DNA of 64,000 nucleotides from an uncultured Clostridia bacterium (GTDB taxonomy: Bacteria; Bacillota; Clostridia; Christensenellales; UBA1242), in NCBI GenBank assembly GCA_944372585.1, contig CALVZQ010000003.1, forward strand, positions 90,754 to 154,753, read 5' to 3'. Position numbers and translations under genes: made by a program. The notes beneath the pieces were generated by a model, which was given only the letters and a program-made list of their open reading frames with translations, was not told the DNA's origin and made no database searches. Positions within the stretch are counted from its first letter, which is position 1, and every line of letters starts with the position of its first letter. Shown here piece by piece: positions 1-64,000 of the stretch.

Positions 1-136
1 TGGCAAAATCGGGATAATCAACAGGCTCTTTGCTGTATGTCCCAACATCAATGGTGATGATGTTTTCTTGATTAAAAAACATCTTAAGTTCTTCTTTAAG
101 CAAATAGCCTCTGTGGTCGCTTGCCATAATAATCAT
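1..136 (-). CDS. rpiB: Ribose-5-phosphate isomerase B, N-terminal part (runs off window)
   Basis: Only the first 45 codons are inside the window. The translation begins MIIMASDHRGYLLKEEL and includes VDYPDFA, which matches the RpiB/LacA N-terminus (SDHxG, later DYPDxA). RpiB interconverts ribose-5-phosphate and ribulose-5-phosphate in the non-oxidative pentose phosphate pathway (family knowledge). The ATG at 134-136 overlaps the TGA of the upstream phosphatase gene (ATGA), so the two are probably translationally coupled. The ywlE-rpiB order is the one known from Bacillus. The catalytic Cys lies beyond the window edge and cannot be checked. Confidence 0.88.
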   Translation of the reverse strand, partial: MIIMASDHRGYLLKEELKMFFNQENIITIDVGTYSKEPVDYPDFA

Positions 137-561
137 AGTGCACCTCTTAAATTTTCAATTTTTTCAAGCAGGACATTAACGTTGTTTTCAATTTGTTTTG
201 CTGTTTGAAGATAAACTTCATTGCTTTGCCCATATGGGTCATTCACTGCACCCGCCAAATCTTCAAAACTCAGACATTTCTTGGAGTGTATGAAGTCTTT
301 GTGAGCATTGGTAACAGCGACATAAATGGTGTTTGGCTTGATTTTTGAAAGTTTGACACTTTTCCTTTTGCGTCCGTCATAGCCAAGTTTTTTCAAGGCA
401 AAGACAGCACCATCTGTGATGTTTTCTCCCTTCGCATAGATGCCTGCCGAAGAAAATTTGACACCTTTGATTTTTCTGTCCTTGAAAAGTTTTTTTGCAA
501 TTCTTTCAGCCATAACAGACCGACATGTGTTTCCTGTGCAAACAAAGCAAATATCAATCAT
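133..561 (-). CDS. ywlE: Low-molecular-weight protein phosphatase, YwlE-type (probable protein-arginine phosphatase)
   Basis: The 142-aa protein has the LMW-phosphatase P-loop near the N-terminus: C8-T-G-N-T-C-R14 (CX5R), followed by S15. The general-acid DP motif is at D108-P109. In B. subtilis YwlE the Thr inside the loop (CTGNTCR) selects phospho-arginine over phospho-tyrosine. The same Thr is present here (T12), so an arginine phosphatase that counteracts an McsB-type kinase is the best inference; no mcsB is in the window. The start has an AGGTG Shine-Dalgarno sequence 7 nt upstream, and the gene is followed without a gap by rpiB. Confidence 0.87.
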   Translation of the reverse strand: MIDICFVCTGNTCRSVMAERIAKKLFKDRKIKGVKFSSAGIYAKGENITDGAVFALKKLGYDGRKRKSVKLSKIKPNTIYVAVTNAHKDFIHSKKCLSFEDLAGAVNDPYGQSNEVYLQTAKQIENNVNVLLEKIENLRGAL

Positions 562-577
562 AAGTTCACCTAAAGTG

Positions 578-606
578 ATTATAACCCAAAAAACAAAAAA
601 AACAAA
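578..606 (-). promoter_or_regulatory. Promoter for ywlE-rpiB
   Basis: On the minus strand a TATAAT (578-583) lies 17 nt from a TTTGTT -35 (601-606), about 20 nt upstream of the ywlE ATG. The -35 overlaps the stem of the rsfS terminator, so termination of one unit and initiation of the next are packed together. Confidence 0.6.
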
Positions 607-623
607 GCAAAATACTTTGTTTT
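593..623 (-). terminator. Intrinsic terminator behind rsfS
   Basis: On the minus strand AAAACAAAG and CTTTGTTTT form a perfect 9-bp stem with a 7-nt loop, followed by a run of T. It sits between the rsfS stop and the ywlE promoter. Confidence 0.75.
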
Positions 624-655
624 CAAAAATTTCGAATTTTTTTAATTTAATTGCT

Positions 656-967
656 TCAAATAGAAATCTTTTTTGGTTTGTAAAGTTTGTCCAAATTATA
701 CTTTTCTCTGACCTTTTGCAGAAAAATATGAAGTGTCACATGCGGAAAGTCAAAAACAATCCACTCCCCTTTGAAATATCCTTCAATTTTTTCGTTGTAG
801 TCATATTTTTCAGCAAGAATGTCTGCAACCTTTTTGCTGTCAGTCACTTTGCTTGACGTAGAAAGAATTACAAACTTTTCTTCTTCAGAAGTTGAAAGAT
901 TGTAAACTGAAACATTTTTGATTTTGTTGTCTTGCAAAATGGTTACAAGTTCCTTGATGTTTATCAT
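656..967 (-). CDS. rsfS: Ribosomal silencing factor RsfS (YbeB/Iojap family)
   Basis: The 103-aa protein carries the RsfS signature in its C-terminal half (EGYFKGEWIVFDFPHV, then HIFLQKVREKYNLDKLY). RsfS binds uL14 on the 50S subunit and blocks subunit joining under nutrient stress (family knowledge). An upstream in-frame codon at 1006 would give a longer product but lies within the promoter. The ATG at 965-967 matches the family N-terminus. No Shine-Dalgarno sequence is present: a perfect TTGACA-17-TACAAT promoter ends 6 nt before the ATG, so the mRNA is predicted to be leaderless. Confidence 0.9.
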   Translation of the reverse strand: MINIKELVTILQDNKIKNVSVYNLSTSEEEKFVILSTSSKVTDSKKVADILAEKYDYNEKIEGYFKGEWIVFDFPHVTLHIFLQKVREKYNLDKLYKPKKISI

Positions 968-973
968 ATTTAA

Positions 974-1002
974 ATTGTAACAGCACAAACATTTTTTGTC
1001 AA
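974..1002 (-). promoter_or_regulatory. Consensus promoter giving a leaderless rsfS mRNA
   Basis: On the minus strand TTGACA (997-1002), a 17-nt spacer and TACAAT (974-979), extended by TGT. The expected transcription start, about 7 nt downstream of the -10, falls on the A of the rsfS ATG at 967. Confidence 0.75.
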
Positions 1003-1057
1003 ACAATTTTTTGATCTATGACTGATTAAAAAAGGTAAAATTGTCAAAAATTCTGTC

Positions 1058-1870
1058 ATGAGAAAGATTAACCTTATATTTCAAGAAATTCTGAAGTTCA
1101 CACTTATCTATCTTTTTTGCTTCGTTTGGATAAGATATTTCATAAAAAAATTGTGGCTGTCCGTTCTTCTCACATTCATACTGACAAGTCTGATCTATCT
1201 CATCATTTTCTGCGTGCAGAGAAATAAGCAAAACAAAACCGGTTTGAAGATGAAAGAAAAAGAAGATGCTGAAAATATGTTCTTGTCCTTAGCCTGCCAA
1301 ACTGACCCTATGGATTTTTTTGTCAAACTCGCCTCAAAAAAGCACAAAAACATAACAAAACACAAGAAATACATTGTGATTAACCATGTCGAAGAAAAAG
1401 TGAAAACTCTGCTTTATGTCGATGTTTCTTTTGAAGGAATGACAATTTCAAGATTCATGAGCATCTATAACAGTGTCAAAAAAGAAAAAGCAACAAAGAT
1501 TGTCATTTGTTGCAAAGAAATAACGGACAAAGGACTCAGCGCTTTTTGCCAAAATTTTAATGAAAAATTTTTGATTTTGGACACCTATGCCACCTACGAA
1601 AAACTTTACAAATTCTATGATTGTTTCCCTGAAATAACTCATCAATATAAAAAAGAAAAGAAACTTGCATTCAAAGACTTTGTTGCCTATTCGTTCAATA
1701 AAAAAAGGACAAAGGGCTATTTGTTCTCCGCCATCATCCTTATCATGAGCAGTTTGTTTATCAGAATGACAATCTATTATTGCGTCGTTGCATCAATATT
1801 GGTGATTTTTGCTCTTATTTCACAATTCAATCCATATTTCAATGTTAAGACCGAAAGCGAAATCCTATAA
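1058..1870 (+). CDS. Hypothetical membrane protein, two N-terminal and two C-terminal TM segments
   Basis: I do not recognise a named family. The 270-aa protein has two hydrophobic segments in the first ~55 residues, a soluble central part (~65-215) and two more hydrophobic segments near ~222-260. The central part alternates strands and helices (YIVINHV, LLYVDVSFEG, KIVICCKEI, FLILDTYATYEKLYKFY), reminiscent of a restriction-endonuclease-like or Rossmann-like core, but I cannot assign catalytic residues. It is transcribed divergently from rsfS, with 90 bp between the starts. No good Shine-Dalgarno sequence is seen before the ATG. Confidence 0.6.
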   Translation: MRKINLIFQEILKFTLIYLFCFVWIRYFIKKLWLSVLLTFILTSLIYLIIFCVQRNKQNKTGLKMKEKEDAENMFLSLACQTDPMDFFVKLASKKHKNITKHKKYIVINHVEEKVKTLLYVDVSFEGMTISRFMSIYNSVKKEKATKIVICCKEITDKGLSAFCQNFNEKFLILDTYATYEKLYKFYDCFPEITHQYKKEKKLAFKDFVAYSFNKKRTKGYLFSAIILIMSSLFIRMTIYYCVVASILVIFALISQFNPYFNVKTESEIL

Positions 1871-1965
1871 AAACAATTGCATAACATAAAATCACATAGT
1901 AAATAACATAAACAGTGAAGCAAACTGGTGCATCTGTTTCATGTTGTCGATGTCAACATGACAAA

Positions 1966-2262
1966 TTAAGGCAATTGAATGTGTTTGAAATCTTTTCGAG
2001 TTGATTTTTTGTATAATATGAAAATATTGCCAATCACTTGCACCACTTCAGCATTCGTTTTTTGTGCAATTTCATTTGCCAAATCTTTAATTTCATAGTC
2101 ACAATTTTTGAGCATTTTAATTTTGACAAGTTCTCTTGCTTCCAAAAGCAAGTTGACTCCATTAAGCACATTTTCAGAAATGCCATCTTTTCCAATCTGC
2201 ATAACTGGGTCAAGTGCATTTCCAAGACCTCTCAAATACGCTCTTTGTTTTGTTGTTATCAT
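1966..2262 (-). CDS. yhbY: YhbY-type CRM-domain RNA-binding protein
   Basis: The 98-aa product begins MITTKQRAYLRGLGN and contains the CRM-domain hallmark IGKDGISENV (GxxG-type loop), ending in a basic tail. YhbY binds pre-50S particles and acts in large-subunit assembly (family knowledge). The start was placed at the internal Met because AAGGA lies 8 nt upstream. The longer reading frame would extend through the palindromic repeat at 2291-2339. It follows obg, a typical neighbour in Bacillota. Confidence 0.87.
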   Translation of the reverse strand: MITTKQRAYLRGLGNALDPVMQIGKDGISENVLNGVNLLLEARELVKIKMLKNCDYEIKDLANEIAQKTNAEVVQVIGNIFILYKKSTRKDFKHIQLP

Positions 2263-2290
2263 ATCATTTCCTTTTAATTTAATCACAATA

Positions 2291-2339
2291 TGTTGTGTAT
2301 TATGTTGCATAACACAACAATCTAAAGTGTAATATGCAA
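2291..2339. repeat. Palindromic element, copy 1 (behind obg stop codon)
   Basis: This is a compound palindrome: TTGTGTATTATG (2293-2304) pairs with CATAACACAA, and TTGCATAACAC also pairs imperfectly with GTGTAATATGCAA. It abuts the obg stop codon. The core TTGTGTATTATG recurs at 18768-18779, and its complement occurs in the element at 7727-7762. Confidence 0.6.
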
Positions 2340-3611
2340 TTATTCGATATATTCAAATGAAATATCTTTAATCACAACTGTGTCACCCTCTTTCAAGCCT
2401 TTTTCTTTGAGCATATCAATGACACCCATTTCTTTAAGTTTGTTTTGGAAATAAGCAAAAGACATTTGGTCAGAAATCACAACACCTCTTGCCAAGTTCT
2501 CAATTCTTCCACCAGAAACCTCAAAACTGCCATCATCATGTCTTGTGATTTCGATAGAAGAAAAGTCCTTTTTGTCAAAGTCAAACTCTTCAACTGCAAG
2601 AGCCTTTTTCTTTGGAATTTTCTTCAAGTTTTCCAAAATCTTCTTCTTTAAGGTTTCGACACCCTCTCTAGTGTATGAAGAAATGCAAACATAATCAGAA
2701 ATCTTCAAGGTTTTTGTGAAATTGTCTATTTTTTTCTTCAGTTCTTCTTCGTCAAGCAAATCACACTTAGAAAAGACCACGATTTGTTTTGTTTTGAGAA
2801 GTTCTTTGTTATATTTTCCAAGTTCATCATTGATGATTTTGTAATCTTCCACAGCACTTCTTCCTTCACTTTCAGATATGTCAATCAAATGAACAATAAG
2901 TCTGACACGCTCAACGTGTTTCAAGAAATAATGCCCAAGACCAGTCCCTTCACTTGCTCCTTCAATAAGTCCAGGAATGTCCGCAACAACAAAGGTTTCT
3001 CCCAAAACTTCACATACACCCAAATTGGGATATATTGTTGTGAAAGGATAGTTTGCAATCTTTGGATTTGCGTTTGAAATGACCGACAAAAGTGTGGATT
3101 TTCCAACATTTGGAAAACCCACCAATCCAACATCAGCAATGGTTTTAAGTTCCAAAATCACTTCTTTTGGTGAAGTTGTTTCTCCAAGTTGAGAGAATGT
3201 TGGTGCCTGTTTGATTGAAGACTTATAGTAAGCATTTCCATGTCCGCCAACACCACCTTTCAAAGCCACAAAGACAGCGCCATCTTCATTCAAATCAGCA
3301 ATGATTTTGTCCGTTTTAGGATTGATCAAAACCGTTCCAGTTGGAACAAGAATAATCTCATCTTTTCCACTCTTTCCGGTCTGATTTTTTTGATGTCCGT
3401 CTTCGCCATTTTCAGCGACAAATTTCTTTTTGAATCTGAAACTATACAACGTGTTCAAGTCATTAGTGGCCTTGAAAATCACATCTCCACCCTTTCCGCC
3501 ATCGCCACCATCTGGACCACCATTGGCGGTTTGAGCGGTACGCAAAAAAGAGGTGGAACCTTTGCCACCGTTTCCTGCTTTTATTGAGATTTTAACTCTG
3601 TCAAGAAACAT
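2340..3611 (-). CDS. obg: GTPase ObgE/CgtA
   Basis: The 423-aa GTPase acts in 50S assembly and (p)ppGpp-linked growth control (family knowledge). Domains in order: the glycine-rich OBG fold (1-158; e.g. GGPDGGDGGKGGDV), the G domain with P-loop GFPNVGKS (165-172), DIPGLIEGAS switch region and SKCDL base-recognition motif, and a C-terminal OCT domain from about 350. The start was set at MFLDRVKI, which has AGGAGA 6 nt upstream. An in-frame extension of 27 codons would run back over the end of nth. It lies 8 nt behind nth. Confidence 0.95.
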   Translation of the reverse strand: MFLDRVKISIKAGNGGKGSTSFLRTAQTANGGPDGGDGGKGGDVIFKATNDLNTLYSFRFKKKFVAENGEDGHQKNQTGKSGKDEIILVPTGTVLINPKTDKIIADLNEDGAVFVALKGGVGGHGNAYYKSSIKQAPTFSQLGETTSPKEVILELKTIADVGLVGFPNVGKSTLLSVISNANPKIANYPFTTIYPNLGVCEVLGETFVVADIPGLIEGASEGTGLGHYFLKHVERVRLIVHLIDISESEGRSAVEDYKIINDELGKYNKELLKTKQIVVFSKCDLLDEEELKKKIDNFTKTLKISDYVCISSYTREGVETLKKKILENLKKIPKKKALAVEEFDFDKKDFSSIEITRHDDGSFEVSGGRIENLARGVVISDQMSFAYFQNKLKEMGVIDMLKEKGLKEGDTVVIKDISFEYIE

Positions 3612-3619
3612 AAACTCTC

Positions 3620-4291
3620 CTATTTTTTTGTTTTTGCAGCTTCCTTTGTTTTTAAGTCTTCTGGCGGAACGCCAATTCTCGAACTTGGACAATTTGCATT
3701 AAAGACACAGTTTTCACAATCTGGCTTCATTGCCTTGCATACATATCTCCCAAACAAAACCATTTGATAGTGCAATTTTGACCATTCATTTTTTGGAAAG
3801 ATCTCGCATAATTTTTCTTCACATTTGTTTGGATCCTTGGTATTCACAAATCCAAGACGATTTGAAACTCTAAGCACATGAGTGTCCACAGCAAAATTAT
3901 CTCCTCCAAAAGCCACAGCCATAACAACATTTGCTGTTTTTCTTCCAACTCCCGCAAGCGTCAAAAGGTCATCAAAATTGTCAGGAACTTTCCCGTCAAA
4001 TCTGCTTATGATATCTTGGCTTGCGGACTTGATTGATTTTGCTTTGTTATGATAGAACCCACAAGAATGAATTTTCTCTTCCAATTCTTCTTGTGAAATA
4101 TCGACAAAATCTTGTGGTTTGTTGTGAGTTTTAAAAAGTTCATTTGTGACCTGATTGACTCTCTTATCTGTGCATTGGGCAGACAAAATGACTGCAACCA
4201 AAAGTTCAAAAGGAGTTCTATGTTCAAGTTCACATCTTGGATTTTCAATCATTTTATCAAGACCGCTTACAACACTTTTGCTATCTATCAT
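3620..4291 (-). CDS. nth: Endonuclease III (DNA glycosylase/AP lyase)
   Basis: The 223-aa base-excision repair enzyme removes oxidised pyrimidines and cleaves the AP site. The helix-hairpin-helix LAGVGRKTANVV contains the catalytic Lys at 118, and the catalytic Asp is D136 (VDTHVLR). The 4Fe-4S ligands are C185-x6-C192-x2-C195-x5-C201. The length is typical. It lies between lysS (16 nt upstream) and obg (8 nt downstream), so it is likely co-transcribed from the lysS promoter. Confidence 0.95.
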   Translation of the reverse strand: MIDSKSVVSGLDKMIENPRCELEHRTPFELLVAVILSAQCTDKRVNQVTNELFKTHNKPQDFVDISQEELEEKIHSCGFYHNKAKSIKSASQDIISRFDGKVPDNFDDLLTLAGVGRKTANVVMAVAFGGDNFAVDTHVLRVSNRLGFVNTKDPNKCEEKLCEIFPKNEWSKLHYQMVLFGRYVCKAMKPDCENCVFNANCPSSRIGVPPEDLKTKEAAKTKK

Positions 4292-4307
4292 CGCACAACC
4301 TCTTTTG

Positions 4308-5765
4308 TTATTTCATCAATGGGAAAAGCACAACATCTCTGATGTTTGGGCAATCGAAAATAAATTGCAAGAATCTGTCAATTCCAAAACCCAAACCTGA
4401 GATTGGTGGCATACCATGTTCCATTGCAAGCAAGAAATCTTCGTCAACGTCCATAGTTTCTTCATCGCCAGCCTTCTTTTCTTCAAGTTGAAGTTCCAAT
4501 GTTCTTCTTTGAGTGATTGGATCAACAAGCTCAGAATATGCCTTAACCAGTTCTGCACCACCTGCAACCACTTGGAAAACATCAATAATTCTTTCATCTT
4601 TATCATTTCTTCTGGCAAGAGGAATGAGAGATGCTGGATAGTTGTAAAGAATTGTAGGATTGACAATGTCAGCACGAATTTTACGCTTATAGACATAATC
4701 AATAAGGGTTCTGACAGTCTTACACTCTTCAAGTTCTGTATAACCAAAAAGTCCTCTGTCAACAACAATCTTTTTCAATTCGTCAACATTATCAATTGAA
4801 AGAAAATCACAACCCAAAAGTTCTCTCATTCTTGCAACATAATCAATTCTTGGCCATTGTCCACCAAAGTCAATCTCCTGGCCCTGATAGTTGATCTTTG
4901 TTGTTCCCAGACACTCTTGCATAAGACTCGTCAGCATTGTTTGGAAGAATTTGATGTTGTCTTCAAAGTTCCAATAAGAAGCATACCACTCAACCTGAGT
5001 GAATTCTTGAAGGTGAGATGGATCCATTCCTTCGTTTCTGAAGTCTTTTCCAAGTTCAAAAACTCTGTCAATTCCTGCACCGATACATTGCTTCAAATGA
5101 CACTCTGTGGCAATTCTCAAGTTACATTCAATGTCCAAAGCATTGTGATGTGTGAAGAAAGGTTTTGCACTCGCACCAGAAACACTTGTCTGCAAAATTG
5201 GAGTTTCAACTTCAATGAAACCATTGTCTTCCAAATATCTTCTGATAAATGAAACAACCTTGCTTCTTGTTAAGAAAATCTTTCTGCTGTCTTCATTTGT
5301 GATAAGGTCAAGATAACGCTGACGATATTTGATCTCGGTGTCTGCAATTCCGTGGAATTTTTCTGGAAGCGGACGAAGTGTTTTTGAAAGCAAAACAACC
5401 TTTTCTGCCTTAACTGTGATTTCGCCAGTTTGCGTTTGATAAACTTCCCCTTCAACCCCAATAAAGTCACCAATATCAATCATCTTTTTGTAGAAATTAT
5501 AGTCTTCTTCTGAAAACTCATTTCTTCCAACTGAAATTTGAATTTTGTCATAGATATCTCTGATTTGGCAGAAACCAAACTTTCCCATTATACGACGAAA
5601 AATGATACGACCAGCAATTTTGACATGTTCGCCCAATTTTTCTCTTGCTTCTTTGATTGTGCAAGTTCTTTCAAACTTCTCTTTGTATGGAATTTCTCCC
5701 ATTTTCTTGAGTTCTTCGATTTTTTGTCTTCTTATATCAATTTCGTTTGATAAGTTTTCTTCCAT
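4308..5765 (-). CDS. lysS: Lysyl-tRNA synthetase, class II
   Basis: The 485-aa LysRS charges tRNA-Lys. An N-terminal OB-fold anticodon-binding domain (~50-150) is followed by the class II core: motif 1 around ...GFIEVETPILQ, motif 2 in FRNEGMDPSHLQEFT, and motif 3 GLGFGIDRF near the C-terminus. GCGGAGGC precedes the ATG. It is the first gene of a leftward lysS-nth-obg(-yhbY) unit. Confidence 0.96.
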   Translation of the reverse strand: MEENLSNEIDIRRQKIEELKKMGEIPYKEKFERTCTIKEAREKLGEHVKIAGRIIFRRIMGKFGFCQIRDIYDKIQISVGRNEFSEEDYNFYKKMIDIGDFIGVEGEVYQTQTGEITVKAEKVVLLSKTLRPLPEKFHGIADTEIKYRQRYLDLITNEDSRKIFLTRSKVVSFIRRYLEDNGFIEVETPILQTSVSGASAKPFFTHHNALDIECNLRIATECHLKQCIGAGIDRVFELGKDFRNEGMDPSHLQEFTQVEWYASYWNFEDNIKFFQTMLTSLMQECLGTTKINYQGQEIDFGGQWPRIDYVARMRELLGCDFLSIDNVDELKKIVVDRGLFGYTELEECKTVRTLIDYVYKRKIRADIVNPTILYNYPASLIPLARRNDKDERIIDVFQVVAGGAELVKAYSELVDPITQRRTLELQLEEKKAGDEETMDVDEDFLLAMEHGMPPISGLGFGIDRFLQFIFDCPNIRDVVLFPLMK

Positions 5766-5797
5766 TTAATGCCTCCGCTTTTTGAATATTATGTTTA

Positions 5798-5826
5798 AAT
5801 ATAACATATAAAACAAAGTAAGTCAA
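5798..5826 (-). promoter_or_regulatory. Promoter of the lysS-nth-obg unit
   Basis: On the minus strand TTGACT (5821-5826), a 17-nt spacer and TATATT (5798-5803) with an extended TGT, about 30 nt upstream of the lysS ATG. Confidence 0.7.
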
Positions 5827-5894
5827 CAAATTAAGGGTTTTGTCATTCGTCAAAATTCGCGCATACACAAAGTGATGAAACATATAAAAATCAT

Positions 5895-5923
5895 TTGGAA
5901 AAGAAAATTTTGTATGCTAAAAT
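5895..5923 (+). promoter_or_regulatory. Promoter of degV
   Basis: TTGGAA (5895-5900), 17 nt, TAAAAT (5918-5923) with an extended TGC. The short leader contains a small GTCC/GGAC hairpin and a TAAGGAG ribosome binding site. Confidence 0.65.
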
Positions 5924-5959
5924 AAAAAAAGTCCAAAATGGACCATTAAGGAGAAAATT

Positions 5960-6802
5960 ATGATTAAAATCATCGTTGATAGTACGGCATATACTCCAAA
6001 AGAATATGCTGAAGCAAATGATATAACTGTTATTCCACTCAGAGTTTTATACAAAGACCAAGAGTTTGATGAAGGGTATCCTGGAACATATGATGCCTTT
6101 TTTGAAGATTTCACAAAGACAAAAGTTTTTCCAAAAACAAGCCAACCTTCTTTGGAAACTTTCATTGAAGAATATGAAAAAGCCATTGATAAGGGAGATG
6201 AAGTCATTGTTTTCACAATCAGCAGCAACCTTTCTGGCACTTATAGTGTTGCTTGCCTTGCAAAAGATCAATGCAAAGATCCAAGCAAAGTTCATGTGAT
6301 TGATTCTCAAGGAAACACCCAAACAGTTTTGGGATATGTAATGGAAGCGGTTAACATGAGAAATGCCGGTGCCACTTGTGAAGAAATCATCAAACGTATT
6401 GAAAGCCTTATTCCAAACAGCGCAGTTTCTTTCATTCCTGACACTTTGGAATATCTCGCAAAAGGTGGAAGAATTGGAAAAGTCACTGCCACAATAGGTT
6501 CAATTTTGAAAATCAAACCAATAATCACCTTTAAACAAGGGACATTATCCGACAAGAAAAGCATTGGTCTTCAAAAAGCAATGAAGGACCTTATTGCTTC
6601 TATCCCTGAAAAAATAAAAAGATTGTTCATTATTCATATTGCCAACACAAAATTTTTTGAAATGTTAAAGAAATTTGTTTATGAATATCTCGCAAAACGC
6701 CCAGACAAAGACAAAATTGAAGTTTATGAAGGTGAAGTGGGCCCAGTTAATGCTGCACACGTTGGCCCAGCAATCGGTCTTGCATGGATTGCTGAATCAT
6801 AA
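5960..6802 (+). CDS. DegV/FakB family fatty-acid-binding protein
   Basis: The 280-aa protein has the DegV fold signature: DSTA at 7-10, the conserved KTSQPS segment (59-64), and TISSNLSGTY (86-95), which contacts the fatty-acid carboxylate. A C-terminal EGEVGPVNAAHVGPAIG segment is also typical. In Bacillota such proteins present exogenous fatty acids to the kinase FakA for acyl-phosphate formation (family knowledge). The full kinase is not in this window, but a protein resembling its middle domain is encoded at 11325. The ribosome binding site TAAGGAG is strong. Confidence 0.9.
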   Translation: MIKIIVDSTAYTPKEYAEANDITVIPLRVLYKDQEFDEGYPGTYDAFFEDFTKTKVFPKTSQPSLETFIEEYEKAIDKGDEVIVFTISSNLSGTYSVACLAKDQCKDPSKVHVIDSQGNTQTVLGYVMEAVNMRNAGATCEEIIKRIESLIPNSAVSFIPDTLEYLAKGGRIGKVTATIGSILKIKPIITFKQGTLSDKKSIGLQKAMKDLIASIPEKIKRLFIIHIANTKFFEMLKKFVYEYLAKRPDKDKIEVYEGEVGPVNAAHVGPAIGLAWIAES

Positions 6803-6951
6803 TCTGTCAGCTTTTCCACTTCGTTTTTGAAGATTAATAAAAACAAGTGTTTCACTTTTTAGATATTGTTTTGTTAATAAACAACCTTCAGAAAGTTGTC
6901 ATCAATTTTAGGTTCTTGAAAAAAGAACTATTTTCCTGATGCAATCTATGT

Positions 6952-6957
6952 TATAAT
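6952..6957 (+). promoter_or_regulatory. Extended -10 for the 6990 dehydrogenase gene
   Basis: TGT-TATAAT (6949-6957) lies 32 nt before the ATG, without a good -35. A GGAGG ribosome binding site precedes the ATG. Confidence 0.55.
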
Positions 6958-6989
6958 GTCAATAACAAAATAAAAATTGGAGGATTAAA

Positions 6990-7727
6990 ATGATAAAGAA
7001 AACAGCAATAATCATTGGTGCTTCAAGTGATATCGGACTTGAAACTGCAAAACATATGGCTCAAGAAGGATTTAATTTGGCACTTACATACAACTCAAAT
7101 CAAGTTGATTTTGAAAAAGAAATTGAAAACAAGAAAAACATTGAAATCAAAAGTTATAAACTTGATTTATGCCAACCTACACAAATTAAGAAGGTGTTTG
7201 AAGAAATGGAAAGCGATTTCAAGTATTGGGATACTTTGGTTTTTTGTTCTGGCGTTGCCCAAAAAAGACAACTGATTTTTGATGTGTCTGATGAAGAAAT
7301 CGACAATCTGTTTGAAGTAAACATCAAATCTGCAATCAGATGCATAAGAGAATTCACAAAGCGCACAATAAACAAGAACCCTGCAGGCATAGTTTTGATT
7401 GGCTCTTTCGTCAACAAAAACGGTTGTTCCTGTGAAAGTGTTTACACAGCAACAAAAAGTGGACTTTCCGGCTTGTGCAAATCATTGGCAAGCGAACTTG
7501 GAAATCTTGATGTGAGAATAAATGTCGTTGCACCTGGCTTCATTGACACAAAAATGAACAACAATCTTTCACAAGAAGAAAAAGATGAATTTTGTGAAAT
7601 TACCCCTCTCAAAAGGCTTGGAACAACAGATGACATTGCAAACGCAGTTGCATTTTTGTCAAGTGATAAAGCATCTTTCATCACCGGTCAAACCTTGTAT
7701 GTAGATGGTGGTTTAGTGCTTGAATAA
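6990..7727 (+). CDS. Short-chain dehydrogenase/reductase, FabG-like
   Basis: The 245-aa classical SDR has the NAD(P)-binding motif G10-ASSDIG at the N-terminus, the catalytic triad S139, Y152 and K156 (VYTATKSG), and the PGFIDTKM segment after strand 6. The closest known function is 3-oxoacyl-ACP reductase (FabG), but no other fatty-acid synthesis gene is adjacent, so the substrate is unproven. Its TAA stop is directly joined to the palindrome at 7727-7762. SDRs are numerous and other ketone substrates are possible. Confidence 0.82.
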   Translation: MIKKTAIIIGASSDIGLETAKHMAQEGFNLALTYNSNQVDFEKEIENKKNIEIKSYKLDLCQPTQIKKVFEEMESDFKYWDTLVFCSGVAQKRQLIFDVSDEEIDNLFEVNIKSAIRCIREFTKRTINKNPAGIVLIGSFVNKNGCSCESVYTATKSGLSGLCKSLASELGNLDVRINVVAPGFIDTKMNNNLSQEEKDEFCEITPLKRLGTTDDIANAVAFLSSDKASFITGQTLYVDGGLVLE

Positions 7728-7762
7728 TTGCATAATACACAACATCTTGTGTGATATGCAAT
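7727..7762. repeat. Palindromic element, copy 2 (behind SDR stop codon)
   Basis: A 36-bp near-perfect inverted repeat: ATTGCATAATACACAA, loop CATC, TTGTGTGATATGCAAT. The 16-bp arms differ at two positions. It begins on the last base of the TAA stop. There is no T-run immediately after it, so it is not a standard terminator. Its sequence is shared with the elements at 2291 and 18768. Confidence 0.75.
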
Positions 7763-7826
7763 CTAATTTTGAAAATTTTGATAATTTTTGTTATTTTGAA
7801 TTTTTTTTGCTTTTGTTGGGTTTTGT

Positions 7827-7855
7827 TTGTGTTTCGTGTCGAAATGTGATATAAT
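7827..7855 (+). promoter_or_regulatory. Promoter of the Rho-like gene
   Basis: TTGTGT (7827-7832), 17 nt, TATAAT (7850-7855) with an extended TGA. The transcript start would be near 7862, leaving a leader of about 47 nt with an AAAGGAG ribosome binding site. Confidence 0.65.
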
Positions 7856-7908
7856 AGCAATGAATTTTGGATATTTTTAATTTTTACAGAAAGAGAAAGG
7901 AGCAATTT

Positions 7909-9105
7909 ATGGCAAAAGAAAATGCTTACGAATTTAACAATTTAACAAAGGCTCAACAAGATTGTTTATCACTTATTGAGTCTTTGGGAATTTACGAACT
8001 CAGAGCCCTTGCAAGAGTTTTTGGCGACAATTCCCCTACCACCCTAAAAAGAAATGACCATATCTCCATTGTTATGAACAAAATAATCTCTGGAGAAGAC
8101 TTGAAGCCAATTCCTCTCAGACAAGGCAGACCATACAAAGAACTCAGCAATATTGAAGGCATTTTGGCGGAACTTTCTCAAATCACTGGAAAGGACTACT
8201 CATTGAAGTCTAGCCAACAAAGAGGGACAAACAGATTGCAAAAAGTTGTCACTTTCAGACAATTGGAAGACGATGTGGTCAAACAAAAGCTCTTTCCAAT
8301 CAAAGTCAAAGGAATTCTTTGTGAAAGAAACGAAAAAGAATTTTTCTTCTACAACCAACAAATCTCAGAGAAAAAAGGGTTCGTTTTGGTTAAAAAGAAT
8401 ATGGACACCAGACTTAAACCTTATGACTATGTTGTTGGAACCGCCGTCATTATGAATGAGGAAAAAGATTATATTCTTGACAGCATAGAATATCTCAACT
8501 TCCAAAATTATCAAAACTATCAAGACATAACAAATGAATATGAACAGACTGTTCCAACTCAAAAACTTGTTTTTGAAAATAATGAAATTGTTTTAGGAAG
8601 CAGATATATGTTGAAACAAAGCAAATTTGTTGATAATGTTGACAAATTCAAAAATTTGCTTAAAAAACTCAATGAAAACAAGATAGTCACTTTGGGAATC
8701 ATTCCAAATGTTATGTTTGAAGATCAAGAATCAATCAAAAATCTTGGTTTCAACAGTTTGTTTGTTCTCAATTATAATGACCGCCCACTCTCTGCGTATG
8801 AAACGATGCTCATGGTCATTGAACATGTCAAGCGTTTGCAGCAACAAGGATTGAGAGTTGCTTTGTTTGTGCAAGACATAACAACCCTGGCAAACGATGT
8901 TGATTTTGCTTTCAAAACAAACACAAAAGTTCTCATGGGACACACGGAAAATGCCGTTGACATAATCAAACAACTCATGCTTTTGGCCAAGGCAGGTGGA
9001 GAACATAAACATACAACCATTTTCACCACCTTGGACGAAACAGATATGTTTGACCAAATGTATGTTTCAGCTGTTTACAAAGTTTCAAAAAAGATTGAGT
9101 TATAA
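7909..9105 (+). CDS. Rho-like protein lacking the P-loop (degenerate Rho homologue)
   Basis: The 398-aa protein can be aligned by eye along most of Rho. Residues ~18-62 resemble the N-terminal helical bundle. Residues ~133-197 resemble the cold-shock RNA-binding fold (e.g. LKPYDYVVGTAVI against LRTGDTISGKI). The ATPase-like part has RPLSAYETMLMVIEHVKRL, then VALFVQDITTLAND where Rho has its Walker B and SITRLARAYN. The segment that should hold Walker A (GxxxxGKT) is absent: residues ~231-265 are short and contain no GKT. The last ~70 residues of Rho are also missing. It probably does not hydrolyse ATP; a regulatory or RNA-binding role is inference. The start has AAAGGAG upstream. A bona fide rho could exist elsewhere. 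Confidence 0.72.
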   Translation: MAKENAYEFNNLTKAQQDCLSLIESLGIYELRALARVFGDNSPTTLKRNDHISIVMNKIISGEDLKPIPLRQGRPYKELSNIEGILAELSQITGKDYSLKSSQQRGTNRLQKVVTFRQLEDDVVKQKLFPIKVKGILCERNEKEFFFYNQQISEKKGFVLVKKNMDTRLKPYDYVVGTAVIMNEEKDYILDSIEYLNFQNYQNYQDITNEYEQTVPTQKLVFENNEIVLGSRYMLKQSKFVDNVDKFKNLLKKLNENKIVTLGIIPNVMFEDQESIKNLGFNSLFVLNYNDRPLSAYETMLMVIEHVKRLQQQGLRVALFVQDITTLANDVDFAFKTNTKVLMGHTENAVDIIKQLMLLAKAGGEHKHTTIFTTLDETDMFDQMYVSAVYKVSKKIEL

Positions 9106-9139
9106 GATTCAACAAACAAACGATTGTCATTGCAAATAG

Positions 9140-9175
9140 GCGTTTTTATGAATTCATAAGAACGCTTTGTTTTTT
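9140..9175 (+). terminator. Intrinsic terminator behind the Rho-like gene
   Basis: GCGTTTTTATGAA pairs with TTCATAAGAACGC (13 bp, one wobble), followed by TTTGTTTTTT. It overlaps the edge of the lgt promoter. Confidence 0.75.
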
Positions 9176-9177
9176 GT

Positions 9178-9206
9178 TTGACTTTATATGTCTAAATTTC
9201 TATACT
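9178..9206 (+). promoter_or_regulatory. Promoter of lgt
   Basis: TTGACT (9178-9183), 17 nt, TATACT (9201-9206), about 49 nt upstream of the lgt ATG, which has a TGGAGG ribosome binding site. Confidence 0.7.
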
Positions 9207-9254
9207 TAATAATATAATTTTAAGAGCAACCTCGCCCATTCAACTGGAGGTATA

Positions 9255-10106
9255 ATGAGCAATATTATTCTTTCAATACCAAGTGGTTTTGACCTGTTTG
9301 GTTGGAGAGTGAATTTCTACGGAATTATCAGCGCCCTCTCGTATCTTTTAGGCATCGTCATCACTTGTCTTGTCGCAAAAAAGAGAGGCTTCAAAATTGA
9401 AGATATAGTGACGCTTGCTTGCTATGTCATTCCTTTTGCCATTATTGGTGCAAGACTTTACTATGTTTTGTTTAGATTGGAATATTACACAAACTTTTGG
9501 GATATCTTTAAAATTTGGGAAGGCGGACTTGGGTTCTACGGCGGTTTGATTGGCGGAGCATTAGCAGTCCTGCTTTATTGTCTTATCCACAAAAAAAACT
9601 TCTTTGCCTTGATTGATATCATCGCCCCTGCCCTTATTTGTGCTCAAGCACTTGGACGTTGGGGAAACTTCTTCAATCAAGAAGCATATGGCCATCCGAT
9701 TGACAATCCAAATTGGCAATGGTTTCCATTTGGAGTTTACATTGACCATTGCACACAACCTGACTGCACCTGTGATGGAAGTGGCTGGCATTTGGCAACA
9801 TTTTTCTATGAAAGTTTGTGGAATTTCATATCCTTTGCAATCTTGATGATTTTGCTTTACAAGGTTAACTTCAAAAGAAATGGAATGGTTGCTTCATATT
9901 ATCTCATTCTCTATGGCATCGGAAGAATGTTCATTGAAGGGTTGAGAACTGACAGTTTGTATTTGGGTTCAATCAGAATCTCACAATTGCTGAGTGTGCT
10001 GTTCATAATTCTTGGGCTGGCAATAATCTTATACAACACCCTGACCAAAAAGAAGAGCAAGGACAGTTTTGACAAGATAATGGAAATTGTGAAAACCGAC
10101 CTATAA
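9255..10106 (+). CDS. lgt: Prolipoprotein diacylglyceryl transferase
   Basis: The 283-aa polytopic membrane enzyme transfers diacylglyceryl from phosphatidylglycerol to the lipobox Cys of prolipoproteins. Signature segments are visible: EGGLGFYGGLIGG, GRWGNFFNQEAYG with the conserved Arg and Asn, FFYESLWN, and GIGRMFIEGLRTDSL near the C-terminus. About seven hydrophobic segments fit the family. The lipoprotein at 16851 is one probable substrate. The gene starts a rightward run with the next three genes. Confidence 0.95.
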   Translation: MSNIILSIPSGFDLFGWRVNFYGIISALSYLLGIVITCLVAKKRGFKIEDIVTLACYVIPFAIIGARLYYVLFRLEYYTNFWDIFKIWEGGLGFYGGLIGGALAVLLYCLIHKKNFFALIDIIAPALICAQALGRWGNFFNQEAYGHPIDNPNWQWFPFGVYIDHCTQPDCTCDGSGWHLATFFYESLWNFISFAILMILLYKVNFKRNGMVASYYLILYGIGRMFIEGLRTDSLYLGSIRISQLLSVLFIILGLAIILYNTLTKKKSKDSFDKIMEIVKTDL

Positions 10107-10165
10107 ACTTATATAAAACAATCAATGTTCAGTTTAAAACATAAATTTATAAACATAATAACTCC

Positions 10166-10666
10166 ATGAAGGGAAGAGTGTTTGGGATTAAGAAAAGTCT
10201 GCTGTTGAAAATAACGGCAATTTTTCTTTTTTTATGCTTTGACATCACAACTTTTTTCGCGTTTTACTCCCTGAAAATTCCAGACCTTTGGTTTTATAAT
10301 TTTTGCATTTGCCTTGGTTTGTTTCAAATTGTCAAGAGCTTTTTCTTTAAACTTGACAGTGCCCTTTACATTGGATTTTTACTTTTGTTTGTTGGAATTG
10401 CCGGGTATCTTTTTTGGTTTTCGGAGTTTCGTCAATATGCCCCATTCTTCATCTCTTCATCATTCATTTTGGCATCAATTTTCACCTTTGTTTTCACTGG
10501 ACAAAACTTTCACCTCATATTTGCTTATTCGCTAATTTTCGTGACTATTTTTGCTCTTTTGCTGGCAAAAAATTTTATAACATTGCCTATTTTTATTGCT
10601 TTTATATCTCTATTTTTGGTATCATTAGTTGTAGAAATATTATATGACAAAAAATGGAGAAAGTAG
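10166..10666 (+). CDS. Hypothetical polytopic membrane protein
   Basis: This 166-aa, very hydrophobic, Phe-rich protein has about five TM segments, a basic N-terminus (MKGRVFGIKK) and a basic C-terminus (YDKKWRK). I recognise no family. It has no Shine-Dalgarno sequence: CATAAT lies 6 nt before the ATG, though without a good -35, so a leaderless start is possible but weak. Its TAG stop is 2 nt from the start of the DivIVA-like gene, suggesting co-expression. Confidence 0.55.
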   Translation: MKGRVFGIKKSLLLKITAIFLFLCFDITTFFAFYSLKIPDLWFYNFCICLGLFQIVKSFFFKLDSALYIGFLLLFVGIAGYLFWFSEFRQYAPFFISSSFILASIFTFVFTGQNFHLIFAYSLIFVTIFALLLAKNFITLPIFIAFISLFLVSLVVEILYDKKWRK

Positions 10667-10668
10667 GT

Positions 10669-11304
10669 ATGTTTTCACAGGAAACTGACGGTTACAAAAA
10701 ATCAGAAGTAGACAGTTACATTCAAAGAATGAAAGCAAATTATGAAGCAAAACTCATGGAAGAAAAACTTAAGGCTTTGGATTCTGAAAAAAAAGTTTTG
10801 GACATGAAAAATGAACGCTTTGAAATTGAAAACAAAGAAAAAAACATCATGACCGCTCTCAATGCCATTGAAAAAGCAAAAAAATTTCAAGAAGAAGGTT
10901 CAAAAACTTACTATAAGTTGATCATGGACAAATTGGAATTGCTGATTAAGGAGTTGTCATTGAAATTTCCAGAACTGAAAAGAAATCAAGACTTCATGAA
11001 TTTGCTTTACGAATTTTCAAACATCATTCATGATTATAAAGACAAACTTGAGAAAGCTTCTGTCATCACCCAACCAATCTATTCAGAAAACGACAGCATG
11101 CGTCTTCTTCTAAACAAAATGCAAGACTATAAAAAAGGGCAAGAGCCTCCAAAAGAAGTCCATATTTCTACCATAAAAAAGATGCCAAAAACATTGAAAG
11201 ATGTCCCAGTAAGTGAAAGCGGCTTTGATTTTGAAGAAGCTTTGAATCCAACAGAGGACTTGGAGGAAATCATGAAGGCATTTGATTTCTACAATCAAAA
11301 CTAA
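10669..11304 (+). CDS. DivIVA-like coiled-coil protein
   Basis: The 211-aa protein has an N-terminal segment GYKKSEVDSYIQRM resembling the DivIVA/GpsB membrane-binding motif (GYxxxEVDxFL). A heptad-rich, Lys/Glu coiled coil follows (~20-75), then a second helical part and an acidic tail. DivIVA-type proteins mark curved membrane or division sites; here that is inference from one short motif. The start was set at MFSQETDGYKK because GGAG lies 9 nt upstream; a Met five codons earlier is possible. Confidence 0.6.
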   Translation: MFSQETDGYKKSEVDSYIQRMKANYEAKLMEEKLKALDSEKKVLDMKNERFEIENKEKNIMTALNAIEKAKKFQEEGSKTYYKLIMDKLELLIKELSLKFPELKRNQDFMNLLYEFSNIIHDYKDKLEKASVITQPIYSENDSMRLLLNKMQDYKKGQEPPKEVHISTIKKMPKTLKDVPVSESGFDFEEALNPTEDLEEIMKAFDFYNQN

Positions 11305-11324
11305 AACAAAGGAAGGGAGAGAAA

Positions 11325-11576
11325 ATGATTGAATACAAATTTGACACACAACTTTTGATCGAAGGAAAAAATTTGTCCGATGAAAAAATCAGACAATACA
11401 TCACAGACAACATTGAAGGAGATTGTTTGCTTGTTGTTGGAGATGAAGAACTTATCAAAATTCATTTCCACACAAACACTCCATGGAAAGTTCTGGAATA
11501 TTGTGACTCTCTTGGTGACATTCAAGACATTGTTGTCGAAAACATGGAAAGACAGGCAAATGGCTTGCATGGTTGA
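11325..11576 (+). CDS. Stand-alone protein resembling the FakA (YloV) middle domain
   Basis: The 83-aa product resembles the internal domain of the fatty-acid kinase FakA: FDTQLLIEGKNLS, CLLVVGDEELIKIHFHTNTPW and VVENMERQ correspond to the segment after the DAK2 kinase domain. The FakA-type His pair is at H47 and H49. Neither the kinase nor the FakB-binding domain is attached, and start and stop are clean (GGAAGGGAG ribosome binding site), so it looks like a real short gene rather than a fragment. Its role is unknown; it could act on the DegV system. Confidence 0.65.
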   Translation: MIEYKFDTQLLIEGKNLSDEKIRQYITDNIEGDCLLVVGDEELIKIHFHTNTPWKVLEYCDSLGDIQDIVVENMERQANGLHG

Positions 11577-11631
11577 TTCAAATCAAAATACATCATTGAT
11601 TTGCCATGTTTTTGTGTTAAATCAACATAAA

Positions 11632-11660
11632 AAGCACCGTCAATTTGATGGTGCTTCTAT
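11632..11660 (-). terminator. Terminator between convergent genes
   Basis: AAGCACCGTCAA and TTGATGGTGCTT form a 12-bp stem (one wobble). The T-run is better on the minus strand (after the metal exporter gene) but the hairpin may serve both directions. Confidence 0.7.
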
Positions 11661-11699
11661 TATTTACACTTACAAATTTTAAACTTTTGTTGTTTCTTG

Positions 11700-12716
11700 T
11701 TAGAAAAAGATTGTCAAAAACATTCCAGAAATGACACCTATTGCATACTGCATGGCAAGGATACCAAAATTTTCAAGCATATGTTTTTTGTTTCTCGTGA
11801 ACAAAATGATAAGCCCGACCCCTGCTCCTGCAGTAAGCCCTGCGACCAATGCCGGAAATGAGAGCGTTCCATAAATGAACAACTCAACAAGCAAAACAGA
11901 AGATGCACAATTTGGAATCAATCCAATCAAACTTGCAATCAGAACTTGAAGATACATATTTGTTGTGAGCAAGTTTTCAAGTGTTTCAGTTCCACAATAA
12001 CCTATAATCAAGTTGATGATGAATGTTGCAACAAAAATATAGATTGTAATGCTGAAAGTGTGCATAAAGGCATCAAGAAAAATGTTGTTTGCACAGCAAC
12101 CATGTTCATGTCCACAATCTGACGCACATCTGTCCGTGTGAATATGTCCACATTCATGAATATGTTCATGAGAATGTTCGTGCTCGTGATGTTCTTCATG
12201 TGAGTGCTCATGATCTGCATCAGCGTCTATTGCAATTTCATGAGTCCCCGTCTCAGCAACTGGAACACTGACTACATTTGGAACACTTTTTTTCTTCTTA
12301 GAGGTTTTGATCGCTCCAATCGTCAAGTCAATCAAATATCCCCAAAATATTGCAAGTGCGATTTTGACACCAATGAGAAGCAACATCCAAAGAATTTGGT
12401 CTGTATTTGAAATCATGATTGGAATTGCCTCATCGGAAGTTGCCACAAAAACCGCCGCAAGAGTCCCCAAAGAAACCGTCCTTCCAGAATATAAATCCGC
12501 AATGACTGATGAGAAACCACATTGAGGAACACAACCTAAAAATGCAGCATAAAGAACACTTGTTTTTTTGTTTTTTGAAAGAAATCTGCTGAACTTGTGG
12601 CTGTGATCGTGTGATAGATAAGAAACAAGAAGATAAGCGAGAAAAAGGACTGGAACAACCTTAAGGCAGTCCAGCACAGCATCATATAAGCTTTCAACAA
12701 AGATTTCCACAGTCAC
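11700..12716 (-). CDS. Putative heavy-metal exporter, ArsP_2-like, with His-rich loop
   Basis: The 338-aa membrane protein has about eight to ten hydrophobic segments in two halves. Both halves carry related motifs: FLGCVPQCGFSSV with a later TSDEAIP in the first, and GLIPNCASSV in the second. This is the pattern of the putative 10-TM heavy-metal exporter family (ArsP_2). The central loop (~170-215) is very rich in His, Glu, Asp and Cys and is likely cytoplasmic and metal-binding. Substrate (Mn, Zn, arsenical) is not decidable from sequence. The start is GTG with GGGAG upstream. Confidence 0.72.
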   Translation of the reverse strand: MTVEIFVESLYDAVLDCLKVVPVLFLAYLLVSYLSHDHSHKFSRFLSKNKKTSVLYAAFLGCVPQCGFSSVIADLYSGRTVSLGTLAAVFVATSDEAIPIMISNTDQILWMLLLIGVKIALAIFWGYLIDLTIGAIKTSKKKKSVPNVVSVPVAETGTHEIAIDADADHEHSHEEHHEHEHSHEHIHECGHIHTDRCASDCGHEHGCCANNIFLDAFMHTFSITIYIFVATFIINLIIGYCGTETLENLLTTNMYLQVLIASLIGLIPNCASSVLLVELFIYGTLSFPALVAGLTAGAGVGLIILFTRNKKHMLENFGILAMQYAIGVISGMFLTIFF

Positions 12717-12737
12717 TTATCTCCCAAAACTTTTGTT

Positions 12738-12766
12738 ATTATAGCACAAAATCAAATAAATTACAA
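12738..12766 (-). promoter_or_regulatory. Promoter of the metal exporter
   Basis: On the minus strand TTGTAA (12761-12766), 17 nt, TATAAT (12738-12743) with an extended TGC. There is no obvious operator repeat or riboswitch in the short leader. Confidence 0.65.
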
Positions 12767-12788
12767 AATAAATTATTATTTTTATTGT

Positions 12789-12817
12789 TTGATTATTTGC
12801 TTCTAATATGGTATTAT
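12789..12817 (+). promoter_or_regulatory. Promoter of the MacB-like ABC gene
   Basis: TTGATT (12789-12794), 17 nt, TATTAT (12812-12817) with an extended TGG. The leader is about 80 nt long, AT-rich, and ends in a TTAAGGAG ribosome binding site. Confidence 0.6.
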
Positions 12818-12904
12818 AAATACGAAACTTTCTATTCAACAATTTTAGATAAAAAGAATAAAGATTATATCAAAAAGCAACTTTAATCTAGTTAAGGAGC
12901 AAAA

Positions 12905-15010
12905 ATGGATAAAGAATTGAAACTTATCAATGTCAACAAAAAATACAAAATGTCAAATAAAGAAACCTTCCAAGCTCTTTATGATATCAATGTCGAATTT
13001 GACAAAGGAGAGCTTGTTTCTATTGTCGGCGAGAGCGGAAGTGGGAAATCCACCCTTATGAATCTTATTGGTGGGCTTGATTCAGACTATACTGGGTCAA
13101 TCATCGCCGGTGGAGAAAACTTGAGCAAATTGTCCGAAAAAGAACTTGATAAATATCGCAAAAATAAAGTTGGATTTGTTTTCCAATCTTTCAACTTGAT
13201 TTCACACTTGTCAATCTTGGATAATGTCACACTTGCCTTAACCCTTTCAAATGTTGGAGAAAAAGAAAAAATTGAAAGAGCAACAGATATTTTGAAAAGA
13301 GTGGGTCTTGAAAATCAACTCAAAAAGAAACCTACACAACTTTCTGGTGGACAAAAACAAAGAGTGGCAATTGCAAGGGCTTTAATCAATGACCCTGAAA
13401 TCATAATTGCAGATGAGCCAACTGGTGCTTTGGACAGCGGAACTTCAATGCAAATTTTGGAAATCTTGAAAGAAATTGCAGACAGTGGAAAATTGGTTAT
13501 CATGGTGACTCACTCCGAGAAAGTCGCCTCAATTTCTTCTCGTGTTGTTGAGATTTCCGATGGTAGAATTGTTGATGACAAAATTAACAAAAATTACAAG
13601 AGAAACAAAAACGCAGAATTCAAATTGCAAGAAGAAATTCCTGAGACAACGACAGAAAGTGTATCAAAGAAAAACAAAAAATCAAAAAATTCAAAAGACA
13701 AGCAAAACCTTTCTATGTGGTCCGCAATAAGACTTTCTTTTCACAATATGTGGGCAAGTCGTGTGAAGAATTTTTTGATGGCATTTGGAGTTGCAATTGG
13801 AATTGGAAGTTTGATTTTGATGATGAGTTTCAGTTCTGGGATCACGGACTATATCAACAACACCATGAAATCATATTCCAACCCAACAATTGTGACAATT
13901 TCAAAAAAAGGTAGCGGTGACATTTCAAGCATGATGATGCCAAATTTCTTTAATGATGGAGAAAAAGAAACCTTAATTGAAAACATCAATGCATATTTGT
14001 CAGAAAACAATTGTGACTTTCAAGTCACTGAAGATAATGTGACTGAAGGTTTCAGCATGATGACCGTTGCGACAGGTGCAAAAGTTTATTACAGCCCAAG
14101 CGGAGATTATTTTCAAAGCAAAGATGACCCTGAAGCAGACTATGTCTCACTTTCAATCATATATCTCTACTCCACACCACCATATTACAGTGACAGCAAT
14201 GTAATTGAAGGCGAAATGGGAACATCAACCGGTGGATTTATGTTTTCAAAGGGCATCAGCAGTTTGTTTGAAGACGGCTCTGCAGTTGGAAAGGAAGTTG
14301 AAATATCTTTCACCTTCAAAACGTCTCAATCAGATCCTGGCACAGTGATAGAAAAACAAGATACAATTTGTGGAATTATGGACACATCAGTAATGTCAAA
14401 TTTCCTTGTTATGTATGTTGACTACGATTACATTCAATCCATTTTTGAAGAAAAAGGAGTTGGCGACCATTTTGCCCCAACCTCCCTCTACATTCAAACT
14501 CCTTCTGAAACTGTGACAAACGCAATCAATGACTATCTCGCAACAACAGAAGGATACACTGGTTCCATCGAAGACCAGCTTGCTGGAATGTTCAACAGTA
14601 TGTCAAGCATAATTGGGACTTCACTTGTCGTGATCTCCTGCATTTCACTCTTTGTTTCTGCAATGATGATTTTGGTTGTTCTCTACATGAGCGTAACAGA
14701 AAGAACAAAAGAAATCGGAGTTCTCAAGTCAATCGGTGCAAGAAGAAAGGATATCAAAAGAATTTTTACCTCAGAAAGTTTCTTGGTCGGTGTGCTAAGC
14801 GGAATTTTTGGAATCATCTTCAACTTGATATTAACTTTGACCGTTTGGTTGGTTCTTACCTACACAATAGGACTTGCCCCAATAAGTTACCGCTGGTGGT
14901 ATTTTGCCATCGCACTCGGAGTTTCAATTGTAATCAGCATGTTGGCAGGACTTTATCCAGCAAGCAAAGCAGCAAAACTCGACCCTGTTGAAAGTTTGCG
15001 AAGAGAATAA
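12905..15010 (+). CDS. ABC transporter, fused ATPase and FtsX-type permease (MacB/LolD-type)
   Basis: The 701-aa single-chain half-transporter has its ATPase at ~1-230 with Walker A GESGSGKST (42-50), signature LSGGQKQR and Walker B IIIADEPTGALD. A Lys/Asn-rich linker follows (~235-275). The first TM is at ~290-312, then an extracellular MacB_PCD-like domain of ~250 residues, and three C-terminal TMs with the FtsX signature (TERTKEIGVLKSIGARR). Such proteins export peptides or drugs, or perform mechanotransmission in antimicrobial-peptide resistance. No membrane-fusion partner is adjacent, so the substrate is unknown. Confidence 0.88.
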   Translation: MDKELKLINVNKKYKMSNKETFQALYDINVEFDKGELVSIVGESGSGKSTLMNLIGGLDSDYTGSIIAGGENLSKLSEKELDKYRKNKVGFVFQSFNLISHLSILDNVTLALTLSNVGEKEKIERATDILKRVGLENQLKKKPTQLSGGQKQRVAIARALINDPEIIIADEPTGALDSGTSMQILEILKEIADSGKLVIMVTHSEKVASISSRVVEISDGRIVDDKINKNYKRNKNAEFKLQEEIPETTTESVSKKNKKSKNSKDKQNLSMWSAIRLSFHNMWASRVKNFLMAFGVAIGIGSLILMMSFSSGITDYINNTMKSYSNPTIVTISKKGSGDISSMMMPNFFNDGEKETLIENINAYLSENNCDFQVTEDNVTEGFSMMTVATGAKVYYSPSGDYFQSKDDPEADYVSLSIIYLYSTPPYYSDSNVIEGEMGTSTGGFMFSKGISSLFEDGSAVGKEVEISFTFKTSQSDPGTVIEKQDTICGIMDTSVMSNFLVMYVDYDYIQSIFEEKGVGDHFAPTSLYIQTPSETVTNAINDYLATTEGYTGSIEDQLAGMFNSMSSIIGTSLVVISCISLFVSAMMILVVLYMSVTERTKEIGVLKSIGARRKDIKRIFTSESFLVGVLSGIFGIIFNLILTLTVWLVLTYTIGLAPISYRWWYFAIALGVSIVISMLAGLYPASKAAKLDPVESLRRE

Positions 15011-15040
15011 TAAAATTCCAAAACTTATAAAGGTATTTCT

Positions 15041-15694
15041 ATGATAAACGTAAAAAAATTTTTAAAAGATAATTCAGATTTGCGTTATGCAGAATTCAAT
15101 AAAAAATTCATAAATACACGCTATCCAATCATCGGAGTTCGACTTCCAACACTGCAAAAGTTTGCAAAGGAAATTGAGCCTGAATATATTGAATTTGATG
15201 AAAACCTATCTCATGAAGAAATTATGTTGTACATCTATTGTGCTGGATGCTTCAAGACAGAAGACGAACAACTTGAATACCTTGAAAACATTTTGCCTTA
15301 CATCGACAATTGGGCCACCTGTGATTGCACTGGAGCATTGAAGAAATTGAAAGGTGGAAAATCTTTTCGATTTTTTTCCAATCTCCTGAAGAGCAAAAAA
15401 GAGTTTGAAATTAGAGTTGGAATAATTGGTTTCATAAAGAACTTTCTTAAAACAGAAAAATTAATCGAAATCTTGGCACAAATTAGAGAAGTAAAGTCAG
15501 ATGCATATTATGTTAAAATGGGAATCTCCTGGTTTTATGCAGAATTGTGCGCCTTTAACAGCGAACTGGCCGTCGGAGAAATCAAAAACACGAAAGATAA
15601 ATTCATTAGGAATAAATCAATTTCAAAAGCAAAAGAAAGTTACAGAGTTTCAGCCACAATCAAGGAAGAATTGGAAAAACTTAGAATGAAATAA
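15041..15694 (+). CDS. DNA alkylation repair enzyme, AlkD/AlkC-like HEAT-repeat glycosylase
   Basis: The 217-aa all-helical protein starts with a segment typical of the family (KFINTRYPIIGVRLPTLQKFAKE) and has the conserved DNWATCD and FEIRVGIIGFIKNF segments of the ALK repeats. Family members excise N3- and N7-alkylated purines without base flipping. It lies 30 nt behind the ABC gene with an AAAGG ribosome binding site, so may be co-transcribed with it. The functional call rests on family resemblance. Confidence 0.85.
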   Translation: MINVKKFLKDNSDLRYAEFNKKFINTRYPIIGVRLPTLQKFAKEIEPEYIEFDENLSHEEIMLYIYCAGCFKTEDEQLEYLENILPYIDNWATCDCTGALKKLKGGKSFRFFSNLLKSKKEFEIRVGIIGFIKNFLKTEKLIEILAQIREVKSDAYYVKMGISWFYAELCAFNSELAVGEIKNTKDKFIRNKSISKAKESYRVSATIKEELEKLRMK

Positions 15695-15710
15695 CAAAAA
15701 CAAATAAAAG

Positions 15711-15739
15711 AAAAGCCCATAAAATCCATGGACTTTTTT
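15711..15739. terminator. Bidirectional terminator between AlkD-like and Nudix genes
   Basis: AAAGCCCAT and ATGGACTTTTTT form an imperfect 9-bp stem. Both flanks are A- or T-rich, so it can act for the two converging genes. Confidence 0.6.
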
Positions 15740-15748
15740 AATGTAAAT

Positions 15749-16267
15749 CTAAATGTTAAAAACCCCTCTATGCTTTTTCATTTCGAAAAGAGCTGTTATG
15801 AATGACGGATAATAATTGATAAACATTCCTTTCTTTATCAATTGAAGTATTTCATCTAAACCAGCCCATCTGACAGCTTGAACCTCATTATCAAAAAACT
15901 TGATTGTTTTGATATCAATATCTTCTTTCAGAATATAATAGTCATCAAAACCATTATCAAAATTAACTGTCAAATAAGGTCTGTCACCGCCAAAATCATG
16001 TTTTATAAACAATTCTTCGTTAAGTTCTCTTTCGGCAGCCTGTTGTGAAGTTTCTCCAGCCTGAACATTTCCCCCAAGTGTTATATCCCAAACATTTGGA
16101 AAGTTTTTCTTGCTGGCACTTCTTTGTTGGATTAATAATTCACCTTTTGAATTGAAAATACAAATATGAACAGTAAGGCGAAACATATCTTTCGTAAACT
16201 CCGTGTCTCTTTCCACTTTCAAATTTGTTTTTTGTCTGTTTCCATCATAAATATCCCACATTTCCAT
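15749..16267 (-). CDS. Nudix hydrolase
   Basis: The 172-aa protein has a complete Nudix box GNVQAGETSQQAAERELNEEL (GX5EX7REXXEE). The N-terminal WDIYDGNRQKTNL and the length resemble the group near isopentenyl-diphosphate isomerase/YfcD, which also contains uncharacterised phosphohydrolases, so substrate is not assigned. AAGGAAGG lies 7 nt before the ATG. It follows the rplS terminator and probably has its own weak promoter or depends on read-through. Confidence 0.85.
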   Translation of the reverse strand: MEMWDIYDGNRQKTNLKVERDTEFTKDMFRLTVHICIFNSKGELLIQQRSASKKNFPNVWDITLGGNVQAGETSQQAAERELNEELFIKHDFGGDRPYLTVNFDNGFDDYYILKEDIDIKTIKFFDNEVQAVRWAGLDEILQLIKKGMFINYYPSFITALFEMKKHRGVFNI

Positions 16268-16285
16268 AAAATCCCTTCCTTAAAC

Positions 16286-16312
16286 CAAAAAAGAGAGAAA
16301 CACCTCTCTCTT
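16286..16312 (-). terminator. Intrinsic terminator behind rplS
   Basis: On the minus strand AAGAGAGA and TCTCTCTT form a perfect 8-bp stem with a GGTGTT loop, followed by TTTTT. Confidence 0.8.
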
Positions 16313-16319
16313 AATTGAA

Positions 16320-16670
16320 TTATTTGTTATCTGCTGATTTAACTTTTGCTGCTTTACCAGTGAGTTCTCTAACATAATAGAGTTTTGCTCTTCTTGGTTT
16401 ACCTTTTCTTACCACTTCAATAGTAGCAATTTTTGGTGAATGAACTGGGAATGTTTTTTCAACGCCAACACCATAAGAAATTTTTCTTACAGTGAAAGTT
16501 TCTCTGATTCCACCGTTCTTTCTGGCAATAACAACACCTTCGAAAGCCTGCAATCTTTCCTTGTCGCCTTCTTTGATTTTGACAGTAACCTTAACAGTGT
16601 CACCGATGGCGAATTCAGGGATAGAATCTTTCATGCTTTCTCTTTCCAATTGGTCAATAATATTAGCCAT
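16320..16670 (-). CDS. rplS: 50S ribosomal protein L19 (bL19)
   Basis: The 116-aa ribosomal protein has recognisable L19 segments: [45 protein letters not shown] and [11 protein letters not shown]. It sits at the 30S/50S interface. It is monocistronic here, with its own promoter, leader and terminator, and is separated from trmD by the lipoprotein, yraN and rbgA. In Bacillus it directly follows trmD. Confidence 0.97.
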
Positions 16671-16753
16671 GACTTATCTCCTTTTTTCAGATTTTCGACA
16701 TGATGCTCATAAAGTAAAAACCCAGCGGAACACCCGAAGTCTATTTGATTATA
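16671..16753 (-). promoter_or_regulatory. rplS promoter and structured leader (candidate L19 leader)
   Basis: The minus strand has TATAAT (16748-16753) with an extended TGC and a TTGTTT -35 18 nt away. About 70 nt of leader follow, containing CUUCGGGUGUUCCGCUGGG and a GAGCAUCAUGUC segment, then AAAAGGAG before the ATG. Bacillota rplS genes often carry an autoregulatory L19 leader RNA. I see a GC-richer folded block of the right size but cannot verify the Rfam consensus. Confidence 0.45.
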
Positions 16754-16850
16754 GCACAACCTAACACACAAAAACAAGTGTTTTTACAAAGTTTTTTGTT
16801 AATTTGTCAAACATTTTTCAGTAAATTAGGATTTTAGGTTACCAAAATTT

Positions 16851-17438
16851 TTAAAAACCATACAAAGTTGCCATAAAGTATAATTTACCTTCATTGTCAA
16901 TCATAACAATATTGCAAGCAAATGCTTTATTTTGAGTGATAAGTTGAATGCTGGTTTCTCCGTAGGAAAGAACATTTGTAAATTGCAAAATGTCCTCATA
17001 CAAATTTTTTACTTCTGGAGAAAATGCTTGAATTTCTGATTCAGAAAGAGTTGAAACATCAACATCATTCAACATAATCTTATATGATGTAAATGAATAT
17101 GCTGGGTAAACATCTGCTCCTGTATATACATCAAAAACATAGGAAACTACAAAACCTGTGTTTTGACTGTCATCAAAAATCAAAGTTGAACTTTTTCTTC
17201 CAACTTCCACTTTGCTCTGAGAAATTCTCATGCCACCGGTAAAACTATCTGAAAACTCTCCATCATCAAAATGCGAATAGCTCCCATCATTTGGTGTTTC
17301 GTCTTTGATAACTTGCATATTTACAAGTTGATAAGTTTTTTCTTCAATAAATTGTTCTCCACACCCTGCAAGACTGAAACCACCAAGAATTACTAAGCAA
17401 AAACAAGCAAGAATAGATAAAACTTTTTTCTTTGTCAT
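16851..17438 (-). CDS. Hypothetical lipoprotein
   Basis: The ~195-aa protein has a lipoprotein signal peptide: basic MTKKKV, a hydrophobic core, and the lipobox SLAGC. The Cys would be acylated by Lgt. The mature part is rich in Ser, Asp and aromatic residues (YSHFDDGEFSDSFTGGMRIS) and ends in strand-like segments; I recognise no domain. The start at the Met preceding TKKKV has AGGGGAGG upstream. The longer frame would run through the promoter, so it is rejected. Confidence 0.75.
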   Translation of the reverse strand: MTKKKVLSILACFCLVILGGFSLAGCGEQFIEEKTYQLVNMQVIKDETPNDGSYSHFDDGEFSDSFTGGMRISQSKVEVGRKSSTLIFDDSQNTGFVVSYVFDVYTGADVYPAYSFTSYKIMLNDVDVSTLSESEIQAFSPEVKNLYEDILQFTNVLSYGETSIQLITQNKAFACNIVMIDNEGKLYFMATLYGF

Positions 17439-17463
17439 AAATCCTCCCCTTTTCATGTAATAT

Positions 17464-17492
17464 ACAATACCCCAAAAAAACAAAAATGTCAA
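17464..17492 (-). promoter_or_regulatory. Promoter of the lipoprotein gene
   Basis: On the minus strand TTGACA (17487-17492), 17 nt, TATTGT (17464-17469). A leader of about 20 nt carries GGGGAGG. Confidence 0.65.
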
Positions 17493-17512
17493 TACCGTTT
17501 GCAAAACATTAA

Positions 17513-17884
17513 TTATTGAAAAGCATTTTTCACATGATTAATAAAATCATCACAGACTTCAATAACATCAAATCTGACATCATGATCATACATATTTTTC
17601 ATCATCAAATAAATTTCTGCAACCCTTTTGATTTGATTTTGTTTGTGTAATGTGACAGCTTCAATAGGTCTTCCAAAAGCAAACGTTGAACGATTTTTAA
17701 CTTCAACAAAGACAATGACATTGTCCTTTTCTGCAATGATGTCAATTTCACCAATCCTGTTTTTGTAATTAGTTTCAATGATTTTATATTTCTCTTTCTT
17801 TAAAAATTGAACAGCCCTTATTTCGCCTTTGTTTCCTTCAATTTTGTTCTTCACCTTTGAAATATCTTTGTTTTCTTCTTTCAT
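17513..17884 (-). CDS. yraN: UPF0102/YraN family endonuclease-like protein
   Basis: The ~123-aa protein shows the YraN form of the PD-(D/E)XK fold: GNKGEIRAVQFLK, then GEIDIIAEKD and VFVEVKNRS, giving E...D...ExK. The cellular role is uncertain; nuclease activity is inferred from the fold. The start was placed at MKEENKD, which has AGGTGG upstream. A TTG at 17944 overlapping the rbgA stop (TTGA) would give a 20-residue longer N-terminus and cannot be excluded. Usually rnhB stands between rbgA and yraN; it is absent here. Confidence 0.85.
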   Translation of the reverse strand: MKEENKDISKVKNKIEGNKGEIRAVQFLKKEKYKIIETNYKNRIGEIDIIAEKDNVIVFVEVKNRSTFAFGRPIEAVTLHKQNQIKRVAEIYLMMKNMYDHDVRFDVIEVCDDFINHVKNAFQ

Positions 17885-17940
17885 AATCCACCTAAATAAA
17901 TAAAAATGGTTATCTTTATATAACCACCAATCATTTAAAT

Positions 17941-18753
17941 TCAATCTATTGTCATTTTCCCCAAACGACCTTTTCGGAAGTCATCAACAACACTTTTGGC
18001 AGTTCTTTCCATGTCAACTTCTCCACCATTTTTGACATATTTTCTTACTTTCGCAACACCTTCAAGTGTTGTTTCTCCATTATATCTGTTTTTAATATTT
18101 TCTGGATAAAGATTTGTCAAAAGAGAAAGAAGCTGTTCTGCAAGTTCAACAAAATCCAATATTTCATCTCTAACACTGCCTACATAAGCCAATTTTTTTG
18201 CAACTTCTTGATCTGCAATGTTTGGATATAATGTACCTGGGGTGTCATAAACTTCAATGCAATCTCCAATTGGAAGCCAAAGTCCATGCTTTGTCACCCC
18301 CGCCTTGTCACCTGTTATTGCCTTTGCCTTTTTACATAAATTGTTGACAAGTGTGCTTTTTCCACAATTAGGAATTCCAACAACCATTGTTCTGATACTC
18401 GGTTTGATTCCCTTGCTTTTATATTTTTCAATTTTGTTTTTCGCAAGTCCTTTGATTTTGTTGATAATCAAATCAGATTTACCAGACGCTGTACTGTTGA
18501 ACAAAATATAATCACTTGTCTGGGTTTTAAATTGTGGCAAGAAAGATTTAATTTTATTTTCGTCTGCCGTATCAATCTTGTTAAAAACATACAAGACTGG
18601 TTTGTTTTGTGTGAGTTGATTTAAAGATGGATTTAATGAAGATAATGGAATGCGTGCATCAAGAATATAAGTCACAACATCAACTTTTTTAAGTTGCTCA
18701 CTTATATCTTTAAGTGCCTTATTCATATGACCAGGAAACCAATTAATCTTCAT
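17941..18753 (-). CDS. rbgA: Ribosome biogenesis GTPase RbgA (YlqF)
   Basis: The 270-aa circularly permuted GTPase has motifs in the order G4 (NKIDT), then G1 (GIPNCGKST), then G3 (DTPG). It begins INWFPGHMNKALKDI, the YlqF signature. It matures the 50S subunit at a late step. A C-terminal helical domain with VAKVRKYVKNGGEVDMERTA is also typical. It is downstream of trmD with the palindromic element at 18768 between them. Confidence 0.96.
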   Translation of the reverse strand: MKINWFPGHMNKALKDISEQLKKVDVVTYILDARIPLSSLNPSLNQLTQNKPVLYVFNKIDTADENKIKSFLPQFKTQTSDYILFNSTASGKSDLIINKIKGLAKNKIEKYKSKGIKPSIRTMVVGIPNCGKSTLVNNLCKKAKAITGDKAGVTKHGLWLPIGDCIEVYDTPGTLYPNIADQEVAKKLAYVGSVRDEILDFVELAEQLLSLLTNLYPENIKNRYNGETTLEGVAKVRKYVKNGGEVDMERTAKSVVDDFRKGRLGKMTID

Positions 18754-18767
18754 AATTCTCCTATATC

Positions 18768-18805
18768 TTGTGTATTATGCATTGCATACCACAATGCATA
18801 TGGTA
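18768..18805. repeat. Palindromic element, copy 3 (behind trmD stop codon)
   Basis: The sequence begins with the core TTGTGTATTATGC and continues ATTGCATACCACAATGCATA. TATGCATTG pairs with CAATGCATA (9 bp) around a short loop. It directly abuts the trmD stop and shares the core with the element at 2293 and much of its central sequence with the copy inside truB. Confidence 0.65.
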
Positions 18806-19477
18806 TTATTCAACATTATCAAGCAAATCATTTCTCAACTGTTTGGTTCTCTTTACACTTTGCTCTTTTCGCCATTTTTCCACTTCTTGATGATTTCCAG
18901 AAACCAGCACATCTGGAACCTTTAACCCCATAAATTCTTGAGGTCTTGTGTATTGAGGATACTCCAACAACCCATTTGAAAAACTTTCACTCTCCAAACT
19001 TTCCTTTGAAATGACCCCATCAACAAATCTTGCTAAACTGTCAATAATCACCATTGCAGGAAGTTCTCCGCCGGTCAGAATGTAATCCCCCACTGAAATC
19101 TGTTCTATGTCAAACAATTGAAAAATTCTTTCATCAACACCCTCATAGTGTCCACAAACAAAAATCAAATGCTGAAATGTTGACAACTCTTTTGCTTTGT
19201 TTGTGTTGAAGGTCTTTCCAATTGGTGAAGGGAAGATTATCTTTGCATCTTCTGTTATAACAGAATTTATTGCATCAAACAAAGGCTGGACAGACATCAA
19301 CATTCCTGCCCCGCCACCAAAAGGATAGTCATCACATTTTTTGTGTTTATCCTTGGAAAAATCTCTGATATTGACAATGTTTATTTCCAAAATTCCGCTT
19401 TCAGTCGCCCTTGCCAGAATGCTGGTTTTGAGTGGAGAAAATGCTTCTGGAAACAATGTTAGAATATCAATTCTCAT
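18806..19477 (-). CDS. trmD: tRNA (guanine-37-N1)-methyltransferase
   Basis: The 223-aa SPOUT (trefoil knot) enzyme makes m1G37. Visible signatures are MRIDILTLFPEAF, DYPFGGGAGMLM, GHYEGVDERI, SVGDYILTGGELPAM and YPQYTRPQEF. Its ATG overlaps the rimM stop (ATGA), indicating translational coupling. Confidence 0.97.
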   Translation of the reverse strand: MRIDILTLFPEAFSPLKTSILARATESGILEINIVNIRDFSKDKHKKCDDYPFGGGAGMLMSVQPLFDAINSVITEDAKIIFPSPIGKTFNTNKAKELSTFQHLIFVCGHYEGVDERIFQLFDIEQISVGDYILTGGELPAMVIIDSLARFVDGVISKESLESESFSNGLLEYPQYTRPQEFMGLKVPDVLVSGNHQEVEKWRKEQSVKRTKQLRNDLLDNVE

Positions 19478-19971
19478 TCTTGGCTTACCTTTGCTCCGTT
19501 ATATTCACTTCTTATAGCGTAGATTCTCTTTCCATCTTTTTTGAATATTGCCTTCTTGAAAGGAACTTCATACATATGGTCATTTTCTTTGATTATCAAA
19601 ATGTCATCAAAGCCATAGTCGGTCACATCCATGATTTGACCAATAAGTTCATTATTTTCGTCAAAAATCAATGTTCCGACCAAGTCTTCAATCAAGAAAT
19701 CGTCGACAGATATTTTGTCAAATTCTTCTCTTGTGATGTAAACTTTTTTATTGCGATATTTTTCTGCTGTGTTTCTGTCTGGTATTTCTTCAAACAAAAC
19801 ATAAGCATATCCAAGTCTGTATGTTGCAGTCTTGAACGGCGTCTTTTGCTTTTCAATGTAAAGCGCATGTTTACCATTAAAAATCGCAGGAATATCAATC
19901 AAAGGAAGTATTTTAACTTCCCCCTTGATACCCTGCGGTTTAATGATTTTCCCAACAAAAACAAATTGCAT
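19474..19971 (-). CDS. rimM: 16S rRNA processing protein RimM
   Basis: The ~165-aa protein begins MQFVFVGKIIKPQGIKGEVK, the RimM N-terminal beta-barrel signature, with a PRC-barrel C-terminal half (LIGQIMDVTDYGFDDILII). It assists 30S head assembly with S19. The ATG at 19971 is preceded by GAGGA and lies 1 nt behind the khpA stop. A TTG four codons upstream is possible but less likely. Confidence 0.94.
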   Translation of the reverse strand: MQFVFVGKIIKPQGIKGEVKILPLIDIPAIFNGKHALYIEKQKTPFKTATYRLGYAYVLFEEIPDRNTAEKYRNKKVYITREEFDKISVDDFLIEDLVGTLIFDENNELIGQIMDVTDYGFDDILIIKENDHMYEVPFKKAIFKKDGKRIYAIRSEYNGAKVSQE

Positions 19972-19972
19972 A

Positions 19973-20203
19973 TCAGTCCTCAAACTTCACAAAAACTTTC
20001 TTGTGGGTTTTTGATGCAACAGACCTCATGATTGTTCTTATGCTTGTGGCAGTTTTTCCATTCTTACCTATAATTTTTCCAAGGTCAGAACTTGCAACTT
20101 TAACACGATATGTTATTGTCTTTTCGTCTTCCTCTTTTTCAACAGAAACACTGTTTTCATCTTCAACTAATGTTTTAACGAGGAATATCAATAATTCGTC
20201 CAT
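19973..20203 (-). CDS. khpA: KH-domain RNA-binding protein KhpA (YlqC)
   Basis: The 76-aa single KH domain has the GxxG loop GKIIGKNGKTATSIRTI. KhpA dimerises with KhpB (Jag) and binds RNAs affecting cell elongation in Bacillota (family knowledge). It lies between rpsP and rimM as in Bacillus. The ribosome binding site is AAGGAG. Confidence 0.93.
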   Translation of the reverse strand: MDELLIFLVKTLVEDENSVSVEKEEDEKTITYRVKVASSDLGKIIGKNGKTATSIRTIMRSVASKTHKKVFVKFED

Positions 20204-20285
20204 AAAGTTCTCCTTAAATTACTGAATTTTCATCTTGTCGATGAACTTTTCATTTAAAACAAAAATATTGTTTCTGTTTATTAAA

Positions 20286-20543
20286 TTATTTGTTTTCTTG
20301 TTGAATAGCACCACTCTTAACCAAAATTGATTTAGCAGTTTCTGTTGGAAGAGCGCCATTTTTAAGCCATTTTTGAGCTTTTTCGTTGTCAATTTTGATT
20401 TCTGCTGGATTTGTCAATGGATTGTATGTTCCAAGCAAATCGATGTATTTTCCATCTCTTGGACTTTTGCTATCAGCAACAACAACACGATAGAAAGGTG
20501 CTTTCTTATCTCCCAATCTTGTCAATCTAATTTTAACAGCCAT
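20286..20543 (-). CDS. rpsP: 30S ribosomal protein S16 (bS16)
   Basis: The 85-aa protein begins [20 protein letters not shown], the canonical S16 N-terminus, and contains GTYNPLTNP and a C-terminal [12 protein letters not shown]. It is the first gene of the rpsP-khpA-rimM-trmD-rbgA-yraN unit, with an AAGGAG ribosome binding site. Confidence 0.97.
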
Positions 20544-20600
20544 TTTTCTTCTCCTTATATTAAATTTGCTTCAACAATTTGTAAAGCATTTTCGCCTTAC

Positions 20601-20629
20601 ATTATATCATACAAAATCAAACTTGTAAA
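20601..20629 (-). promoter_or_regulatory. Promoter of the rpsP unit
   Basis: On the minus strand TTTACA (20624-20629), 17 nt, TATAAT (20601-20606) with an extended TGA, about 55 nt upstream of the rpsP ATG. Confidence 0.7.
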
Positions 20630-20666
20630 GTGTTTTATCACAAAAAATCAAAATTGTCTACAATTG

Positions 20667-21710
20667 TTAAAATTTTAAGTTTCCGTTATAAACATATATA
20701 TAAGTTAATGGTTTGCAAATGTTTGAAATTGGACTGTTTACATTAACCTTTATAAGTTGATCTTTTATGCTCTCAAATTGGTTTCTGCTTAAAATTCTTT
20801 CTATAATTTGTCCATTTTCTCTAATTTCCAGAATGCCAGTACCAGCCCAAAAATCAGTCATTGATGATTTGCTTGAACCTATATGCAGCCAAGATTCACC
20901 ACCAGGTCCTAGACCGAAAGAAAAAAGCAAAGGAATATTATTTTCTTTTTCAAAAAAGTCATTACCACGAACTTCATAATCAGCATCTAGAAATGCTTCA
21001 TTGAATATTCGTGACTTTTTATATAATTCATTTTTTTCGCTATCCGAAAGATCAGTATAATTGACTACACCATCAAGTCTAAAATTAGTTCTTGCTTTTT
21101 GTATCCTTCTCTCTTGATCTTCTGGAGTATAATTATTAAAACGTTCGGTATATTCAGGAATCATTTCCTCAATTCTTGCAAGCAACTTTTGTTTGTCAAA
21201 ATTATAACTTTTATACTGTTCTCTTGCTAAACTGAGCTTCATTTCAACAAAATTTTGTTTATTATTAAAATATTTTAGTGCTTGTCTGAATGTTTTTGTA
21301 TATTCGTCCAGTCCGGATTGAGGAATATTGTTCAATTCACTTAAAATAATTTCCTCACTTTCGTACTCAATTGTCCCCCCCCCGCTATAATTAGCAAAAA
21401 TAGGCACAAGATATTCAAGCATGAATTTCATATTAAAAATTTCCGCCCAATCAATCGTAGGGTATGATGGTGTCCACCAATGTTTATAACCACCAAAAGA
21501 TGGAACAAAATTTAATGGCAAATTTCTTTCAATAATATTATTTAACTTTGCTTCAACATCAATTCTCACTTGTGGATCAATAGAATACTTCCTAAATTTT
21601 TTGGCAAATAATCTATCTATCATTTTTGTTTCAAGCTTAGTACTAAGATTATTTAAATTTAGTAACTCATTATTTAAATAATCGTTAACAATTGTCATTA
21701 AGTCATCCAT
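20667..21710 (-). CDS. Unknown accessory protein containing a nine-G tract
   Basis: I do not recognise the 347-aa protein. It is rich in Asn, Tyr and charged residues, with a mostly helical middle and a strand-rich C-terminus (GLGPGGESWLHIGSS, WAGTGILEI). FGGYKHWWTPSYPT near residue 75 looks like a conserved motif. It has no signal peptide or TM. A run of nine G on the coding strand (21375-21383) encodes GGG at residues ~110-112. The start was set at MDDLMTI with GAGG 6 nt upstream. Lower GC than its neighbours and insertion between ffh and rpsP suggest acquisition. Confidence 0.6.
   Translation of the reverse strand: MDDLMTIVNDYLNNELLNLNNLSTKLETKMIDRLFAKKFRKYSIDPQVRIDVEAKLNNIIERNLPLNFVPSFGGYKHWWTPSYPTIDWAEIFNMKFMLEYLVPIFANYSGGGTIEYESEEIILSELNNIPQSGLDEYTKTFRQALKYFNNKQNFVEMKLSLAREQYKSYNFDKQKLLARIEEMIPEYTERFNNYTPEDQERRIQKARTNFRLDGVVNYTDLSDSEKNELYKKSRIFNEAFLDADYEVRGNDFFEKENNIPLLFSFGLGPGGESWLHIGSSKSSMTDFWAGTGILEIRENGQIIERILSRNQFESIKDQLIKVNVNSPISNICKPLTYIYVYNGNLKF
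21375..21383 (-). repeat. Homopolymer tract of nine G (coding strand), possible phase-variation site
   Basis: This is the longest G/C homopolymer I noticed in this AT-rich window. It lies inside the coding frame of the unknown gene at 20667-21710, about a third of the way in, so gain or loss of one G would truncate the protein. Confidence 0.7.
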
Positions 21711-21765
21711 ACAACACCTCATAAACACATTAATTTTTGGAAACTAAATTTAAAATTAATCACTT

Positions 21766-23079
21766 TTAAAACATTCGTCTGAAACCTTTTTTATTCTTAA
21801 GTTGTTTCATCATTTCTTTTGATTGCTCAAATTGTTTCAAAAGTGTGTTGACTTGTTGAATTGTTGTTCCACTCCCTTCTGCAATACGTTTTCTTCTGCT
21901 TGCTTTAATGATTTCTGGATTGAGTCTTTCTTCTTTTGTCATGCTTTGAATGATTGCTTTGTTGACAGCAAGTTGTTTTTCGTCAATGGTGATCCCTTTC
22001 ATTTTGGAAGCCATACCAGGAATCATACCAATCAAATCATTGATGTTTCCCATTTTCTTCAAGCTTTCCATTTGAGTCAAATAATCCTCAAATGTGAAAG
22101 AGTTTTCTCTAAACTTTGCCTCTAATTTCTTTGCTTCCTCTTCTGTCACAGCTTCTTGAGCCTTTTCAATCAAAGAAAGAACATCCCCCATGCCCAATAT
22201 TCTGCTGGCAATTCTGTCTGGATAAAAAGGTTCAAGGTCACCTATCTTCTCCCCAACACCTGAGAACTTGATTGGTTTTCCGGTTATCGCCTTGATTGAA
22301 AGTGCAGCACCACCACGAGTGTCACCATCAAGTTTTGTAAGCACAACACCTGTGATGTCCAAATCATTGTTAAAGCTCTCTGCAATTGTCACGGCATCTT
22401 GTCCAGTCATAGCATCAACAACAAGCAAAATTTCAGTTGGTTTAACTTCTTTCTTGATGTCTTTGAGTTCTTGCATCAACTCTTGATTGATGTGAAGACG
22501 CCCTGCTGTGTCGATGATTACAACATCGTAGCCTTGTTTTTTTGCATGTTCAATTGATTGTTTTGCAGTCTTCACAGGGTTTTGAGTCCCTCTTTCAAAA
22601 ACTTCAACATTTGCTGATTTTCCAACAACTTGCAACTGATTGATTGCGGCAGGTCTGTAGATGTCGCACGCAACGAGAAGTGGCTTCTTTCCACTCTTTT
22701 TCAAGTGATAGGCAAGTTTTCCGCACATGGTTGTCTTTCCAGCACCTTGCAAACCACACATCATGATGACAGTTGGCGGATTTGATGCGATTTGCAATTT
22801 CTGATTGTCAGAAGAAATAAGTTTTGTAAGTTCGTCTTTGACAATTTTGATGACCATTTGACCTGGAGTCAAACTTTTCATGACATCTTCGCCAATCGCC
22901 TTTTCTGTGGTGTCAGCAACAAATTTTTTGGCAACCATATAGTTGACATCTGCTTCCAAAAGAGCAATTCTGACTTCACGCATTGCTTCCTTGATTTCAA
23001 GTTCGGTCAACTTTCCACGCTTGGTGAGTTTTGAAAAGATATGATTAAATTTTTCTGATAATGATGAAAATAGTGCCAT
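21766..23079 (-). CDS. ffh: Signal recognition particle protein Ffh
   Basis: The 437-aa protein has N, G and M domains. G-domain motifs are GLQGAGKTT, DTAGR and TKLDGDTRGGAAL. The Met-rich M domain contains IPGMASKM and SRRKRIAEGSGTT and ends KKGFRRMF. It binds signal sequences and the SRP RNA for co-translational targeting. Its ATG overlaps the ylxM stop (TAATG). No SRP RNA gene or ftsY is in the window. Confidence 0.97.
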   Translation of the reverse strand: MALFSSLSEKFNHIFSKLTKRGKLTELEIKEAMREVRIALLEADVNYMVAKKFVADTTEKAIGEDVMKSLTPGQMVIKIVKDELTKLISSDNQKLQIASNPPTVIMMCGLQGAGKTTMCGKLAYHLKKSGKKPLLVACDIYRPAAINQLQVVGKSANVEVFERGTQNPVKTAKQSIEHAKKQGYDVVIIDTAGRLHINQELMQELKDIKKEVKPTEILLVVDAMTGQDAVTIAESFNNDLDITGVVLTKLDGDTRGGAALSIKAITGKPIKFSGVGEKIGDLEPFYPDRIASRILGMGDVLSLIEKAQEAVTEEEAKKLEAKFRENSFTFEDYLTQMESLKKMGNINDLIGMIPGMASKMKGITIDEKQLAVNKAIIQSMTKEERLNPEIIKASRRKRIAEGSGTTIQQVNTLLKQFEQSKEMMKQLKNKKGFRRMF

Positions 23080-23417
23080 TATAATTTCCTTAAAATAATA
23101 TCGACTTTTTCTGAAATTTCTCTTTGAGAGTTTTTGTCCGCGAGTGTTTTGATCTCTTGCAAGTTCAAAACAAGATTTTGTTTTGTTTCATTCACATGCA
23201 AAGCATTTTCAAACTTGTCCAATTTTTCACAAGATTTGTCAATTGCATCAAGCACAGCCTGCCTTGTGACATTTCGCTCTTCTGCAATTTCCACAAGCGT
23301 CATGTTATATTCAAAATATGATGTCATGATTTTTTGCCTGTCTTCGCTCAAAAGTGAGCCATAAATTTCAAACAATCTCCCATATTTCACAAAATCTTGA
23401 AGTTGAATTTTTGACAT
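23079..23417 (-). CDS. ylxM: YlxM-type helix-turn-helix protein (UPF0122)
   Basis: The ~112-aa protein has a sigma-70 region 4-like helix-turn-helix (MTLVEIAEERNVTRQAVLDAI). YlxM is a conserved partner encoded before ffh and modulates SRP function in streptococci (family knowledge). The start was set at MSKIQLQDF with AAGGAG 6 nt upstream. It overlaps ffh by one base. Confidence 0.9.
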   Translation of the reverse strand: MSKIQLQDFVKYGRLFEIYGSLLSEDRQKIMTSYFEYNMTLVEIAEERNVTRQAVLDAIDKSCEKLDKFENALHVNETKQNLVLNLQEIKTLADKNSQREISEKVDIILRKL

Positions 23418-23452
23418 TTTTGCTCCTTGCTGACTTAAAACTTTATGTCGCA

Positions 23453-23481
23453 ATTATATCATAATGTTTGATTTATTGCAA
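23453..23481 (-). promoter_or_regulatory. Promoter of ylxM-ffh
   Basis: On the minus strand TTGCAA (23476-23481), 17 nt, TATAAT (23453-23458) with an extended TGA. The leader is about 30 nt. Confidence 0.72.
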
Positions 23482-23488
23482 CTTATTT

Positions 23489-24589
23489 TCATTGAAACAA
23501 ATTCGCAATGACAGTGTTACTGATGTGATAAAAAATCGGATTGAGAAAAACTTTTTCTCCATTTTGCATCAAAATTCCTTTGGCAATATATTCATCAAAA
23601 TAAGAATTTTTTGTCAAATCATAACCCAGTTTTTTCACTTCTAACAAATCAACTCCCGAATTGCATCGAAGTCCCAGCATGATGATCTCTTCAATTTGTT
23701 CTTGATTTGTCAAAATTTCTTCTTCGATTTTTCCAAGTTCATAATCTTTCAAACTTTCGGAATTTTTAAATCTTTTTCCGCCAACAAAAGAGTGTGCTGA
23801 AAGACCAAAGCCCAAATATTCTCCTCTTGCCCAATAATTCAGATTATGTCTGCTTTCATAACCAGGAAAGGCAAAGTTGCTTATTTCATATCTCTCCATG
23901 CCGTTGTCACACAAATAGTTTGACAGTTTGTTGAACGCTTGAATTGTTTGGTCGTCGTCAAGCGGCTTATATTTCCCCTCTTTTGTCATTTGAAAAATTT
24001 TTGTGTTTTCATACACTTCCAACAGATAACATGAAATGTGTTTAACCCCCAGTGCAAGCAACTGTTTTGCATATCCACATAAATCTTTTCCACTTTCATT
24101 TTCAAGTCCAACAATCAAATCAGCAGAAACATTGTCAAAATACTTCCTTGCCAATTTGATTTTTTCAAGTGCCATTTTTTTGTTATGCAACCTTCCGATT
24201 TTTTTTAAAGTTTTGTCATTAAGAGATTGCACACCAATGCTCAATCTGTTTATTCTCAAACTTTTCCACGTTTGAAGAAGTTGTTCTGTGATTGAATTTG
24301 GATTTGCTTCGATTGTGAATTCTGCGTCTTCATAAACATCAAAGTTTTCAAACAGGGTGCCAACAATTTTCTTTATTTGCTCCCCAGTCAGAACACTTGG
24401 CGTTCCGCCACCAATATAGATGGTTCGAACAACCTTGTCGCATTTTCTTCTTCTGATTTCATCACAAAGCAAATTGATGTATTTTTCTTTTATTTCATCA
24501 CTTGCACAGAAAGAGTTAAAAGCACAATAATTGCACTTTTGTTCACAAAAAGGTATATGAATATAAATTGAAATATCTTTATTTTTCAT
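23489..24589 (-). CDS. hemW: Radical SAM protein HemW (heme chaperone; former oxygen-independent CPO-like)
   Basis: The 366-aa protein has the radical SAM cluster motif [14 protein letters not shown] (CxxxCxxC) near the N-terminus, followed by [19 protein letters not shown] and [19 protein letters not shown]. The lepA-hemW arrangement and the length favour HemW (heme trafficking) over true HemN. It overlaps lepA by 11 nt. Confidence 0.92.
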
Positions 24590-26384
24590 CGTCTAATTTC
24601 AAAATGCTCATGAAGGCTTCAGAAGGAATTTCAACCGAGCCAATCTTTCTCATTCTCTTTTTGCCTTCTTTCTGTTTCTCAAGCAGTTTTCTCTTTCTTG
24701 TAATGTCACCGCCATAACACTTTGCAAGAACATCTTTTCTCATGGCAGAGATGGTTTCTCTGGCAATAATCTTGTTTCCAATGCAAGCTTGAATTGGAAC
24801 TTCAAACAATTGTCTTGGAATGATTTTTTTCAATCTCTCAGCAAGTTCTCTTCCTCTTGTGTACGCCTTATCTTTGTGAACAATAAGTGAAAGAGCATCA
24901 CACTTCTCTCCATTAAGCATCAAATCAACTCTGACCAAATCTGCAGGTTCAAATCCTGCAAGCTCATAGTCAAAACTTGCATAACCTTTTGTTCTTGATT
25001 TCAGGTTGTCAAAAAAGTCATAAATTATTTCGCCCAAAGGCAAAGTGTATTTAAGTTCCACTCTCTTCTTGTCGAGATATTGCATATCTTTGTAAATTCC
25101 ACGCTTGTCTTGGCAAAGGTCCATGATCGTTCCAACAAATTCTGGTGGTGTGAAGATGTTGACTTTGACAATAGGTTCTTCAATTCTGTCAATTTCAACT
25201 GCTGGTGGAAGATTTGATGGATTGGAAATTTCAAGCATTTCTCCGTTTGTTTTGTAAACATGATAAGAAACACTTGGAGCGGTGGTAATAATGTCCAAAT
25301 TGAATTCTCTTTCCAATCTTTCGGTTATGATTTCAAGGTGCAAAAGCCCCAAGAAACCGCATCTGAAACCATAGCCCAAAGCAGACGAAACTTCTGGTGT
25401 GAAATGCAAACTTGCATCGTTCAGTTTCAATTTTTCAAGTCCATCTTTAAGTTCATAATATTTCGCTCCATCGACTGGAAAAATTCCACAATAAACCACA
25501 GGCTGAACCTCTTTATATCCAGCAAGCGGAGCATCAATAGGATTGTCAGCAAAGGTGACAGTGTCGCCCACTTTGACATCAGAAATTGTTTTGATTGAAG
25601 CCGCGATATAGCCAACATCTCCAGCAGAAAGACTTTCGACCTGTTTTGTGTTTGGAACAAAAATTCCAACTTCAGTGACTTCAAACACTTTTCCTGTTTG
25701 CATCATCAAAATCCTGTCACCTGCTTTGACTGTTCCATCAAAAACTCGAATAAGACAAATTGCCCCTTTAAAATTGTCATAGTGACTGTCAAAAATCAGT
25801 GCCTTAAGAGGTTTTGTTTCGTCCCCAACTGGTGCAGGAATTTTTGTTATGATTGCTTTCAAAACTTGATCAATGTTTGTTCCTTCCTTTGCTGATATGC
25901 ATGGACAATCTTCAGCATCAAAACCAATGACATCTTCAATCTCAAGTTTGACTTCTTCAACTCTAGCCGAAGGCAAATCAATTTTGTTGATGACTGGCAC
26001 TGTTTCAAGATTATTATCAAGTGCAAGATATGTGTTTGCCAAGGTTTGTGCTTCCACACCCTGCGATGCGTCAACCAAAAGAATTGCCCCCTCACAAGCA
26101 GCAAGAGAACGTGAAACTTCATAGGTGAAATCGACATGCCCTGGTGTGTCAATCAAATTCAAAGTATATTCCTTTTCCTCATAGTCATAAATAAGTCTTG
26201 TCGGAGCAAGTTTGATTGTGATGCCCTTTTCTCTTTCAAGGTCCATGCTGTCAAGGATTTGACTTTGCATATCTCTCTTTGAAACTGTTCCGGTCATTTC
26301 AATCAATCTGTCAGCCAAAGTGCTTTTCCCATGATCTATGTGTGCAATTATGCAAAAATTTCTTATTAAGCTTAAATCTTTCAA
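24579..26384 (-). CDS. lepA: Elongation factor 4 (LepA)
   Basis: The 601-aa translational GTPase contains [18 protein letters not shown] and [11 protein letters not shown]-like domains II, III and V, and the LepA-specific C-terminal domain (e.g. [16 protein letters not shown]). It back-translocates or remodels ribosomes under stress. The start codon appears to be TTG, with AGGAG about 8 nt upstream. Full length. Confidence 0.96.
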
Positions 26385-26403
26385 GTAATTTTCTCCTGAT
26401 AAG

Positions 26404-26433
26404 ATTATACACTATCACGCAAAAAGTTTCCAA
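26404..26433 (-). promoter_or_regulatory. Promoter of lepA-hemW
   Basis: On the minus strand TTGGAA (26428-26433), 18 nt, TATAAT (26404-26409), about 20 nt before the TTG start. Confidence 0.6.
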
Positions 26434-26539
26434 ACAAAATTTCTTTACAATCAAAAAATCGAACAAAAAGAAAAAACTTTATAACTTTATTTTGAGAAAA
26501 CAACAAAATTTGCTATTATATTTGAAAAGGAGTTTGTGA

Positions 26540-27499
26540 ATGGGAAAATTATATTTCAAATATGGTGCAATGGGTTCTTCCAAAACTGCTTCTGCCTTGA
26601 TGTGCAGATTCAACTATATGCAAAAAGGCATGAATGTTCTTTTGATGAAACCTAAAATTGACACAAGATACAAAGAAAATGAAATGGTTTCAAGAATAGG
26701 TTTAAGTGCTCCATGTTATGCTTTTTCATCTGATGAAAACCTTGAAAAATTTTTTGAAAAAGAAAATGAACTCAGCAAAATTGATGTTATTATTGTTGAC
26801 GAATGTCAATTCTGCACAAAAAAACAAATTGAACAACTCAGAAATTTGACAAACAAGGTCCCTGTTTTGTGCTATGGACTTATGACAAACTTCAAGGGCG
26901 AACTTTTTGAAGGAAGCAAACGCCTTGTCGAAATCTGTGACAGTTTAAGTGAAATCAAAAGTGTTTGCGAATGTGGACGAAAAGCAACAATGAATGCAAG
27001 ATTTGTTCACGGGCTCATTTGCACCGAAGGAGATGAAATCAGCATTGGTGCGGACGAAAAATATAAAGGTATGTGTTATTCTTGTTTTGTTAAAGAACAG
27101 AGAAAAGCCAAAATCTATGAAAAAATAATCAAATACTTAAAAATTTTGAAAAACAAAGGAGATGCTGGAAATTGGTCAACAGATTTACCAATGGATAACG
27201 TAGTTCTGCAAAAACCTTTTGTAGTCTATGATGATGACGTAAAAGCTTTTGTTGACGATTTCAAAGAATTTGAAATCAAAAATCCGGAAAAGATTTTGCT
27301 TGTTGGAGATGACATCAATGCACTCCGCAAAATCACAATGAAAGATAAAGATTTTGATTATATGATGGCACTCATTTCATATGTTCTCAAACTTGAAAAA
27401 ATTAAACCGGGGCTTCTCAAAGCGCTGATTGAAGACAACACTCTGACAAAATGGTTAAAGCAAATAAAAAAGAGTGTTGACCACGAAAACTTTGAATAA
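26540..27499 (+). CDS. tdk: Type II thymidine kinase with extra C-terminal domain
   Basis: The first ~190 residues are a TK1-type thymidine kinase: P-loop G9-AMGSSKT16, catalytic E88 in VDECQF, zinc ligands C143, C145, C179 and C182, and the lasso region between. It phosphorylates thymidine to dTMP. Unlike the usual ~195-aa enzyme, it continues for about 130 residues. The extension contains GNWSTDLPMDNVVLQKP and VKAFVDDFKEFE, which resembles small uncharacterised domains of the DUF6508 kind, but I cannot confirm that. Ribosome binding site AAAAGGAG. Confidence 0.88.
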   Translation: MGKLYFKYGAMGSSKTASALMCRFNYMQKGMNVLLMKPKIDTRYKENEMVSRIGLSAPCYAFSSDENLEKFFEKENELSKIDVIIVDECQFCTKKQIEQLRNLTNKVPVLCYGLMTNFKGELFEGSKRLVEICDSLSEIKSVCECGRKATMNARFVHGLICTEGDEISIGADEKYKGMCYSCFVKEQRKAKIYEKIIKYLKILKNKGDAGNWSTDLPMDNVVLQKPFVVYDDDVKAFVDDFKEFEIKNPEKILLVGDDINALRKITMKDKDFDYMMALISYVLKLEKIKPGLLKALIEDNTLTKWLKQIKKSVDHENFE

Positions 27500-27531
27500 A
27501 AATTTAATTTATTGTTTTTATAATTTAAAAG

Positions 27532-27562
27532 AAAAGCATATCAATTTGATATGCTTTTAATC
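27532..27562. terminator. Bidirectional terminator
   Basis: AAAAGCATATCAA and TTGATATGCTTTT form a 13-bp perfect stem around a single T, flanked by A- and T-runs. It separates tdk from the convergent membrane-protein gene. Confidence 0.8.
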
Positions 27563-28151
27563 ATTCTTTTTCAGAAACAACATCTATATTTTGATCATCT
27601 TTTCTTTTTATAATTTTAGAAATAAAATACGCCAAACCTAAACTTCCTGTCACAAACATTGGTACCAATGCTGCCATTGATTGTGATAAAATGGATTCAT
27701 AGCATGAATGAATAAACAAAGTTTCTGTAATATGAACTCTTAAATCCAAATCAAGTACAGAAATATAACTAGACAAATTGATAACAATTATCATCTCAAC
27801 AAGAACAGAAATCACTATCAATGCCATGTAAACAATGTTCAAAATTTTTGCTGTTGTTTTTTTACCAGAATTTTTATAGCTTATATTTGACAAAATCAAA
27901 GATAAAACAACTAAAATCAGAGATAATGACATCAAACAAATTAAAACTATGAAACAAGTTCTGAACTTCTCTTCAAGACCATAATGTGATAATAATTCAT
28001 AATAACCACTTGTATTTTCGAGATTATAATAATATGATTCAAACCTAAAATTTAATAAAATTAAACCAATAAACCCAATGAAAGCAGATAATAATGCAAC
28101 TGCAAAAATAATCGTCAAAATTTGCTTTACCAATCCTTTGCTGCTATTCAT
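27561..28151 (-). CDS. Hypothetical four-TM membrane protein
   Basis: The ~196-aa protein has four clear hydrophobic segments (~11-32, ~68-90, ~103-128, ~155-180) and a charged C-terminus (IIKRKDDQNIDVVSEKE). No family is recognised. The start was chosen at MNSSKGLVK, which has GGGAGGG upstream. It lies 14 nt behind the S51 peptidase gene and may be co-transcribed with it. Confidence 0.6.
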   Translation of the reverse strand: MNSSKGLVKQILTIIFAVALLSAFIGFIGLILLNFRFESYYYNLENTSGYYELLSHYGLEEKFRTCFIVLICLMSLSLILVVLSLILSNISYKNSGKKTTAKILNIVYMALIVISVLVEMIIVINLSSYISVLDLDLRVHITETLFIHSCYESILSQSMAALVPMFVTGSLGLAYFISKIIKRKDDQNIDVVSEKE

Positions 28152-28165
28152 TATCCCTCCCATTC

Positions 28166-28894
28166 TCAATTTTGTTTTACTTTATTTATATCTAAAATAA
28201 ATGACTTTCCATTTTCGCAAATTTGTTTCATTTCTCCATTTTTGAAAATATACGCCTCGCCATAGATTGTTTTTGTTTCGGCATCATCAATAATATATGA
28301 ACCATCTGTTATTGCAATGAAAGGTTTTCTTTTACTGTCTGGTAAAAGAATTTGTCTATTAAAATCTTCATTTTCAGGTTTGAAATGTGGTTCAATATTT
28401 AAGTCGGTAAGCCCAAGTCCCTTCCAATAACGTTTTGGCGCTGTTTCATCAGGAGTTGGCGAACAGTAGACCTCTTTTGCCAAGTTCAAAGCGCCAGCAC
28501 TTTGTCCAACAATGACACCTTTACATTTTTTGATATGTTTTCGGAGATTCATTTTTTCAAACATTTCCATTTGGACAAATGTGTCTCCGCCAGCCAAAAA
28601 AACCAAGTCAGCTTTTTTCATGAGATCTTCGCATTGCTCAAAATTATTTCCATCTAAAATTACCATTTTGTCGAAATTCATGCCATCAAGACTCAAAGAA
28701 TCTCTTGTTAAATTCGCATAAGCGGCAGTTCCATCATAAAAAGGAGAACTTGCAACAAAGACCATAAGCATATGACCTTTGAGTGAACCTTTAAGTTTGT
28801 CTGCAAATTGGTTTGTGTTATTCAATCTACTTACGACTCTTCTTCCATCAACTTTTTTTGATGCTCCTATGTCACTTGTTAAAAAGATTTTCAT
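28166..28894 (-). CDS. Peptidase S51 (dipeptidase E-like) family protein
   Basis: The 242-aa protein has the S51 layout: FLAGGDTFVQM, the nucleophile elbow VGQSAGALNLA with S132, and a downstream LNIEPHF with a conserved His. Dipeptidase E cleaves Asp-X dipeptides; paralogues such as YgaJ lack a known substrate. The end (AITDGSYI) also matches the family. Ribosome binding site TAGGAG. Confidence 0.85.
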   Translation of the reverse strand: MKIFLTSDIGASKKVDGRRVVSRLNNTNQFADKLKGSLKGHMLMVFVASSPFYDGTAAYANLTRDSLSLDGMNFDKMVILDGNNFEQCEDLMKKADLVFLAGGDTFVQMEMFEKMNLRKHIKKCKGVIVGQSAGALNLAKEVYCSPTPDETAPKRYWKGLGLTDLNIEPHFKPENEDFNRQILLPDSKRKPFIAITDGSYIIDDAETKTIYGEAYIFKNGEMKQICENGKSFILDINKVKQN

Positions 28895-28927
28895 GTAGAC
28901 TCCTAAAATTTTTCTGTAGAACTTCTA

Positions 28928-29488
28928 TTACTTAACTTTTTCCATGTACGAACCATCTCTTGTGTCAACTCTGATGATGTCACCTGTGTTGACAAAAAGT
29001 GGAACACGGATTACATAGCCTGTTGAAAGAGTTGCTGGTTTCATAGAAGCCTTTGATGTGTCCCCTTGAATTCCTGGTTCTGTGTCCACAACTTCAAGTT
29101 CAACAAATGTTGGTGGATAGACTGCAAATGGAATACCTTTATACATATACATTGTTGTTGGCATATTTTCGGTGACAAAATTCAAAGCATCTGCAACAGC
29201 ATCTTTGTTCAATGGCATTTGTTCATATGTTTCATTATCCATGAAATAATAAAGGTCGCCATCGTTGTAAAGATAAAGCATTTCTTTCTTTTCGATAACT
29301 GCATCTTGAAATTTGTCAGATGGGTTGAAAGTTGTTTCCTGAACTTGTCCTGTCATAACATTTTTAATTTTTGCTCTAACGAAAGGAGAACCTTTTCCTG
29401 GCTTAACGTGCAAAAAGTCTACCACGTTGTAGACATTTCCGTCCATTTCAAAAGTTGTTCCCTTTCTAAAATCTCCTGCTGTAACCAT
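28928..29488 (-). CDS. efp: Elongation factor P
   Basis: The 186-aa protein has three beta-barrel domains. The tip loop of domain I is [11 protein letters not shown], with Lys as the residue modified in many bacteria. The C-terminal domain ends with [20 protein letters not shown] rescues ribosomes stalled at polyproline; the Pro-rich protein at 57731 is a possible local client. No modification enzyme gene is in the window. Confidence 0.96.
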
Positions 29489-29522
29489 AATTAATCTCCT
29501 ATATAAATTTAATCTACATATT

Positions 29523-29551
29523 ATTTTAACATATCATATTCAAATTTACAA
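29523..29551 (-). promoter_or_regulatory. Promoter of efp
   Basis: On the minus strand TTGTAA (29546-29551), 17 nt, TAAAAT (29523-29528) with an extended TGT. Confidence 0.6.
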
Positions 29552-29610
29552 CTGTTTTGTTTAAAAATTTTAAATCATAAATCAAACTTTGCTTACAGAC
29601 AAATCAAAAC

Positions 29611-30657
29611 TCAATGCTTAGTAATAACATCAGAAAAATCGTTTCCTTCTTTGTTTAAAGGTCGGACAACATTTTCCAATTCTGCTTTCAGATTGTTCAT
29701 GTCAATTGAAACCAGTTCTTTTGTCTCCTGATTCAACATTGATGTTGAAACACTGTGGCATAATGCACAAGACAGACATCTAGAGACAAAATCTCCTGCC
29801 CTGGAAACGTTGGTATGATGTTCCCAATTTTTACCCCTTGCCATCTCCACAAAAGTATGATCATTTAAATTGTTCTTGTGCAAATGTGTTGGAGCCAAGT
29901 AAATTCCTTTTTCTTTTTTGCAAACAAAACATCTTTCTTTTCCTTTATAAAGAGGCAATATGTCAATATCACCATATTCATCAGGCTCCAAGGCTTTTAT
30001 TTTTTCCAAATCCTCTTCCGAAAAATCAATCTCACTTGTGTTTTTAAGTAAGTTGTTCCAAATCCAATAACCATTCACAAACAACATGTCATCTTCAGGT
30101 GATGTAATGTCCAAAAACTTAAATTTTAGTGCGTTGTTGTTTACATAACTTGCATATGAGACAAGAAAAATTTGCTCCAGAATTTTGTCTTGCTCAGTTT
30201 CTGTGTAACCAAGTTCTGCCATTTTTTCAGCCAAAATTTTTCCTATATCTTTTGCAACGTTGGCACCATAACAATGTGCAACAAGAGTAACCATACGCAT
30301 ATTTCTACAGGCCTCTGTCAAAGAAAGTCGTTTGTCATTTTTTGATATCAAAGGCACAAACAAATTCTCAACAGCATTCACCAAACCTTGCAAGACTCTT
30401 GCACTGCTTATTTTGTCGCCATAAACTGCTCCGAGGATATCTGCATGATCAGCAAAAACTCCAAGCATGCTTTCCACAACTTTGCAATATCCATTTGCTT
30501 TCTTGCCATCATAAGTGCCAAGTCCTCCCAAAACAATAACAATCGGTCTTGTGATTTTAAAGTCTCGAACATCAATTTCTTCCCAGTTGTTATGTTTAGG
30601 GTCATTTATTCTTCTTCCAAATTCACATCTCTCGCTGAAGTCTACTTCTTTCTCCAT
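29611..30657 (-). CDS. Unknown alpha/beta-hydrolase-like protein with Cys at the nucleophile position
   Basis: The 348-aa protein has a hydrolase-like start (PIVIVLGGLGTYDGKKANG, an oxyanion-type GG) and a nucleophile-elbow-like VTLVAHCYGANVAKDIG with C129 where serine esterases have Ser. Possible acid and base residues lie in the C-terminal half (DITSPEDD; LNDHTFVEMARGKNW). Two Cys pairs occur: CFVCKKEKG and CLSCALCHSV. No signal peptide. Not recognised as a named family; dienelactone-hydrolase-like chemistry is only inference. Ribosome binding site AAGGAG. Confidence 0.55.
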   Translation of the reverse strand: MEKEVDFSERCEFGRRINDPKHNNWEEIDVRDFKITRPIVIVLGGLGTYDGKKANGYCKVVESMLGVFADHADILGAVYGDKISSARVLQGLVNAVENLFVPLISKNDKRLSLTEACRNMRMVTLVAHCYGANVAKDIGKILAEKMAELGYTETEQDKILEQIFLVSYASYVNNNALKFKFLDITSPEDDMLFVNGYWIWNNLLKNTSEIDFSEEDLEKIKALEPDEYGDIDILPLYKGKERCFVCKKEKGIYLAPTHLHKNNLNDHTFVEMARGKNWEHHTNVSRAGDFVSRCLSCALCHSVSTSMLNQETKELVSIDMNNLKAELENVVRPLNKEGNDFSDVITKH

Positions 30658-30678
30658 CTACTTCTCCTTGACACTCAC

Positions 30679-31563
30679 CTAAATTTTCCCAATTTTTGTC
30701 AAATACACACTTTTCATTTCAACACTGTCCTCAGCCATAGTTCCATTAGATTCACAAATCACATGGCAATTCAAATTATTGTCAATCAAACAGTCACAGA
30801 AAGGCTCAAATTCAGGCCCATAAAAATTATCCTCAAAAGTCAAGTGTCTTATCTCACCTTTTGCACCATACTCAATTTTTGAAAAATGAACATGAGCATT
30901 TCTAGTCCTTTCTTCCCCCAATTTTTCAAATGAATAGTCAAAGATTCTTTGATAATCTGATTTTGATTTCAATGCTCCTTGAGTTAAAGCGTTTATATGC
31001 CCAAAATCAAAAGTTGGCATAAGTTTTTCGGAAATCGTGCAAAGGTCAATAATTTCTTTCCATGTGCCAATTTGCATCGTTTTGCCCATAGTCTCAGGAC
31101 AAATAAACATATCTTGTCCAAGTTCTTTTTCAATTTCAGGCATAAATTCTTCAAATCTTTGTGTCATAAGCTTCAAGGCGTTATCTCTGGTTTCTTTACC
31201 ACAAGAGCCAGAATGAAAAACCATTCTTTTGGCTCCAAACGCATGCATAAATCTGATTCCTGTTTTGATATATCCCAATGATTTTTCATACATAACAGGG
31301 TCTGGGTTTGCGAAATTGATAAAATATGGAGCATGGAGTGAAATCTCAATGCCATATTTTTTGAATTCATCTCCAATCTGCTGTGCAAGTTCGGTTTTCA
31401 TTCTGTAACCTTGTCCAAAACTATATTCAAACAAGTCAAGGCCATTTTCAAAATTATCTTTCCCCTGTTCTGTCAACCATTTTGCAGTTTCCATTGTGGA
31501 TTTATGTCCTTGCTCGTAGAATGACAAACTGTTTACAGCAGGACCAAACAAAGCTCTTTCCAT
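30679..31563 (-). CDS. nfo: Endonuclease IV (AP endonuclease, TIM barrel) family protein
   Basis: The 294-aa protein keeps the trinuclear zinc-site pattern of endonuclease IV: H77 (LHAPY), H117 (FHSGS), E157 (CPETMG), D186 and H189 (FDFGHINA), H224/H226 (HVHFSKI) and E271 (ICESNG). The enzyme incises at abasic sites. It is only slightly longer than E. coli Nfo. Sugar-isomerase-like TIM barrels share the fold, but the metal ligands favour a DNA-repair role. Confidence 0.88.
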   Translation of the reverse strand: MERALFGPAVNSLSFYEQGHKSTMETAKWLTEQGKDNFENGLDLFEYSFGQGYRMKTELAQQIGDEFKKYGIEISLHAPYFINFANPDPVMYEKSLGYIKTGIRFMHAFGAKRMVFHSGSCGKETRDNALKLMTQRFEEFMPEIEKELGQDMFICPETMGKTMQIGTWKEIIDLCTISEKLMPTFDFGHINALTQGALKSKSDYQRIFDYSFEKLGEERTRNAHVHFSKIEYGAKGEIRHLTFEDNFYGPEFEPFCDCLIDNNLNCHVICESNGTMAEDSVEMKSVYLTKIGKI

Positions 31564-31573
31564 ACTGACCTCC

Positions 31574-32440
31574 TTAAAATCTAAAGATAAGTTTCACCCG
31601 CTCACTCTGAATTTCACCAATTCCAATGAAAATTTCATTATCATAGATTTTATATCTCCCATTATTATTTTTATTTTGCAAGATTTGACCATTTAGGAGC
31701 CTTGAAGTTTCTTCACTTGAAAGAAAAAGTTTTTCGTAATCAAAAATATTTTCGCATGAAATAAATTTGAAATTGCCTTTTTCAATATCTTCCAAAGAAT
31801 AAGCATCTTTCAAATCAAACATTCCACATTTTGTGCGTAGTATGCATTGCATACTACCATATGTGGACAGTTTCTCCGCCAAATCTCGACACAGACTTCT
31901 GATATATGTCCCACTTGAACACTCAACCAAAAATTTGAAAACATTTTCATCAACCTGCTCAAGAAGTTTAAAGTCAAAAATTTCAACAGTTTTTGGTTTC
32001 AACTCAACGACTTGCCCCTTTCGAGCTTCTTTGTATGCAACTTTTCCATCAATCTTTTTTGCTGAATAAATTGGAGGCATTTGGTCATATCTGCCAATCA
32101 TTTCTTTGATTGCTTTCTCAACATCTTGTTTTTCGACATGACATTCTTTTTGTTTAATGATTTTGCCCGATGTGTCAAGAGTATCGGTTTCAAATCCAAA
32201 TACAAAAACCGTTTCATATGTCTTGGTTTTGTTCAGAAAATAATCAAAAAGTTTTGTTGCATTATTGACTGTCACAGGCAAAAGTCCAGCACCTTCAAGG
32301 TCCAAAGTTCCCAAGTGCCCACATTTTTTTGCCCCTAAGGTGTGTTTTACAATGTTGACAACTTTGTTGGAAGAAATTCCCGTTGGTTTGTTTATGAGCA
32401 CGATTCCACTTTTGTTTCTTCCAACAAAGCTATTTTCCAT
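31574..32440 (-). CDS. truB: tRNA pseudouridine-55 synthase
   Basis: The 288-aa enzyme makes psi55 in the T-arm. The catalytic Asp is in GHLGTLDLEGAGLLPV; KPTGISS precedes it and GTYIRSLCRDLAE follows. At 31831-31868 the coding sequence contains a perfect 9-bp inverted repeat that resembles the intergenic palindromic elements, without breaking the frame. It overlaps nrnA by 11 nt. The infB-rbfA-nrnA-truB order is the standard one. Confidence 0.95.
   Translation of the reverse strand: MENSFVGRNKSGIVLINKPTGISSNKVVNIVKHTLGAKKCGHLGTLDLEGAGLLPVTVNNATKLFDYFLNKTKTYETVFVFGFETDTLDTSGKIIKQKECHVEKQDVEKAIKEMIGRYDQMPPIYSAKKIDGKVAYKEARKGQVVELKPKTVEIFDFKLLEQVDENVFKFLVECSSGTYIRSLCRDLAEKLSTYGSMQCILRTKCGMFDLKDAYSLEDIEKGNFKFISCENIFDYEKLFLSSEETSRLLNGQILQNKNNNGRYKIYDNEIFIGIGEIQSERVKLIFRF
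31831..31868. repeat. Palindromic element, copy 4, inside truB
   Basis: GTAGTATGC-ATT-GCATACTAC is a perfect inverted repeat. The wider segment TTGTGCGTAGTATGCATTGC...CCATATGTGG parallels the element at 18768 (TTGTGTATTATGCATTGC...CATATGG). It encodes part of STYGSMQCILRTK in TruB. Confidence 0.55.
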
Positions 32441-33404
32441 TCATAATCCCCTTAATCCATTTCGGCATCAATTTCTTAATCTCTTTCAATGAAATTTCAG
32501 TTTCAAAAGCAGACGCACAAACATGTCCGCCACCGCCCATTCTTGTTGAAAAATTGACGGTATTCAGTCCATTCGAACGCAAACTGAATTTGAAATAATC
32601 TTTTTTGTATTCAATACACAAAATTGAAAGCTCAACTCCCTTAATTTTTACCAAATCATTAGTGTAAAACTTCACATCTTCTTGATCTGCATCAAGGCGT
32701 TTCAAATCTTTGAGTGTAAAGATTGAACAAACTGCCTTTCCTCCTTCGTAATAAATCAAATTGTCAAGCATCTGTTTGTATATTTCAAGTTGTTGTTGAG
32801 TTTTATATCTATATAAGTAATCATATACATGTTGAATCTCTGCTTTCTTATCATAGAGCAAAATTGCAGTTTCAAAGACATGTCTAGTCAAATTCTTATG
32901 TAGAAACCTGTCAGTGTCGCCCATCAGACCTGTGTAAAGATAAGTTGCAATTGTTGGAGTTATCTTCAAATTGCATTTGACAGCAAAGTCCGTCAAAATT
33001 TCACATGTTGCAGCATAATCTTCCATAACATAATAATTCTTTGTTGGCAGCTTCTCACCCTCAACTATCTTATGATGATCTATGACAATAATATTTTTGC
33101 TCTTTTCAACTTCAGAAACAAATTCTGGAGCTAGACGGTCAATCAAATGCATATCAAGAATTATTACCAAATCATAATCGCCGCTTTTGAAATCTGTCTT
33201 AACTTCCTCAAGTGGAAAAATGTTGTCAAGATACCCCCTTTTGTTTTTAATTGCAAAAATATCTGCGTCTAAGTTTAAGTTTCGACAAAATTCTCTCATT
33301 GCAAACATTGCACCATAGGCATCTGGGTCTGGATTTTTATGAGCAAAAATTGCAATTCTTTTTGCCAATTTTATTTTTGCCAAAACTCTATTTATTGTCA
33401 TCAT
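32430..33404 (-). CDS. nrnA: DHH/DHHA1 phosphoesterase, NrnA-like
   Basis: The 324-aa protein has the DHH catalytic motifs: HKNPDPDAYGA, LDMHLIDRLAP, VIDHHKIVE, and a DHHA1 C-terminal GGGGHVCASAF. In Bacillus NrnA degrades nanoRNA and dephosphorylates pAp. ATGATG at the start is preceded by GAGGAGGG; either Met may be used. It overlaps both rbfA and truB, so it is tightly coupled. Confidence 0.93.
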   Translation of the reverse strand: MMTINRVLAKIKLAKRIAIFAHKNPDPDAYGAMFAMREFCRNLNLDADIFAIKNKRGYLDNIFPLEEVKTDFKSGDYDLVIILDMHLIDRLAPEFVSEVEKSKNIIVIDHHKIVEGEKLPTKNYYVMEDYAATCEILTDFAVKCNLKITPTIATYLYTGLMGDTDRFLHKNLTRHVFETAILLYDKKAEIQHVYDYLYRYKTQQQLEIYKQMLDNLIYYEGGKAVCSIFTLKDLKRLDADQEDVKFYTNDLVKIKGVELSILCIEYKKDYFKFSLRSNGLNTVNFSTRMGGGGHVCASAFETEISLKEIKKLMPKWIKGIMNGK

Positions 33405-33765
33405 AATTTCCCTCCTCTGTCTCTGCTGGAATATTCAATGATCTCAAAATTTCTTCAACTCTAATTGAATTTAATGTGCTTTTGTCAACGATAAAATTGA
33501 TTTTTGGAACTTGTGGCATATCAACCATTTGTGCAAGCTCTCTTTTGATGTAACCTTCACTTTTTTGAAGAACCTTGACAACTTCTCCTGCTTCCTCAGG
33601 CTTGACAACACTAACTTTCGCTTTGCAAAACTTAAAGTCTGGTGTCACATTCACTTCTGTGATGCTGACAATCTTATCAAGTCTTGGATCATTCATTTTT
33701 GTTTGAATAATCTCAATCAAACACCTTTGAATTTCACTGTTTGCTCTCTCCATTCTATTGCTCAT
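33388..33765 (-). CDS. rbfA: Ribosome-binding factor A
   Basis: The 125-aa KH-like protein begins MSNRMERANSEIQRCL and has DPRLDKIVSITEVNVTPDF, typical of RbfA, which matures the 16S 5' end and head domain of the 30S. It overlaps nrnA by 17 nt and has an AAAGGAGAG ribosome binding site. Confidence 0.95.
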   Translation of the reverse strand: MSNRMERANSEIQRCLIEIIQTKMNDPRLDKIVSITEVNVTPDFKFCKAKVSVVKPEEAGEVVKVLQKSEGYIKRELAQMVDMPQVPKINFIVDKSTLNSIRVEEILRSLNIPAETEEGNYDDNK

Positions 33766-33805
33766 AACAACTCTCCTTTATAATAAGAAAAGGGCATAAA
33801 ACCCC

Positions 33806-36382
33806 TTAATCTCTTTTTACTTCTTGTTTGATATAGCATTCCAAAATGTCTCCTTCTTGGAAATCAATATTATCTTTAAGTTTAATACCACATTCAAAGC
33901 CCTTTGCAACTTCACTCTTTTCATCTTTAACAATCTTCAAAGATTCAACAGTGCTTTCTCCAATTATATCATTCTTACGTTTGATCTTGGCAATTCCATT
34001 TCTTTGAATTTTTCCATCAAGCACATAACTTCCTGCAATCTTTCCGGCAGAAGACAACTTGAAAACAACTCTGATCTCAGCACTGCCAACATATTTTTCT
34101 TCGTACTTGATTGCCATCATGCCCTTTGAAAGTCTTGTGATTTGGTCAACAACTTCATAGATGATCTTTGACTCAATCACAGACACTTTCAAACTGTCTG
34201 CCATTTGAGCAATTTTGCTCGACGTTTTGATGTTGAAGGCCACAATGGTTGCACCAGTGGTTTGTGCAAGAATAACATCGCTTTCTGTGATCGCACCTGC
34301 TGCACTATGCAAACAAACAACTTTCACTTCATCATTTCTGATTGCTTCGAGTGATGCTTTCAATGCTTCAACAGAACCTTGAGTGTCTGCCTTGATGATG
34401 ATGTTGAGATTCTTAAGACTTCCTTCATGAATTCTTGACATAAAGTCATCTGCGCTGACACCAGAAGTATGTTTTGCTCTTTCTTGCTTAATCTTGTTGA
34501 TTCTTTCGTTGATAACCTGTTTTGACAAACTTTCTTCAACCGCATAAACAGCATCACCTGAGTTTGGAACTTCATTAAAGCCCATAACAGCCACAGGTGT
34601 TGAAGGTCCAGCCTTTTTAACGTTTTTCCCATTTTCATCAAACATGGCTTTAACCTTCCCAAATGTAATTCCGGACATGATAGAATCTCCAACTTTCAGT
34701 GTACCATTTTGAACAAGAATTGTGGCAACAGCACCTCTGTTTTTGTCAAGTTCGGCTTCAATGACCGTTCCTGTTGCCATTTTATTTGGATTTGTTTTCA
34801 AATCTTCCATTTCAGCAACAAGAAGAATCATTTTCTTAAGTTCATCAAGCCCCATTCCAGTTTTTGCAGAAATAGGAACACAAATTGCATCGCCTCCCCA
34901 TTCTTCAGGCAAAACGTCGTGTTCTGCGAGTTGTTGTTTGACTCTTTCAGGATTTGCTTCTGGTTTGTCCATTTTGTTTATTGCAACAATCATTGGAACT
35001 TTTGCCGCTTTGATGTGATTGATTGCTTCAACAGTTTGAGGCATGATTCCATCATCAGCCGCAACCACAAGAATGGCAATATCGGTCACTTCTGCTCCTC
35101 TTGCACGCATTGCAGTGAACGCAGCATGCCCAGGTGTGTCAATGAAAGTGATTTTTTCGCCATTGAAAGAAATTTGATAAGCACCAATTTTTTGTGTAAT
35201 CCCTCCGGCCTCTCCAAGCACCACATTCGTCTTTCTTAATGCGTCCAAAAGCGAAGTCTTGCCGTGATCAACGTGGCCCATAACTGTGACAACTGGAGGT
35301 CTTTTAACCAAATCTTTGTCGTCTTCTTCTTTTGAAGCGTCCAAAAGCTTTTCCTCGTATGTCTTGTCAAGTTTAAGTTCCAGTGTCACACCGAGTTCTC
35401 CAGCAACAAGTTCACAAGTGTCAAAATCTATGGTGCTGTTTATTGTTGCCATAATGCCAAGAAGCATCAATTTCTTGACAATTTCAGCAACTGGCTTTCC
35501 AATTTTTTCGCTTAACTCTTTGACAGTAACTTCTCTTGAGTTCAAAACCGCATGTGTAATTGTTGGAGCAACAACAGTGGCAACCTCTTTCTTCTTTTTG
35601 ATGAGTTTTCTTGAGCCCATTGTTGTTTCTTCAAAACCTTCATCATCCATAACCAAAATGTTGTTTTGTTTTGAAAGGTTTGCTCTTTGCTTTGCACTTA
35701 TTCTCTTGCTTTCATCAACATTTCTTCTTTGTTTGTTTTTGTTTCCAAAATTACGTTCTGGTTGAGCCAATACAGCACTGCTTTCAGTTGGTGTTGGAGC
35801 AAAGGATTTGAAATTGTTTGCTCTGGTAGACACAAAAGAATTGTTTTTAGGACGGTTTTGTCCGCCCTGTCCCTGTGCGTTTCTATTGAATGAAGCATTG
35901 CCATTTCTGTTGAAGTTGTTTCCACCAAAATTCCCTTTTTGCTGAAATCTCCCTTGTTGATTTCCAGCATTGTTGAAATTGTTGCCATTTCTTTGAAAAC
36001 GGTTATTATTATTTTGTCCGTCAAACTTACGAAAATTATTGTTTTGGTTGTTGCCTTGAGAAAAAATCTTGTGCTCTTCTTTCTTTGATTCTTTAGGTTT
36101 CACTTCTGCTTTTTGAGCAATTTCTACTTTTTCTGAATCTGACTTCAAAGGTTCAGTTTCCTTTGCCTTTTCAGCCTTTTCAAGTTCTGCTTTTTTCTTT
36201 TCCTCTTCTCTCTGTTTCGCTTGTTGCTCTGCCTGAAGTTTTGTTTTTCGTTCTTGAATGGATTTGGAAAAAGCGTCAATATCCACCTTTGCTTGTTTAA
36301 TTGACAATAATAAATTCTGCAAAGAGCCATCTCTTTGTATGTTGTTTATTGTTTTAAGTGCGTTTAATTGTTGTGATGCCAA
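33806..36382 (-). CDS. infB: Translation initiation factor IF-2
   Basis: The 858-aa GTPase positions initiator tRNA. The N-terminus has a charged helical stretch (~40-100), then an unusually Asn/Gly/Gln-rich low-complexity linker (~108-185). The IF2_N module follows at about 280-335, then the G domain with GHVDHGKT (~366-373), DTPGHAAF and NKMDKP, and the beta-barrel and C2 fMet-tRNA binding domains. The catalytic core is complete. It lies 4 nt behind ylxQ. Confidence 0.97.
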
Positions 36383-36386
36383 ATTG

Positions 36387-36677
36387 TTATTCTCCTTTTA
36401 ACAAACATTCGATAATATTTTCGCTTATTGCTTTGTTTTTAACTCCCAAAACTTTGCAATTTTCAATTGAAACAAGTTTTCCCAAATCATCAATCTGAAA
36501 AAGCGGGACACCCTTCTTTTTTGAGAAATAATTCATTTCTCGGGAAAGTGAATTTCCTGCATTTTTGTCCATCAAAATCAAGTAGAGTTTTTTTGCATAT
36601 CCAAACAAGTCATCTTGTCCAATAATGACATAACCTGCCTTTCTTGCTATGTTAATCAATCCGCTAATTTTGTTCAA
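36387..36677 (-). CDS. ylxQ: L7Ae-family protein YlxQ
   Basis: The ~96-aa protein of the L7Ae/L30e/S12e fold contains SGLINIARKAGYVIIGQDD and LILMDKNAG. YlxQ binds kink-turn RNA. The start is ambiguous: a TTG at 36677 with GGAG 6 nt upstream fits the family N-terminus (LNKISGLINIA); a TTG four codons earlier is also open. It overlaps ylxR. Confidence 0.88.
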   Translation of the reverse strand: MNKISGLINIARKAGYVIIGQDDLFGYAKKLYLILMDKNAGNSLSREMNYFSKKKGVPLFQIDDLGKLVSIENCKVLGVKNKAISENIIECLLKGE

Positions 36678-36933
36678 TCTCTTCTCCAATCATTTGATAA
36701 ACACTCTGAGGAACTTCACATTTGAAGGCTCTATTCAGTGATTTTTGCCTGCAAAGCTTTTCAAAACATTCCTTTGATTTGCAGACATATGCGCCTCTTC
36801 CATTTGCTTTTCCAGTTTTGTCAACAAAGATCTGTCCTTCTTTATTTTTGACAATTCGAAGAAGTGTTCGTTTGTCGCTTTGACCACGACAAACAATGCA
36901 CATTCTGATTTTTTCTTTTGGTTTATTTTGCAT
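36664..36933 (-). CDS. rnpM: YlxR/RnpM nucleic-acid-binding protein
   Basis: The ~89-aa protein has the hallmark RMCIVCRGQSDKRTLLRIV and GRGAYVC segments. In Bacillus it binds and modulates RNase P (RnpM). The ATG at 36933 has GAGGG 7 nt upstream; a TTG two codons earlier would be too close to that site. It lies between nusA and ylxQ as usual. Confidence 0.9.
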   Translation of the reverse strand: MQNKPKEKIRMCIVCRGQSDKRTLLRIVKNKEGQIFVDKTGKANGRGAYVCKSKECFEKLCRQKSLNRAFKCEVPQSVYQMIGEEIEQN

Positions 36934-36948
36934 AAACAAACCCTCACT

Positions 36949-38136
36949 TTATTCTTTATCGTCCAAATCTTGAATTTCGTCAAATTCGTTTTCAATTGGT
37001 TCAAGTTCTTCCAAGTCGCTCATGTCAAAAGAACTGTCATCAGAAAGTTCTGTAAGTTCATAGTCAACATCTGTGTTGTCAACATCGGTCTTTGGTTTGA
37101 TGTAACTTTCGGGTTTAACATCAATTTTCCAGCCAGTAAGTTTTGCAGCAAGTCTGACATTTTGTCCTTGTTTTCCAATGGCAAGTGACAATTTGTCATC
37201 TGGAACAATAACTTGTGACATATTCAAACTGTCATTGGTTTCAACAGAAAGAACTTTTGCTGGTGAAAGTGCTCTTGCAATATATTCAAGTGGATCGTCA
37301 GAATATTCCACAAGGTCAATCTTTTCACCATTAAGTTCGTTCACAATTGTGTTGATTCTGTTTCCCCTGTTTCCAACGCAAGCACCAATAGCATCAACAT
37401 TTGGTCTGTCAGAGTAAACAGCAACCTTTGCTCTGTTTCCTGGATCACGAGCAATGTTTTTGATCTTAACTTCCCCGCTGGCAATTTCAGGGACTTCCAA
37501 TTCGAACAATTTTCTAACAAATCCAATGTTGCTTCTCGAAACTTGAATTTGTGGACCTTTGAAAGAATCTCTGATTTTCTTTACATAAACCTTAACCCTG
37601 TCGCCAACATTAAACTTGTCACCAGGGATTTGGTCGTTTTTCATCATGACGCCTTCTGTGTTTGTTCCAGCAATTTGAACATAAACATTTTCATCATCAA
37701 CTCTCTTAACAATTGTGGTCAAAAGTTCATCTTCTTTTTCTGACAATTCGTCTATGGCTTTTTGTTTTTCCATTTCTTTGAGTTTTTGCATAACAACCTG
37801 TTTTGCAGTTTGCGCAGCAATTCTTCCAAAATCTTTTGTTGATTCTTCAACTGCAACAATGTCACCAACTTTGTATGACTTCTTTTGTTGTCTTGCCTCC
37901 TCCAAAGAGATTTCTTTGTCAGGATCTTCAACTTCGGCAACAACAGTTTTGTATGAGAAAATTCTGATGGTGTTTCTTTCTGGATAAAGTTTAACCATTG
38001 CAGATTTTGCCTCGCCATACATCTTCTTATAGGCAGAAGTCAATGCAGTTTCCAAAGTTTGAATGAAAACCTCTTTGTCAATTTTCTTCTCTGCTTCAAG
38101 GTCATCAAGGGCCTTGAAAAAATCTTTATTTACCAT
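36949..38136 (-). CDS. nusA: Transcription termination/antitermination protein NusA
   Basis: The 395-aa protein has the N-terminal RNAP-binding domain (~1-125), S1 domain (~130-200) and two KH domains (e.g. GACVGNRGNRINTIVNELNG and SLAIGKQGQNVRLAAKLTG). It ends in a short acidic tail (DLEELEPIENEFDEIQDLDD). It lacks the extra acidic-repeat domains of proteobacterial NusA, as is usual for Bacillota. Given the unusual Rho-like protein in this window, NusA-dependent intrinsic termination may dominate; that is inference. Confidence 0.97.
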   Translation of the reverse strand: MVNKDFFKALDDLEAEKKIDKEVFIQTLETALTSAYKKMYGEAKSAMVKLYPERNTIRIFSYKTVVAEVEDPDKEISLEEARQQKKSYKVGDIVAVEESTKDFGRIAAQTAKQVVMQKLKEMEKQKAIDELSEKEDELLTTIVKRVDDENVYVQIAGTNTEGVMMKNDQIPGDKFNVGDRVKVYVKKIRDSFKGPQIQVSRSNIGFVRKLFELEVPEIASGEVKIKNIARDPGNRAKVAVYSDRPNVDAIGACVGNRGNRINTIVNELNGEKIDLVEYSDDPLEYIARALSPAKVLSVETNDSLNMSQVIVPDDKLSLAIGKQGQNVRLAAKLTGWKIDVKPESYIKPKTDVDNTDVDYELTELSDDSSFDMSDLEELEPIENEFDEIQDLDDKE

Positions 38137-38150
38137 TTTTATGTTTCTCC

Positions 38151-38609
38151 TTAAAATTTAATAACAAGTTTGATTGATGCAATTTTATCTCGGTCTAAAT
38201 TGATTCTTTCCTTATCAGTTTTGATAGTGACAGATTTTTCATCAAAACTTTCCAAAACTCCGGTAAACAATTTCTTTCCATCAAATTTTGCAAACAAAGT
38301 CACATCAACTTCATTTCCAATGTTTCTGGATAAATCTCTGTCAGTTTTGAGTGGTCTGTCAAGACCTGGTGAGCTCACAACCAAAGTGTATGGTTTGTCA
38401 TCTGTTGGATTCATTTCATCAAGAATAGGGTCGATTTTTTTGTTTACAATTTCACAATCATCAACAGTGACTCCGCCGTCTTTGTCAATTGTGAAAATCA
38501 AAGACATTCCCCCATTTTCTTTTTCGTAACTCACTTCAACAAGTTCATAACCCATTTCTTCAATAACAGGTCTGAGCTTCTCTTCGCAAATTTGTTTAAC
38601 TTTTGCCAT
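38151..38609 (-). CDS. rimP: Ribosome maturation factor RimP
   Basis: The 152-aa protein begins with the RimP N-terminal fold (GYELVEVSYEKENGGMSLIFTID) and contains YTLVVSSPGLDRPL, the family signature, with an Sm-like C-terminal domain. It promotes 30S maturation. It is the first gene of the rimP-nusA-rnpM-ylxQ-infB-rbfA-nrnA-truB unit. Ribosome binding site TGGAGG. Confidence 0.95.
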   Translation of the reverse strand: MAKVKQICEEKLRPVIEEMGYELVEVSYEKENGGMSLIFTIDKDGGVTVDDCEIVNKKIDPILDEMNPTDDKPYTLVVSSPGLDRPLKTDRDLSRNIGNEVDVTLFAKFDGKKLFTGVLESFDEKSVTIKTDKERINLDRDKIASIKLVIKF

Positions 38610-38641
38610 TTAAACCTCCAAAATTGTCTACTTAACACAAA

Positions 38642-38711
38642 GAGTGAGCAAAAATTTGCCCACTCCTTGTCAAGATATAAATATTATAACCTAAAAAAAC
38701 ATAAAATGCAA
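38642..38711 (-). promoter_or_regulatory. rimP-nusA operon promoter and leader hairpin
   Basis: On the minus strand TTGCAT (38706-38711), 17 nt, TATAAT (38683-38688). The leader then forms GAGTGGGCAAA/TTTGCTCACTC (38642-38665) followed by TTTGTG. A hairpin with T-rich tail just after the promoter is compatible with attenuation of the nusA operon, where NusA autoregulation is known in other bacteria. Confidence 0.6.
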
Positions 38712-38778
38712 GACAATTTTACATAAATTTAAGAATTTTTAAATCGATTAAATCAAAATAACAGAAAAATAATCATTT

Positions 38779-40311
38779 TTAAACTTCATTAAGTTTCAAA
38801 AGAACTTGCGCAGTTGCAAAAGCATCATTCCAAGCCCTGTGTGCGCCTTCCAAAGTAAGTCCCAAAGCCTTAACAACTGTTCCAAGATTAAACCTTGAAA
38901 TTTTAAGCCTTGCAACTCTTGCTTCATTCATTGTGTCGATGAGTTCGTTGTCAAAGACAAGTCCAACATTCTCGCCTTCTCTGCGAATGAATTTGATGTC
39001 AAAGCCAATTATGTTGTGTCCACAAAGCACACAACCCTTTGAAAATTCATAAAAATCTTTAATCACCAAATCAACCGGTGGAGCATCTTCCAACATTTCA
39101 TCAGTTATCCCCGTCAAGTTGACAACCTCATATGAAAGTTTTTTTGTTGGTTTGACAAAAGTGGAAAATTTTTCAATGATGTTTCCATTCTCAATCTTAA
39201 CCGCACCAAGTTCAATGATTTGGTCAGTTGCTGGATCAAGTCCTGTGGTTTCAATGTCAAAAACAACAATCGTTCTGCCAATAATCTTTTTGTTGTATTT
39301 GTCCACATGTTCAAACATTGTATCCTGTTCCATTGCAGTAAGTTTTTCAATTTGAACAACTGGTCCCTCATGCTTGTATTCTTCCTTTATCGTTTCTTCT
39401 TTCTTTTGGACTTCAGTTGCCAGTGCAAGTTTGTCAATATAAAGACAAAGTTTGTTCATTTGATTGAATTTGACATCTCCATGAACCAAGACATACATAA
39501 ACTCTTCAAGTGCGTCCATGTCTTTTTCGTTTTTCCTTGGACAAAAATAAATGCAATCCATTCTTCCTTTGCCATCAGCAATTTGGAAATTGTAATATGC
39601 CTTTGGTTCGCCAGCATGTTTGCCAGTTTTTCTGATAAATTCTTTTCGCTCAATTTTTTTGATGTAGCCAGCAACAATCACTGAATTTTTTGGTGAAGTG
39701 ATAAATGAAAGATATTCTGGTTTTGGAGTGGTTCCACTTCCAATCACATCTTTGATGATTTCAACATTATATCTCTGTGCCACTCTGTATCTTGTTTTCA
39801 TTTCGACATTTTCAATGTCAACTTCATCAATAAGGTTTGGATTTTCAATCAGGTTGATAACAAACTCCACCAAAAAATTATCCTTCAAAAATTTTGCAAG
39901 TTCTTGAGTTATCTTATGTTCGCCGAAAAACTCAACCATTCTTGAACTCAATTCGATGTCAATGAGAACATCAATCTCTGTGATTCTGATTGACACATTG
40001 TCATCATTCACATAATTTATGATAAGTTTATATTTGCTCTCAAAATAGTTCTGAATAGCTTTTCTGATCAACCTTTCTTCAAGGAAGACTCTCATAAACT
40101 TGACTTTGAGTTGCATTTTTTCAAAATTCAAATTTTGGTTAAGCCAATTTGTTATGTCTCTCTTATCCAAGTCTGTAAGTTCTTTTGCTGTTGACGGGTA
40201 TAAAAAAGTTATCGTGCAAATTCCTTCACGCTTCTTCACAACAACATCTTTCAGTTGAAGATTTTCATATTTATCTCCAAATTCAGCATTAAACTCTTGT
40301 TGAAAATTCAT
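38779..40311 (-). CDS. PolC-derived protein: N-terminal and OB domains plus DEDDh exonuclease, no polymerase domain
   Basis: The 510-aa protein occupies the polC position between rseP and rimP. Residues ~1-200 resemble the PolC N-terminal region and ~205-300 the OB domain (VIVAGYIKKIERKEF). Residues ~345-510 are a DnaQ-type exonuclease with D352, E354 (VFDIETTGL), D438 (GHNIIGFD), H491 and D496 (HRAWNDAFA). PolC of Bacillota is about 1,400 aa; here the PHP and polymerase domains are absent and the frame stops cleanly. It may act as a separate proofreading or repair exonuclease. No Shine-Dalgarno sequence; leaderless start predicted. Confidence 0.82.
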   Translation of the reverse strand: MNFQQEFNAEFGDKYENLQLKDVVVKKREGICTITFLYPSTAKELTDLDKRDITNWLNQNLNFEKMQLKVKFMRVFLEERLIRKAIQNYFESKYKLIINYVNDDNVSIRITEIDVLIDIELSSRMVEFFGEHKITQELAKFLKDNFLVEFVINLIENPNLIDEVDIENVEMKTRYRVAQRYNVEIIKDVIGSGTTPKPEYLSFITSPKNSVIVAGYIKKIERKEFIRKTGKHAGEPKAYYNFQIADGKGRMDCIYFCPRKNEKDMDALEEFMYVLVHGDVKFNQMNKLCLYIDKLALATEVQKKEETIKEEYKHEGPVVQIEKLTAMEQDTMFEHVDKYNKKIIGRTIVVFDIETTGLDPATDQIIELGAVKIENGNIIEKFSTFVKPTKKLSYEVVNLTGITDEMLEDAPPVDLVIKDFYEFSKGCVLCGHNIIGFDIKFIRREGENVGLVFDNELIDTMNEARVARLKISRFNLGTVVKALGLTLEGAHRAWNDAFATAQVLLKLNEV

Positions 40312-40320
40312 AACATAATC

Positions 40321-40349
40321 ATTCTAGAATATAAACAAATTTTTGTCAA
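40321..40349 (-). promoter_or_regulatory. Promoter giving a near-leaderless mRNA for the PolC-derived gene
   Basis: On the minus strand TTGACA (40344-40349), 17 nt, TAGAAT (40321-40326). The expected start, near 40314, is about 3 nt before the ATG at 40311. Confidence 0.7.
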
Positions 40350-40372
40350 GCACAAAAAAACTCCCATGCATG

Positions 40373-40398
40373 AAAAAAGCCTGACAAGGTCAGACTTT
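40373..40398 (-). terminator. Intrinsic terminator at the end of rseP
   Basis: On the minus strand AAGTCTGAC and GTCAGGCTT form a 9-bp stem with one wobble and a 3-nt loop, followed by TTTT. It overlaps the rseP stop codon. Confidence 0.75.
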
Positions 40399-41503
40399 AA
40401 AGAACAAAATGCAAGATATCCACAATTATGACAAATGCGAAAAGAATACATATACCGACAAAGTGTATCATGTTTTCCACCTTGCGATTGATTGGTTTTC
40501 CTCTTATCCATTCAATTAGTGTGAACAGAACATGAGAACCATCAAGCGCTGGAAACGGCAACAAGTTGAAAACAGCCAAGTTTGCCGCAATAAGCGGAAT
40601 GAAAATCAAAAGATATGACAAACTTTCAGAAGCAAAAGTTGCAATTGTTGAGATTGTTGCAATTGTTCCACCCATTTCAGTGATTGGAATTTGGAAAGTA
40701 ATGAGCATCCACAAACTCTTCAAAACAACCCAAGCAAATCCAAATGCCATTTCAAATGAACGACAAAATCCCGACCAAGCATCATAGACATAAGCAACTG
40801 TGCAAGGTTCTTCCCCTTCAGAAGATTCAAGACCAATAAGGCAGTTGATATAATCTTTCCCTGCAGAATCCTGAGCCATGACAGGATAAACCACAATTGT
40901 CAAATCGACCAAATCTCCATCACGAGATACCGTCATTGTGAAAGAATATTTCTTTCCATCAAGACCATTTTCTTTATAAAAATCCTGAGCCATAGCCTTT
41001 TGTTCATTGACAAGTGTGACAAAATTTTCTCCAAAGGCAAAGTCAATTGTTTTGCCATCAATTTTTCTTATGACATCACCCTCTTCATATGGATTGACAT
41101 AAGTTGTTTGATCAAATCTTGCAATTTGTGGAACGTCATAACCTATTGTGCACAGCAAAACCCAAGAGAATATGATTGCAACGATAAAATTCGCAGTCAC
41201 ACCTGCAAGAAAGACCAAAATTCTTTTCCAAGGTTTTTGATTGTTGAATGCAGTTGGAGATTCTGATTCTTTTTCGTCATCTTCTCCGTCAAAAGCACAA
41301 TATCCTCCAAGCGGAAAGATACGCAACGAAAATTTTTCTCCTGTCTTTTTGCTTATGTGGGTAAAAATTGGAAAACCAAATCCAATAGAAAATTCTGTTA
41401 TCTTAAACTTGAGAATTTTGCCAACCACATAGTGACCAAATTCATGGATAAGCACCATAAACAGCAAAATCACAATGGCAAGAACAATGTACCAAAAAAT
41501 CAT
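40397..41503 (-). CDS. rseP: Site-2 membrane metalloprotease RseP/RasP
   Basis: The 368-aa membrane protein has the zinc motif VLIHEFGHY in the first TM segment, a PDZ domain in the middle (~120-210), and LLPFPALDGSHV in the C-terminal TM, the equivalent of the NPDG motif with the third zinc ligand. It cleaves anti-sigma factors and signal-peptide remnants. Usually dxr precedes it and proS follows; both are absent here. Confidence 0.93.
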   Translation of the reverse strand: MIFWYIVLAIVILLFMVLIHEFGHYVVGKILKFKITEFSIGFGFPIFTHISKKTGEKFSLRIFPLGGYCAFDGEDDEKESESPTAFNNQKPWKRILVFLAGVTANFIVAIIFSWVLLCTIGYDVPQIARFDQTTYVNPYEEGDVIRKIDGKTIDFAFGENFVTLVNEQKAMAQDFYKENGLDGKKYSFTMTVSRDGDLVDLTIVVYPVMAQDSAGKDYINCLIGLESSEGEEPCTVAYVYDAWSGFCRSFEMAFGFAWVVLKSLWMLITFQIPITEMGGTIATISTIATFASESLSYLLIFIPLIAANLAVFNLLPFPALDGSHVLFTLIEWIRGKPINRKVENMIHFVGICILFAFVIIVDILHFVL

Positions 41504-41542
41504 CTTAAAATCCTTAAATTAAAGTCAATGTAGGTCTTTTGT

Positions 41543-42505
41543 TTAGATGGCAAAAATCCAAAAAGCAATCAAGATATAAGGTGCCATGAAGATGTAAGAG
41601 TCAATTCTGTCCAAAATTCCGCCTTGTCCAGGCAAAAATTTTCCACTGTCCTTGACACCTGCTCTTCTTTTGATTACGGATTCAAACAAATCTCCGCATT
41701 GAGCGACAACAGAGCCAACAAGCACGATGATTAGGTATGCCCATATTGGAAAGATTTCCATAAATGGAGCAAAAGATTCAACACAACCAAAAATAAGATA
41801 AACGCAAGCACCAAAAAGAACTGTCCACAAAACGCCGCCCACAGCGCCTGAAATGGTTTTTCCTGGACTTACTTTTGGACACATTTTCTTTCCACCAATG
41901 ACAGAACCAGTGAGCATTGCAAAAGTGTCTGTAAACATAGGGATTGTTATTGCAGTAACCAAAACAAACAATGAAACATTTGAAGTGATGTCCTCAAGTC
42001 TAGACAAAGGCATGTCCATAAAATGATTCAAGAAAATGAAAAGCAAGAACAAAAATGCAGGATAAACAAAAGTTATGAGTGTGTTGAGTGCTTTTTTGAA
42101 TGCAAATTTTTTAACTGACATGTTGGTGACATTTCTTATAGACATTTCATTCAGAAGTTTTTTCTTTCTGCAAAGCCCAACCAAAAATGCAAGAAGTGAC
42201 ACAACAAGCATAAGACCAACATCAATCAAAAGTGTGTAAAGAACCCAGAAAAAGTTCTCCGTTGCACCAGCATAGAAAACCCCAACCAAATTTGCTGCAA
42301 GCAGAAATAATGGGAAAAATATAGCCAAGGCTTGATAATTATAAAGTCCAGTTTTGCTTAACAGTTTTGACATCTCATAACTTGCAATGCAGGCTATTAT
42401 TGCAAAGAAGGCATCAAAAAAGTAGTCACTCACATAAATTTTTAACACAAACAAAAGTGCCAAAACTATAACAATTGCAATTGATGTGTAAACTCGTTTT
42501 TTCAT
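41543..42505 (-). CDS. cdsA: Phosphatidate cytidylyltransferase
   Basis: The 320-aa polytopic enzyme makes CDP-diacylglycerol from phosphatidate and CTP. The C-terminal signature KDSGKFLPGQGGILDRIDS is present, together with KMCPKVSPGKTISGAVGG. About eight TM segments. It overlaps the uppS stop by one base (TAATG). Confidence 0.94.
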   Translation of the reverse strand: MKKRVYTSIAIVIVLALLFVLKIYVSDYFFDAFFAIIACIASYEMSKLLSKTGLYNYQALAIFFPLFLLAANLVGVFYAGATENFFWVLYTLLIDVGLMLVVSLLAFLVGLCRKKKLLNEMSIRNVTNMSVKKFAFKKALNTLITFVYPAFLFLLFIFLNHFMDMPLSRLEDITSNVSLFVLVTAITIPMFTDTFAMLTGSVIGGKKMCPKVSPGKTISGAVGGVLWTVLFGACVYLIFGCVESFAPFMEIFPIWAYLIIVLVGSVVAQCGDLFESVIKRRAGVKDSGKFLPGQGGILDRIDSYIFMAPYILIAFWIFAI

Positions 42506-43212
42506 TATTTTCCTCCAAATCTTCTGTTTCTTTTTGAAAATTCTTCAAGTGCTTTATACAATTCTTTCTCATCAAAGTCTGGCCAAAATGTTTTTGTGAA
42601 ATAGAGTTCACTGTATGCCATCTGAAACAGCATAAAATTTGAAACTCTCATCTCTCCACTTGTTCTGATGAGGAGATCAATGTCTGGTGAAGGAGCAGAA
42701 TAAAGATTTTCTTTCAAATTCTCAACCGTAATTTTCTTCTCTCCCTTTTCAATTAGACTGTTCACCGCATGAACAATATCATCTCTGCCACCATAGTTCA
42801 TAGCAAGATTGACAACAAGTCCGGTGTTGTTTTTTGTTTTTTCCATGACTTCAATCAAAACATTTTTCAACTTGTCAGGAAATCTCGACAAATCGCCCAT
42901 TGCGACAAATTTGATGTTCTTATCTTCAAAATTGCCTCTATTTTCCTCAACAAGATTGTAAGCAACTTCAAAAATATAATCAATCTCTTTTTTCTCTCTG
43001 TTCCAATTTTCAGTTGAAAAACCAAAAAATGAAGCATATTTGATCTCTTTGATATCATTTATTGCATTGATAATGTTTTTGAGTGCAACACCACCCTGCT
43101 TATGTCCCATCATTTTGTTCAGCCCACGTCTGACAGCCCAGCGTCTGTTTCCGTCCATAATAAAAGCAATGTGTGTTGGAATATTTTGAGACAATTTCTT
43201 TTTTTTAAACAT
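42505..43212 (-). CDS. uppS: Undecaprenyl diphosphate synthase
   Basis: The 235-aa cis-prenyltransferase supplies the cell-wall lipid carrier. The catalytic region IAFIMDGNRRWAVRRG contains the essential Asp, and MNYGGRDDI, DLLIRTSGEMRVSNFML and WPDF near the C-terminus match the family. It has an AAGGG ribosome binding site and is coupled to cdsA. Confidence 0.96.
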   Translation of the reverse strand: MFKKKKLSQNIPTHIAFIMDGNRRWAVRRGLNKMMGHKQGGVALKNIINAINDIKEIKYASFFGFSTENWNREKKEIDYIFEVAYNLVEENRGNFEDKNIKFVAMGDLSRFPDKLKNVLIEVMEKTKNNTGLVVNLAMNYGGRDDIVHAVNSLIEKGEKKITVENLKENLYSAPSPDIDLLIRTSGEMRVSNFMLFQMAYSELYFTKTFWPDFDEKELYKALEEFSKRNRRFGGK

Positions 43213-43245
43213 ATTTACCCTTAAATTTCAGTATCGTTCTTTTGC

Positions 43246-43812
43246 CTAGACTTTCATGACCTCTTCTTCTTTGTCTTCTGCAAGTTTGTCAGCCATATCT
43301 GTGTATTTATCAATAAGTTTTTGAACTTCTTTTTCACTTGATGCATATTCGTCTTCTGAAAGTTCTCCATCTTTTTTCATGCTTTTCAACATGTCGAGGG
43401 CATCACGACGAACATTTCTCATTGCAACCTTTGTCTCTTCACAAATTTTCTTGACATTCTTAACAATTTCTTTACGTCTTTCTTCCGTAAGCATAGGGAA
43501 AACGAGACGAATCGTCTTTCCATCATCAGTTGGAGTTATGCCGATGTCAGATTGAGAAATTGCCTTTTCAACATTTTTAATTTGAGAAGCGTCCCAAACA
43601 TTGATATTCAAAATTCTTGCTTCTGAAACAGTAACCGTTCCCATTTGAACAATAGGGGTTGGCACCCCATAATATTCTACCATAACTTTATCCAAAATAT
43701 GTGGATTGGCTCTTCCTGCTCTAATAACAAGATATTCATTTTGTTGGTGTAAATATGCTTTTTCCAAATCTTCCTTGCAGTTTGAAAAAATTTCATCAAC
43801 CATTTCGTTCAT
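43246..43812 (-). CDS. frr: Ribosome recycling factor
   Basis: The ~188-aa protein has RRF segments VIRAGRANPHILDKVMVEYYG, TVSEARIL and GKTIRLVFPMLTEERRKE, and a charged C-terminal helix. It splits post-termination ribosomes with EF-G. The start at MNEMVDE has AAAGGAG upstream; the open frame extends 15 codons further without a ribosome binding site. The usual upstream neighbour pyrH is absent. Confidence 0.95.
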   Translation of the reverse strand: MNEMVDEIFSNCKEDLEKAYLHQQNEYLVIRAGRANPHILDKVMVEYYGVPTPIVQMGTVTVSEARILNINVWDASQIKNVEKAISQSDIGITPTDDGKTIRLVFPMLTEERRKEIVKNVKKICEETKVAMRNVRRDALDMLKSMKKDGELSEDEYASSEKEVQKLIDKYTDMADKLAEDKEEEVMKV

Positions 43813-43855
43813 AAATTCTCCTTTAATTTGTTTCAATTTTTGCAACCACAAAAGC

Positions 43856-43884
43856 ATTACAATTTATGCACTCACAAGGGTCAA
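43856..43884 (-). promoter_or_regulatory. Promoter of frr-uppS-cdsA-rseP
   Basis: On the minus strand TTGACC (43879-43884), 17 nt, TGTAAT (43856-43861), about 43 nt before the frr ATG. Confidence 0.55.
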
Positions 43885-43942
43885 ATTCCAATTCAATCTG
43901 CCTACAAATAAACAAAAAATACTTGACCAAATGAACATTTCT

Positions 43943-44186
43943 TTCCGTTATAACTAGAAGCACGAACTTGCTTGCAAAAGTGAGTGCGACGTCGTTTCAA
44001 TGCTTGTGTGAAGTGCGAACTTCAGTGAGCATTTTGCGTAGCAAATAAAATGTGAAACATTTTCTTCCGTTATAACTAGAAGCACGAACTTGCTTGCAAA
44101 AGTGAGTGCGACGTCGTTTCAATGCTTGTGTGAAGTGCGAACTTCAGTGAGCATTTTGCGTAGCAAATAAAATGTGAAACATTTTC
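43943..44186. repeat. Two tandem copies of a 122-bp unit
   Basis: Copy 1 is 43943-44064 and copy 2 is 44065-44186; by eye they are identical. Each unit contains several short inverted repeats: AAAATGT/ACATTTT, TTTGC/GCAAA, TGAAGT/ACTTCA, AAGCA/TGCTT and the palindrome CGACGTCG. Degenerate partial copies of the unit ends occur on both sides. It codes for no plausible protein and differs in composition from the flanks. Confidence 0.9.
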
Positions 44187-44191
44187 TTCAC
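43943..44191 (-). ncRNA. Candidate structured RNA spanning the tandem repeat
   Basis: A minus-strand promoter (44198-44226) points into the repeat. The RNA would start near 44191 with GUGUGAAG, which is complementary to CUUCACAC about 70 nt later, closing a stem around several small hairpins. The pattern recurs in the second unit. No sequence family is recognised. It could also be a long leader reading into frr, since no clear terminator separates the two. Confidence 0.4.
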
Positions 44192-44197
44192 ACAAGC

Positions 44198-44226
44198 ATT
44201 ATAACCTAATCAAAAAAATTTTGCAA
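44198..44226 (-). promoter_or_regulatory. Strong promoter upstream of the tandem repeat
   Basis: On the minus strand TTGCAA (44221-44226), 17 nt, TATAAT (44198-44203). It lies downstream of the terminator of the 44290 gene, so it drives a separate transcript. Confidence 0.65.
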
Positions 44227-44265
44227 ATTATTTTATCTCATTACCAAAAGAATATAATTGTAAAC

Positions 44266-44291
44266 AAAAAAACGACCATACAGTCGTTTTT
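44266..44291 (-). terminator. Intrinsic terminator of the 44290 gene
   Basis: On the minus strand AAAACGAC and GTCGTTTT form an 8-bp stem, loop TGTATG, then a T-run. It overlaps the last bases of the gene. Confidence 0.75.
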
Positions 44292-46224
44292 ATCTTTCAA
44301 AAGTGAATAATGTTGTGTCTTGCCCAAAATCTAGTTTGTTGACTTCTTCATTGAGTTTTCTTAATGGAGAAACCAAATCACCAACATTTTCAACAACCAA
44401 ACTTTCTCCAAACAGTTGTGGTTGTTTGTTTTGTCTTATATCAAAAGTTGTTCTGATTACTTCATCATAAGTTTTGACAATTTCAGATCTAAACAAATCA
44501 GTAATTGCCTCCTTGTCATCAAAACAAGAACTCAAATAGTCCATTGTTTTTTCAAAAAGTTGATCAACATTGGAATATTTTTTCCCAAGATTAAATCTTC
44601 TTTGTTCATAGGTACTTCTTAGGAGGTTGAGAGCATCTTCAATTTGTTCGCTCGTTTCTATTTCTGCAACAGTGACATCATGTATGTCTTTGCCTTCAAT
44701 CAAAAATCTTCTTTCGTGAAGCTGTTTAACATCATTTGCAAGAGACAGAACAAAATCTTTCTTTGATTTCTTTGACACACTTTCGTTTTTCAAAATTTTT
44801 GGCATATATCTTATGTTTTGGCCAACTGTTCTGATTGAATGTCTTAAGGACTTTTCGCCATTAAGTGTTCTTCTTTCTTTTGCCTTAATCAAATCTTCAA
44901 TCTTAGATTCAATTTCAAAATTTCCATCAAAGAAAATTTCCACAAACTTATGCAAACAATCTTTGTCAGACATACTCTCCACCTCTATATCTTGCATAAC
45001 AGCAGTGTTTGTCAATTTTTCTATGATTTTCTTGACGCTGAAATCAATATTGCTTGCAAACAGAGTTTTTCCAAACTCAAAAAACTTATCAAAATATTTT
45101 TCATCTGGAAATTCTGCGTCCAACCTTTCAATCTCCTTCAAAAGAATTGAAAATTGCGAAGAATTCATTCCAATCATATACGGGTTTGATGCAAGATATT
45201 TTGCAATATCGGTCTTTGATTTTTTGCTTATGATTTCAAGAGATCTAATGTTTTTGGTTGCATTTCTGACAATCTTGTCAAATGGAATTTGATTTAATAT
45301 GGCAAGATTGATCGGCTCTTCAAAATATGCCTTAAATTGATATGCATACGAGTTTGAAGTGAAATCCGAAACCACGTCAACCAAATAGTTTTCTTTTTTA
45401 AACATTGTTGAAGAATTGATTGTAAGCAATGATGAATTGTTCTTCAACCACTTTCTTACCATGATCGTCCTGTATTCCAAAAAAGATAAATTTGGATTTT
45501 TTGCGGAAATCATGGCATAACTTTTCTCCAATTTTGGCATCATTTTGCTTTGTAAATAATCAAAAGCATCTTGTATCCTGTCAGTTGATGTGACAAACAG
45601 TGAAGGATTAATTTTCAAAATGTCAACAACCTCATGTTTTCTGAACACTCTGTATGCTTTGTTTCTTTCATAAACCATCAACCCTTGAAGTTTGTCAAAA
45701 ATTTGTGAAAATTTATATGCATACCCCTTTGCAATTAATGATGAACACTTTTCAAAAATTTCAACAGCTTCTTGATCGGTCAAATTTAGCGTTTTGACCA
45801 GAGCACTATAGATATATCTGAAATCACGATTAACATCATATGCCTTTAAAGATGTTTCGGCATCTTTTTTCAGGTTCCCATCAGTCAAAACAGAACAATA
45901 CAAAATTTTGTATGTGTTTATTTTTCTTGAAGAGGTTTGTCTGAACAAATTATCAAGTCGTTCCCTCATTTCTGACAAACTTTCTTTATCTGAAAACTGA
46001 GAATAATCCAGTTTTGAAAGAAAAACGTGTCCAACTTTTCTTTTTAATTTTTCATCGACTTGATCAACAAATGCGTCAAGATACGGAAAAACCGTGTTTA
46101 ACATCACCAACAAGCGACTTTGGTCAATAGATTTTTTGAACTTTTCTTGAAGCATTTTTTCCGTTTCTTCTTTTGACAAAGCAAAATATTTGTAAACTTT
46201 TTGAAAAAAATCTTCTCTGCTCAT
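44290..46224 (-). CDS. Large unknown all-helical repeat protein
   Basis: The 644-aa protein has no signal peptide or TM and is predicted almost entirely helical. Recurrent segments such as KINPSLFVTSTDRIQDAF, SNPYMIGMNSSQFSILL and NNSSLLTINSSTMF resemble each other and, loosely, the mTERF helical repeat (NPxLL followed by a helix); this is inference. The last ~150 residues are charged. It is transcribed from its own consensus promoter and lies between tsf and frr, where pyrH is usual. The start was taken as ATG 46224 (AAGGAG 8 nt upstream); a TTG one codon earlier is the alternative. Confidence 0.65.
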   Translation of the reverse strand: MSREDFFQKVYKYFALSKEETEKMLQEKFKKSIDQSRLLVMLNTVFPYLDAFVDQVDEKLKRKVGHVFLSKLDYSQFSDKESLSEMRERLDNLFRQTSSRKINTYKILYCSVLTDGNLKKDAETSLKAYDVNRDFRYIYSALVKTLNLTDQEAVEIFEKCSSLIAKGYAYKFSQIFDKLQGLMVYERNKAYRVFRKHEVVDILKINPSLFVTSTDRIQDAFDYLQSKMMPKLEKSYAMISAKNPNLSFLEYRTIMVRKWLKNNSSLLTINSSTMFKKENYLVDVVSDFTSNSYAYQFKAYFEEPINLAILNQIPFDKIVRNATKNIRSLEIISKKSKTDIAKYLASNPYMIGMNSSQFSILLKEIERLDAEFPDEKYFDKFFEFGKTLFASNIDFSVKKIIEKLTNTAVMQDIEVESMSDKDCLHKFVEIFFDGNFEIESKIEDLIKAKERRTLNGEKSLRHSIRTVGQNIRYMPKILKNESVSKKSKKDFVLSLANDVKQLHERRFLIEGKDIHDVTVAEIETSEQIEDALNLLRSTYEQRRFNLGKKYSNVDQLFEKTMDYLSSCFDDKEAITDLFRSEIVKTYDEVIRTTFDIRQNKQPQLFGESLVVENVGDLVSPLRKLNEEVNKLDFGQDTTLFTFER

Positions 46225-46244
46225 CAAATCATCTCCTTGATGAC

Positions 46245-46273
46245 ATTATAAACCGTAAACCATGTTTTGTCAA
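46245..46273 (-). promoter_or_regulatory. Full-consensus promoter of the 44290 gene
   Basis: On the minus strand TTGACA (46268-46273), 17 nt, TATAAT (46245-46250). This is an exact sigma-A consensus, implying strong expression. Confidence 0.8.
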
Positions 46274-46346
46274 TATAAAAATTTTTAAATTTCGACATTA
46301 ATAATCAAAAAAAGTCCAAAAAAGAATCAAATTTTTGATTGTTGAA

Positions 46347-46377
46347 ACAAAAAAGACGCCAAATTTTTGACGTCTTT
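46347..46377 (-). terminator. Intrinsic terminator of rpsB-tsf
   Basis: On the minus strand AAAGACGTCAAA and TTTGGCGTCTTT form a 12-bp stem with one wobble, followed by TTTTTG. Confidence 0.8.
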
Positions 46378-46381
46378 GAAA

Positions 46382-47035
46382 TTATTTTCCTGCCATTTGT
46401 TTTGCAACTTCTTCAGCCAAGTTGTCGTTTCTCTTTTCCATTCCTTCGCCAAGTTCATAGCGTTTGAATCTACGAATAGAAATTTTTTCTCCAATCTTAA
46501 GGGTTGCTTCAGTCAAAAGGTCTTTGATTGTAAGGTCAGGATTTTTTACGAAATGTTGGTTCAAAAGGCAAACATCTTCATAAAATTTCTTAACTCTTCC
46601 TTCAACCATTTTTTCAATGATTGCTTCAGGTTTTCCCTCGTTCTTTGCTTGTGCTCTCAAAATTTCTTTTTCTTTTTCAAGTTCGGTTGGATCAACATCA
46701 GCTTCCGCAACATACTTAGGATTTGCAGCTGCAATATGCATTGCAATGTCTTTAACCAATGTTTGGAAATCGTCGCTCTTTGCAACGAAGTCTGTTTCAC
46801 AGTTAACTTCAACCAAAACACCAATTCTTCCGCCCATGTGAATGTAAGAAGCAACCAAACCTTCAGAAGCAATTCTTCCTTGTTTTTTGTCAACAGCCTT
46901 AAGTCCTCTTTCTCTCAAAAGAACAATAGCCTTTTCAAAATCTCCATTTGCATCTGTAAGTGCTTTTTTGCATTCCATCATGCCAACGCCTGTTTGTGCT
47001 CTAAGACGGGCAACATCTTGTGCAGTAAAACTCAT
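46382..47035 (-). CDS. tsf: Elongation factor Ts
   Basis: The 217-aa short-form EF-Ts begins [20 protein letters not shown] and has [17 protein letters not shown] (UBA-like domain), then the core [10 protein letters not shown]. It recycles EF-Tu-GDP. One C-terminal core subdomain is shorter than in E. coli (283 aa), as in several other lineages. The start at 47035 fits the family; an ATG two codons upstream is closer to GGAG. Confidence 0.95.
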
Positions 47036-47064
47036 AATCATAATCTCCTTTCAAAAATAAAATT

Positions 47065-47970
47065 TTATTCAGAAACTGTTTCTTCAGTTTTAGCTTCTGT
47101 TTCAGTTTTTTCTGATTTTTCTTCTGTCTTTTCTTTCTTTACAGGAGCTTTTTTCTTTGGTTTTCTTGCAGGTTTCTTAACTTCTTCTCCTGCTTCTGCA
47201 TCAGCAACACTTGGTTTTGCTTGTTCGAGCAAACTTTCAAGGTCAACTTCTTCTTCAGCATTTTCTTCGTCGTCCTTCTTCATTGAAACGCCTTCTCTTG
47301 CTTCGATAACAGCATCAGCGATTGCGCCAGCAATGAGTTTGACTGAACGAATTGCATCGTCGTTTCCTGGGATAACAACATCAACACCTGATGGATCGCA
47401 GTTTGTGTCAACCAAACTTACAACAGGAATGTTCAAAATGTTTGCTTCATGAACACAGATTTTTTCATTTGTTGGGTCAACAACAAACAAAACTCCAGGA
47501 AGTTCTCTCATATCCTTAATTCCGCCAAGGTTCTTTTCAAGTTTGTCTCTTTCTTGTTTGAGAAGAGTAACTTCTTTCTTTGGAAGAAGTTCAAATTCTC
47601 CAACTTTTTCCATTTGATTGAGTTTGTTGAGTCTCTCAATTCTGTTTCTGATTGTCTTGAAATTTGTTAAAGTTCCCCCAAGCCAACGAGTGTTGATGTA
47701 GAACATTCCACATCTTTCGGCTTCTTCTTTGATTGCTTCTTGAGCTTGTTTCTTTGTTCCAACAAAAAGAACGCTTTTTCCGCTTGCAACAACATCACGA
47801 ACAAAACTGTAAGCCTTGTCAACTTGTTCTGATGTCACTTCCAAATTGATGATATGAATGTCATTTCTAGCGGTAAAAATGTATTCTTTCATCTTTGGAT
47901 TCCACTTTCTGGATTGGTGACCAAAATGAACACCAGCTTCCAAAAGTTGTTTCATTGAAATAACTGACAT
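47065..47970 (-). CDS. rpsB: 30S ribosomal protein S2 (uS2) with charged C-terminal tail
   Basis: The 301-aa protein begins [18 protein letters not shown] and has [20 protein letters not shown] and [12 protein letters not shown], the S2 core. A tail of about 60 residues rich in Lys, Glu, Ala and Thr ([20 protein letters not shown]) extends past the usual end. The start has AAGGAGGG upstream. Followed by tsf. Confidence 0.97.
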
Positions 47971-48182
47971 AAATTTTCCCTCCTTGTTTTTTGTCTTCCC
48001 CAAAGTTTTAACTCCCAAAATCAACCCAAAAATGAGACCATTTTTTTGCAAGTGAACGGATTCAAAAAAAATAAAAATTACGATTGTTCACAAGCGTTCA
48101 GGCAACGGATTTTGAAATGCCCTTTGAGTGTTAATTTGTCCAATGACTTTGGCAGTATAGCACAAAAAAAAATAAATTGCAA
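47971..48182 (-). promoter_or_regulatory. rpsB promoter and ~180-nt leader
   Basis: On the minus strand TTGCAA (48177-48182), 17 nt, TATACT (48154-48159) with an extended TGC, then about 180 nt before the rpsB ATG. The leader holds related segments (AAUCCGUUGCCUGAACGCUUG and GAAUCCGUUCACUUGC). Length and structure suggest autoregulation by S2, known for other rpsB leaders; I cannot match a specific Rfam model. Confidence 0.5.
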
Positions 48183-48246
48183 GCATTTTGACTTTACTTT
48201 GCAAAATATTTTTAAATCAAACAATAATTCTCCATTTTATTATGTA

Positions 48247-48705
48247 TCACTTATGGTAACTTTTCCCACTTTCAATCATAAAACCACGATAGATTTGTTC
48301 CAAAAGCATAATTCTGAACAGATTGTGGGGAAATGTCATTGGAGAGAAAGAAATTCTTTCGTCACACCTGTCCCTGACACTCTGGCTGACACCATAAGAA
48401 CCACCAATCACAAAACTGAGCGTAGATGTTTTCAAAGAAAGTTCTTTCAACTTCTTTGCAAATTTTTCACTGCCAATTTCGGTGCTGTTTATGTCACACA
48501 GAATGGAATACCCTTTGAGTTTTTTCAAAATCTCTTCCCCTTCTTTTTCCAAAATCATCTCAGGGTTTGAAAGTTGATTCTGTTCTTTGACTTCAATGAT
48601 ATTCAACTTGCAGAAAGCAGAAAGTCTTTTGCAATATTCTTCCTGATGTTCTTTGGAAAACTTTTCTTTCAAGTTTCCCACACAAACAATGTTAATCGTC
48701 ATCAT
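48247..48705 (-). CDS. rlmH: 23S rRNA pseudouridine-1915 N3-methyltransferase RlmH
   Basis: The ~152-aa SPOUT methyltransferase contains INIVCVGNLKEKF at the start and VIGGSYGVSQSVRDRCDERIS, then FPHNLFRIMLLEQIYRG near the end, the RlmH signature. The start overlaps the upstream CPBP stop (ATGA); two adjacent ATGs are possible. Confidence 0.95.
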   Translation of the reverse strand: MMTINIVCVGNLKEKFSKEHQEEYCKRLSAFCKLNIIEVKEQNQLSNPEMILEKEGEEILKKLKGYSILCDINSTEIGSEKFAKKLKELSLKTSTLSFVIGGSYGVSQSVRDRCDERISFSPMTFPHNLFRIMLLEQIYRGFMIESGKSYHK

Positions 48706-49874
48706 AACAACCCCCAAATGAATGTCATGATTGTGACAATGGCAGACAAAGCAATCGCACCATAGAGAAAGATTTTGCTTTTGACCGCCGTTTGATCTTG
48801 TGACTCTTGTTTTTCTGTTTCAATTTTTTCAACTTCGTCAAAAATGTTTTTCATGTTCTTATCGACAAAATCCATAAAATCTTTCAAATCAATATAGACG
48901 ACATGTCTTCCTGCATAGTCAACATCCTTCACGTTTGTTGGTTGTTGATTTTTGATGTTTTCAACATCATTGAAGTATGCCTGACGAATGAACATTGATG
49001 TAAGTTGTTTTTGTTTTGCAACAAAATTGTAATTAAACGAATCCTTAATCAAAAATTTTGTCGCCTCGATCGCAAGCATAACGAGCAGACAGAGGAAAAG
49101 GATAAACATAACCAAACCAAGCACAGAATTTGCAGTCAAAAATTCTGAGATATATGAGAATAGAGTGCCAATCGCCCAGCCCTTTGCTCTGGCAAATGAA
49201 AGAAAGACACTTATTGCGTTGTTCATGAAATGGACAATGATGCATGGATAAATTGAACTTGTGCACCAACAAATATATCCCAAAAACAAACCGATTATTG
49301 TTGCATAGAAAAATTGCTCAATGTTCAAATGCAAAAGACCAAACAGCACTCCAGAAATGATAATGCTCTTTTTCATTCCAAGGTTTGAATTCCCTTTCAA
49401 AAGCATTCCACGATGCAAAGTTTCTTCACAGATTGCTGGCAAGATTGCAGTGCAAAGAAGATTCAACAGGAAAACCCACCAAGTCGCTGGCAAAGAAGTG
49501 GTTGACGTTGATGGTTTATATCCAAAAAGTTGAATCAGCGAATTGAAGAAACTTGACACATACACATTCAAAAAGAAAACAATGACCCCAAGCGCAATGG
49601 CAACAAGCACAGATTTGAAAGATATCTTTTTGTAACTGAAAAATTTGAAAGTTTCTTTTGTTTTTGCCTTGTTGAGCCATTTAAACAACAAAAATGGCAA
49701 CAAAAAAAGTAAGCCAACTTGTGTTACGATGCTGATAATATAAGAACCATAAACACCAATTTGAGAAGCAAAAACAGAACACAAAATTCTGATGACAACA
49801 AACCCTACAACGACAATAAAATAAATTAGATTAGTATAAAAATTTACTTTATCAATTTTCCTGTTTTCAACCAT
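48702..49874 (-). CDS. CPBP-family intramembrane metalloprotease
   Basis: The 390-aa polytopic protein (about eight TM segments) has the CPBP/Abi motifs: CEETLHRGMLLKG (EExxxR), FGLLHLN (FxxxH) and HFMNNA (HxxxN). A soluble tail of ~110 residues follows, ending in one more TM. Members include type II CAAX prenyl proteases and bacteriocin self-immunity proteins; the substrate is unknown. Paralogous to the next gene upstream; ribosome binding site GGAG. Confidence 0.85.
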   Translation of the reverse strand: MVENRKIDKVNFYTNLIYFIVVVGFVVIRILCSVFASQIGVYGSYIISIVTQVGLLFLLPFLLFKWLNKAKTKETFKFFSYKKISFKSVLVAIALGVIVFFLNVYVSSFFNSLIQLFGYKPSTSTTSLPATWWVFLLNLLCTAILPAICEETLHRGMLLKGNSNLGMKKSIIISGVLFGLLHLNIEQFFYATIIGLFLGYICWCTSSIYPCIIVHFMNNAISVFLSFARAKGWAIGTLFSYISEFLTANSVLGLVMFILFLCLLVMLAIEATKFLIKDSFNYNFVAKQKQLTSMFIRQAYFNDVENIKNQQPTNVKDVDYAGRHVVYIDLKDFMDFVDKNMKNIFDEVEKIETEKQESQDQTAVKSKIFLYGAIALSAIVTIMTFIWGLL

Positions 49875-49957
49875 AGTTTCTCCAAAATTAATATACTCTC
49901 TAAACCTTATATTTATAACATTGAAATAACTTCAAAATTTTCAATGAATGACCAAAA

Positions 49958-50968
49958 TCACACTAGATTTAAGACAATGACAATGACTGCAAAAACAATT
50001 CCACACAAAATTGTCAAAGGAAGTTTTCCAACACTGAGTGCTGGTGTTTGAGTCACTTCTCCTGTTTTTTCCACTTGAACAATCTTGTGCTTTCTCAAAT
50101 AATATTTGTCCAAAAGCCAGAAGACAACGCAAGTAAGTCCTGCCAAGAAAATTGCAAGCAAAACAAACCACCAAGTTATGTTGAAAGACAAATCAATTGC
50201 ATTGATGTTTGATAGGAAACTTATTGTGATTGTTGTGAAATTGTTAAAGAAGTGAATAATCATCGGATAGAGCAAATTGTTTGTTCTGTCCATAACAACA
50301 GCAAGCACACAACCCAAAATGAATGGATAGATGAGTTGCACAATGTTTTGATGCATCAAAGCAAAGAGCAATGCACTCAAAAGCACACTTCCAACCTTTG
50401 AAAATCTTTCTTTAAGTCCCTGGAAGATCATGCCTCTGAAAATCAACTCTTCACAAATTGCAGGAACGACTGCCAAAATCAAAAGATTGAGAAAATACCA
50501 GCCAACGTTGTCAAGTGGAAGAGAAACCGAACTTGTTTCAATTCCCATAGCCGTAAACATTGCACCAAAGCAGCCTTCAATCAACCAAATAAAACCGATA
50601 ACACTGACAATTCCAACAACTGCTGAAAGCAAACAAGTCCAAACATTCGCCTTCTTAAACGAAATGTTGCAGGCACTGTTTTTGATTCGATTTGTCTTGT
50701 TATAGCAGAAAAATAAACAAATGAAAACTATCTCAGTCAGAAGCATGGACAAAATGAGAAACCAAAGTTGTCCATACATAACTTCGCTCATATCTTGCCC
50801 TTCGAATGAAACCCCTGTCCCCACCATGATTGCATAACTTACATAGGTAAAGACAAAAGCAATTGCAAATGGCAAAAGAAGCGCATAAAGAAACACCTTC
50901 CCAGAGTCTTTGGTGGTGTAGAAATTTCTTTTTTCAAATTGTTTTCTAAGTTCTTTCGTGTTTTCCAT
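49958..50968 (-). CDS. CPBP-family intramembrane metalloprotease (paralogue)
   Basis: The 336-aa membrane protein has CEELIFRGMIFQG, FALMHQN and HFFNN, the three CPBP motifs. It shares overall layout with the protein at 48702, so a tandem duplication is likely. There is no Shine-Dalgarno sequence: the extended -10 TGT-TATTAT ends 7 nt before the ATG, predicting a leaderless mRNA. Divergent from tadA with only 81 bp between the start codons. Confidence 0.85.
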   Translation of the reverse strand: MENTKELRKQFEKRNFYTTKDSGKVFLYALLLPFAIAFVFTYVSYAIMVGTGVSFEGQDMSEVMYGQLWFLILSMLLTEIVFICLFFCYNKTNRIKNSACNISFKKANVWTCLLSAVVGIVSVIGFIWLIEGCFGAMFTAMGIETSSVSLPLDNVGWYFLNLLILAVVPAICEELIFRGMIFQGLKERFSKVGSVLLSALLFALMHQNIVQLIYPFILGCVLAVVMDRTNNLLYPMIIHFFNNFTTITISFLSNINAIDLSFNITWWFVLLAIFLAGLTCVVFWLLDKYYLRKHKIVQVEKTGEVTQTPALSVGKLPLTILCGIVFAVIVIVLNLV

Positions 50969-50975
50969 ATCACAA

Positions 50976-51004
50976 ATAATAACACACTAAAAACAAAAAA
51001 ACAA
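50976..51004 (-). promoter_or_regulatory. Promoter giving a leaderless mRNA for the 49958 CPBP gene
   Basis: On the minus strand TTGTTT (50999-51004), 17 nt, TATTAT (50976-50981) with an extended TGT. The predicted start is at about 50969, beside the ATG. Confidence 0.6.
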
Positions 51005-51014
51005 ACAATTCTGC

Positions 51015-51043
51015 TAGACAAACCACAAATTTATTGATAAAAT
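51015..51043 (+). promoter_or_regulatory. Promoter giving a leaderless tadA mRNA
   Basis: TAGACA (51015-51020), 17 nt, TAAAAT (51038-51043) with an extended TGA. The predicted start, at about 51050, is the A of the tadA ATG. Confidence 0.6.
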
Positions 51044-51049
51044 CAAATT

Positions 51050-51514
51050 ATGGAAAATTTTATGGGAACAGCAATCAAAGAAGCAAAGATTGCCTTGAAA
51101 AAAGAAGAAGTCCCAATTGGAGCAGTGATAGTCAAAGACGGAAAAATCATTGCAAAAGGACATAACCAAAGAGAAAAAAAGAAAAATTCTCTAATGCACG
51201 CAGAGATGATTGCAATTTCAAAGGCTTGCAAAAAATTGCATGATTGGCGTCTTGAAAACTGCACAATGTATGTCACACTTGAACCATGCCCAATGTGCGC
51301 TGGCGCAATAACCAACGCTCGCATAGAAAAAGTTGTCTACGGTGCAAAAGACAAAACATCAGAAGATGGTTTGTTTGAAAAAATTTTGACCAGCAACCGC
51401 CTTAACCACAAAACTGAATTTATGCAAGACACTGAAAACGAAAAGGAATGTTCAAGGCTTTTGACAGAATTTTTTAAGAATAGAAGAACCAAAAAAAACA
51501 GAAATAAGTCTTGA
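51050..51514 (+). CDS. tadA: tRNA-specific adenosine deaminase
   Basis: The 154-aa zinc deaminase converts A34 to inosine in tRNA-Arg(ACG). Zinc and catalytic residues are H50-A-E52 (MHAEM) and C80, C83 (PCPMC). FFKNRR near the end is typical of TadA. It has no Shine-Dalgarno sequence and a predicted leaderless start; a Met four codons in also lacks a ribosome binding site. The ThyX-like gene's promoter overlaps its 3' end. Confidence 0.94.
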   Translation: MENFMGTAIKEAKIALKKEEVPIGAVIVKDGKIIAKGHNQREKKKNSLMHAEMIAISKACKKLHDWRLENCTMYVTLEPCPMCAGAITNARIEKVVYGAKDKTSEDGLFEKILTSNRLNHKTEFMQDTENEKECSRLLTEFFKNRRTKKNRNKS

Positions 51515-51539
51515 TTTTTAGATTTTCGTGTGATATATT
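51511..51539 (+). promoter_or_regulatory. Promoter of the ThyX-like gene
   Basis: TTGATT (51511-51516), 17 nt, TATATT (51534-51539) with an extended TGA. The mRNA leader of about 20 nt carries AAAAGGAG. Confidence 0.65.
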
Positions 51540-51564
51540 TTAAGCAAAAGAAAAGGAGAAGGAT

Positions 51565-52758
51565 ATGGAAATCAAAGTTAACGTAATTGCATCAACAAAA
51601 ATCGGCTACAAAGCACCAAAAGAAGAACTTGACAAACTTGGCGGATTGACTGCGGGAATCTGCTATTTGCCTGACACAACAGAAAAACTCTTCAGTGAAC
51701 CAGAAGAAAAGACCGAAAGAAGAATTGGTTTGACGAAAGGAAGTGGACATCACAGTCCTTATGACCATGGAGAATTCACTTTGGAATTGATTGGAATTCC
51801 AAAAATCATTGCCATGACATTGAACAATGAAAAGATGTACACAACAAGCGAAAAATCTGCACGTTACAAAGTTATGCAAGATGTTCCAGAAGACCAAAAA
51901 GTGCTTTACGACAAATGGTTAGAAATTTTCAAACAAGAAATTGCAAAAAAATATCAATCAGCTTATCCAAACTATTTCACAGACCAAAAAATAACAAAAT
52001 TGGCACAAGAAAATGCAAGATACTTAACTTCAGTTTTCACCCCAACAACAATGGCATACACGACTTCATACAGACAATTCAATATTTTGTATTCATTGAT
52101 TAAAAAAGAAATCAAGAGAATTGAAACTGAAGAAACTCATCCTTTCTACAAGAAATATGCAGAAGAACTTCAAAACCTTGCAAATGCTTTTGAAACACTT
52201 CCATATCTTGACAAAGACCTTTTTGATGCCAAAGGCAGAAGTTTGTCTCTCATTGACCACAGAACCGATCGCCCAATCATCAAACAATATGGAGATGTTT
52301 ACCAAATTTCGTACAAAGGATCATTTGCCCAACTTGCACAAGCACACAGACACAGAACTTTGTCATATAACTTCAGATTGCTTCCACAAGCAGAATATTT
52401 CATTCCACCAATCATAAAAGAAAACAAAACACTCGCTCTTTCTTGGTGTAAAGATTGCGAATCTCTTGCAGACAGTTTCCCACAAGGACTGCTTGTTGAA
52501 ATTGTTGAACAAGGAAATCTTGAAAACTTGATTCTCAAGGCAAAAGAAAGAAAATGTACATACGCCCAACTTGAAATCAACAGGCAAACAACTGAAACAA
52601 TTATGGAAGTTTATAACGAACTTGAAAAAACAGGACATCCAGGTGCAGAAGAGTTGAAACCATATGCAAAAAAATCATCTCGTTGCACATTTGGAGATTA
52701 TGTGTGCACCTCACCTTGTGGTTTCAAAGAAGGTATAACTGGCGAAAGAACAATATAA
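51565..52758 (+). CDS. ThyX-like protein with two tandem modules
   Basis: The 397-aa protein is about 1.7 times the length of normal ThyX (flavin-dependent thymidylate synthase). Module 1 (~55-180) has GHHSPYDHGEFTLEL, then NNEKMYTTSEKSARY where RHRxxSxNxxSxRY is expected, and a later ARYLTSVFTPTTMAYTTSYRQ. Module 2 (~225-345) keeps HRHRTLSYN (261-269) with LPQAEYFIPP after it. The C-terminus has a Cys-containing tail (SRCTFGDYVCTSPCGF). Catalytic competence is unclear; a divergent ThyX family is likely. Thymidine kinase is also encoded in the window. Confidence 0.75.
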   Translation: MEIKVNVIASTKIGYKAPKEELDKLGGLTAGICYLPDTTEKLFSEPEEKTERRIGLTKGSGHHSPYDHGEFTLELIGIPKIIAMTLNNEKMYTTSEKSARYKVMQDVPEDQKVLYDKWLEIFKQEIAKKYQSAYPNYFTDQKITKLAQENARYLTSVFTPTTMAYTTSYRQFNILYSLIKKEIKRIETEETHPFYKKYAEELQNLANAFETLPYLDKDLFDAKGRSLSLIDHRTDRPIIKQYGDVYQISYKGSFAQLAQAHRHRTLSYNFRLLPQAEYFIPPIIKENKTLALSWCKDCESLADSFPQGLLVEIVEQGNLENLILKAKERKCTYAQLEINRQTTETIMEVYNELEKTGHPGAEELKPYAKKSSRCTFGDYVCTSPCGFKEGITGERTI

Positions 52759-52811
52759 AAAACTTCTCAAAACAAGAAAACTTAAGCAACTTTATGTTGC
52801 CCAACAAAAAG

Positions 52812-52842
52812 AGGACTCATTTTCATATGGAGTCCTTTTTTT
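52812..52842 (+). terminator. Intrinsic terminator behind the ThyX-like gene
   Basis: AGGACTC pairs with GAGTCCT around an ATTTTCATATG loop region, followed by seven T. Confidence 0.75.
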
Positions 52843-52879
52843 CTTTGATATTGAAAAATTTGACATCTCCGATTTTTGC

Positions 52880-54586
52880 TTACAAACTTGTCTGTTTGTC
52901 TTTTTTCATTTTGTTTTTCAATCTGATTCTATTTTTGGAAATATTAATAATTCTCTCGTCATGAGAAATCACAACAACAATTGCTTTGTCTTTCAGTTTG
53001 TTCAAAAATTTGATAAGTTTTGAAACATTTTTTGCGTCAAGATCGTTTGTAGGTTCGTCCAAGATGTAGACCTCAGCCTCTTTGGAAAGACACCTAACAA
53101 GATTGAATCTTCTTTTTTCTCCACCAGAAAAATTGTTTTTGAAAGAATTGGCAGAATCTTCACTTGCCAAGAAGTTATATTTTCTTTTAACCAAATCATC
53201 AACGTTAAAATATTTTGCAAGTTTAAGTGTGGAATTGTTCAGCAGAACATCAGGATAAGCCAAATTTTCCCTTACACTTCTGTCGAAAAAATAATTTTCT
53301 TGCAAAGCGATTGAAAAACGTTCACTTTCAAAGAAAAAAGATGGGATTTCGTATTTGTCATTGACTATGAATTTCCCATGTGGATATTCATACAGTCCCA
53401 ACAAACAATTCATAATGGTTGATTTTCCGCTTCCACTTTTGCCAATAATGCAATTTATCTCTCCTTTTTTCAATGCAAAGTTGATGTTTTTGTTGCAGAT
53501 TTCTCCAATTTCAACGGTCAAGTTTTCGACATCAATTTTTTCAATCTTAATCTCTGCAGGAAGTTTGTCACATACTTCTATCAAATCTTCTTTTTTGGGA
53601 ATAAGCTTATAAATTCTGCATATCTTGATTGCCCTTTGCTGTATTGCCCCAAGAGCAAAACCAAAATTCGTGACATAACTGAATATGTTGGTTAGATATG
53701 TGAAAATAACGATTATCGAATTGATAACAGTTGCTGTCGTCACGTTTTTGTTTATCATCAAAAACAACACGACAACAAAGCATATGGCTTGAACCAAATA
53801 AATGCCCACCCAATACAAGATGTAAGTAACAATCCTTTTCCTTTCATTTTTATAATAAGTTGCATTGAGTTCTTTTTCAATCTCCAATTCAAGTTTCCTT
53901 GATTTAAGAAAATTTATAAAAGGAAGATTTTCAATGATGTTCAAAGAGTTGTTGCTTGTTTTTTCGTTCAGTTTTTCAAGTTTGGAAAAAACTTTTTTGT
54001 CTCTAAACATTCTGAAATAAACAAGAAGCCCAACAAAAGTCAAAGCAACAATCAAAACTGGCAAAGTCAAGATTTCATGCGAAACAATATATACAATAGA
54101 AATCAAACAACTCAAAAGTGGAACCAAAAATTCAACAAGAGTTTTTTCAATGAATTCATAAACATTCTCACTGGCGCTTTTGATGATGTAGTTTATCTCT
54201 CCATTTGAAAGATCCAATCGTGTGTTTTTTCTTGGCTCCAAAACAATGTCAACTGCGTGCGTATTCACTTTTCCCATCATTTTCGCTGAAAATAGTTTAA
54301 TTAAGGATCTCACTCCACTTTCAACAAATGCCGACACAAAAAAAATGGCAAACAAAATACATATCAAACCTATTGTTGACAGTTCGTCAGGGAACGTAAA
54401 AAAAATGAAAAATGCAGGCTCACCTGACAGTTTTGACACAATGCATGTCAAGATCAATGGTGTAATAAGTGGCCTTATTGTTCGCAATGCTGACAAAAAA
54501 AACAAGGATATCAAAGAAAATCTTTCTTTTGCATTGGAGATTTTCCAAATCAGATTGAATGCACTCAAAATACCATACTTTTTCAT
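52880..54586 (-). CDS. ABC exporter, TM domain plus ATPase (half-transporter)
   Basis: The 568-aa protein has six TM segments in the first ~310 residues and a C-terminal ATPase with Walker A IGKSGSGKST, signature FSGGEKRR and Walker B VYILDEPTNDLD. The H-loop is in VVVISHDERI. It resembles type I exporters for peptides or lipids; it must dimerise and the substrate is unknown. The ATPase is short and the Q-loop region divergent. The mRNA is predicted leaderless. Confidence 0.88.
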   Translation of the reverse strand: MKKYGILSAFNLIWKISNAKERFSLISLFFLSALRTIRPLITPLILTCIVSKLSGEPAFFIFFTFPDELSTIGLICILFAIFFVSAFVESGVRSLIKLFSAKMMGKVNTHAVDIVLEPRKNTRLDLSNGEINYIIKSASENVYEFIEKTLVEFLVPLLSCLISIVYIVSHEILTLPVLIVALTFVGLLVYFRMFRDKKVFSKLEKLNEKTSNNSLNIIENLPFINFLKSRKLELEIEKELNATYYKNERKRIVTYILYWVGIYLVQAICFVVVLFLMINKNVTTATVINSIIVIFTYLTNIFSYVTNFGFALGAIQQRAIKICRIYKLIPKKEDLIEVCDKLPAEIKIEKIDVENLTVEIGEICNKNINFALKKGEINCIIGKSGSGKSTIMNCLLGLYEYPHGKFIVNDKYEIPSFFFESERFSIALQENYFFDRSVRENLAYPDVLLNNSTLKLAKYFNVDDLVKRKYNFLASEDSANSFKNNFSGGEKRRFNLVRCLSKEAEVYILDEPTNDLDAKNVSKLIKFLNKLKDKAIVVVISHDERIINISKNRIRLKNKMKKDKQTSL

Positions 54587-54592
54587 TAAGCC

Positions 54593-54622
54593 AGTGTATC
54601 AAAAAAACATTTTGTTTGTCAA
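54593..54622 (-). promoter_or_regulatory. Promoter giving a leaderless mRNA for the ABC exporter
   Basis: On the minus strand TTGACA (54617-54622), 18 nt, TACACT (54593-54598) with an extended TGA. The -10 ends 6 nt before the ATG, and no Shine-Dalgarno sequence exists. Confidence 0.65.
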
Positions 54623-54685
54623 CAATTCCATTGAACATACTGACATCAACAAAGATGTTTTTTTTCATCACAAACAGAATTTCTC

Positions 54686-55244
54686 TTGCACGAAAAAACA
54701 AAAAACATGAAAATTTTTGAACAAAATTGCCCATTTTTGATTGATTGTTTTCTGCATGCAACAACTTGGAAAAAAATTTGGGGAGACAATTGGAACACGA
54801 GCAATGTGACAATCATGGCAAGCATGTTCAACGATTGCTCCAAACTTTCCGAAGAAGGAATTGACTTATCCAAATTTAACACCGAAAATGTTGTGTATTT
54901 TGGGATATATAAATGACACTATGCACGGATATGGCACGTTCAGAAACCGCTCCTCCTTTGTCAATATTGACCTGTCTGGTTGGAACACCGCAAGTTGCGA
55001 AAGTGCCTACAACATGTTTTATGGTTGTTCAAGTCTGAAAACCATAATCTATGGTGATGGTTGGAACACATCAAATGTCACAACTTTTTCAAGAATGTTT
55101 TTGTATTTCATTGATTTTGGCATACAAACAAAATTGATTCCCTACCCTGATCAAACAAATAGTTTGTTTCCAACAGTGAAAACAAAAGAACTCTACCACA
55201 AATTAACAGAGTTCTTTTTTCATATGAAAAATCAAAGTTATTAA
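54686..55244 (+). pseudogene. Broken BspA-like/DUF285 surface-protein gene
   Basis: Two overlapping frames encode consecutive repeats of the DUF285 (BspA-like leucine-rich) type: first DNWNTSNVTIMASMFNDCSKL and IDLSKFNTENV, then in another frame IDLSGWNTASCESAYNMFYG and GDGWNTSNVTTFSRMF. The switch between frames lies at about 54900-54950, so there is at least one frameshift. No signal peptide, anchor or ribosome binding site remains, and the repeat run is far shorter than in intact BspA proteins. It is a relic of an adhesin-type surface protein. Confidence 0.75.
55184..55220 (+). terminator. Intrinsic terminator behind the BspA relic
   Basis: AAAAGAACTCT and AGAGTTCTTTTTT form an 11-bp stem with T-run. 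It overlaps the end of the second relic frame and is probably the original terminator. Confidence 0.7.
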
Positions 55245-55290
55245 GTTTTGCTGTTGACAATCAGATTCAGTCAAGACAACAACCTCAAAA

Positions 55291-55824
55291 TCACAACAAA
55301 TCAAACAACTTTTGTTTGTATTCCTCTTCGGTTATCGCCCCACTGTCTCTGAGTTGTTTGAGTTCTTCAATCTTGCGTTTTTTCTCCTCATATTCTTGTT
55401 CTTTTGCCTTGGCCTGTTGATCTTCCATTCTTTGTTCTTGTCTGACTTCACTCTTTGTGTTCATGATGATGACATCAGGAATGAACATTGAAATGAAGAG
55501 CAAAAGCCATGAGAGCCACCCACCAAAGAAGATGATCAAAACGAAACCAGTTGCATAAAGACCTTGAGATCTTCTGAAATATTTTCCTTTCTTACGGACT
55601 GAGTAGAGCAGAAAAATGCTTCCAGCAATTCCCACTGCAAAAGAAATCACTGTGTAGAAAATGTTTGTTGAATAACTCAAAAGATAATAAAGATCTGCAT
55701 AATCCTGCAAAAGAGTGGGATTTGTCATCAAAATGATTGAAAGAGTAAGACTGACAGTGACACCGATCAGATTGATGATGGCAGATGCAATAATCAAATT
55801 TCTTTTTGTTTTGTTCATATACAT
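55291..55824 (-). CDS. Membrane protein with C-terminal SHOCT domain
   Basis: The 177-aa protein has three TM segments (~10-32, ~45-70, ~88-112), then a Glu/Gln/Lys-rich helix and a C-terminal SHOCT motif (IEELKQLRDSGAITEEEYKQK). SHOCT is a short oligomerisation module found at protein ends. Function unknown. The ATG has a GAGGG about 9 nt upstream. Confidence 0.72.
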   Translation of the reverse strand: MYMNKTKRNLIIASAIINLIGVTVSLTLSIILMTNPTLLQDYADLYYLLSYSTNIFYTVISFAVGIAGSIFLLYSVRKKGKYFRRSQGLYATGFVLIIFFGGWLSWLLLFISMFIPDVIIMNTKSEVRQEQRMEDQQAKAKEQEYEEKKRKIEELKQLRDSGAITEEEYKQKLFDLL

Positions 55825-55977
55825 AGTTTATGCCCTCTTTAATATAATTTTATGTCCAAGCATAAGAATCTCATATTCTCTAAAATGATAATTATGTTAT
55901 CATTATGTGAAAATATTGTCAAATTATTTTGAAAAAAAACATATTTGTTATAAAATATTCTTTGGGAGTTCAAAACA

Positions 55978-56775
55978 ATGAGGATAGAAAAAAGAACAAT
56001 TGTCATCACTGGTGCATCAAGTGGGATTGGGCAAGGTCTCAAAGAAATTTTCGAGAAAAAAGGAGATGTTGTCATTGACATTTCAACAAATGGAAGAGAT
56101 TATCAGTGTGATGTCGGAGACCATAAAAAACTTAAAAAAGTCTTTGATGATATATATCTCAACCATGGCGAAATTGACATGTTAATCACCTGTGCTGGCT
56201 ATGGAATCAGTGGTGCCATTGAACTTTTGAAAGAAGAAGACACAAAGAAACAATTTGATGTCAACTTTTTTGGGACTGCAAACGCCTGCAAATATGTCAT
56301 ACCTATGATGAAAAAAAGAGGGAAGATCATCATCATTGCATCTGCAACCGCTCTTTTCCCATTGCCTTTCAAAGCATATTATTGTGCCAGCAAATCAGCA
56401 GTTGACAGTTTTGCGCAAAGTCTGAGAATGGAACTTTCTCAAACAAAAATTCAAGTCACATCAATTTGTCCTGGCGATATAAGAACCAATTTCTCCCAAA
56501 ATCGCGTGAAAATTTATGAAACAAACGAAAGATACGGAAGTTCCATAGAACTTTCAACCAAACCAACAGAGAGGACAGAAAAACGACGTATGTCACCTGA
56601 ATATGCCATCAAAAAGATATACAAAGTTTGTGAAAAAAGCCATTTGAAACCTAGATATATAATTGGAAAACAATACAAATTTTTCAATATCTGCAGACAT
56701 CTTTTCTCGACAAATTTGATTGATAAATGTTTGATTAAAATATTCTATAAAAAAGATAATAAAAAGAAAAAGTAA
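55978..56775 (+). CDS. Short-chain dehydrogenase/reductase
   Basis: The 265-aa classical SDR has TGASSGIGQG (12-21), a CAGYG motif, catalytic Ser in IIASATA, YYCASKSAV (YxxxK) and PGDIRTNF. The longer C-terminus with a basic tail (FYKKDNKKKK) is typical of the acting-on-lipid or sterol-like group, but the substrate is not determinable. It differs from the FabG-like SDR at 6990. GGGAG lies 10 nt before the ATG. Confidence 0.82.
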   Translation: MRIEKRTIVITGASSGIGQGLKEIFEKKGDVVIDISTNGRDYQCDVGDHKKLKKVFDDIYLNHGEIDMLITCAGYGISGAIELLKEEDTKKQFDVNFFGTANACKYVIPMMKKRGKIIIIASATALFPLPFKAYYCASKSAVDSFAQSLRMELSQTKIQVTSICPGDIRTNFSQNRVKIYETNERYGSSIELSTKPTERTEKRRMSPEYAIKKIYKVCEKSHLKPRYIIGKQYKFFNICRHLFSTNLIDKCLIKIFYKKDNKKKK

Positions 56776-56815
56776 TCATTTTTATCATCAGCAAAAAAAC
56801 AAATATCAACCATTT

Positions 56816-56850
56816 AATTCCCTTTAAAACACGAATAAAGGGGAATTTTT
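56816..56850 (+). terminator. Intrinsic terminator behind the 55978 SDR
   Basis: AATTCCCTTT and AAAGGGGAATT pair with one bulged G, followed by TTTTTT. An almost pure A/T stretch of about 60 bp follows before tlyA. Confidence 0.7.
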
Positions 56851-56901
56851 TATTATATTTACTATTTTTTATTTTTTAAATATTTATTAAATTAAATTTA
56901 A

Positions 56902-57627
56902 TTATTTATTTTTTGACAAATAAATCAAAAATTCAACATTTCCATCTCCACCTTTAATTGGAGAAGGAATCAAACCTTTTTTAACAAATCCAAATTTCTC
57001 AAAACACTCTGAAATATTTTTTATGATTTTCTCATGCATTTTGGCATCTTTGACAATGCCTTTGTGTTTTCTTGCATAGTCCAAGCCACACTCAAACTGA
57101 GGCTTAATCAAAGCCACAACCTCAACATGATTGAAATCATTTGCAAGTTTTGGAATAAGTTTTGTCAAACTCACGAAAGAAACATCAATAACAACCACCT
57201 GCACATCAGAAATTTTTTCTTTTGGCAGTTGAAGATAATTGGTCTTTTCAAGATTGATAACTTTGGCATTATTTTTTATTTTTTCATCAAGCTGTCCTTC
57301 CCCTGTGTCCACTGCATAAATTTTTCGAGCTCCAGCCTGCAAACAAACATCAGAAAAACCACCCGTTGATGCCCCAATGTCCAACACGACCTTATCCTTC
57401 AAATCTATCTCAAAATTCTCAATTGCACTTTGAAGTTTAAATCCTCCACGAGAAACAAATTCGAAAGGTAAGGCAGAAATTTCACTCCCTTCTTCGCATT
57501 CAAAAGATGGCTTCATGACAGTTTTTCCATTCACAGTCACTCTGCCCATTTCAACCGCCTGTTTGCTTTTCTCCCTTGAAGAGTAAAAACCCTTTTCAAA
57601 CAAAATCACATCAATTCTTTTTTTCAT
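56902..57627 (-). CDS. tlyA: TlyA-family rRNA 2'-O-methyltransferase (S4 plus FtsJ-like)
   Basis: The 241-aa protein has an N-terminal S4 RNA-binding domain (RIDVILFEKGFYSSREKSK) and an FtsJ-like Rossmann methyltransferase with LDIGASTGGFSDVC and VVIDVSFVSL. In mycobacteria TlyA makes 2'-O-methyl-cytidines in 16S and 23S rRNA and determines capreomycin sensitivity; homologues were earlier called hemolysins. No Shine-Dalgarno sequence; leaderless start predicted. Confidence 0.93.
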   Translation of the reverse strand: MKKRIDVILFEKGFYSSREKSKQAVEMGRVTVNGKTVMKPSFECEEGSEISALPFEFVSRGGFKLQSAIENFEIDLKDKVVLDIGASTGGFSDVCLQAGARKIYAVDTGEGQLDEKIKNNAKVINLEKTNYLQLPKEKISDVQVVVIDVSFVSLTKLIPKLANDFNHVEVVALIKPQFECGLDYARKHKGIVKDAKMHEKIIKNISECFEKFGFVKKGLIPSPIKGGDGNVEFLIYLSKNK

Positions 57628-57633
57628 AAAACC

Positions 57634-57661
57634 ATTCTATCACAAAAAGAGACAATAGCAA
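57634..57661 (-). promoter_or_regulatory. Promoter giving a leaderless tlyA mRNA
   Basis: On the minus strand TTGCTA (57656-57661), 16 nt, TAGAAT (57634-57639) with an extended TGA, ending 6 nt before the tlyA ATG. Confidence 0.65.
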
Positions 57662-57730
57662 AGAAATTTTTCTTTCAAAATCAAGAACATCATTGCAATT
57701 TTAACATAGAATGATAATGGAGGCAAACAC

Positions 57731-57934
57731 ATGAAGTACTCAACAAAATATATGACAGGTTGCTGTCAAGATTTGCGTCCATTCAGTTGTGGTTGCTGTC
57801 CACAACAGCCACCACCATCACCTTGCTGTTGTCCTCCACCATGTCCCCCTCAATGTGGTTGGAACAATTGCAATTGTGAAAATAATTTACTATATTTCAT
57901 GGTTGGTTATCTCATAGCAAAAAACAATCAATAA
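57731..57934 (+). CDS. Cys/Pro-rich mini-protein with C-terminal hydrophobic segment
   Basis: The 67-aa protein has about thirteen Cys and a similar number of Pro between residues 11 and 50 (e.g. SCGCCPQQPPPSPCCCPPPC), then CNCENN, and a hydrophobic end LLYFMVGYLIAKN. It has a TGGAGG ribosome binding site and a strong terminator, so it is likely a real gene. Spore-coat-like, metal-binding or membrane-tethered roles are guesses. Polyproline stretches suggest EF-P dependence. Confidence 0.65.
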   Translation: MKYSTKYMTGCCQDLRPFSCGCCPQQPPPSPCCCPPPCPPQCGWNNCNCENNLLYFMVGYLIAKNNQ

Positions 57935-57974
57935 ACACAAAAGAAAAGTCATAAATAATCCAAGAGATAATCAC

Positions 57975-58007
57975 AAAAAGAGAGCAAGGTTTTCTTGCTC
58001 TCTTTTT
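57975..58007. terminator. Bidirectional terminator
   Basis: AAAAAGAGAGCAAG and CTTGCTCTCTTTTT form a perfect 14-bp stem with loop GTTTT. It serves the mini-protein gene and the convergent pepF. Confidence 0.85.
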
Positions 58008-58078
58008 ATAAATTATCAGAATTATGTATATTTATACACTTATACTAATTTTTATTCACAAACAAAAAAAGAAGATGA

Positions 58079-59854
58079 TTAAAGTTCATCTTCCCATTTT
58101 TGAATATACTCTTCACAAGCGGAGAATGCTTGATCAAATGTTTCTGGTTTTGTCAAATCGCAATCGGCAATTTTCAACAGTGAAATAGGGTCTGCACTGC
58201 AACCAGAAGACAAAAATTTGAGATATTTCTTTGCAAAATCTTTTTTGCTTAAAAGGTCATGTGAAATTTTGATTGCACAAATAAGTCCAGTTGCATATTT
58301 ATACACATAAAAACTTCTGAAGAAGTGTGGTATTCTTGCCCATTCATATTTCATCTCTGGAATTTGTTTAACTTTGCTCCCATGATAGAAATTGTTCAAC
58401 TCTTCATATTTTTCACACAACAATTCTGGTGAAAGAGGATTTTCTTTTTCATATTCCGCATGAGCAAACTCTTCAAATTCAGAAAACATTGTTTGTCTGA
58501 AGATTGAAGAACGCATTTGTTTGAGAAAATGGTCATAATAATAAATTCTCTCTTTCTTGGTTTTTGCACGATTTAAAAGCAATCTCAAAAGCAACATTTC
58601 ATTGACATTGCTTGCAACCTCTGCAACAAAAATCACATAATTTGATGTCTGAATTGGTTGATGCTTTTCAGAATAGTATGTGTGCATAGCATGACCCAAT
58701 TCATGAGCCAAAGTGAACACACTTTCAAGATTTCCTTCAAAGTTTGTCAAAACGACAGGGTTGGCTCCATATGTTCCCGTTGAAAATGCTCCACTTGATT
58801 TGTTTTTGTTTGGGAAAACATCAATCCAACGCTCGTTTTTTGCCCTGTCAATCAAAGAAACATACTCATCGCCCAAAACAGCAACTGCCTCTTTGATTAA
58901 CTCAATTGCCTCGTCATAGGTGTAAGTTTTATCAATCTCTTCAACAACTGGTGCAAAAGTGTCATAGATTGCAAATTGGTCAAGGTTCAACATCTTGCGT
59001 TTAACTTCAAAATATCTTTGCAAAAGACCAACATTTTCTCTGACCTTTTCAATCAATAGTCTATAAACATTCTCATCTGCCTCTTCATTGTAGATTGATG
59101 CTGAGAGAGCAGAATTATATTTTCTTATTTTTGCAAAAATGCAATCTTCTTTGACATCATTGATATAGTTATTTGCAAGGAAATTAATAAATTCTCCATG
59201 TTTTCCATTGATTTGCCTGAAAGCATTTTCTCTCAAAACTCTGTCCTTGCTCTCAGCATAAACAGAATATTTTGATTGATTAAATTCATATTCTTTTCCC
59301 TTGCTGTCTTTGATGTTGTCAAACTTTAAATCAACATCAGTGAATTTATCAAAATTATTTGAGAATCCACCCAAAAATTCTCCAAGTTGTGAAATCAAAA
59401 GTTCTTCTTTCTTGCTTAATGTGTGCTTTTTCTCTCTCAAAACAGATTCAAAATATCTCACGTAATTTTTAAATTTCTTATTTGCCTGCAAAGCTTTCAA
59501 TTTTTCATCTTTAAACTTGCTGATTTCCACATCAACAAAAGAAGTTGCGGTTGAAAATTTGGAGATAACAAGCCCCATTTTTTCGTTCATTTCGTTTGCA
59601 ACCCTGTCTGAATTATCTTCGCTTAATTTCAAACTTGCATAAACAGCCAAAAGTGAAAGTTCTTTGTCTATCTTTGTTTCAAGTTCCAAACATTCAAACA
59701 ACATTTCATCGTCAGCAAGTTTGCCTTCAAATTTCTTAAAATCTCCGGTTCTGCCAGCAATTTTGTCCAATCTTTTATAGAAATCGTCAACGCTTTTGCA
59801 ATAGTTTGACAGATCCCATTTATATCTCTCTTCAATTTCACTTCTTGATTTCAT
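58079..59854 (-). CDS. pepF: Oligoendopeptidase F (M3 family)
   Basis: The 591-aa cytoplasmic zinc peptidase has the catalytic motif LAHELGHAMH (HEXXH) at about residue 386-395 with a downstream Glu in VAEVASNVNEML. An N-terminal helical domain (~1-200) and the C-terminal KYATGLICAIKIS are typical. It hydrolyses peptides of roughly 7-17 residues. Ribosome binding site AGGGGG. Confidence 0.94.
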   Translation of the reverse strand: MKSRSEIEERYKWDLSNYCKSVDDFYKRLDKIAGRTGDFKKFEGKLADDEMLFECLELETKIDKELSLLAVYASLKLSEDNSDRVANEMNEKMGLVISKFSTATSFVDVEISKFKDEKLKALQANKKFKNYVRYFESVLREKKHTLSKKEELLISQLGEFLGGFSNNFDKFTDVDLKFDNIKDSKGKEYEFNQSKYSVYAESKDRVLRENAFRQINGKHGEFINFLANNYINDVKEDCIFAKIRKYNSALSASIYNEEADENVYRLLIEKVRENVGLLQRYFEVKRKMLNLDQFAIYDTFAPVVEEIDKTYTYDEAIELIKEAVAVLGDEYVSLIDRAKNERWIDVFPNKNKSSGAFSTGTYGANPVVLTNFEGNLESVFTLAHELGHAMHTYYSEKHQPIQTSNYVIFVAEVASNVNEMLLLRLLLNRAKTKKERIYYYDHFLKQMRSSIFRQTMFSEFEEFAHAEYEKENPLSPELLCEKYEELNNFYHGSKVKQIPEMKYEWARIPHFFRSFYVYKYATGLICAIKISHDLLSKKDFAKKYLKFLSSGCSADPISLLKIADCDLTKPETFDQAFSACEEYIQKWEDEL

Positions 59855-59863
59855 GTCGTCCCC

Positions 59864-60559
59864 CTATCTTACAAAATATTTTTCCATTCTAAAGTTCTTC
59901 CATGGCTGTTTTTCCATATCTGGACATGCCATGAAAACCATTCTCTCTTTTGTAGTTGGGTGATTGAAAGCAAGTTTCCCTGCCCAAAGACCTAATTTTG
60001 AAGTCACACCCTTTTCTTTGCCATACTTAACATCTCCAACAAGTGGGAAGCCAATGTTTGCAAGTTGCAATCTGATTTGGTGACTTCTTCCGGTCAAAAT
60101 TTTGACTTCCAAAAGACTTTCCTTGCCATTGTCCTCCAAAACATTATAGACAAGTTCTGCTTTTTTAGCCCCTTTTTCTGACATTGGAACAACTTTCACA
60201 ATGTTTTCTTTTTCATCTTTCTTCAAATAATTGACAAGCTTTTGAGTTTTAATCTTCACAACGCCTTTTGTGACCGCATAATAGACCTTTTCCACTTCAT
60301 GAGTTGAAAATTGTTCTGAAAGTCTTTTTGCTGATTTGGAGTTGCGTGCAAAGACCATGATTCCACCTGTTGGACGATCAAGTCTGTGCACAAGTCCAAT
60401 GAAAGCTTCGCCTTCTTTGTTATACTTTTCTTTGACATAAGCTTTGACCATTGAAAGCATATCTTCATCATTGCTTTCGTCAGGCATAGTTGGAACATTT
60501 TGTGGTTTGATCACAACCACAATTTGATTATCTTCATATAAAACTGTCAGTTTTTCCAT
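59864..60559 (-). CDS. RluA-family pseudouridine synthase
   Basis: The ~231-aa single-domain enzyme contains the catalytic HRLDRPTGGIMVFARN and, later, GRSHQIRLQLANIG. It has no S4 domain. Its RNA target cannot be assigned (RluA/RluC/RluD-like). The start was set at MEKLTVLYEDN, with GGGGTG upstream, overlapping the methyltransferase gene by 13 nt. Confidence 0.9.
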   Translation of the reverse strand: MEKLTVLYEDNQIVVVIKPQNVPTMPDESNDEDMLSMVKAYVKEKYNKEGEAFIGLVHRLDRPTGGIMVFARNSKSAKRLSEQFSTHEVEKVYYAVTKGVVKIKTQKLVNYLKKDEKENIVKVVPMSEKGAKKAELVYNVLEDNGKESLLEVKILTGRSHQIRLQLANIGFPLVGDVKYGKEKGVTSKLGLWAGKLAFNHPTTKERMVFMACPDMEKQPWKNFRMEKYFVR

Positions 60560-61389
60560 ATTTTCACCCCACTTGCACCACAAGGTAAAATCAAACCTTC
60601 TTCAGTTGGCAGTCCAATTTCATCGGCTTCAACATTTTCATGTCCAAAAACACATTTCAGGATGTTTGCAATCACAGTTGGTTGAAGTCCAGTTGTGTAT
60701 GAATTGATAAGCACGAACAATGGTTTGTCAGAAAGGACTTTTTTTGTAAGTCCCACAAAATCAGCCAAGTTGTCTTCCAATTTCCACATCTCACCACTTG
60801 GCCCACGACCATAACTTGGCGGATCCATTATGATTGCGTCATAAGTGTTTCCTCTGCGAATTTCTCTTTCGATAAATTTTCCGCAGTCATCAACAATAAA
60901 TCTGATGTTGGAAATTCCATTTAATTTTGCATTTTCTTTTGCTCTTTCGACCATGCCTTTGCTGGCATCAATGTGTGTCACACTCGCTCCTGCTTTGGAA
61001 CAAGCCACAGATGCACCACCGGTGTAAGCAAAAAGATTCAAAATTTTGACTGGCCTTTTTGCCTGTTGAATGAGATTCATCATCATTTCCCAGTTTACAG
61101 CCTGTTCTGGAAAAATTCCCGTATGTTTAAAGCCCATAGGTTTGACAATAAACTTCAAATCTTTCCATTCAATTTTCCACTGCTCAGGAATTGTTTTGTT
61201 ATAGTGCCAAAGTCCGCCGCCGTCTTTACGTTCATAATAGGCATCAACATTCCTTTTCAAATCTCTTTTTGCATGCCAAATCACTTGTGGGTCAGGTCTG
61301 AGAAGAGTAATTCCCGCCCAACTTTCAAGTTTTTCGCCATCACCAGTCGCCAAAACCCTGTAATCTTTCCAACTATTCGCAACTCTCAT
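60547..61389 (-). CDS. Class I SAM-dependent methyltransferase, RlmI/RlmK-like
   Basis: The 280-aa protein has SAM motif I LNLFAYTGGASVACSKAG, motif II VTHIDASKG and the catalytic-type DPPSYGRG of N- or C5-base methyltransferases. An N-terminal ~90-residue part precedes it. Probably an rRNA methyltransferase; target unknown. It lies between the Nudix gene (9 nt upstream) and the RluA-type gene, which it overlaps, suggesting a small RNA-modification cluster. Confidence 0.85.
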   Translation of the reverse strand: MRVANSWKDYRVLATGDGEKLESWAGITLLRPDPQVIWHAKRDLKRNVDAYYERKDGGGLWHYNKTIPEQWKIEWKDLKFIVKPMGFKHTGIFPEQAVNWEMMMNLIQQAKRPVKILNLFAYTGGASVACSKAGASVTHIDASKGMVERAKENAKLNGISNIRFIVDDCGKFIEREIRRGNTYDAIIMDPPSYGRGPSGEMWKLEDNLADFVGLTKKVLSDKPLFVLINSYTTGLQPTVIANILKCVFGHENVEADEIGLPTEEGLILPCGASGVKIWKN

Positions 61390-61398
61390 TCTTTCTCC

Positions 61399-61908
61399 TT
61401 ATTTCAAAATTTCTGCAACCCAGTCCTTATAACTTTTGTCATGATTGCAAAATTCATCTGAATACAAAAGTTTTATAAAATCATCATAAGAAAGCCACTT
61501 CACACATTCAACTTCTTCTTTCTGCAAAGTCATTTCATCTTCAGTCAAGTCAGAGTATAAGAGATAAACCTGAACCAATTCCCAACCTTTTGTGTTGACA
61601 AATTGCTTAAGAAAAATGAAATCTTCTTCCTTTGCATCAATGCCCAGTTCTTCTTTTGTTTCTCTGACACAACCTTGTAAACACGTTTCTCCAGCATCAA
61701 CATGTCCCGCTGATGGCATATCCCATTTTCCAGGGCTTTTCTTTTTCGTCATTGCTCTTTTTTGCACAAGGATTTCTCCTTTGTGATTTTTTATCCAAAT
61801 CCAAACTGGTTTATGAAAACAATTCGGATTTTCTGAATGACAAAAACTTTTAGTTTCAACACCTAAAAAATTTCCATCTATGTCAAAGGTATCAAACAAT
61901 TCTTCCAT
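61399..61908 (-). CDS. Nudix hydrolase (isopentenyl-diphosphate isomerase-like group)
   Basis: The 169-aa protein has the Nudix box GHVDAGETCLQGCVRETKEELGI and the preceding KRAMTKKKSPGKWDMPSAG. The N-terminal MEELFDTFDIDGNFLG resembles YfcD-like Nudix proteins. Substrate not assignable. It starts 3 nt behind the ileS stop with an AAGGA site, so it is probably co-transcribed with ileS. Confidence 0.87.
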   Translation of the reverse strand: MEELFDTFDIDGNFLGVETKSFCHSENPNCFHKPVWIWIKNHKGEILVQKRAMTKKKSPGKWDMPSAGHVDAGETCLQGCVRETKEELGIDAKEEDFIFLKQFVNTKGWELVQVYLLYSDLTEDEMTLQKEEVECVKWLSYDDFIKLLYSDEFCNHDKSYKDWVAEILK

Positions 61909-61911
61909 ATT

Positions 61912-64000
61912 TTATATCCTTTTTGCAAACTTAACAATGATGAAACCATCTCCAACCTCGACATTCTTTTCGATGTCAGGTTTTTCAATCTTTTCAACTG
62001 CACGAACAATCAAAACTTCTTGTTTGATTTTGTCCATATAATTGTAAAGCATCGTTGCAAGACTTTCGTCAGCAGTTTCAAAATATGCATAAATTCTGTC
62101 ATCGATAGAAAAATCTGCTTCTTTTCTGAGCACTTGAAGTCCCCTGACAAATTCGCGATACAAACCTTCCAAAATCAAATTTTCGTCAAGAGTGATGTCA
62201 AGCACAACAGTGTTGCCATTTTCATGAGCAATCACAAAGTCGGTCTTAGGTTTTTTCTCCAAATTGAAAAGTTCACTGTCCAAGTCTTTAAATTCTCCAA
62301 CTGAAACTTTTCCATTTTTGTAGTCCTGCATAACCTTCTTGTTTTCTTCATCAGAAAGTGACGACAAAACAGTTTTCAATTTTTGAACTTCACCTTTCAA
62401 AACTGCTCCTGCTTTTTTGAAGTTAACAGACAAATATTCATCATTAAACTTGCTGTCATCAACAACACATTCAAGTTCTTTGACATTCAATTCTTCTTTG
62501 ATTATGTCTTCAAAATCAGAAAGCACTGAAACAGTTTTGTCTCCACCTGCAACATACATGATGCGAAGAGGTTGTTTAACTTTGATTTGATTTTCGTTTC
62601 TAAGTCTTTGAGCGGTTGACATGATGTCTCTTGCAATCTTTGTTCTTTCCAAAATGTCCCCAAAATCTTCGTCGTAAATCTTTGTTGGGAAACCGCTGAG
62701 CATAATGCACTCAACTTCTTTCTTTTCAATTTCTCTAACCATATTTTGCCAAATATATTCTGTCACAAATGGAATGATTGGAGTCATCACCCTAATCATT
62801 GCCTTGATTGCACTATACAAGCACCAATATGCAGTCAACTGGTCGTCTTTGTTCTCACTCTTCCAGAATCTCTTACGATTGCTTCTGATATAATAATTGG
62901 AGATGTCATCAACCAATTTTTCAAAATCACGAACGACAACAAACTGCTTGTCGTCGGCATAATTTTTGTCACTGTCTTCAACAAATTTGTTTATGCTCTG
63001 AATGAGCCATTTATCTGACACCAGCAAATTCTCTGACTTTGGTTTGAATCCTTCAAGAGCAGGATTATCAATGCAAGCATAGGTGTTGAAGAATGTGTAA
63101 ATGTTCCAGAAAGCCAAAATTTTTCTTCTTGCTTCGTCAGTCAAAGTGAATCCAAATCTCATATCGTTGCTTGGACTTGAAGAAGAGAAAAGATATCTCA
63201 CAACATCTGCTCCAACCTTGTCAGCAACAATATCTGCTTCCAAAGAATTTCCACCACTCTTATGGAACTCTCCACCGTGTTCGTCTTTGACATATTGATA
63301 TGTCACAAGTTTTTTGTATGGAGCTTTTCCAGTGAGCACGACACTCATGATGAGAAGTGAATAAAACCAAAGTTTGATTTGTTCAATCATTTCGCAAACA
63401 TAATCACTTGGGAAGTTTTCTTCAAAAAACTTTTTGTCAGTGAAATATTTCTTTGTTGAAAATGGAGTGATTCCCGCATCAAGCCAAACATCTCCAACAT
63501 CTGGAACACGACAAACTTCTTCTCCACAATCACACTTGATTTTGATGTCATCAATCCATGGTCTGTGAATGTTTGGAAGTTTGTCCACGAACTCTGGATT
63601 GATCGCTCTCTTTTTCAGTTCTTCAAGTGAACCAATAACGTGCACTTTGCCACATTTTTCACAAACATAGAAAGGAAGAGGAAGTCCATAGAAACGACTT
63701 CTTGAGATGTTCCAATCTCCCATGTTTTGAAGCCAGTCAATCATTCTCTTTTTTGCATATTCAGGCTTAAATTCAACATCTTCAATTGCTTTGAGAGCCA
63801 TTGGTCTGATTTCATCAATTTTGATAAACCAACCAGAAACCAATTTATACACCAAATCTGTCTTGCATCTCCAGCAGAAAGGATATGAATGTTTGTATTT
63901 GTGTGCATAGAGAAGTTTTCCATCTTCTTTCAAACGATTAACCACCAAATCAACAACATCAGTTGTCTTTTTTCCAGCAAGGAAACCTGTGTTTGGAAGC
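61912..64000 (-). CDS. ileS: Isoleucyl-tRNA synthetase, C-terminal part (5' end outside window)
   Basis: The frame is open to the window edge (LPNTGFLAGKK...), so about 696 codons are present and the N-terminal HIGH region is missing. SYPFCWRCKTDLVYK and DVWLDAGITPFS lie in the editing and catalytic parts. The signature loop that is KMSKS in most class I synthetases reads EFHKSGGNSLEAD here. The anticodon-binding domain and a C-terminal extension follow. It begins a leftward ileS-nudix-methyltransferase-RluA unit. Confidence 0.93.
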   Translation of the reverse strand, partial: LPNTGFLAGKKTTDVVDLVVNRLKEDGKLLYAHKYKHSYPFCWRCKTDLVYKLVSGWFIKIDEIRPMALKAIEDVEFKPEYAKKRMIDWLQNMGDWNISRSRFYGLPLPFYVCEKCGKVHVIGSLEELKKRAINPEFVDKLPNIHRPWIDDIKIKCDCGEEVCRVPDVGDVWLDAGITPFSTKKYFTDKKFFEENFPSDYVCEMIEQIKLWFYSLLIMSVVLTGKAPYKKLVTYQYVKDEHGGEFHKSGGNSLEADIVADKVGADVVRYLFSSSSPSNDMRFGFTLTDEARRKILAFWNIYTFFNTYACIDNPALEGFKPKSENLLVSDKWLIQSINKFVEDSDKNYADDKQFVVVRDFEKLVDDISNYYIRSNRKRFWKSENKDDQLTAYWCLYSAIKAMIRVMTPIIPFVTEYIWQNMVREIEKKEVECIMLSGFPTKIYDEDFGDILERTKIARDIMSTAQRLRNENQIKVKQPLRIMYVAGGDKTVSVLSDFEDIIKEELNVKELECVVDDSKFNDEYLSVNFKKAGAVLKGEVQKLKTVLSSLSDEENKKVMQDYKNGKVSVGEFKDLDSELFNLEKKPKTDFVIAHENGNTVVLDITLDENLILEGLYREFVRGLQVLRKEADFSIDDRIYAYFETADESLATMLYNYMDKIKQEVLIVRAVEKIEKPDIEKNVEVGDGFIIVKFAKRI

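Follow-up and report, generated by a model that had tools for sequence, protein, structure and literature searches.

Published surveys recognise three replicase sets: DnaE1 only, PolC with DnaE1, and PolC with DnaE3 (PMC3919608, PMC12926913). One of them raises the question of whether PolC or DnaE1 carries out bulk synthesis in Clostridia (PMC3919608). In B. subtilis, DnaE is described as recruiting PolC, the exonuclease of which clears in trans the errors made by DnaE; DnaE synthesis in vitro is boosted by a polymerase-dead PolC, slightly more so when the clamp is added (PMC5627055). The DNA analysed here, a stretch of 64,000 nucleotides that we call the window, encodes a 510-aa protein that we take as the type case of a 'stump', defined as a PolC protein without the PHP domain and the polymerase. 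We found no description of a polymerase-less PolC in those portions of the open-licence literature that were consulted (including PMC12592400 and PMC3774996).

The closest described relative is the PolC-type DNA polymerase III of B. subtilis and E. faecium (models NF001688 and TIGR01405), which is the best match by sequence and has in common with the stump its locus and the order of N-terminal domain (NTD), OB fold and DEDDh exonuclease (Exo). The stump differs from PolC in having no PHP domain, which in PolC is split by the exonuclease, no polymerase and no C-terminal clamp motif, while it has a motif of its own between OB and Exo. In another respect it is like the epsilon subunit (DnaQ) of E. 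coli Pol III, since each is a DEDDh exonuclease on its own polypeptide, with a DnaE1 as partner that has no such exonuclease domain of its own. Epsilon binds the clamp weakly (PMC12309361), and the stump, like epsilon, has a putative clamp-binding motif, recognised as a sequence motif. Unlike epsilon, however, the stump would have an independent origin in PolC, has an additional NTD and OB fold, and lacks a C-terminal alpha-binding tail.

Three further systems invite comparison. The laboratory polymerase-dead PolC is, like the stump, a PolC without polymerase activity, and is exonuclease-proficient and works with DnaE in trans (PMC5627055), but it is a laboratory change, whereas the stump occurs in nature and has no PHP domain or polymerase at all. 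The clostridial PolCs without an integral exonuclease (PMC3919608) are also domain-losing PolCs found alongside DnaE1, and are the mirror image of the stump, the polymerase having been retained and the exonuclease lost. Some PolX-like proteins, too, are polymerase relatives that persist with their polymerase region missing, but these belong to polymerase family X and have a PHP nuclease instead (PMC12926913).

Gene, locus and domain layout

The stump gene (38779..40311, minus strand, ATG start) was identified as a closed frame with matches to PolC models. Its upstream neighbour is rseP (40397..41503, minus strand), as at the stump loci of relatives, and its downstream neighbour is rimP (38151..38609, minus strand). 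The preliminary description, which gave no strand, had placed between these two genes a 510-aa protein with PolC-like N-terminal and OB domains and an intact DEDDh exonuclease, but no PHP domain or polymerase, and each of these points was borne out by the domain analysis that follows.

The NTD (residues 1–164; 39820..40311, minus strand) is made up of two alpha/beta subdomains, is collinear with the PolC NTD, and was modelled by AF2 with a mean pLDDT of 92.9. Its second subdomain (residues about 76–158) is KH-like, judged from KH-type matches, although matches of such strength may reflect just a common arrangement. The PolC NTD has been related in the literature to tau domain V; among the matches listed for the stump there were KH-like ones and none to tau domain V. 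The OB fold (residues about 207–300; 39412..39693, minus strand) was located by Pfam PF01336, hhalign and the strands in the model, the PF01336 match on residues 211–295 reaching 23.2 bits, which is below the Pfam cut-off of 27. The DEDDh 3'–5' exonuclease domain (residues 346–509; 38785..39276, minus strand) forms the C-terminal end of the chain, contains the catalytic residues D352, E354, D438, H491 and D496, and gives a Pfam RNase_T match on residues 349–504 (E = 1.7e-34).

When the window stump was aligned with full PolC by hhalign, residues 1–203 fell on PolC 12–241 (probability 92.5%), residues 200–300 on PolC 241–337, the OB fold (98.2%), and residues 345–510 on PolC 432–596, the exonuclease (100); the E-values of this comparison are from a single entry and hence rough. 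The collinearity of the NTD was seen by this profile–profile alignment, and the Pfam families of the PolC N-terminus (NI/NII) gave no match to the window stump.

No match to PHP or to the polymerase core (Pfam DNA_pol3_alpha) was obtained in the window stump, and the PHP motif LHxHT was found in none of 125 aligned stumps, against 53 of 57 PolCs. The stretch of about 95 positions that joins OB to Exo in PolC, and that includes the first part of the PHP domain, is replaced in the stumps by a variable, disordered linker with a median of 47 residues (34–57). The part of PolC that is C-terminal of the exonuclease is absent, the stump chain ending a median of 5 residues past position 507. In the AF2 model of the whole protein (mean pLDDT 86.3, pTM 0.43), residues 302–311 and 327–335 of the linker have pLDDT values below 50 and are flanked by well-folded domains. 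A search with the window protein gave a match in all 37 genomes of its genus, its own included, in a frame of 509–564 aa; this closed frame upholds the earlier view that the missing polymerase is not the product of a local frameshift, and speaks equally against an error of assembly.

Three other frames in the window have no Pfam match at 0.01: a 645-aa frame near frr (44290–46227, minus strand), a 270-aa frame (1058–1870, plus strand) and a 361-aa frame (46367–47452, plus strand).

Descent from PolC

The best NCBIfam matches of the window stump were the two PolC models, at 176.8 and 163.2 bits, scores far below the full-length PolC equivalog cut-offs of 873 and 1043.45 bits. The DnaQ equivalog TIGR01406 gave 68 bits, below its cut-off of 222.7, while the broad subfamily model TIGR00573 gave 112.1 bits, above its cut-off of 71.5. 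The best solved structure by sequence was the Thermotoga PolC exonuclease 2p1j (3.2e-32), and a Foldseek search with the whole stump model gave the PolC structure 9qpc as its first match (7.3e-20). By structure comparison, the exonuclease fold itself is equally close to DinG and PolC. In the DinG and DnaQ–helicase fusions a helicase follows the exonuclease; the stump has none, its chain stopping at that point with no Pfam or NCBIfam match to a helicase domain.

In a tree of 134 exonucleases, all 72 of the live-site stumps included lay on one side of one branch, with a modest SH-aLRT of 80, and grouped with PolC, apart from the main DnaQ group. Stumps that have lost the active site, most rows of the window's own genus, three near-copies and some PolCs had been left out of this tree beforehand. 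The stand-alone DnaQs of families f20 and f32 adjoin PolC in it, on long branches, and no weight was placed on their position.

An exonuclease taken from a DnaQ or DinG gene, with convergent resemblance to PolC, would have to account for the top-scoring PolC models, for the position of the 72 live stumps in the tree, and for an NTD and OB fold that are collinear with PolC and stand in the polC locus; we regard such an origin as extremely improbable. Closest matches among DinG or DnaQ fusions, which the preliminary description said would argue against a PolC origin, were not what the sequence models and the tree gave. By its sequence the window protein derives from PolC and lies in the polC locus; the PHP domain and the polymerase have gone, and the remainder persists as a protein in its own right. 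This would carry a warning for annotation, in that the stump exonuclease scores best on PolC models yet should offer no polymerase target for PolC inhibitors of the ibezapolstat type. The sparing of gut Clostridia by ibezapolstat has been ascribed to variant PolC residues, in other families (PMC11963600).

Distribution and single origin

The own genome, that from which the window comes, is 97.8% complete and belongs to an uncultured member of the Clostridia. When it and 60 relatives were searched with TIGR01405, the PolC cut-off was exceeded in 12 of the 61 genomes, all of them outside its genus. Among 200 sampled genomes of the order, presumably Christensenellales, a PolC match over the cut-off was obtained in 71, while 2 had no match at 1e-20. 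Stumps occur in 16 of the 33 families sampled (f1, f3, f6, f8, f9, f10, f14, f15, f17, f19, f20, f21, f25, f29, f30 and f32) and full PolC in the remaining 17; families were filed from the E-value, the frame and the sequences read among the matches listed, many genomes by E-value alone. Some genomes of the order have PolC fragments at contig ends. No PolC was seen in five incomplete genomes (70–88% complete) of full-PolC families, G100, G116, G134, G138 and G167.

A wider sample of 245 genomes from the class contained 195 that match the stump profile at 1e-20 and 50 without a match, 11 of the listed genomes belonging to the window's own order. The matches listed from outside the order were full-length or clipped PolC frames with the sole exception of G368. 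Its 481-aa protein was rejected as a stump, being a different protein of other make-up that occurs beside a full PolC. L188 (378 aa) and the 301-aa protein of G075 were also rejected as being of other make-up, and all three were left out of the 125 aligned stumps. A 450-aa protein of G052 is likewise not a stump, the one of that genome lying at C31. G075 (f11, 96% complete) seemingly has neither full PolC nor stump; the C-terminal part of its 301-aa protein (locus L258) is a DEDDh-type exonuclease. A 448-aa stump in G066 (f30, L260) has a profile match that skips the OB region, and no clamp-like motif.

Both rseP and rimP were present at 94 of the 127 loci filed as stump loci, and at least one of the two, within short flanks, at 122. 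This set still includes L188 and the G052 locus L076, and two of the five loci without either neighbour are non-stumps. At full-PolC loci, at least one of rseP and rimP was seen in 28 of 65, where the flanks are too short for a judgement.

The history of the stump was read from a tree of 58 DnaE rows, made by a quick method with no bootstrap and with 12 further rows of the window's genus left out beforehand. A single branch (SH-aLRT 100) separates all 35 rows from stump lineages from the rest, which comprise G075, 16 rows with full PolC and 6 that lie outside the order. A stump was read in 34 of these 35 genomes, with none found in the G166 (f17) assembly. This arrangement indicates that the stump arose once within the order, seemingly at an early date. 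The branch that bears the origin is long. At position 588 (numbering of the window genome's DnaE), D occupies every stump-clade row that is not gapped, and V is the residue in 91% of the remaining rows; this is one among several changes specific to the stump clade.

The remaining replicase

The preliminary description had reasoned that replication would need another polymerase. The genome search gave a single alpha gene: the only Pol3_alpha-family match in the own genome is a DnaE of 1196 aa. No PolC polymerase gene was found elsewhere, this DnaE being the only polymerase core in the genome, in keeping with the lack of over-cut-off PolC matches in the genus. The PHP metal site HHDHEHCDH of DnaE was intact in all 28 rows with a live stump and, where the stump was classed as having lost its active site, in 6 of 7, the seventh row being cut short, and the internal clamp motif in the stump clade is mostly GQxSxF. 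The PHP site and internal clamp motif are among the signs of DnaE1 given by Timinskas and colleagues (PMC3919608, PMC12926913). By these published signatures, the sole Pol III alpha of the own genome is DnaE1-like. Pol I was present in 20 of 21 genomes of the genus.

Provided that the apparent completeness of the genomes is real, we infer that DnaE1 must do bulk synthesis in the stump lineages. The order seems to show a natural passage from PolC with DnaE1 to DnaE1 only, in which the discarded polymerase was kept for its exonuclease.

A clamp-binding-like peptide in the linker

The linker, at the place of the N-terminal PHP part of PolC, contains the pentapeptide QDTMF (residues 329–333; 39313..39327, minus strand), a sequence motif like QxxLF, which is a published clamp-binding consensus (PMC12309361). 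In the stump alignment, Q stands at position 329 in 111 of 125 sequences and F at position 333 in 96 of 123, within a linker that is mostly at about 3 to 3.7 bits of entropy. The strict form Qxx[LMIF]F was found in 91 of 125 linkers, against a mean of 2.5 and a maximum of 8 in 1000 shuffles, and in all 40 linkers from the window's own family. Near-copies are few: 88 of 121 stumps at <95% identity have the motif, as do 77 of 107 at <70% and 30 of 46 representatives at <40%.

In PolC the motif is placed differently. The exonuclease could be located in 52 of the 57 PolCs, and none of these 52 has the motif in the 130 aa before Exo, whereas 42 have Qxx[LMIF]F in the last 40 aa. The stumps were not found to have such a C-terminal clamp-binding motif; theirs lies between OB and Exo. 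From the conserved residues, we infer that the linker peptide binds the beta clamp.

Proposed trans-proofreading and other possible functions

The rate of change of the stump clearly points to purifying selection, with dN/dS about 0.07–0.12 in four of seven close pairs, the other three being saturated. A decaying remnant, or one half of a split gene with the polymerase half encoded elsewhere, might be suspected because most of PolC is lost. The low dN/dS, together with the preservation of both reading frame and active site in all 40 family members, opposes decay, and the presence of DnaE as the only polymerase core, in a genus without over-cut-off PolC matches, opposes a split gene; both forms of this explanation are very improbable.

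The reading that we prefer, with a probability of about 0.68, is that the stump is a clamp-tethered trans-proofreader for DnaE1 and hence a second origin, from PolC, of an epsilon-like subunit. The proposed steps are as follows. PolC in the ancestor would have shed its PHP domain and polymerase and stayed as a separate protein. The linker peptide would hold the stump on the beta clamp beside DnaE1, by then the only Pol III alpha. At a mismatch that stalls DnaE1, the exonuclease of the tethered stump would trim the 3' end in trans, and the NTD and OB fold would help to place the stump at the replisome through contact with the clamp loader or DnaE. The stump would thereby do the job of epsilon/DnaQ from a different origin, and would be the natural counterpart of the laboratory polymerase-dead PolC. 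Its form is that which one would expect by analogy with B. subtilis if PolC had kept only its trans service to DnaE. In a search for RNase_T proteins, the stump was the only exonuclease of that family found in 33 of 37 genomes of the genus; therefore any DEDDh proofreader of that family in those genomes would be the stump. A counterpart of the C-terminal tail by which E. coli epsilon binds alpha, at the PHP domain of DnaE, was not found in the stumps, in keeping with their short chain end, and this counts against the proposal.

The intact PHP site of DnaE is also evidence against trans-proofreading, since the DnaE PHP may proofread by itself. If proofreading stays with the PHP domain, the stump could be a repair or stalled-fork exonuclease that acts apart from it. 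Such a role would also suit the equal nearness of the fold to DinG and PolC, and clamp motifs of this type are used by varied replication and repair proteins (PMC12309361). However, the stump is retained in genomes of 0.7–1.3 Mb with its promoter conserved, it is the sole RNase_T-family exonuclease found in most of its genus, and the PolC exonuclease is already known from the B. subtilis work (PMC5627055) to proofread DnaE in trans; a role confined to repair is therefore rather improbable. The preliminary description had left the choice between a split-off proofreader and a repair exonuclease; descent from PolC is upheld, and we favour the proofreader.

The exonuclease has not been kept everywhere. 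All five catalytic residues are intact in 40 of 40 stumps from the window's family, but the active site is gone in 20 of the stumps read, in three groups, with f17 and f20 among the families concerned; these stumps retain the NTD, the OB fold and the locus, with at least one of rseP and rimP at all 20 loci. These 20 represent about three loss events. Because the rest of the protein was kept after the active site was lost, proofreading cannot be the sole use of the stump. The strict clamp peptide is present in 91 of 105 live-site stumps and in none of the 20 lost-site ones, so the sequences indicate that active site and clamp peptide go together. In place of the strict motif, the lost-site stumps of f20 mostly have QxxFV and those of f32 QxxLY. 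As they are without the strict peptide, we do not call the lost-site stumps a clamp-bound scaffold. The other 14 of the 105 live stumps are also without the strict motif.

These losses bear on a further explanation, that the stump is mainly a non-catalytic replisome adaptor, in which the NTD, the OB fold and, where present, the clamp-like peptide link clamp loader, helicase, clamp or DNA, and the exonuclease plays a minor, dispensable part. A main role as clamp adaptor is at odds with the joint loss of the strict peptide, and adaptor function in general with the intact active sites of the window's family and with the finding that most invariant stump columns fall within the exonuclease; the KH matches, at their strength, are perhaps just a common arrangement. 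We consider this explanation unlikely. The trans-proofreader reading can be extended to the whole clade: in the ancestor of about half of the order's families, PolC would have given all synthesis to DnaE1 and become a clamp-tethered trans-proofreader, and at least three descendant groups would then have lost exonuclease and strict motif together, leaving a non-catalytic NTD–OB protein with another replisome role, while other DnaQ-like proteins possibly proofread. For this fuller history the odds are, in our judgement, even.

A stand-alone DnaQ-like protein was found in 14 of 20 genomes with a lost exonuclease and in 8 of 69 others, which reflects few events and a threshold (1e-14) chosen after the data were seen. 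A link between lost exonuclease and stand-alone DnaQ was rejected, as it was not significant on independent pairs (2 pairs). In genus g6 of family f6, three live-site stumps (L070, L307, L309) have no clamp-like motif at all, and a stand-alone DnaQ-like protein is encoded in each of their genomes. G118, which lies outside the RNase_T search, combines a live stump with two other exonuclease frames.

Promoter and surrounding signals

The near-leaderless promoter that had been noticed at the stump gene is real as a sequence pattern, TTGACA-N17-TAGAAT, with the −35 TTGACA at 40344..40349 (minus strand) and the −10 TAGAAT at 40321..40326 (minus strand), which ends 9 nt short of the start codon. All 37 genomes of the genus have an exact TTGACA upstream of the stump, spaced by 17 nt from the −10, while shuffled upstream regions contained TTGACA in an average of 0.5 of 37. 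In 35 of these 37 genomes the −10 ends 6 nt before the ATG. A pattern scan revealed no Shine–Dalgarno-like sequence before the stump genes of the genus, and in the order's further stump loci, of which 11 were listed, there is no TTGACA within 60 nt before the start of these 11. A promoter for rimP after the stump stop, also proposed earlier, was not specifically confirmed, the nearby matches being weak (9/12). Between rseP and the stump gene, a stem of seven pairs (one G–T) that closes a 3-nt loop and runs into six T was read by eye as a possible terminator (40379..40395, minus strand); it was not among the results of the computed signal scan. The broader pattern TTGACA-N16-18-TANAAT-N4-9-ATG had 20 matches in the own genome, two of which overlap at the stump gene, against 0 for the reversed control. 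Leaderless transcripts therefore seem to be a habit of the lineage and nothing particular to the stump gene.
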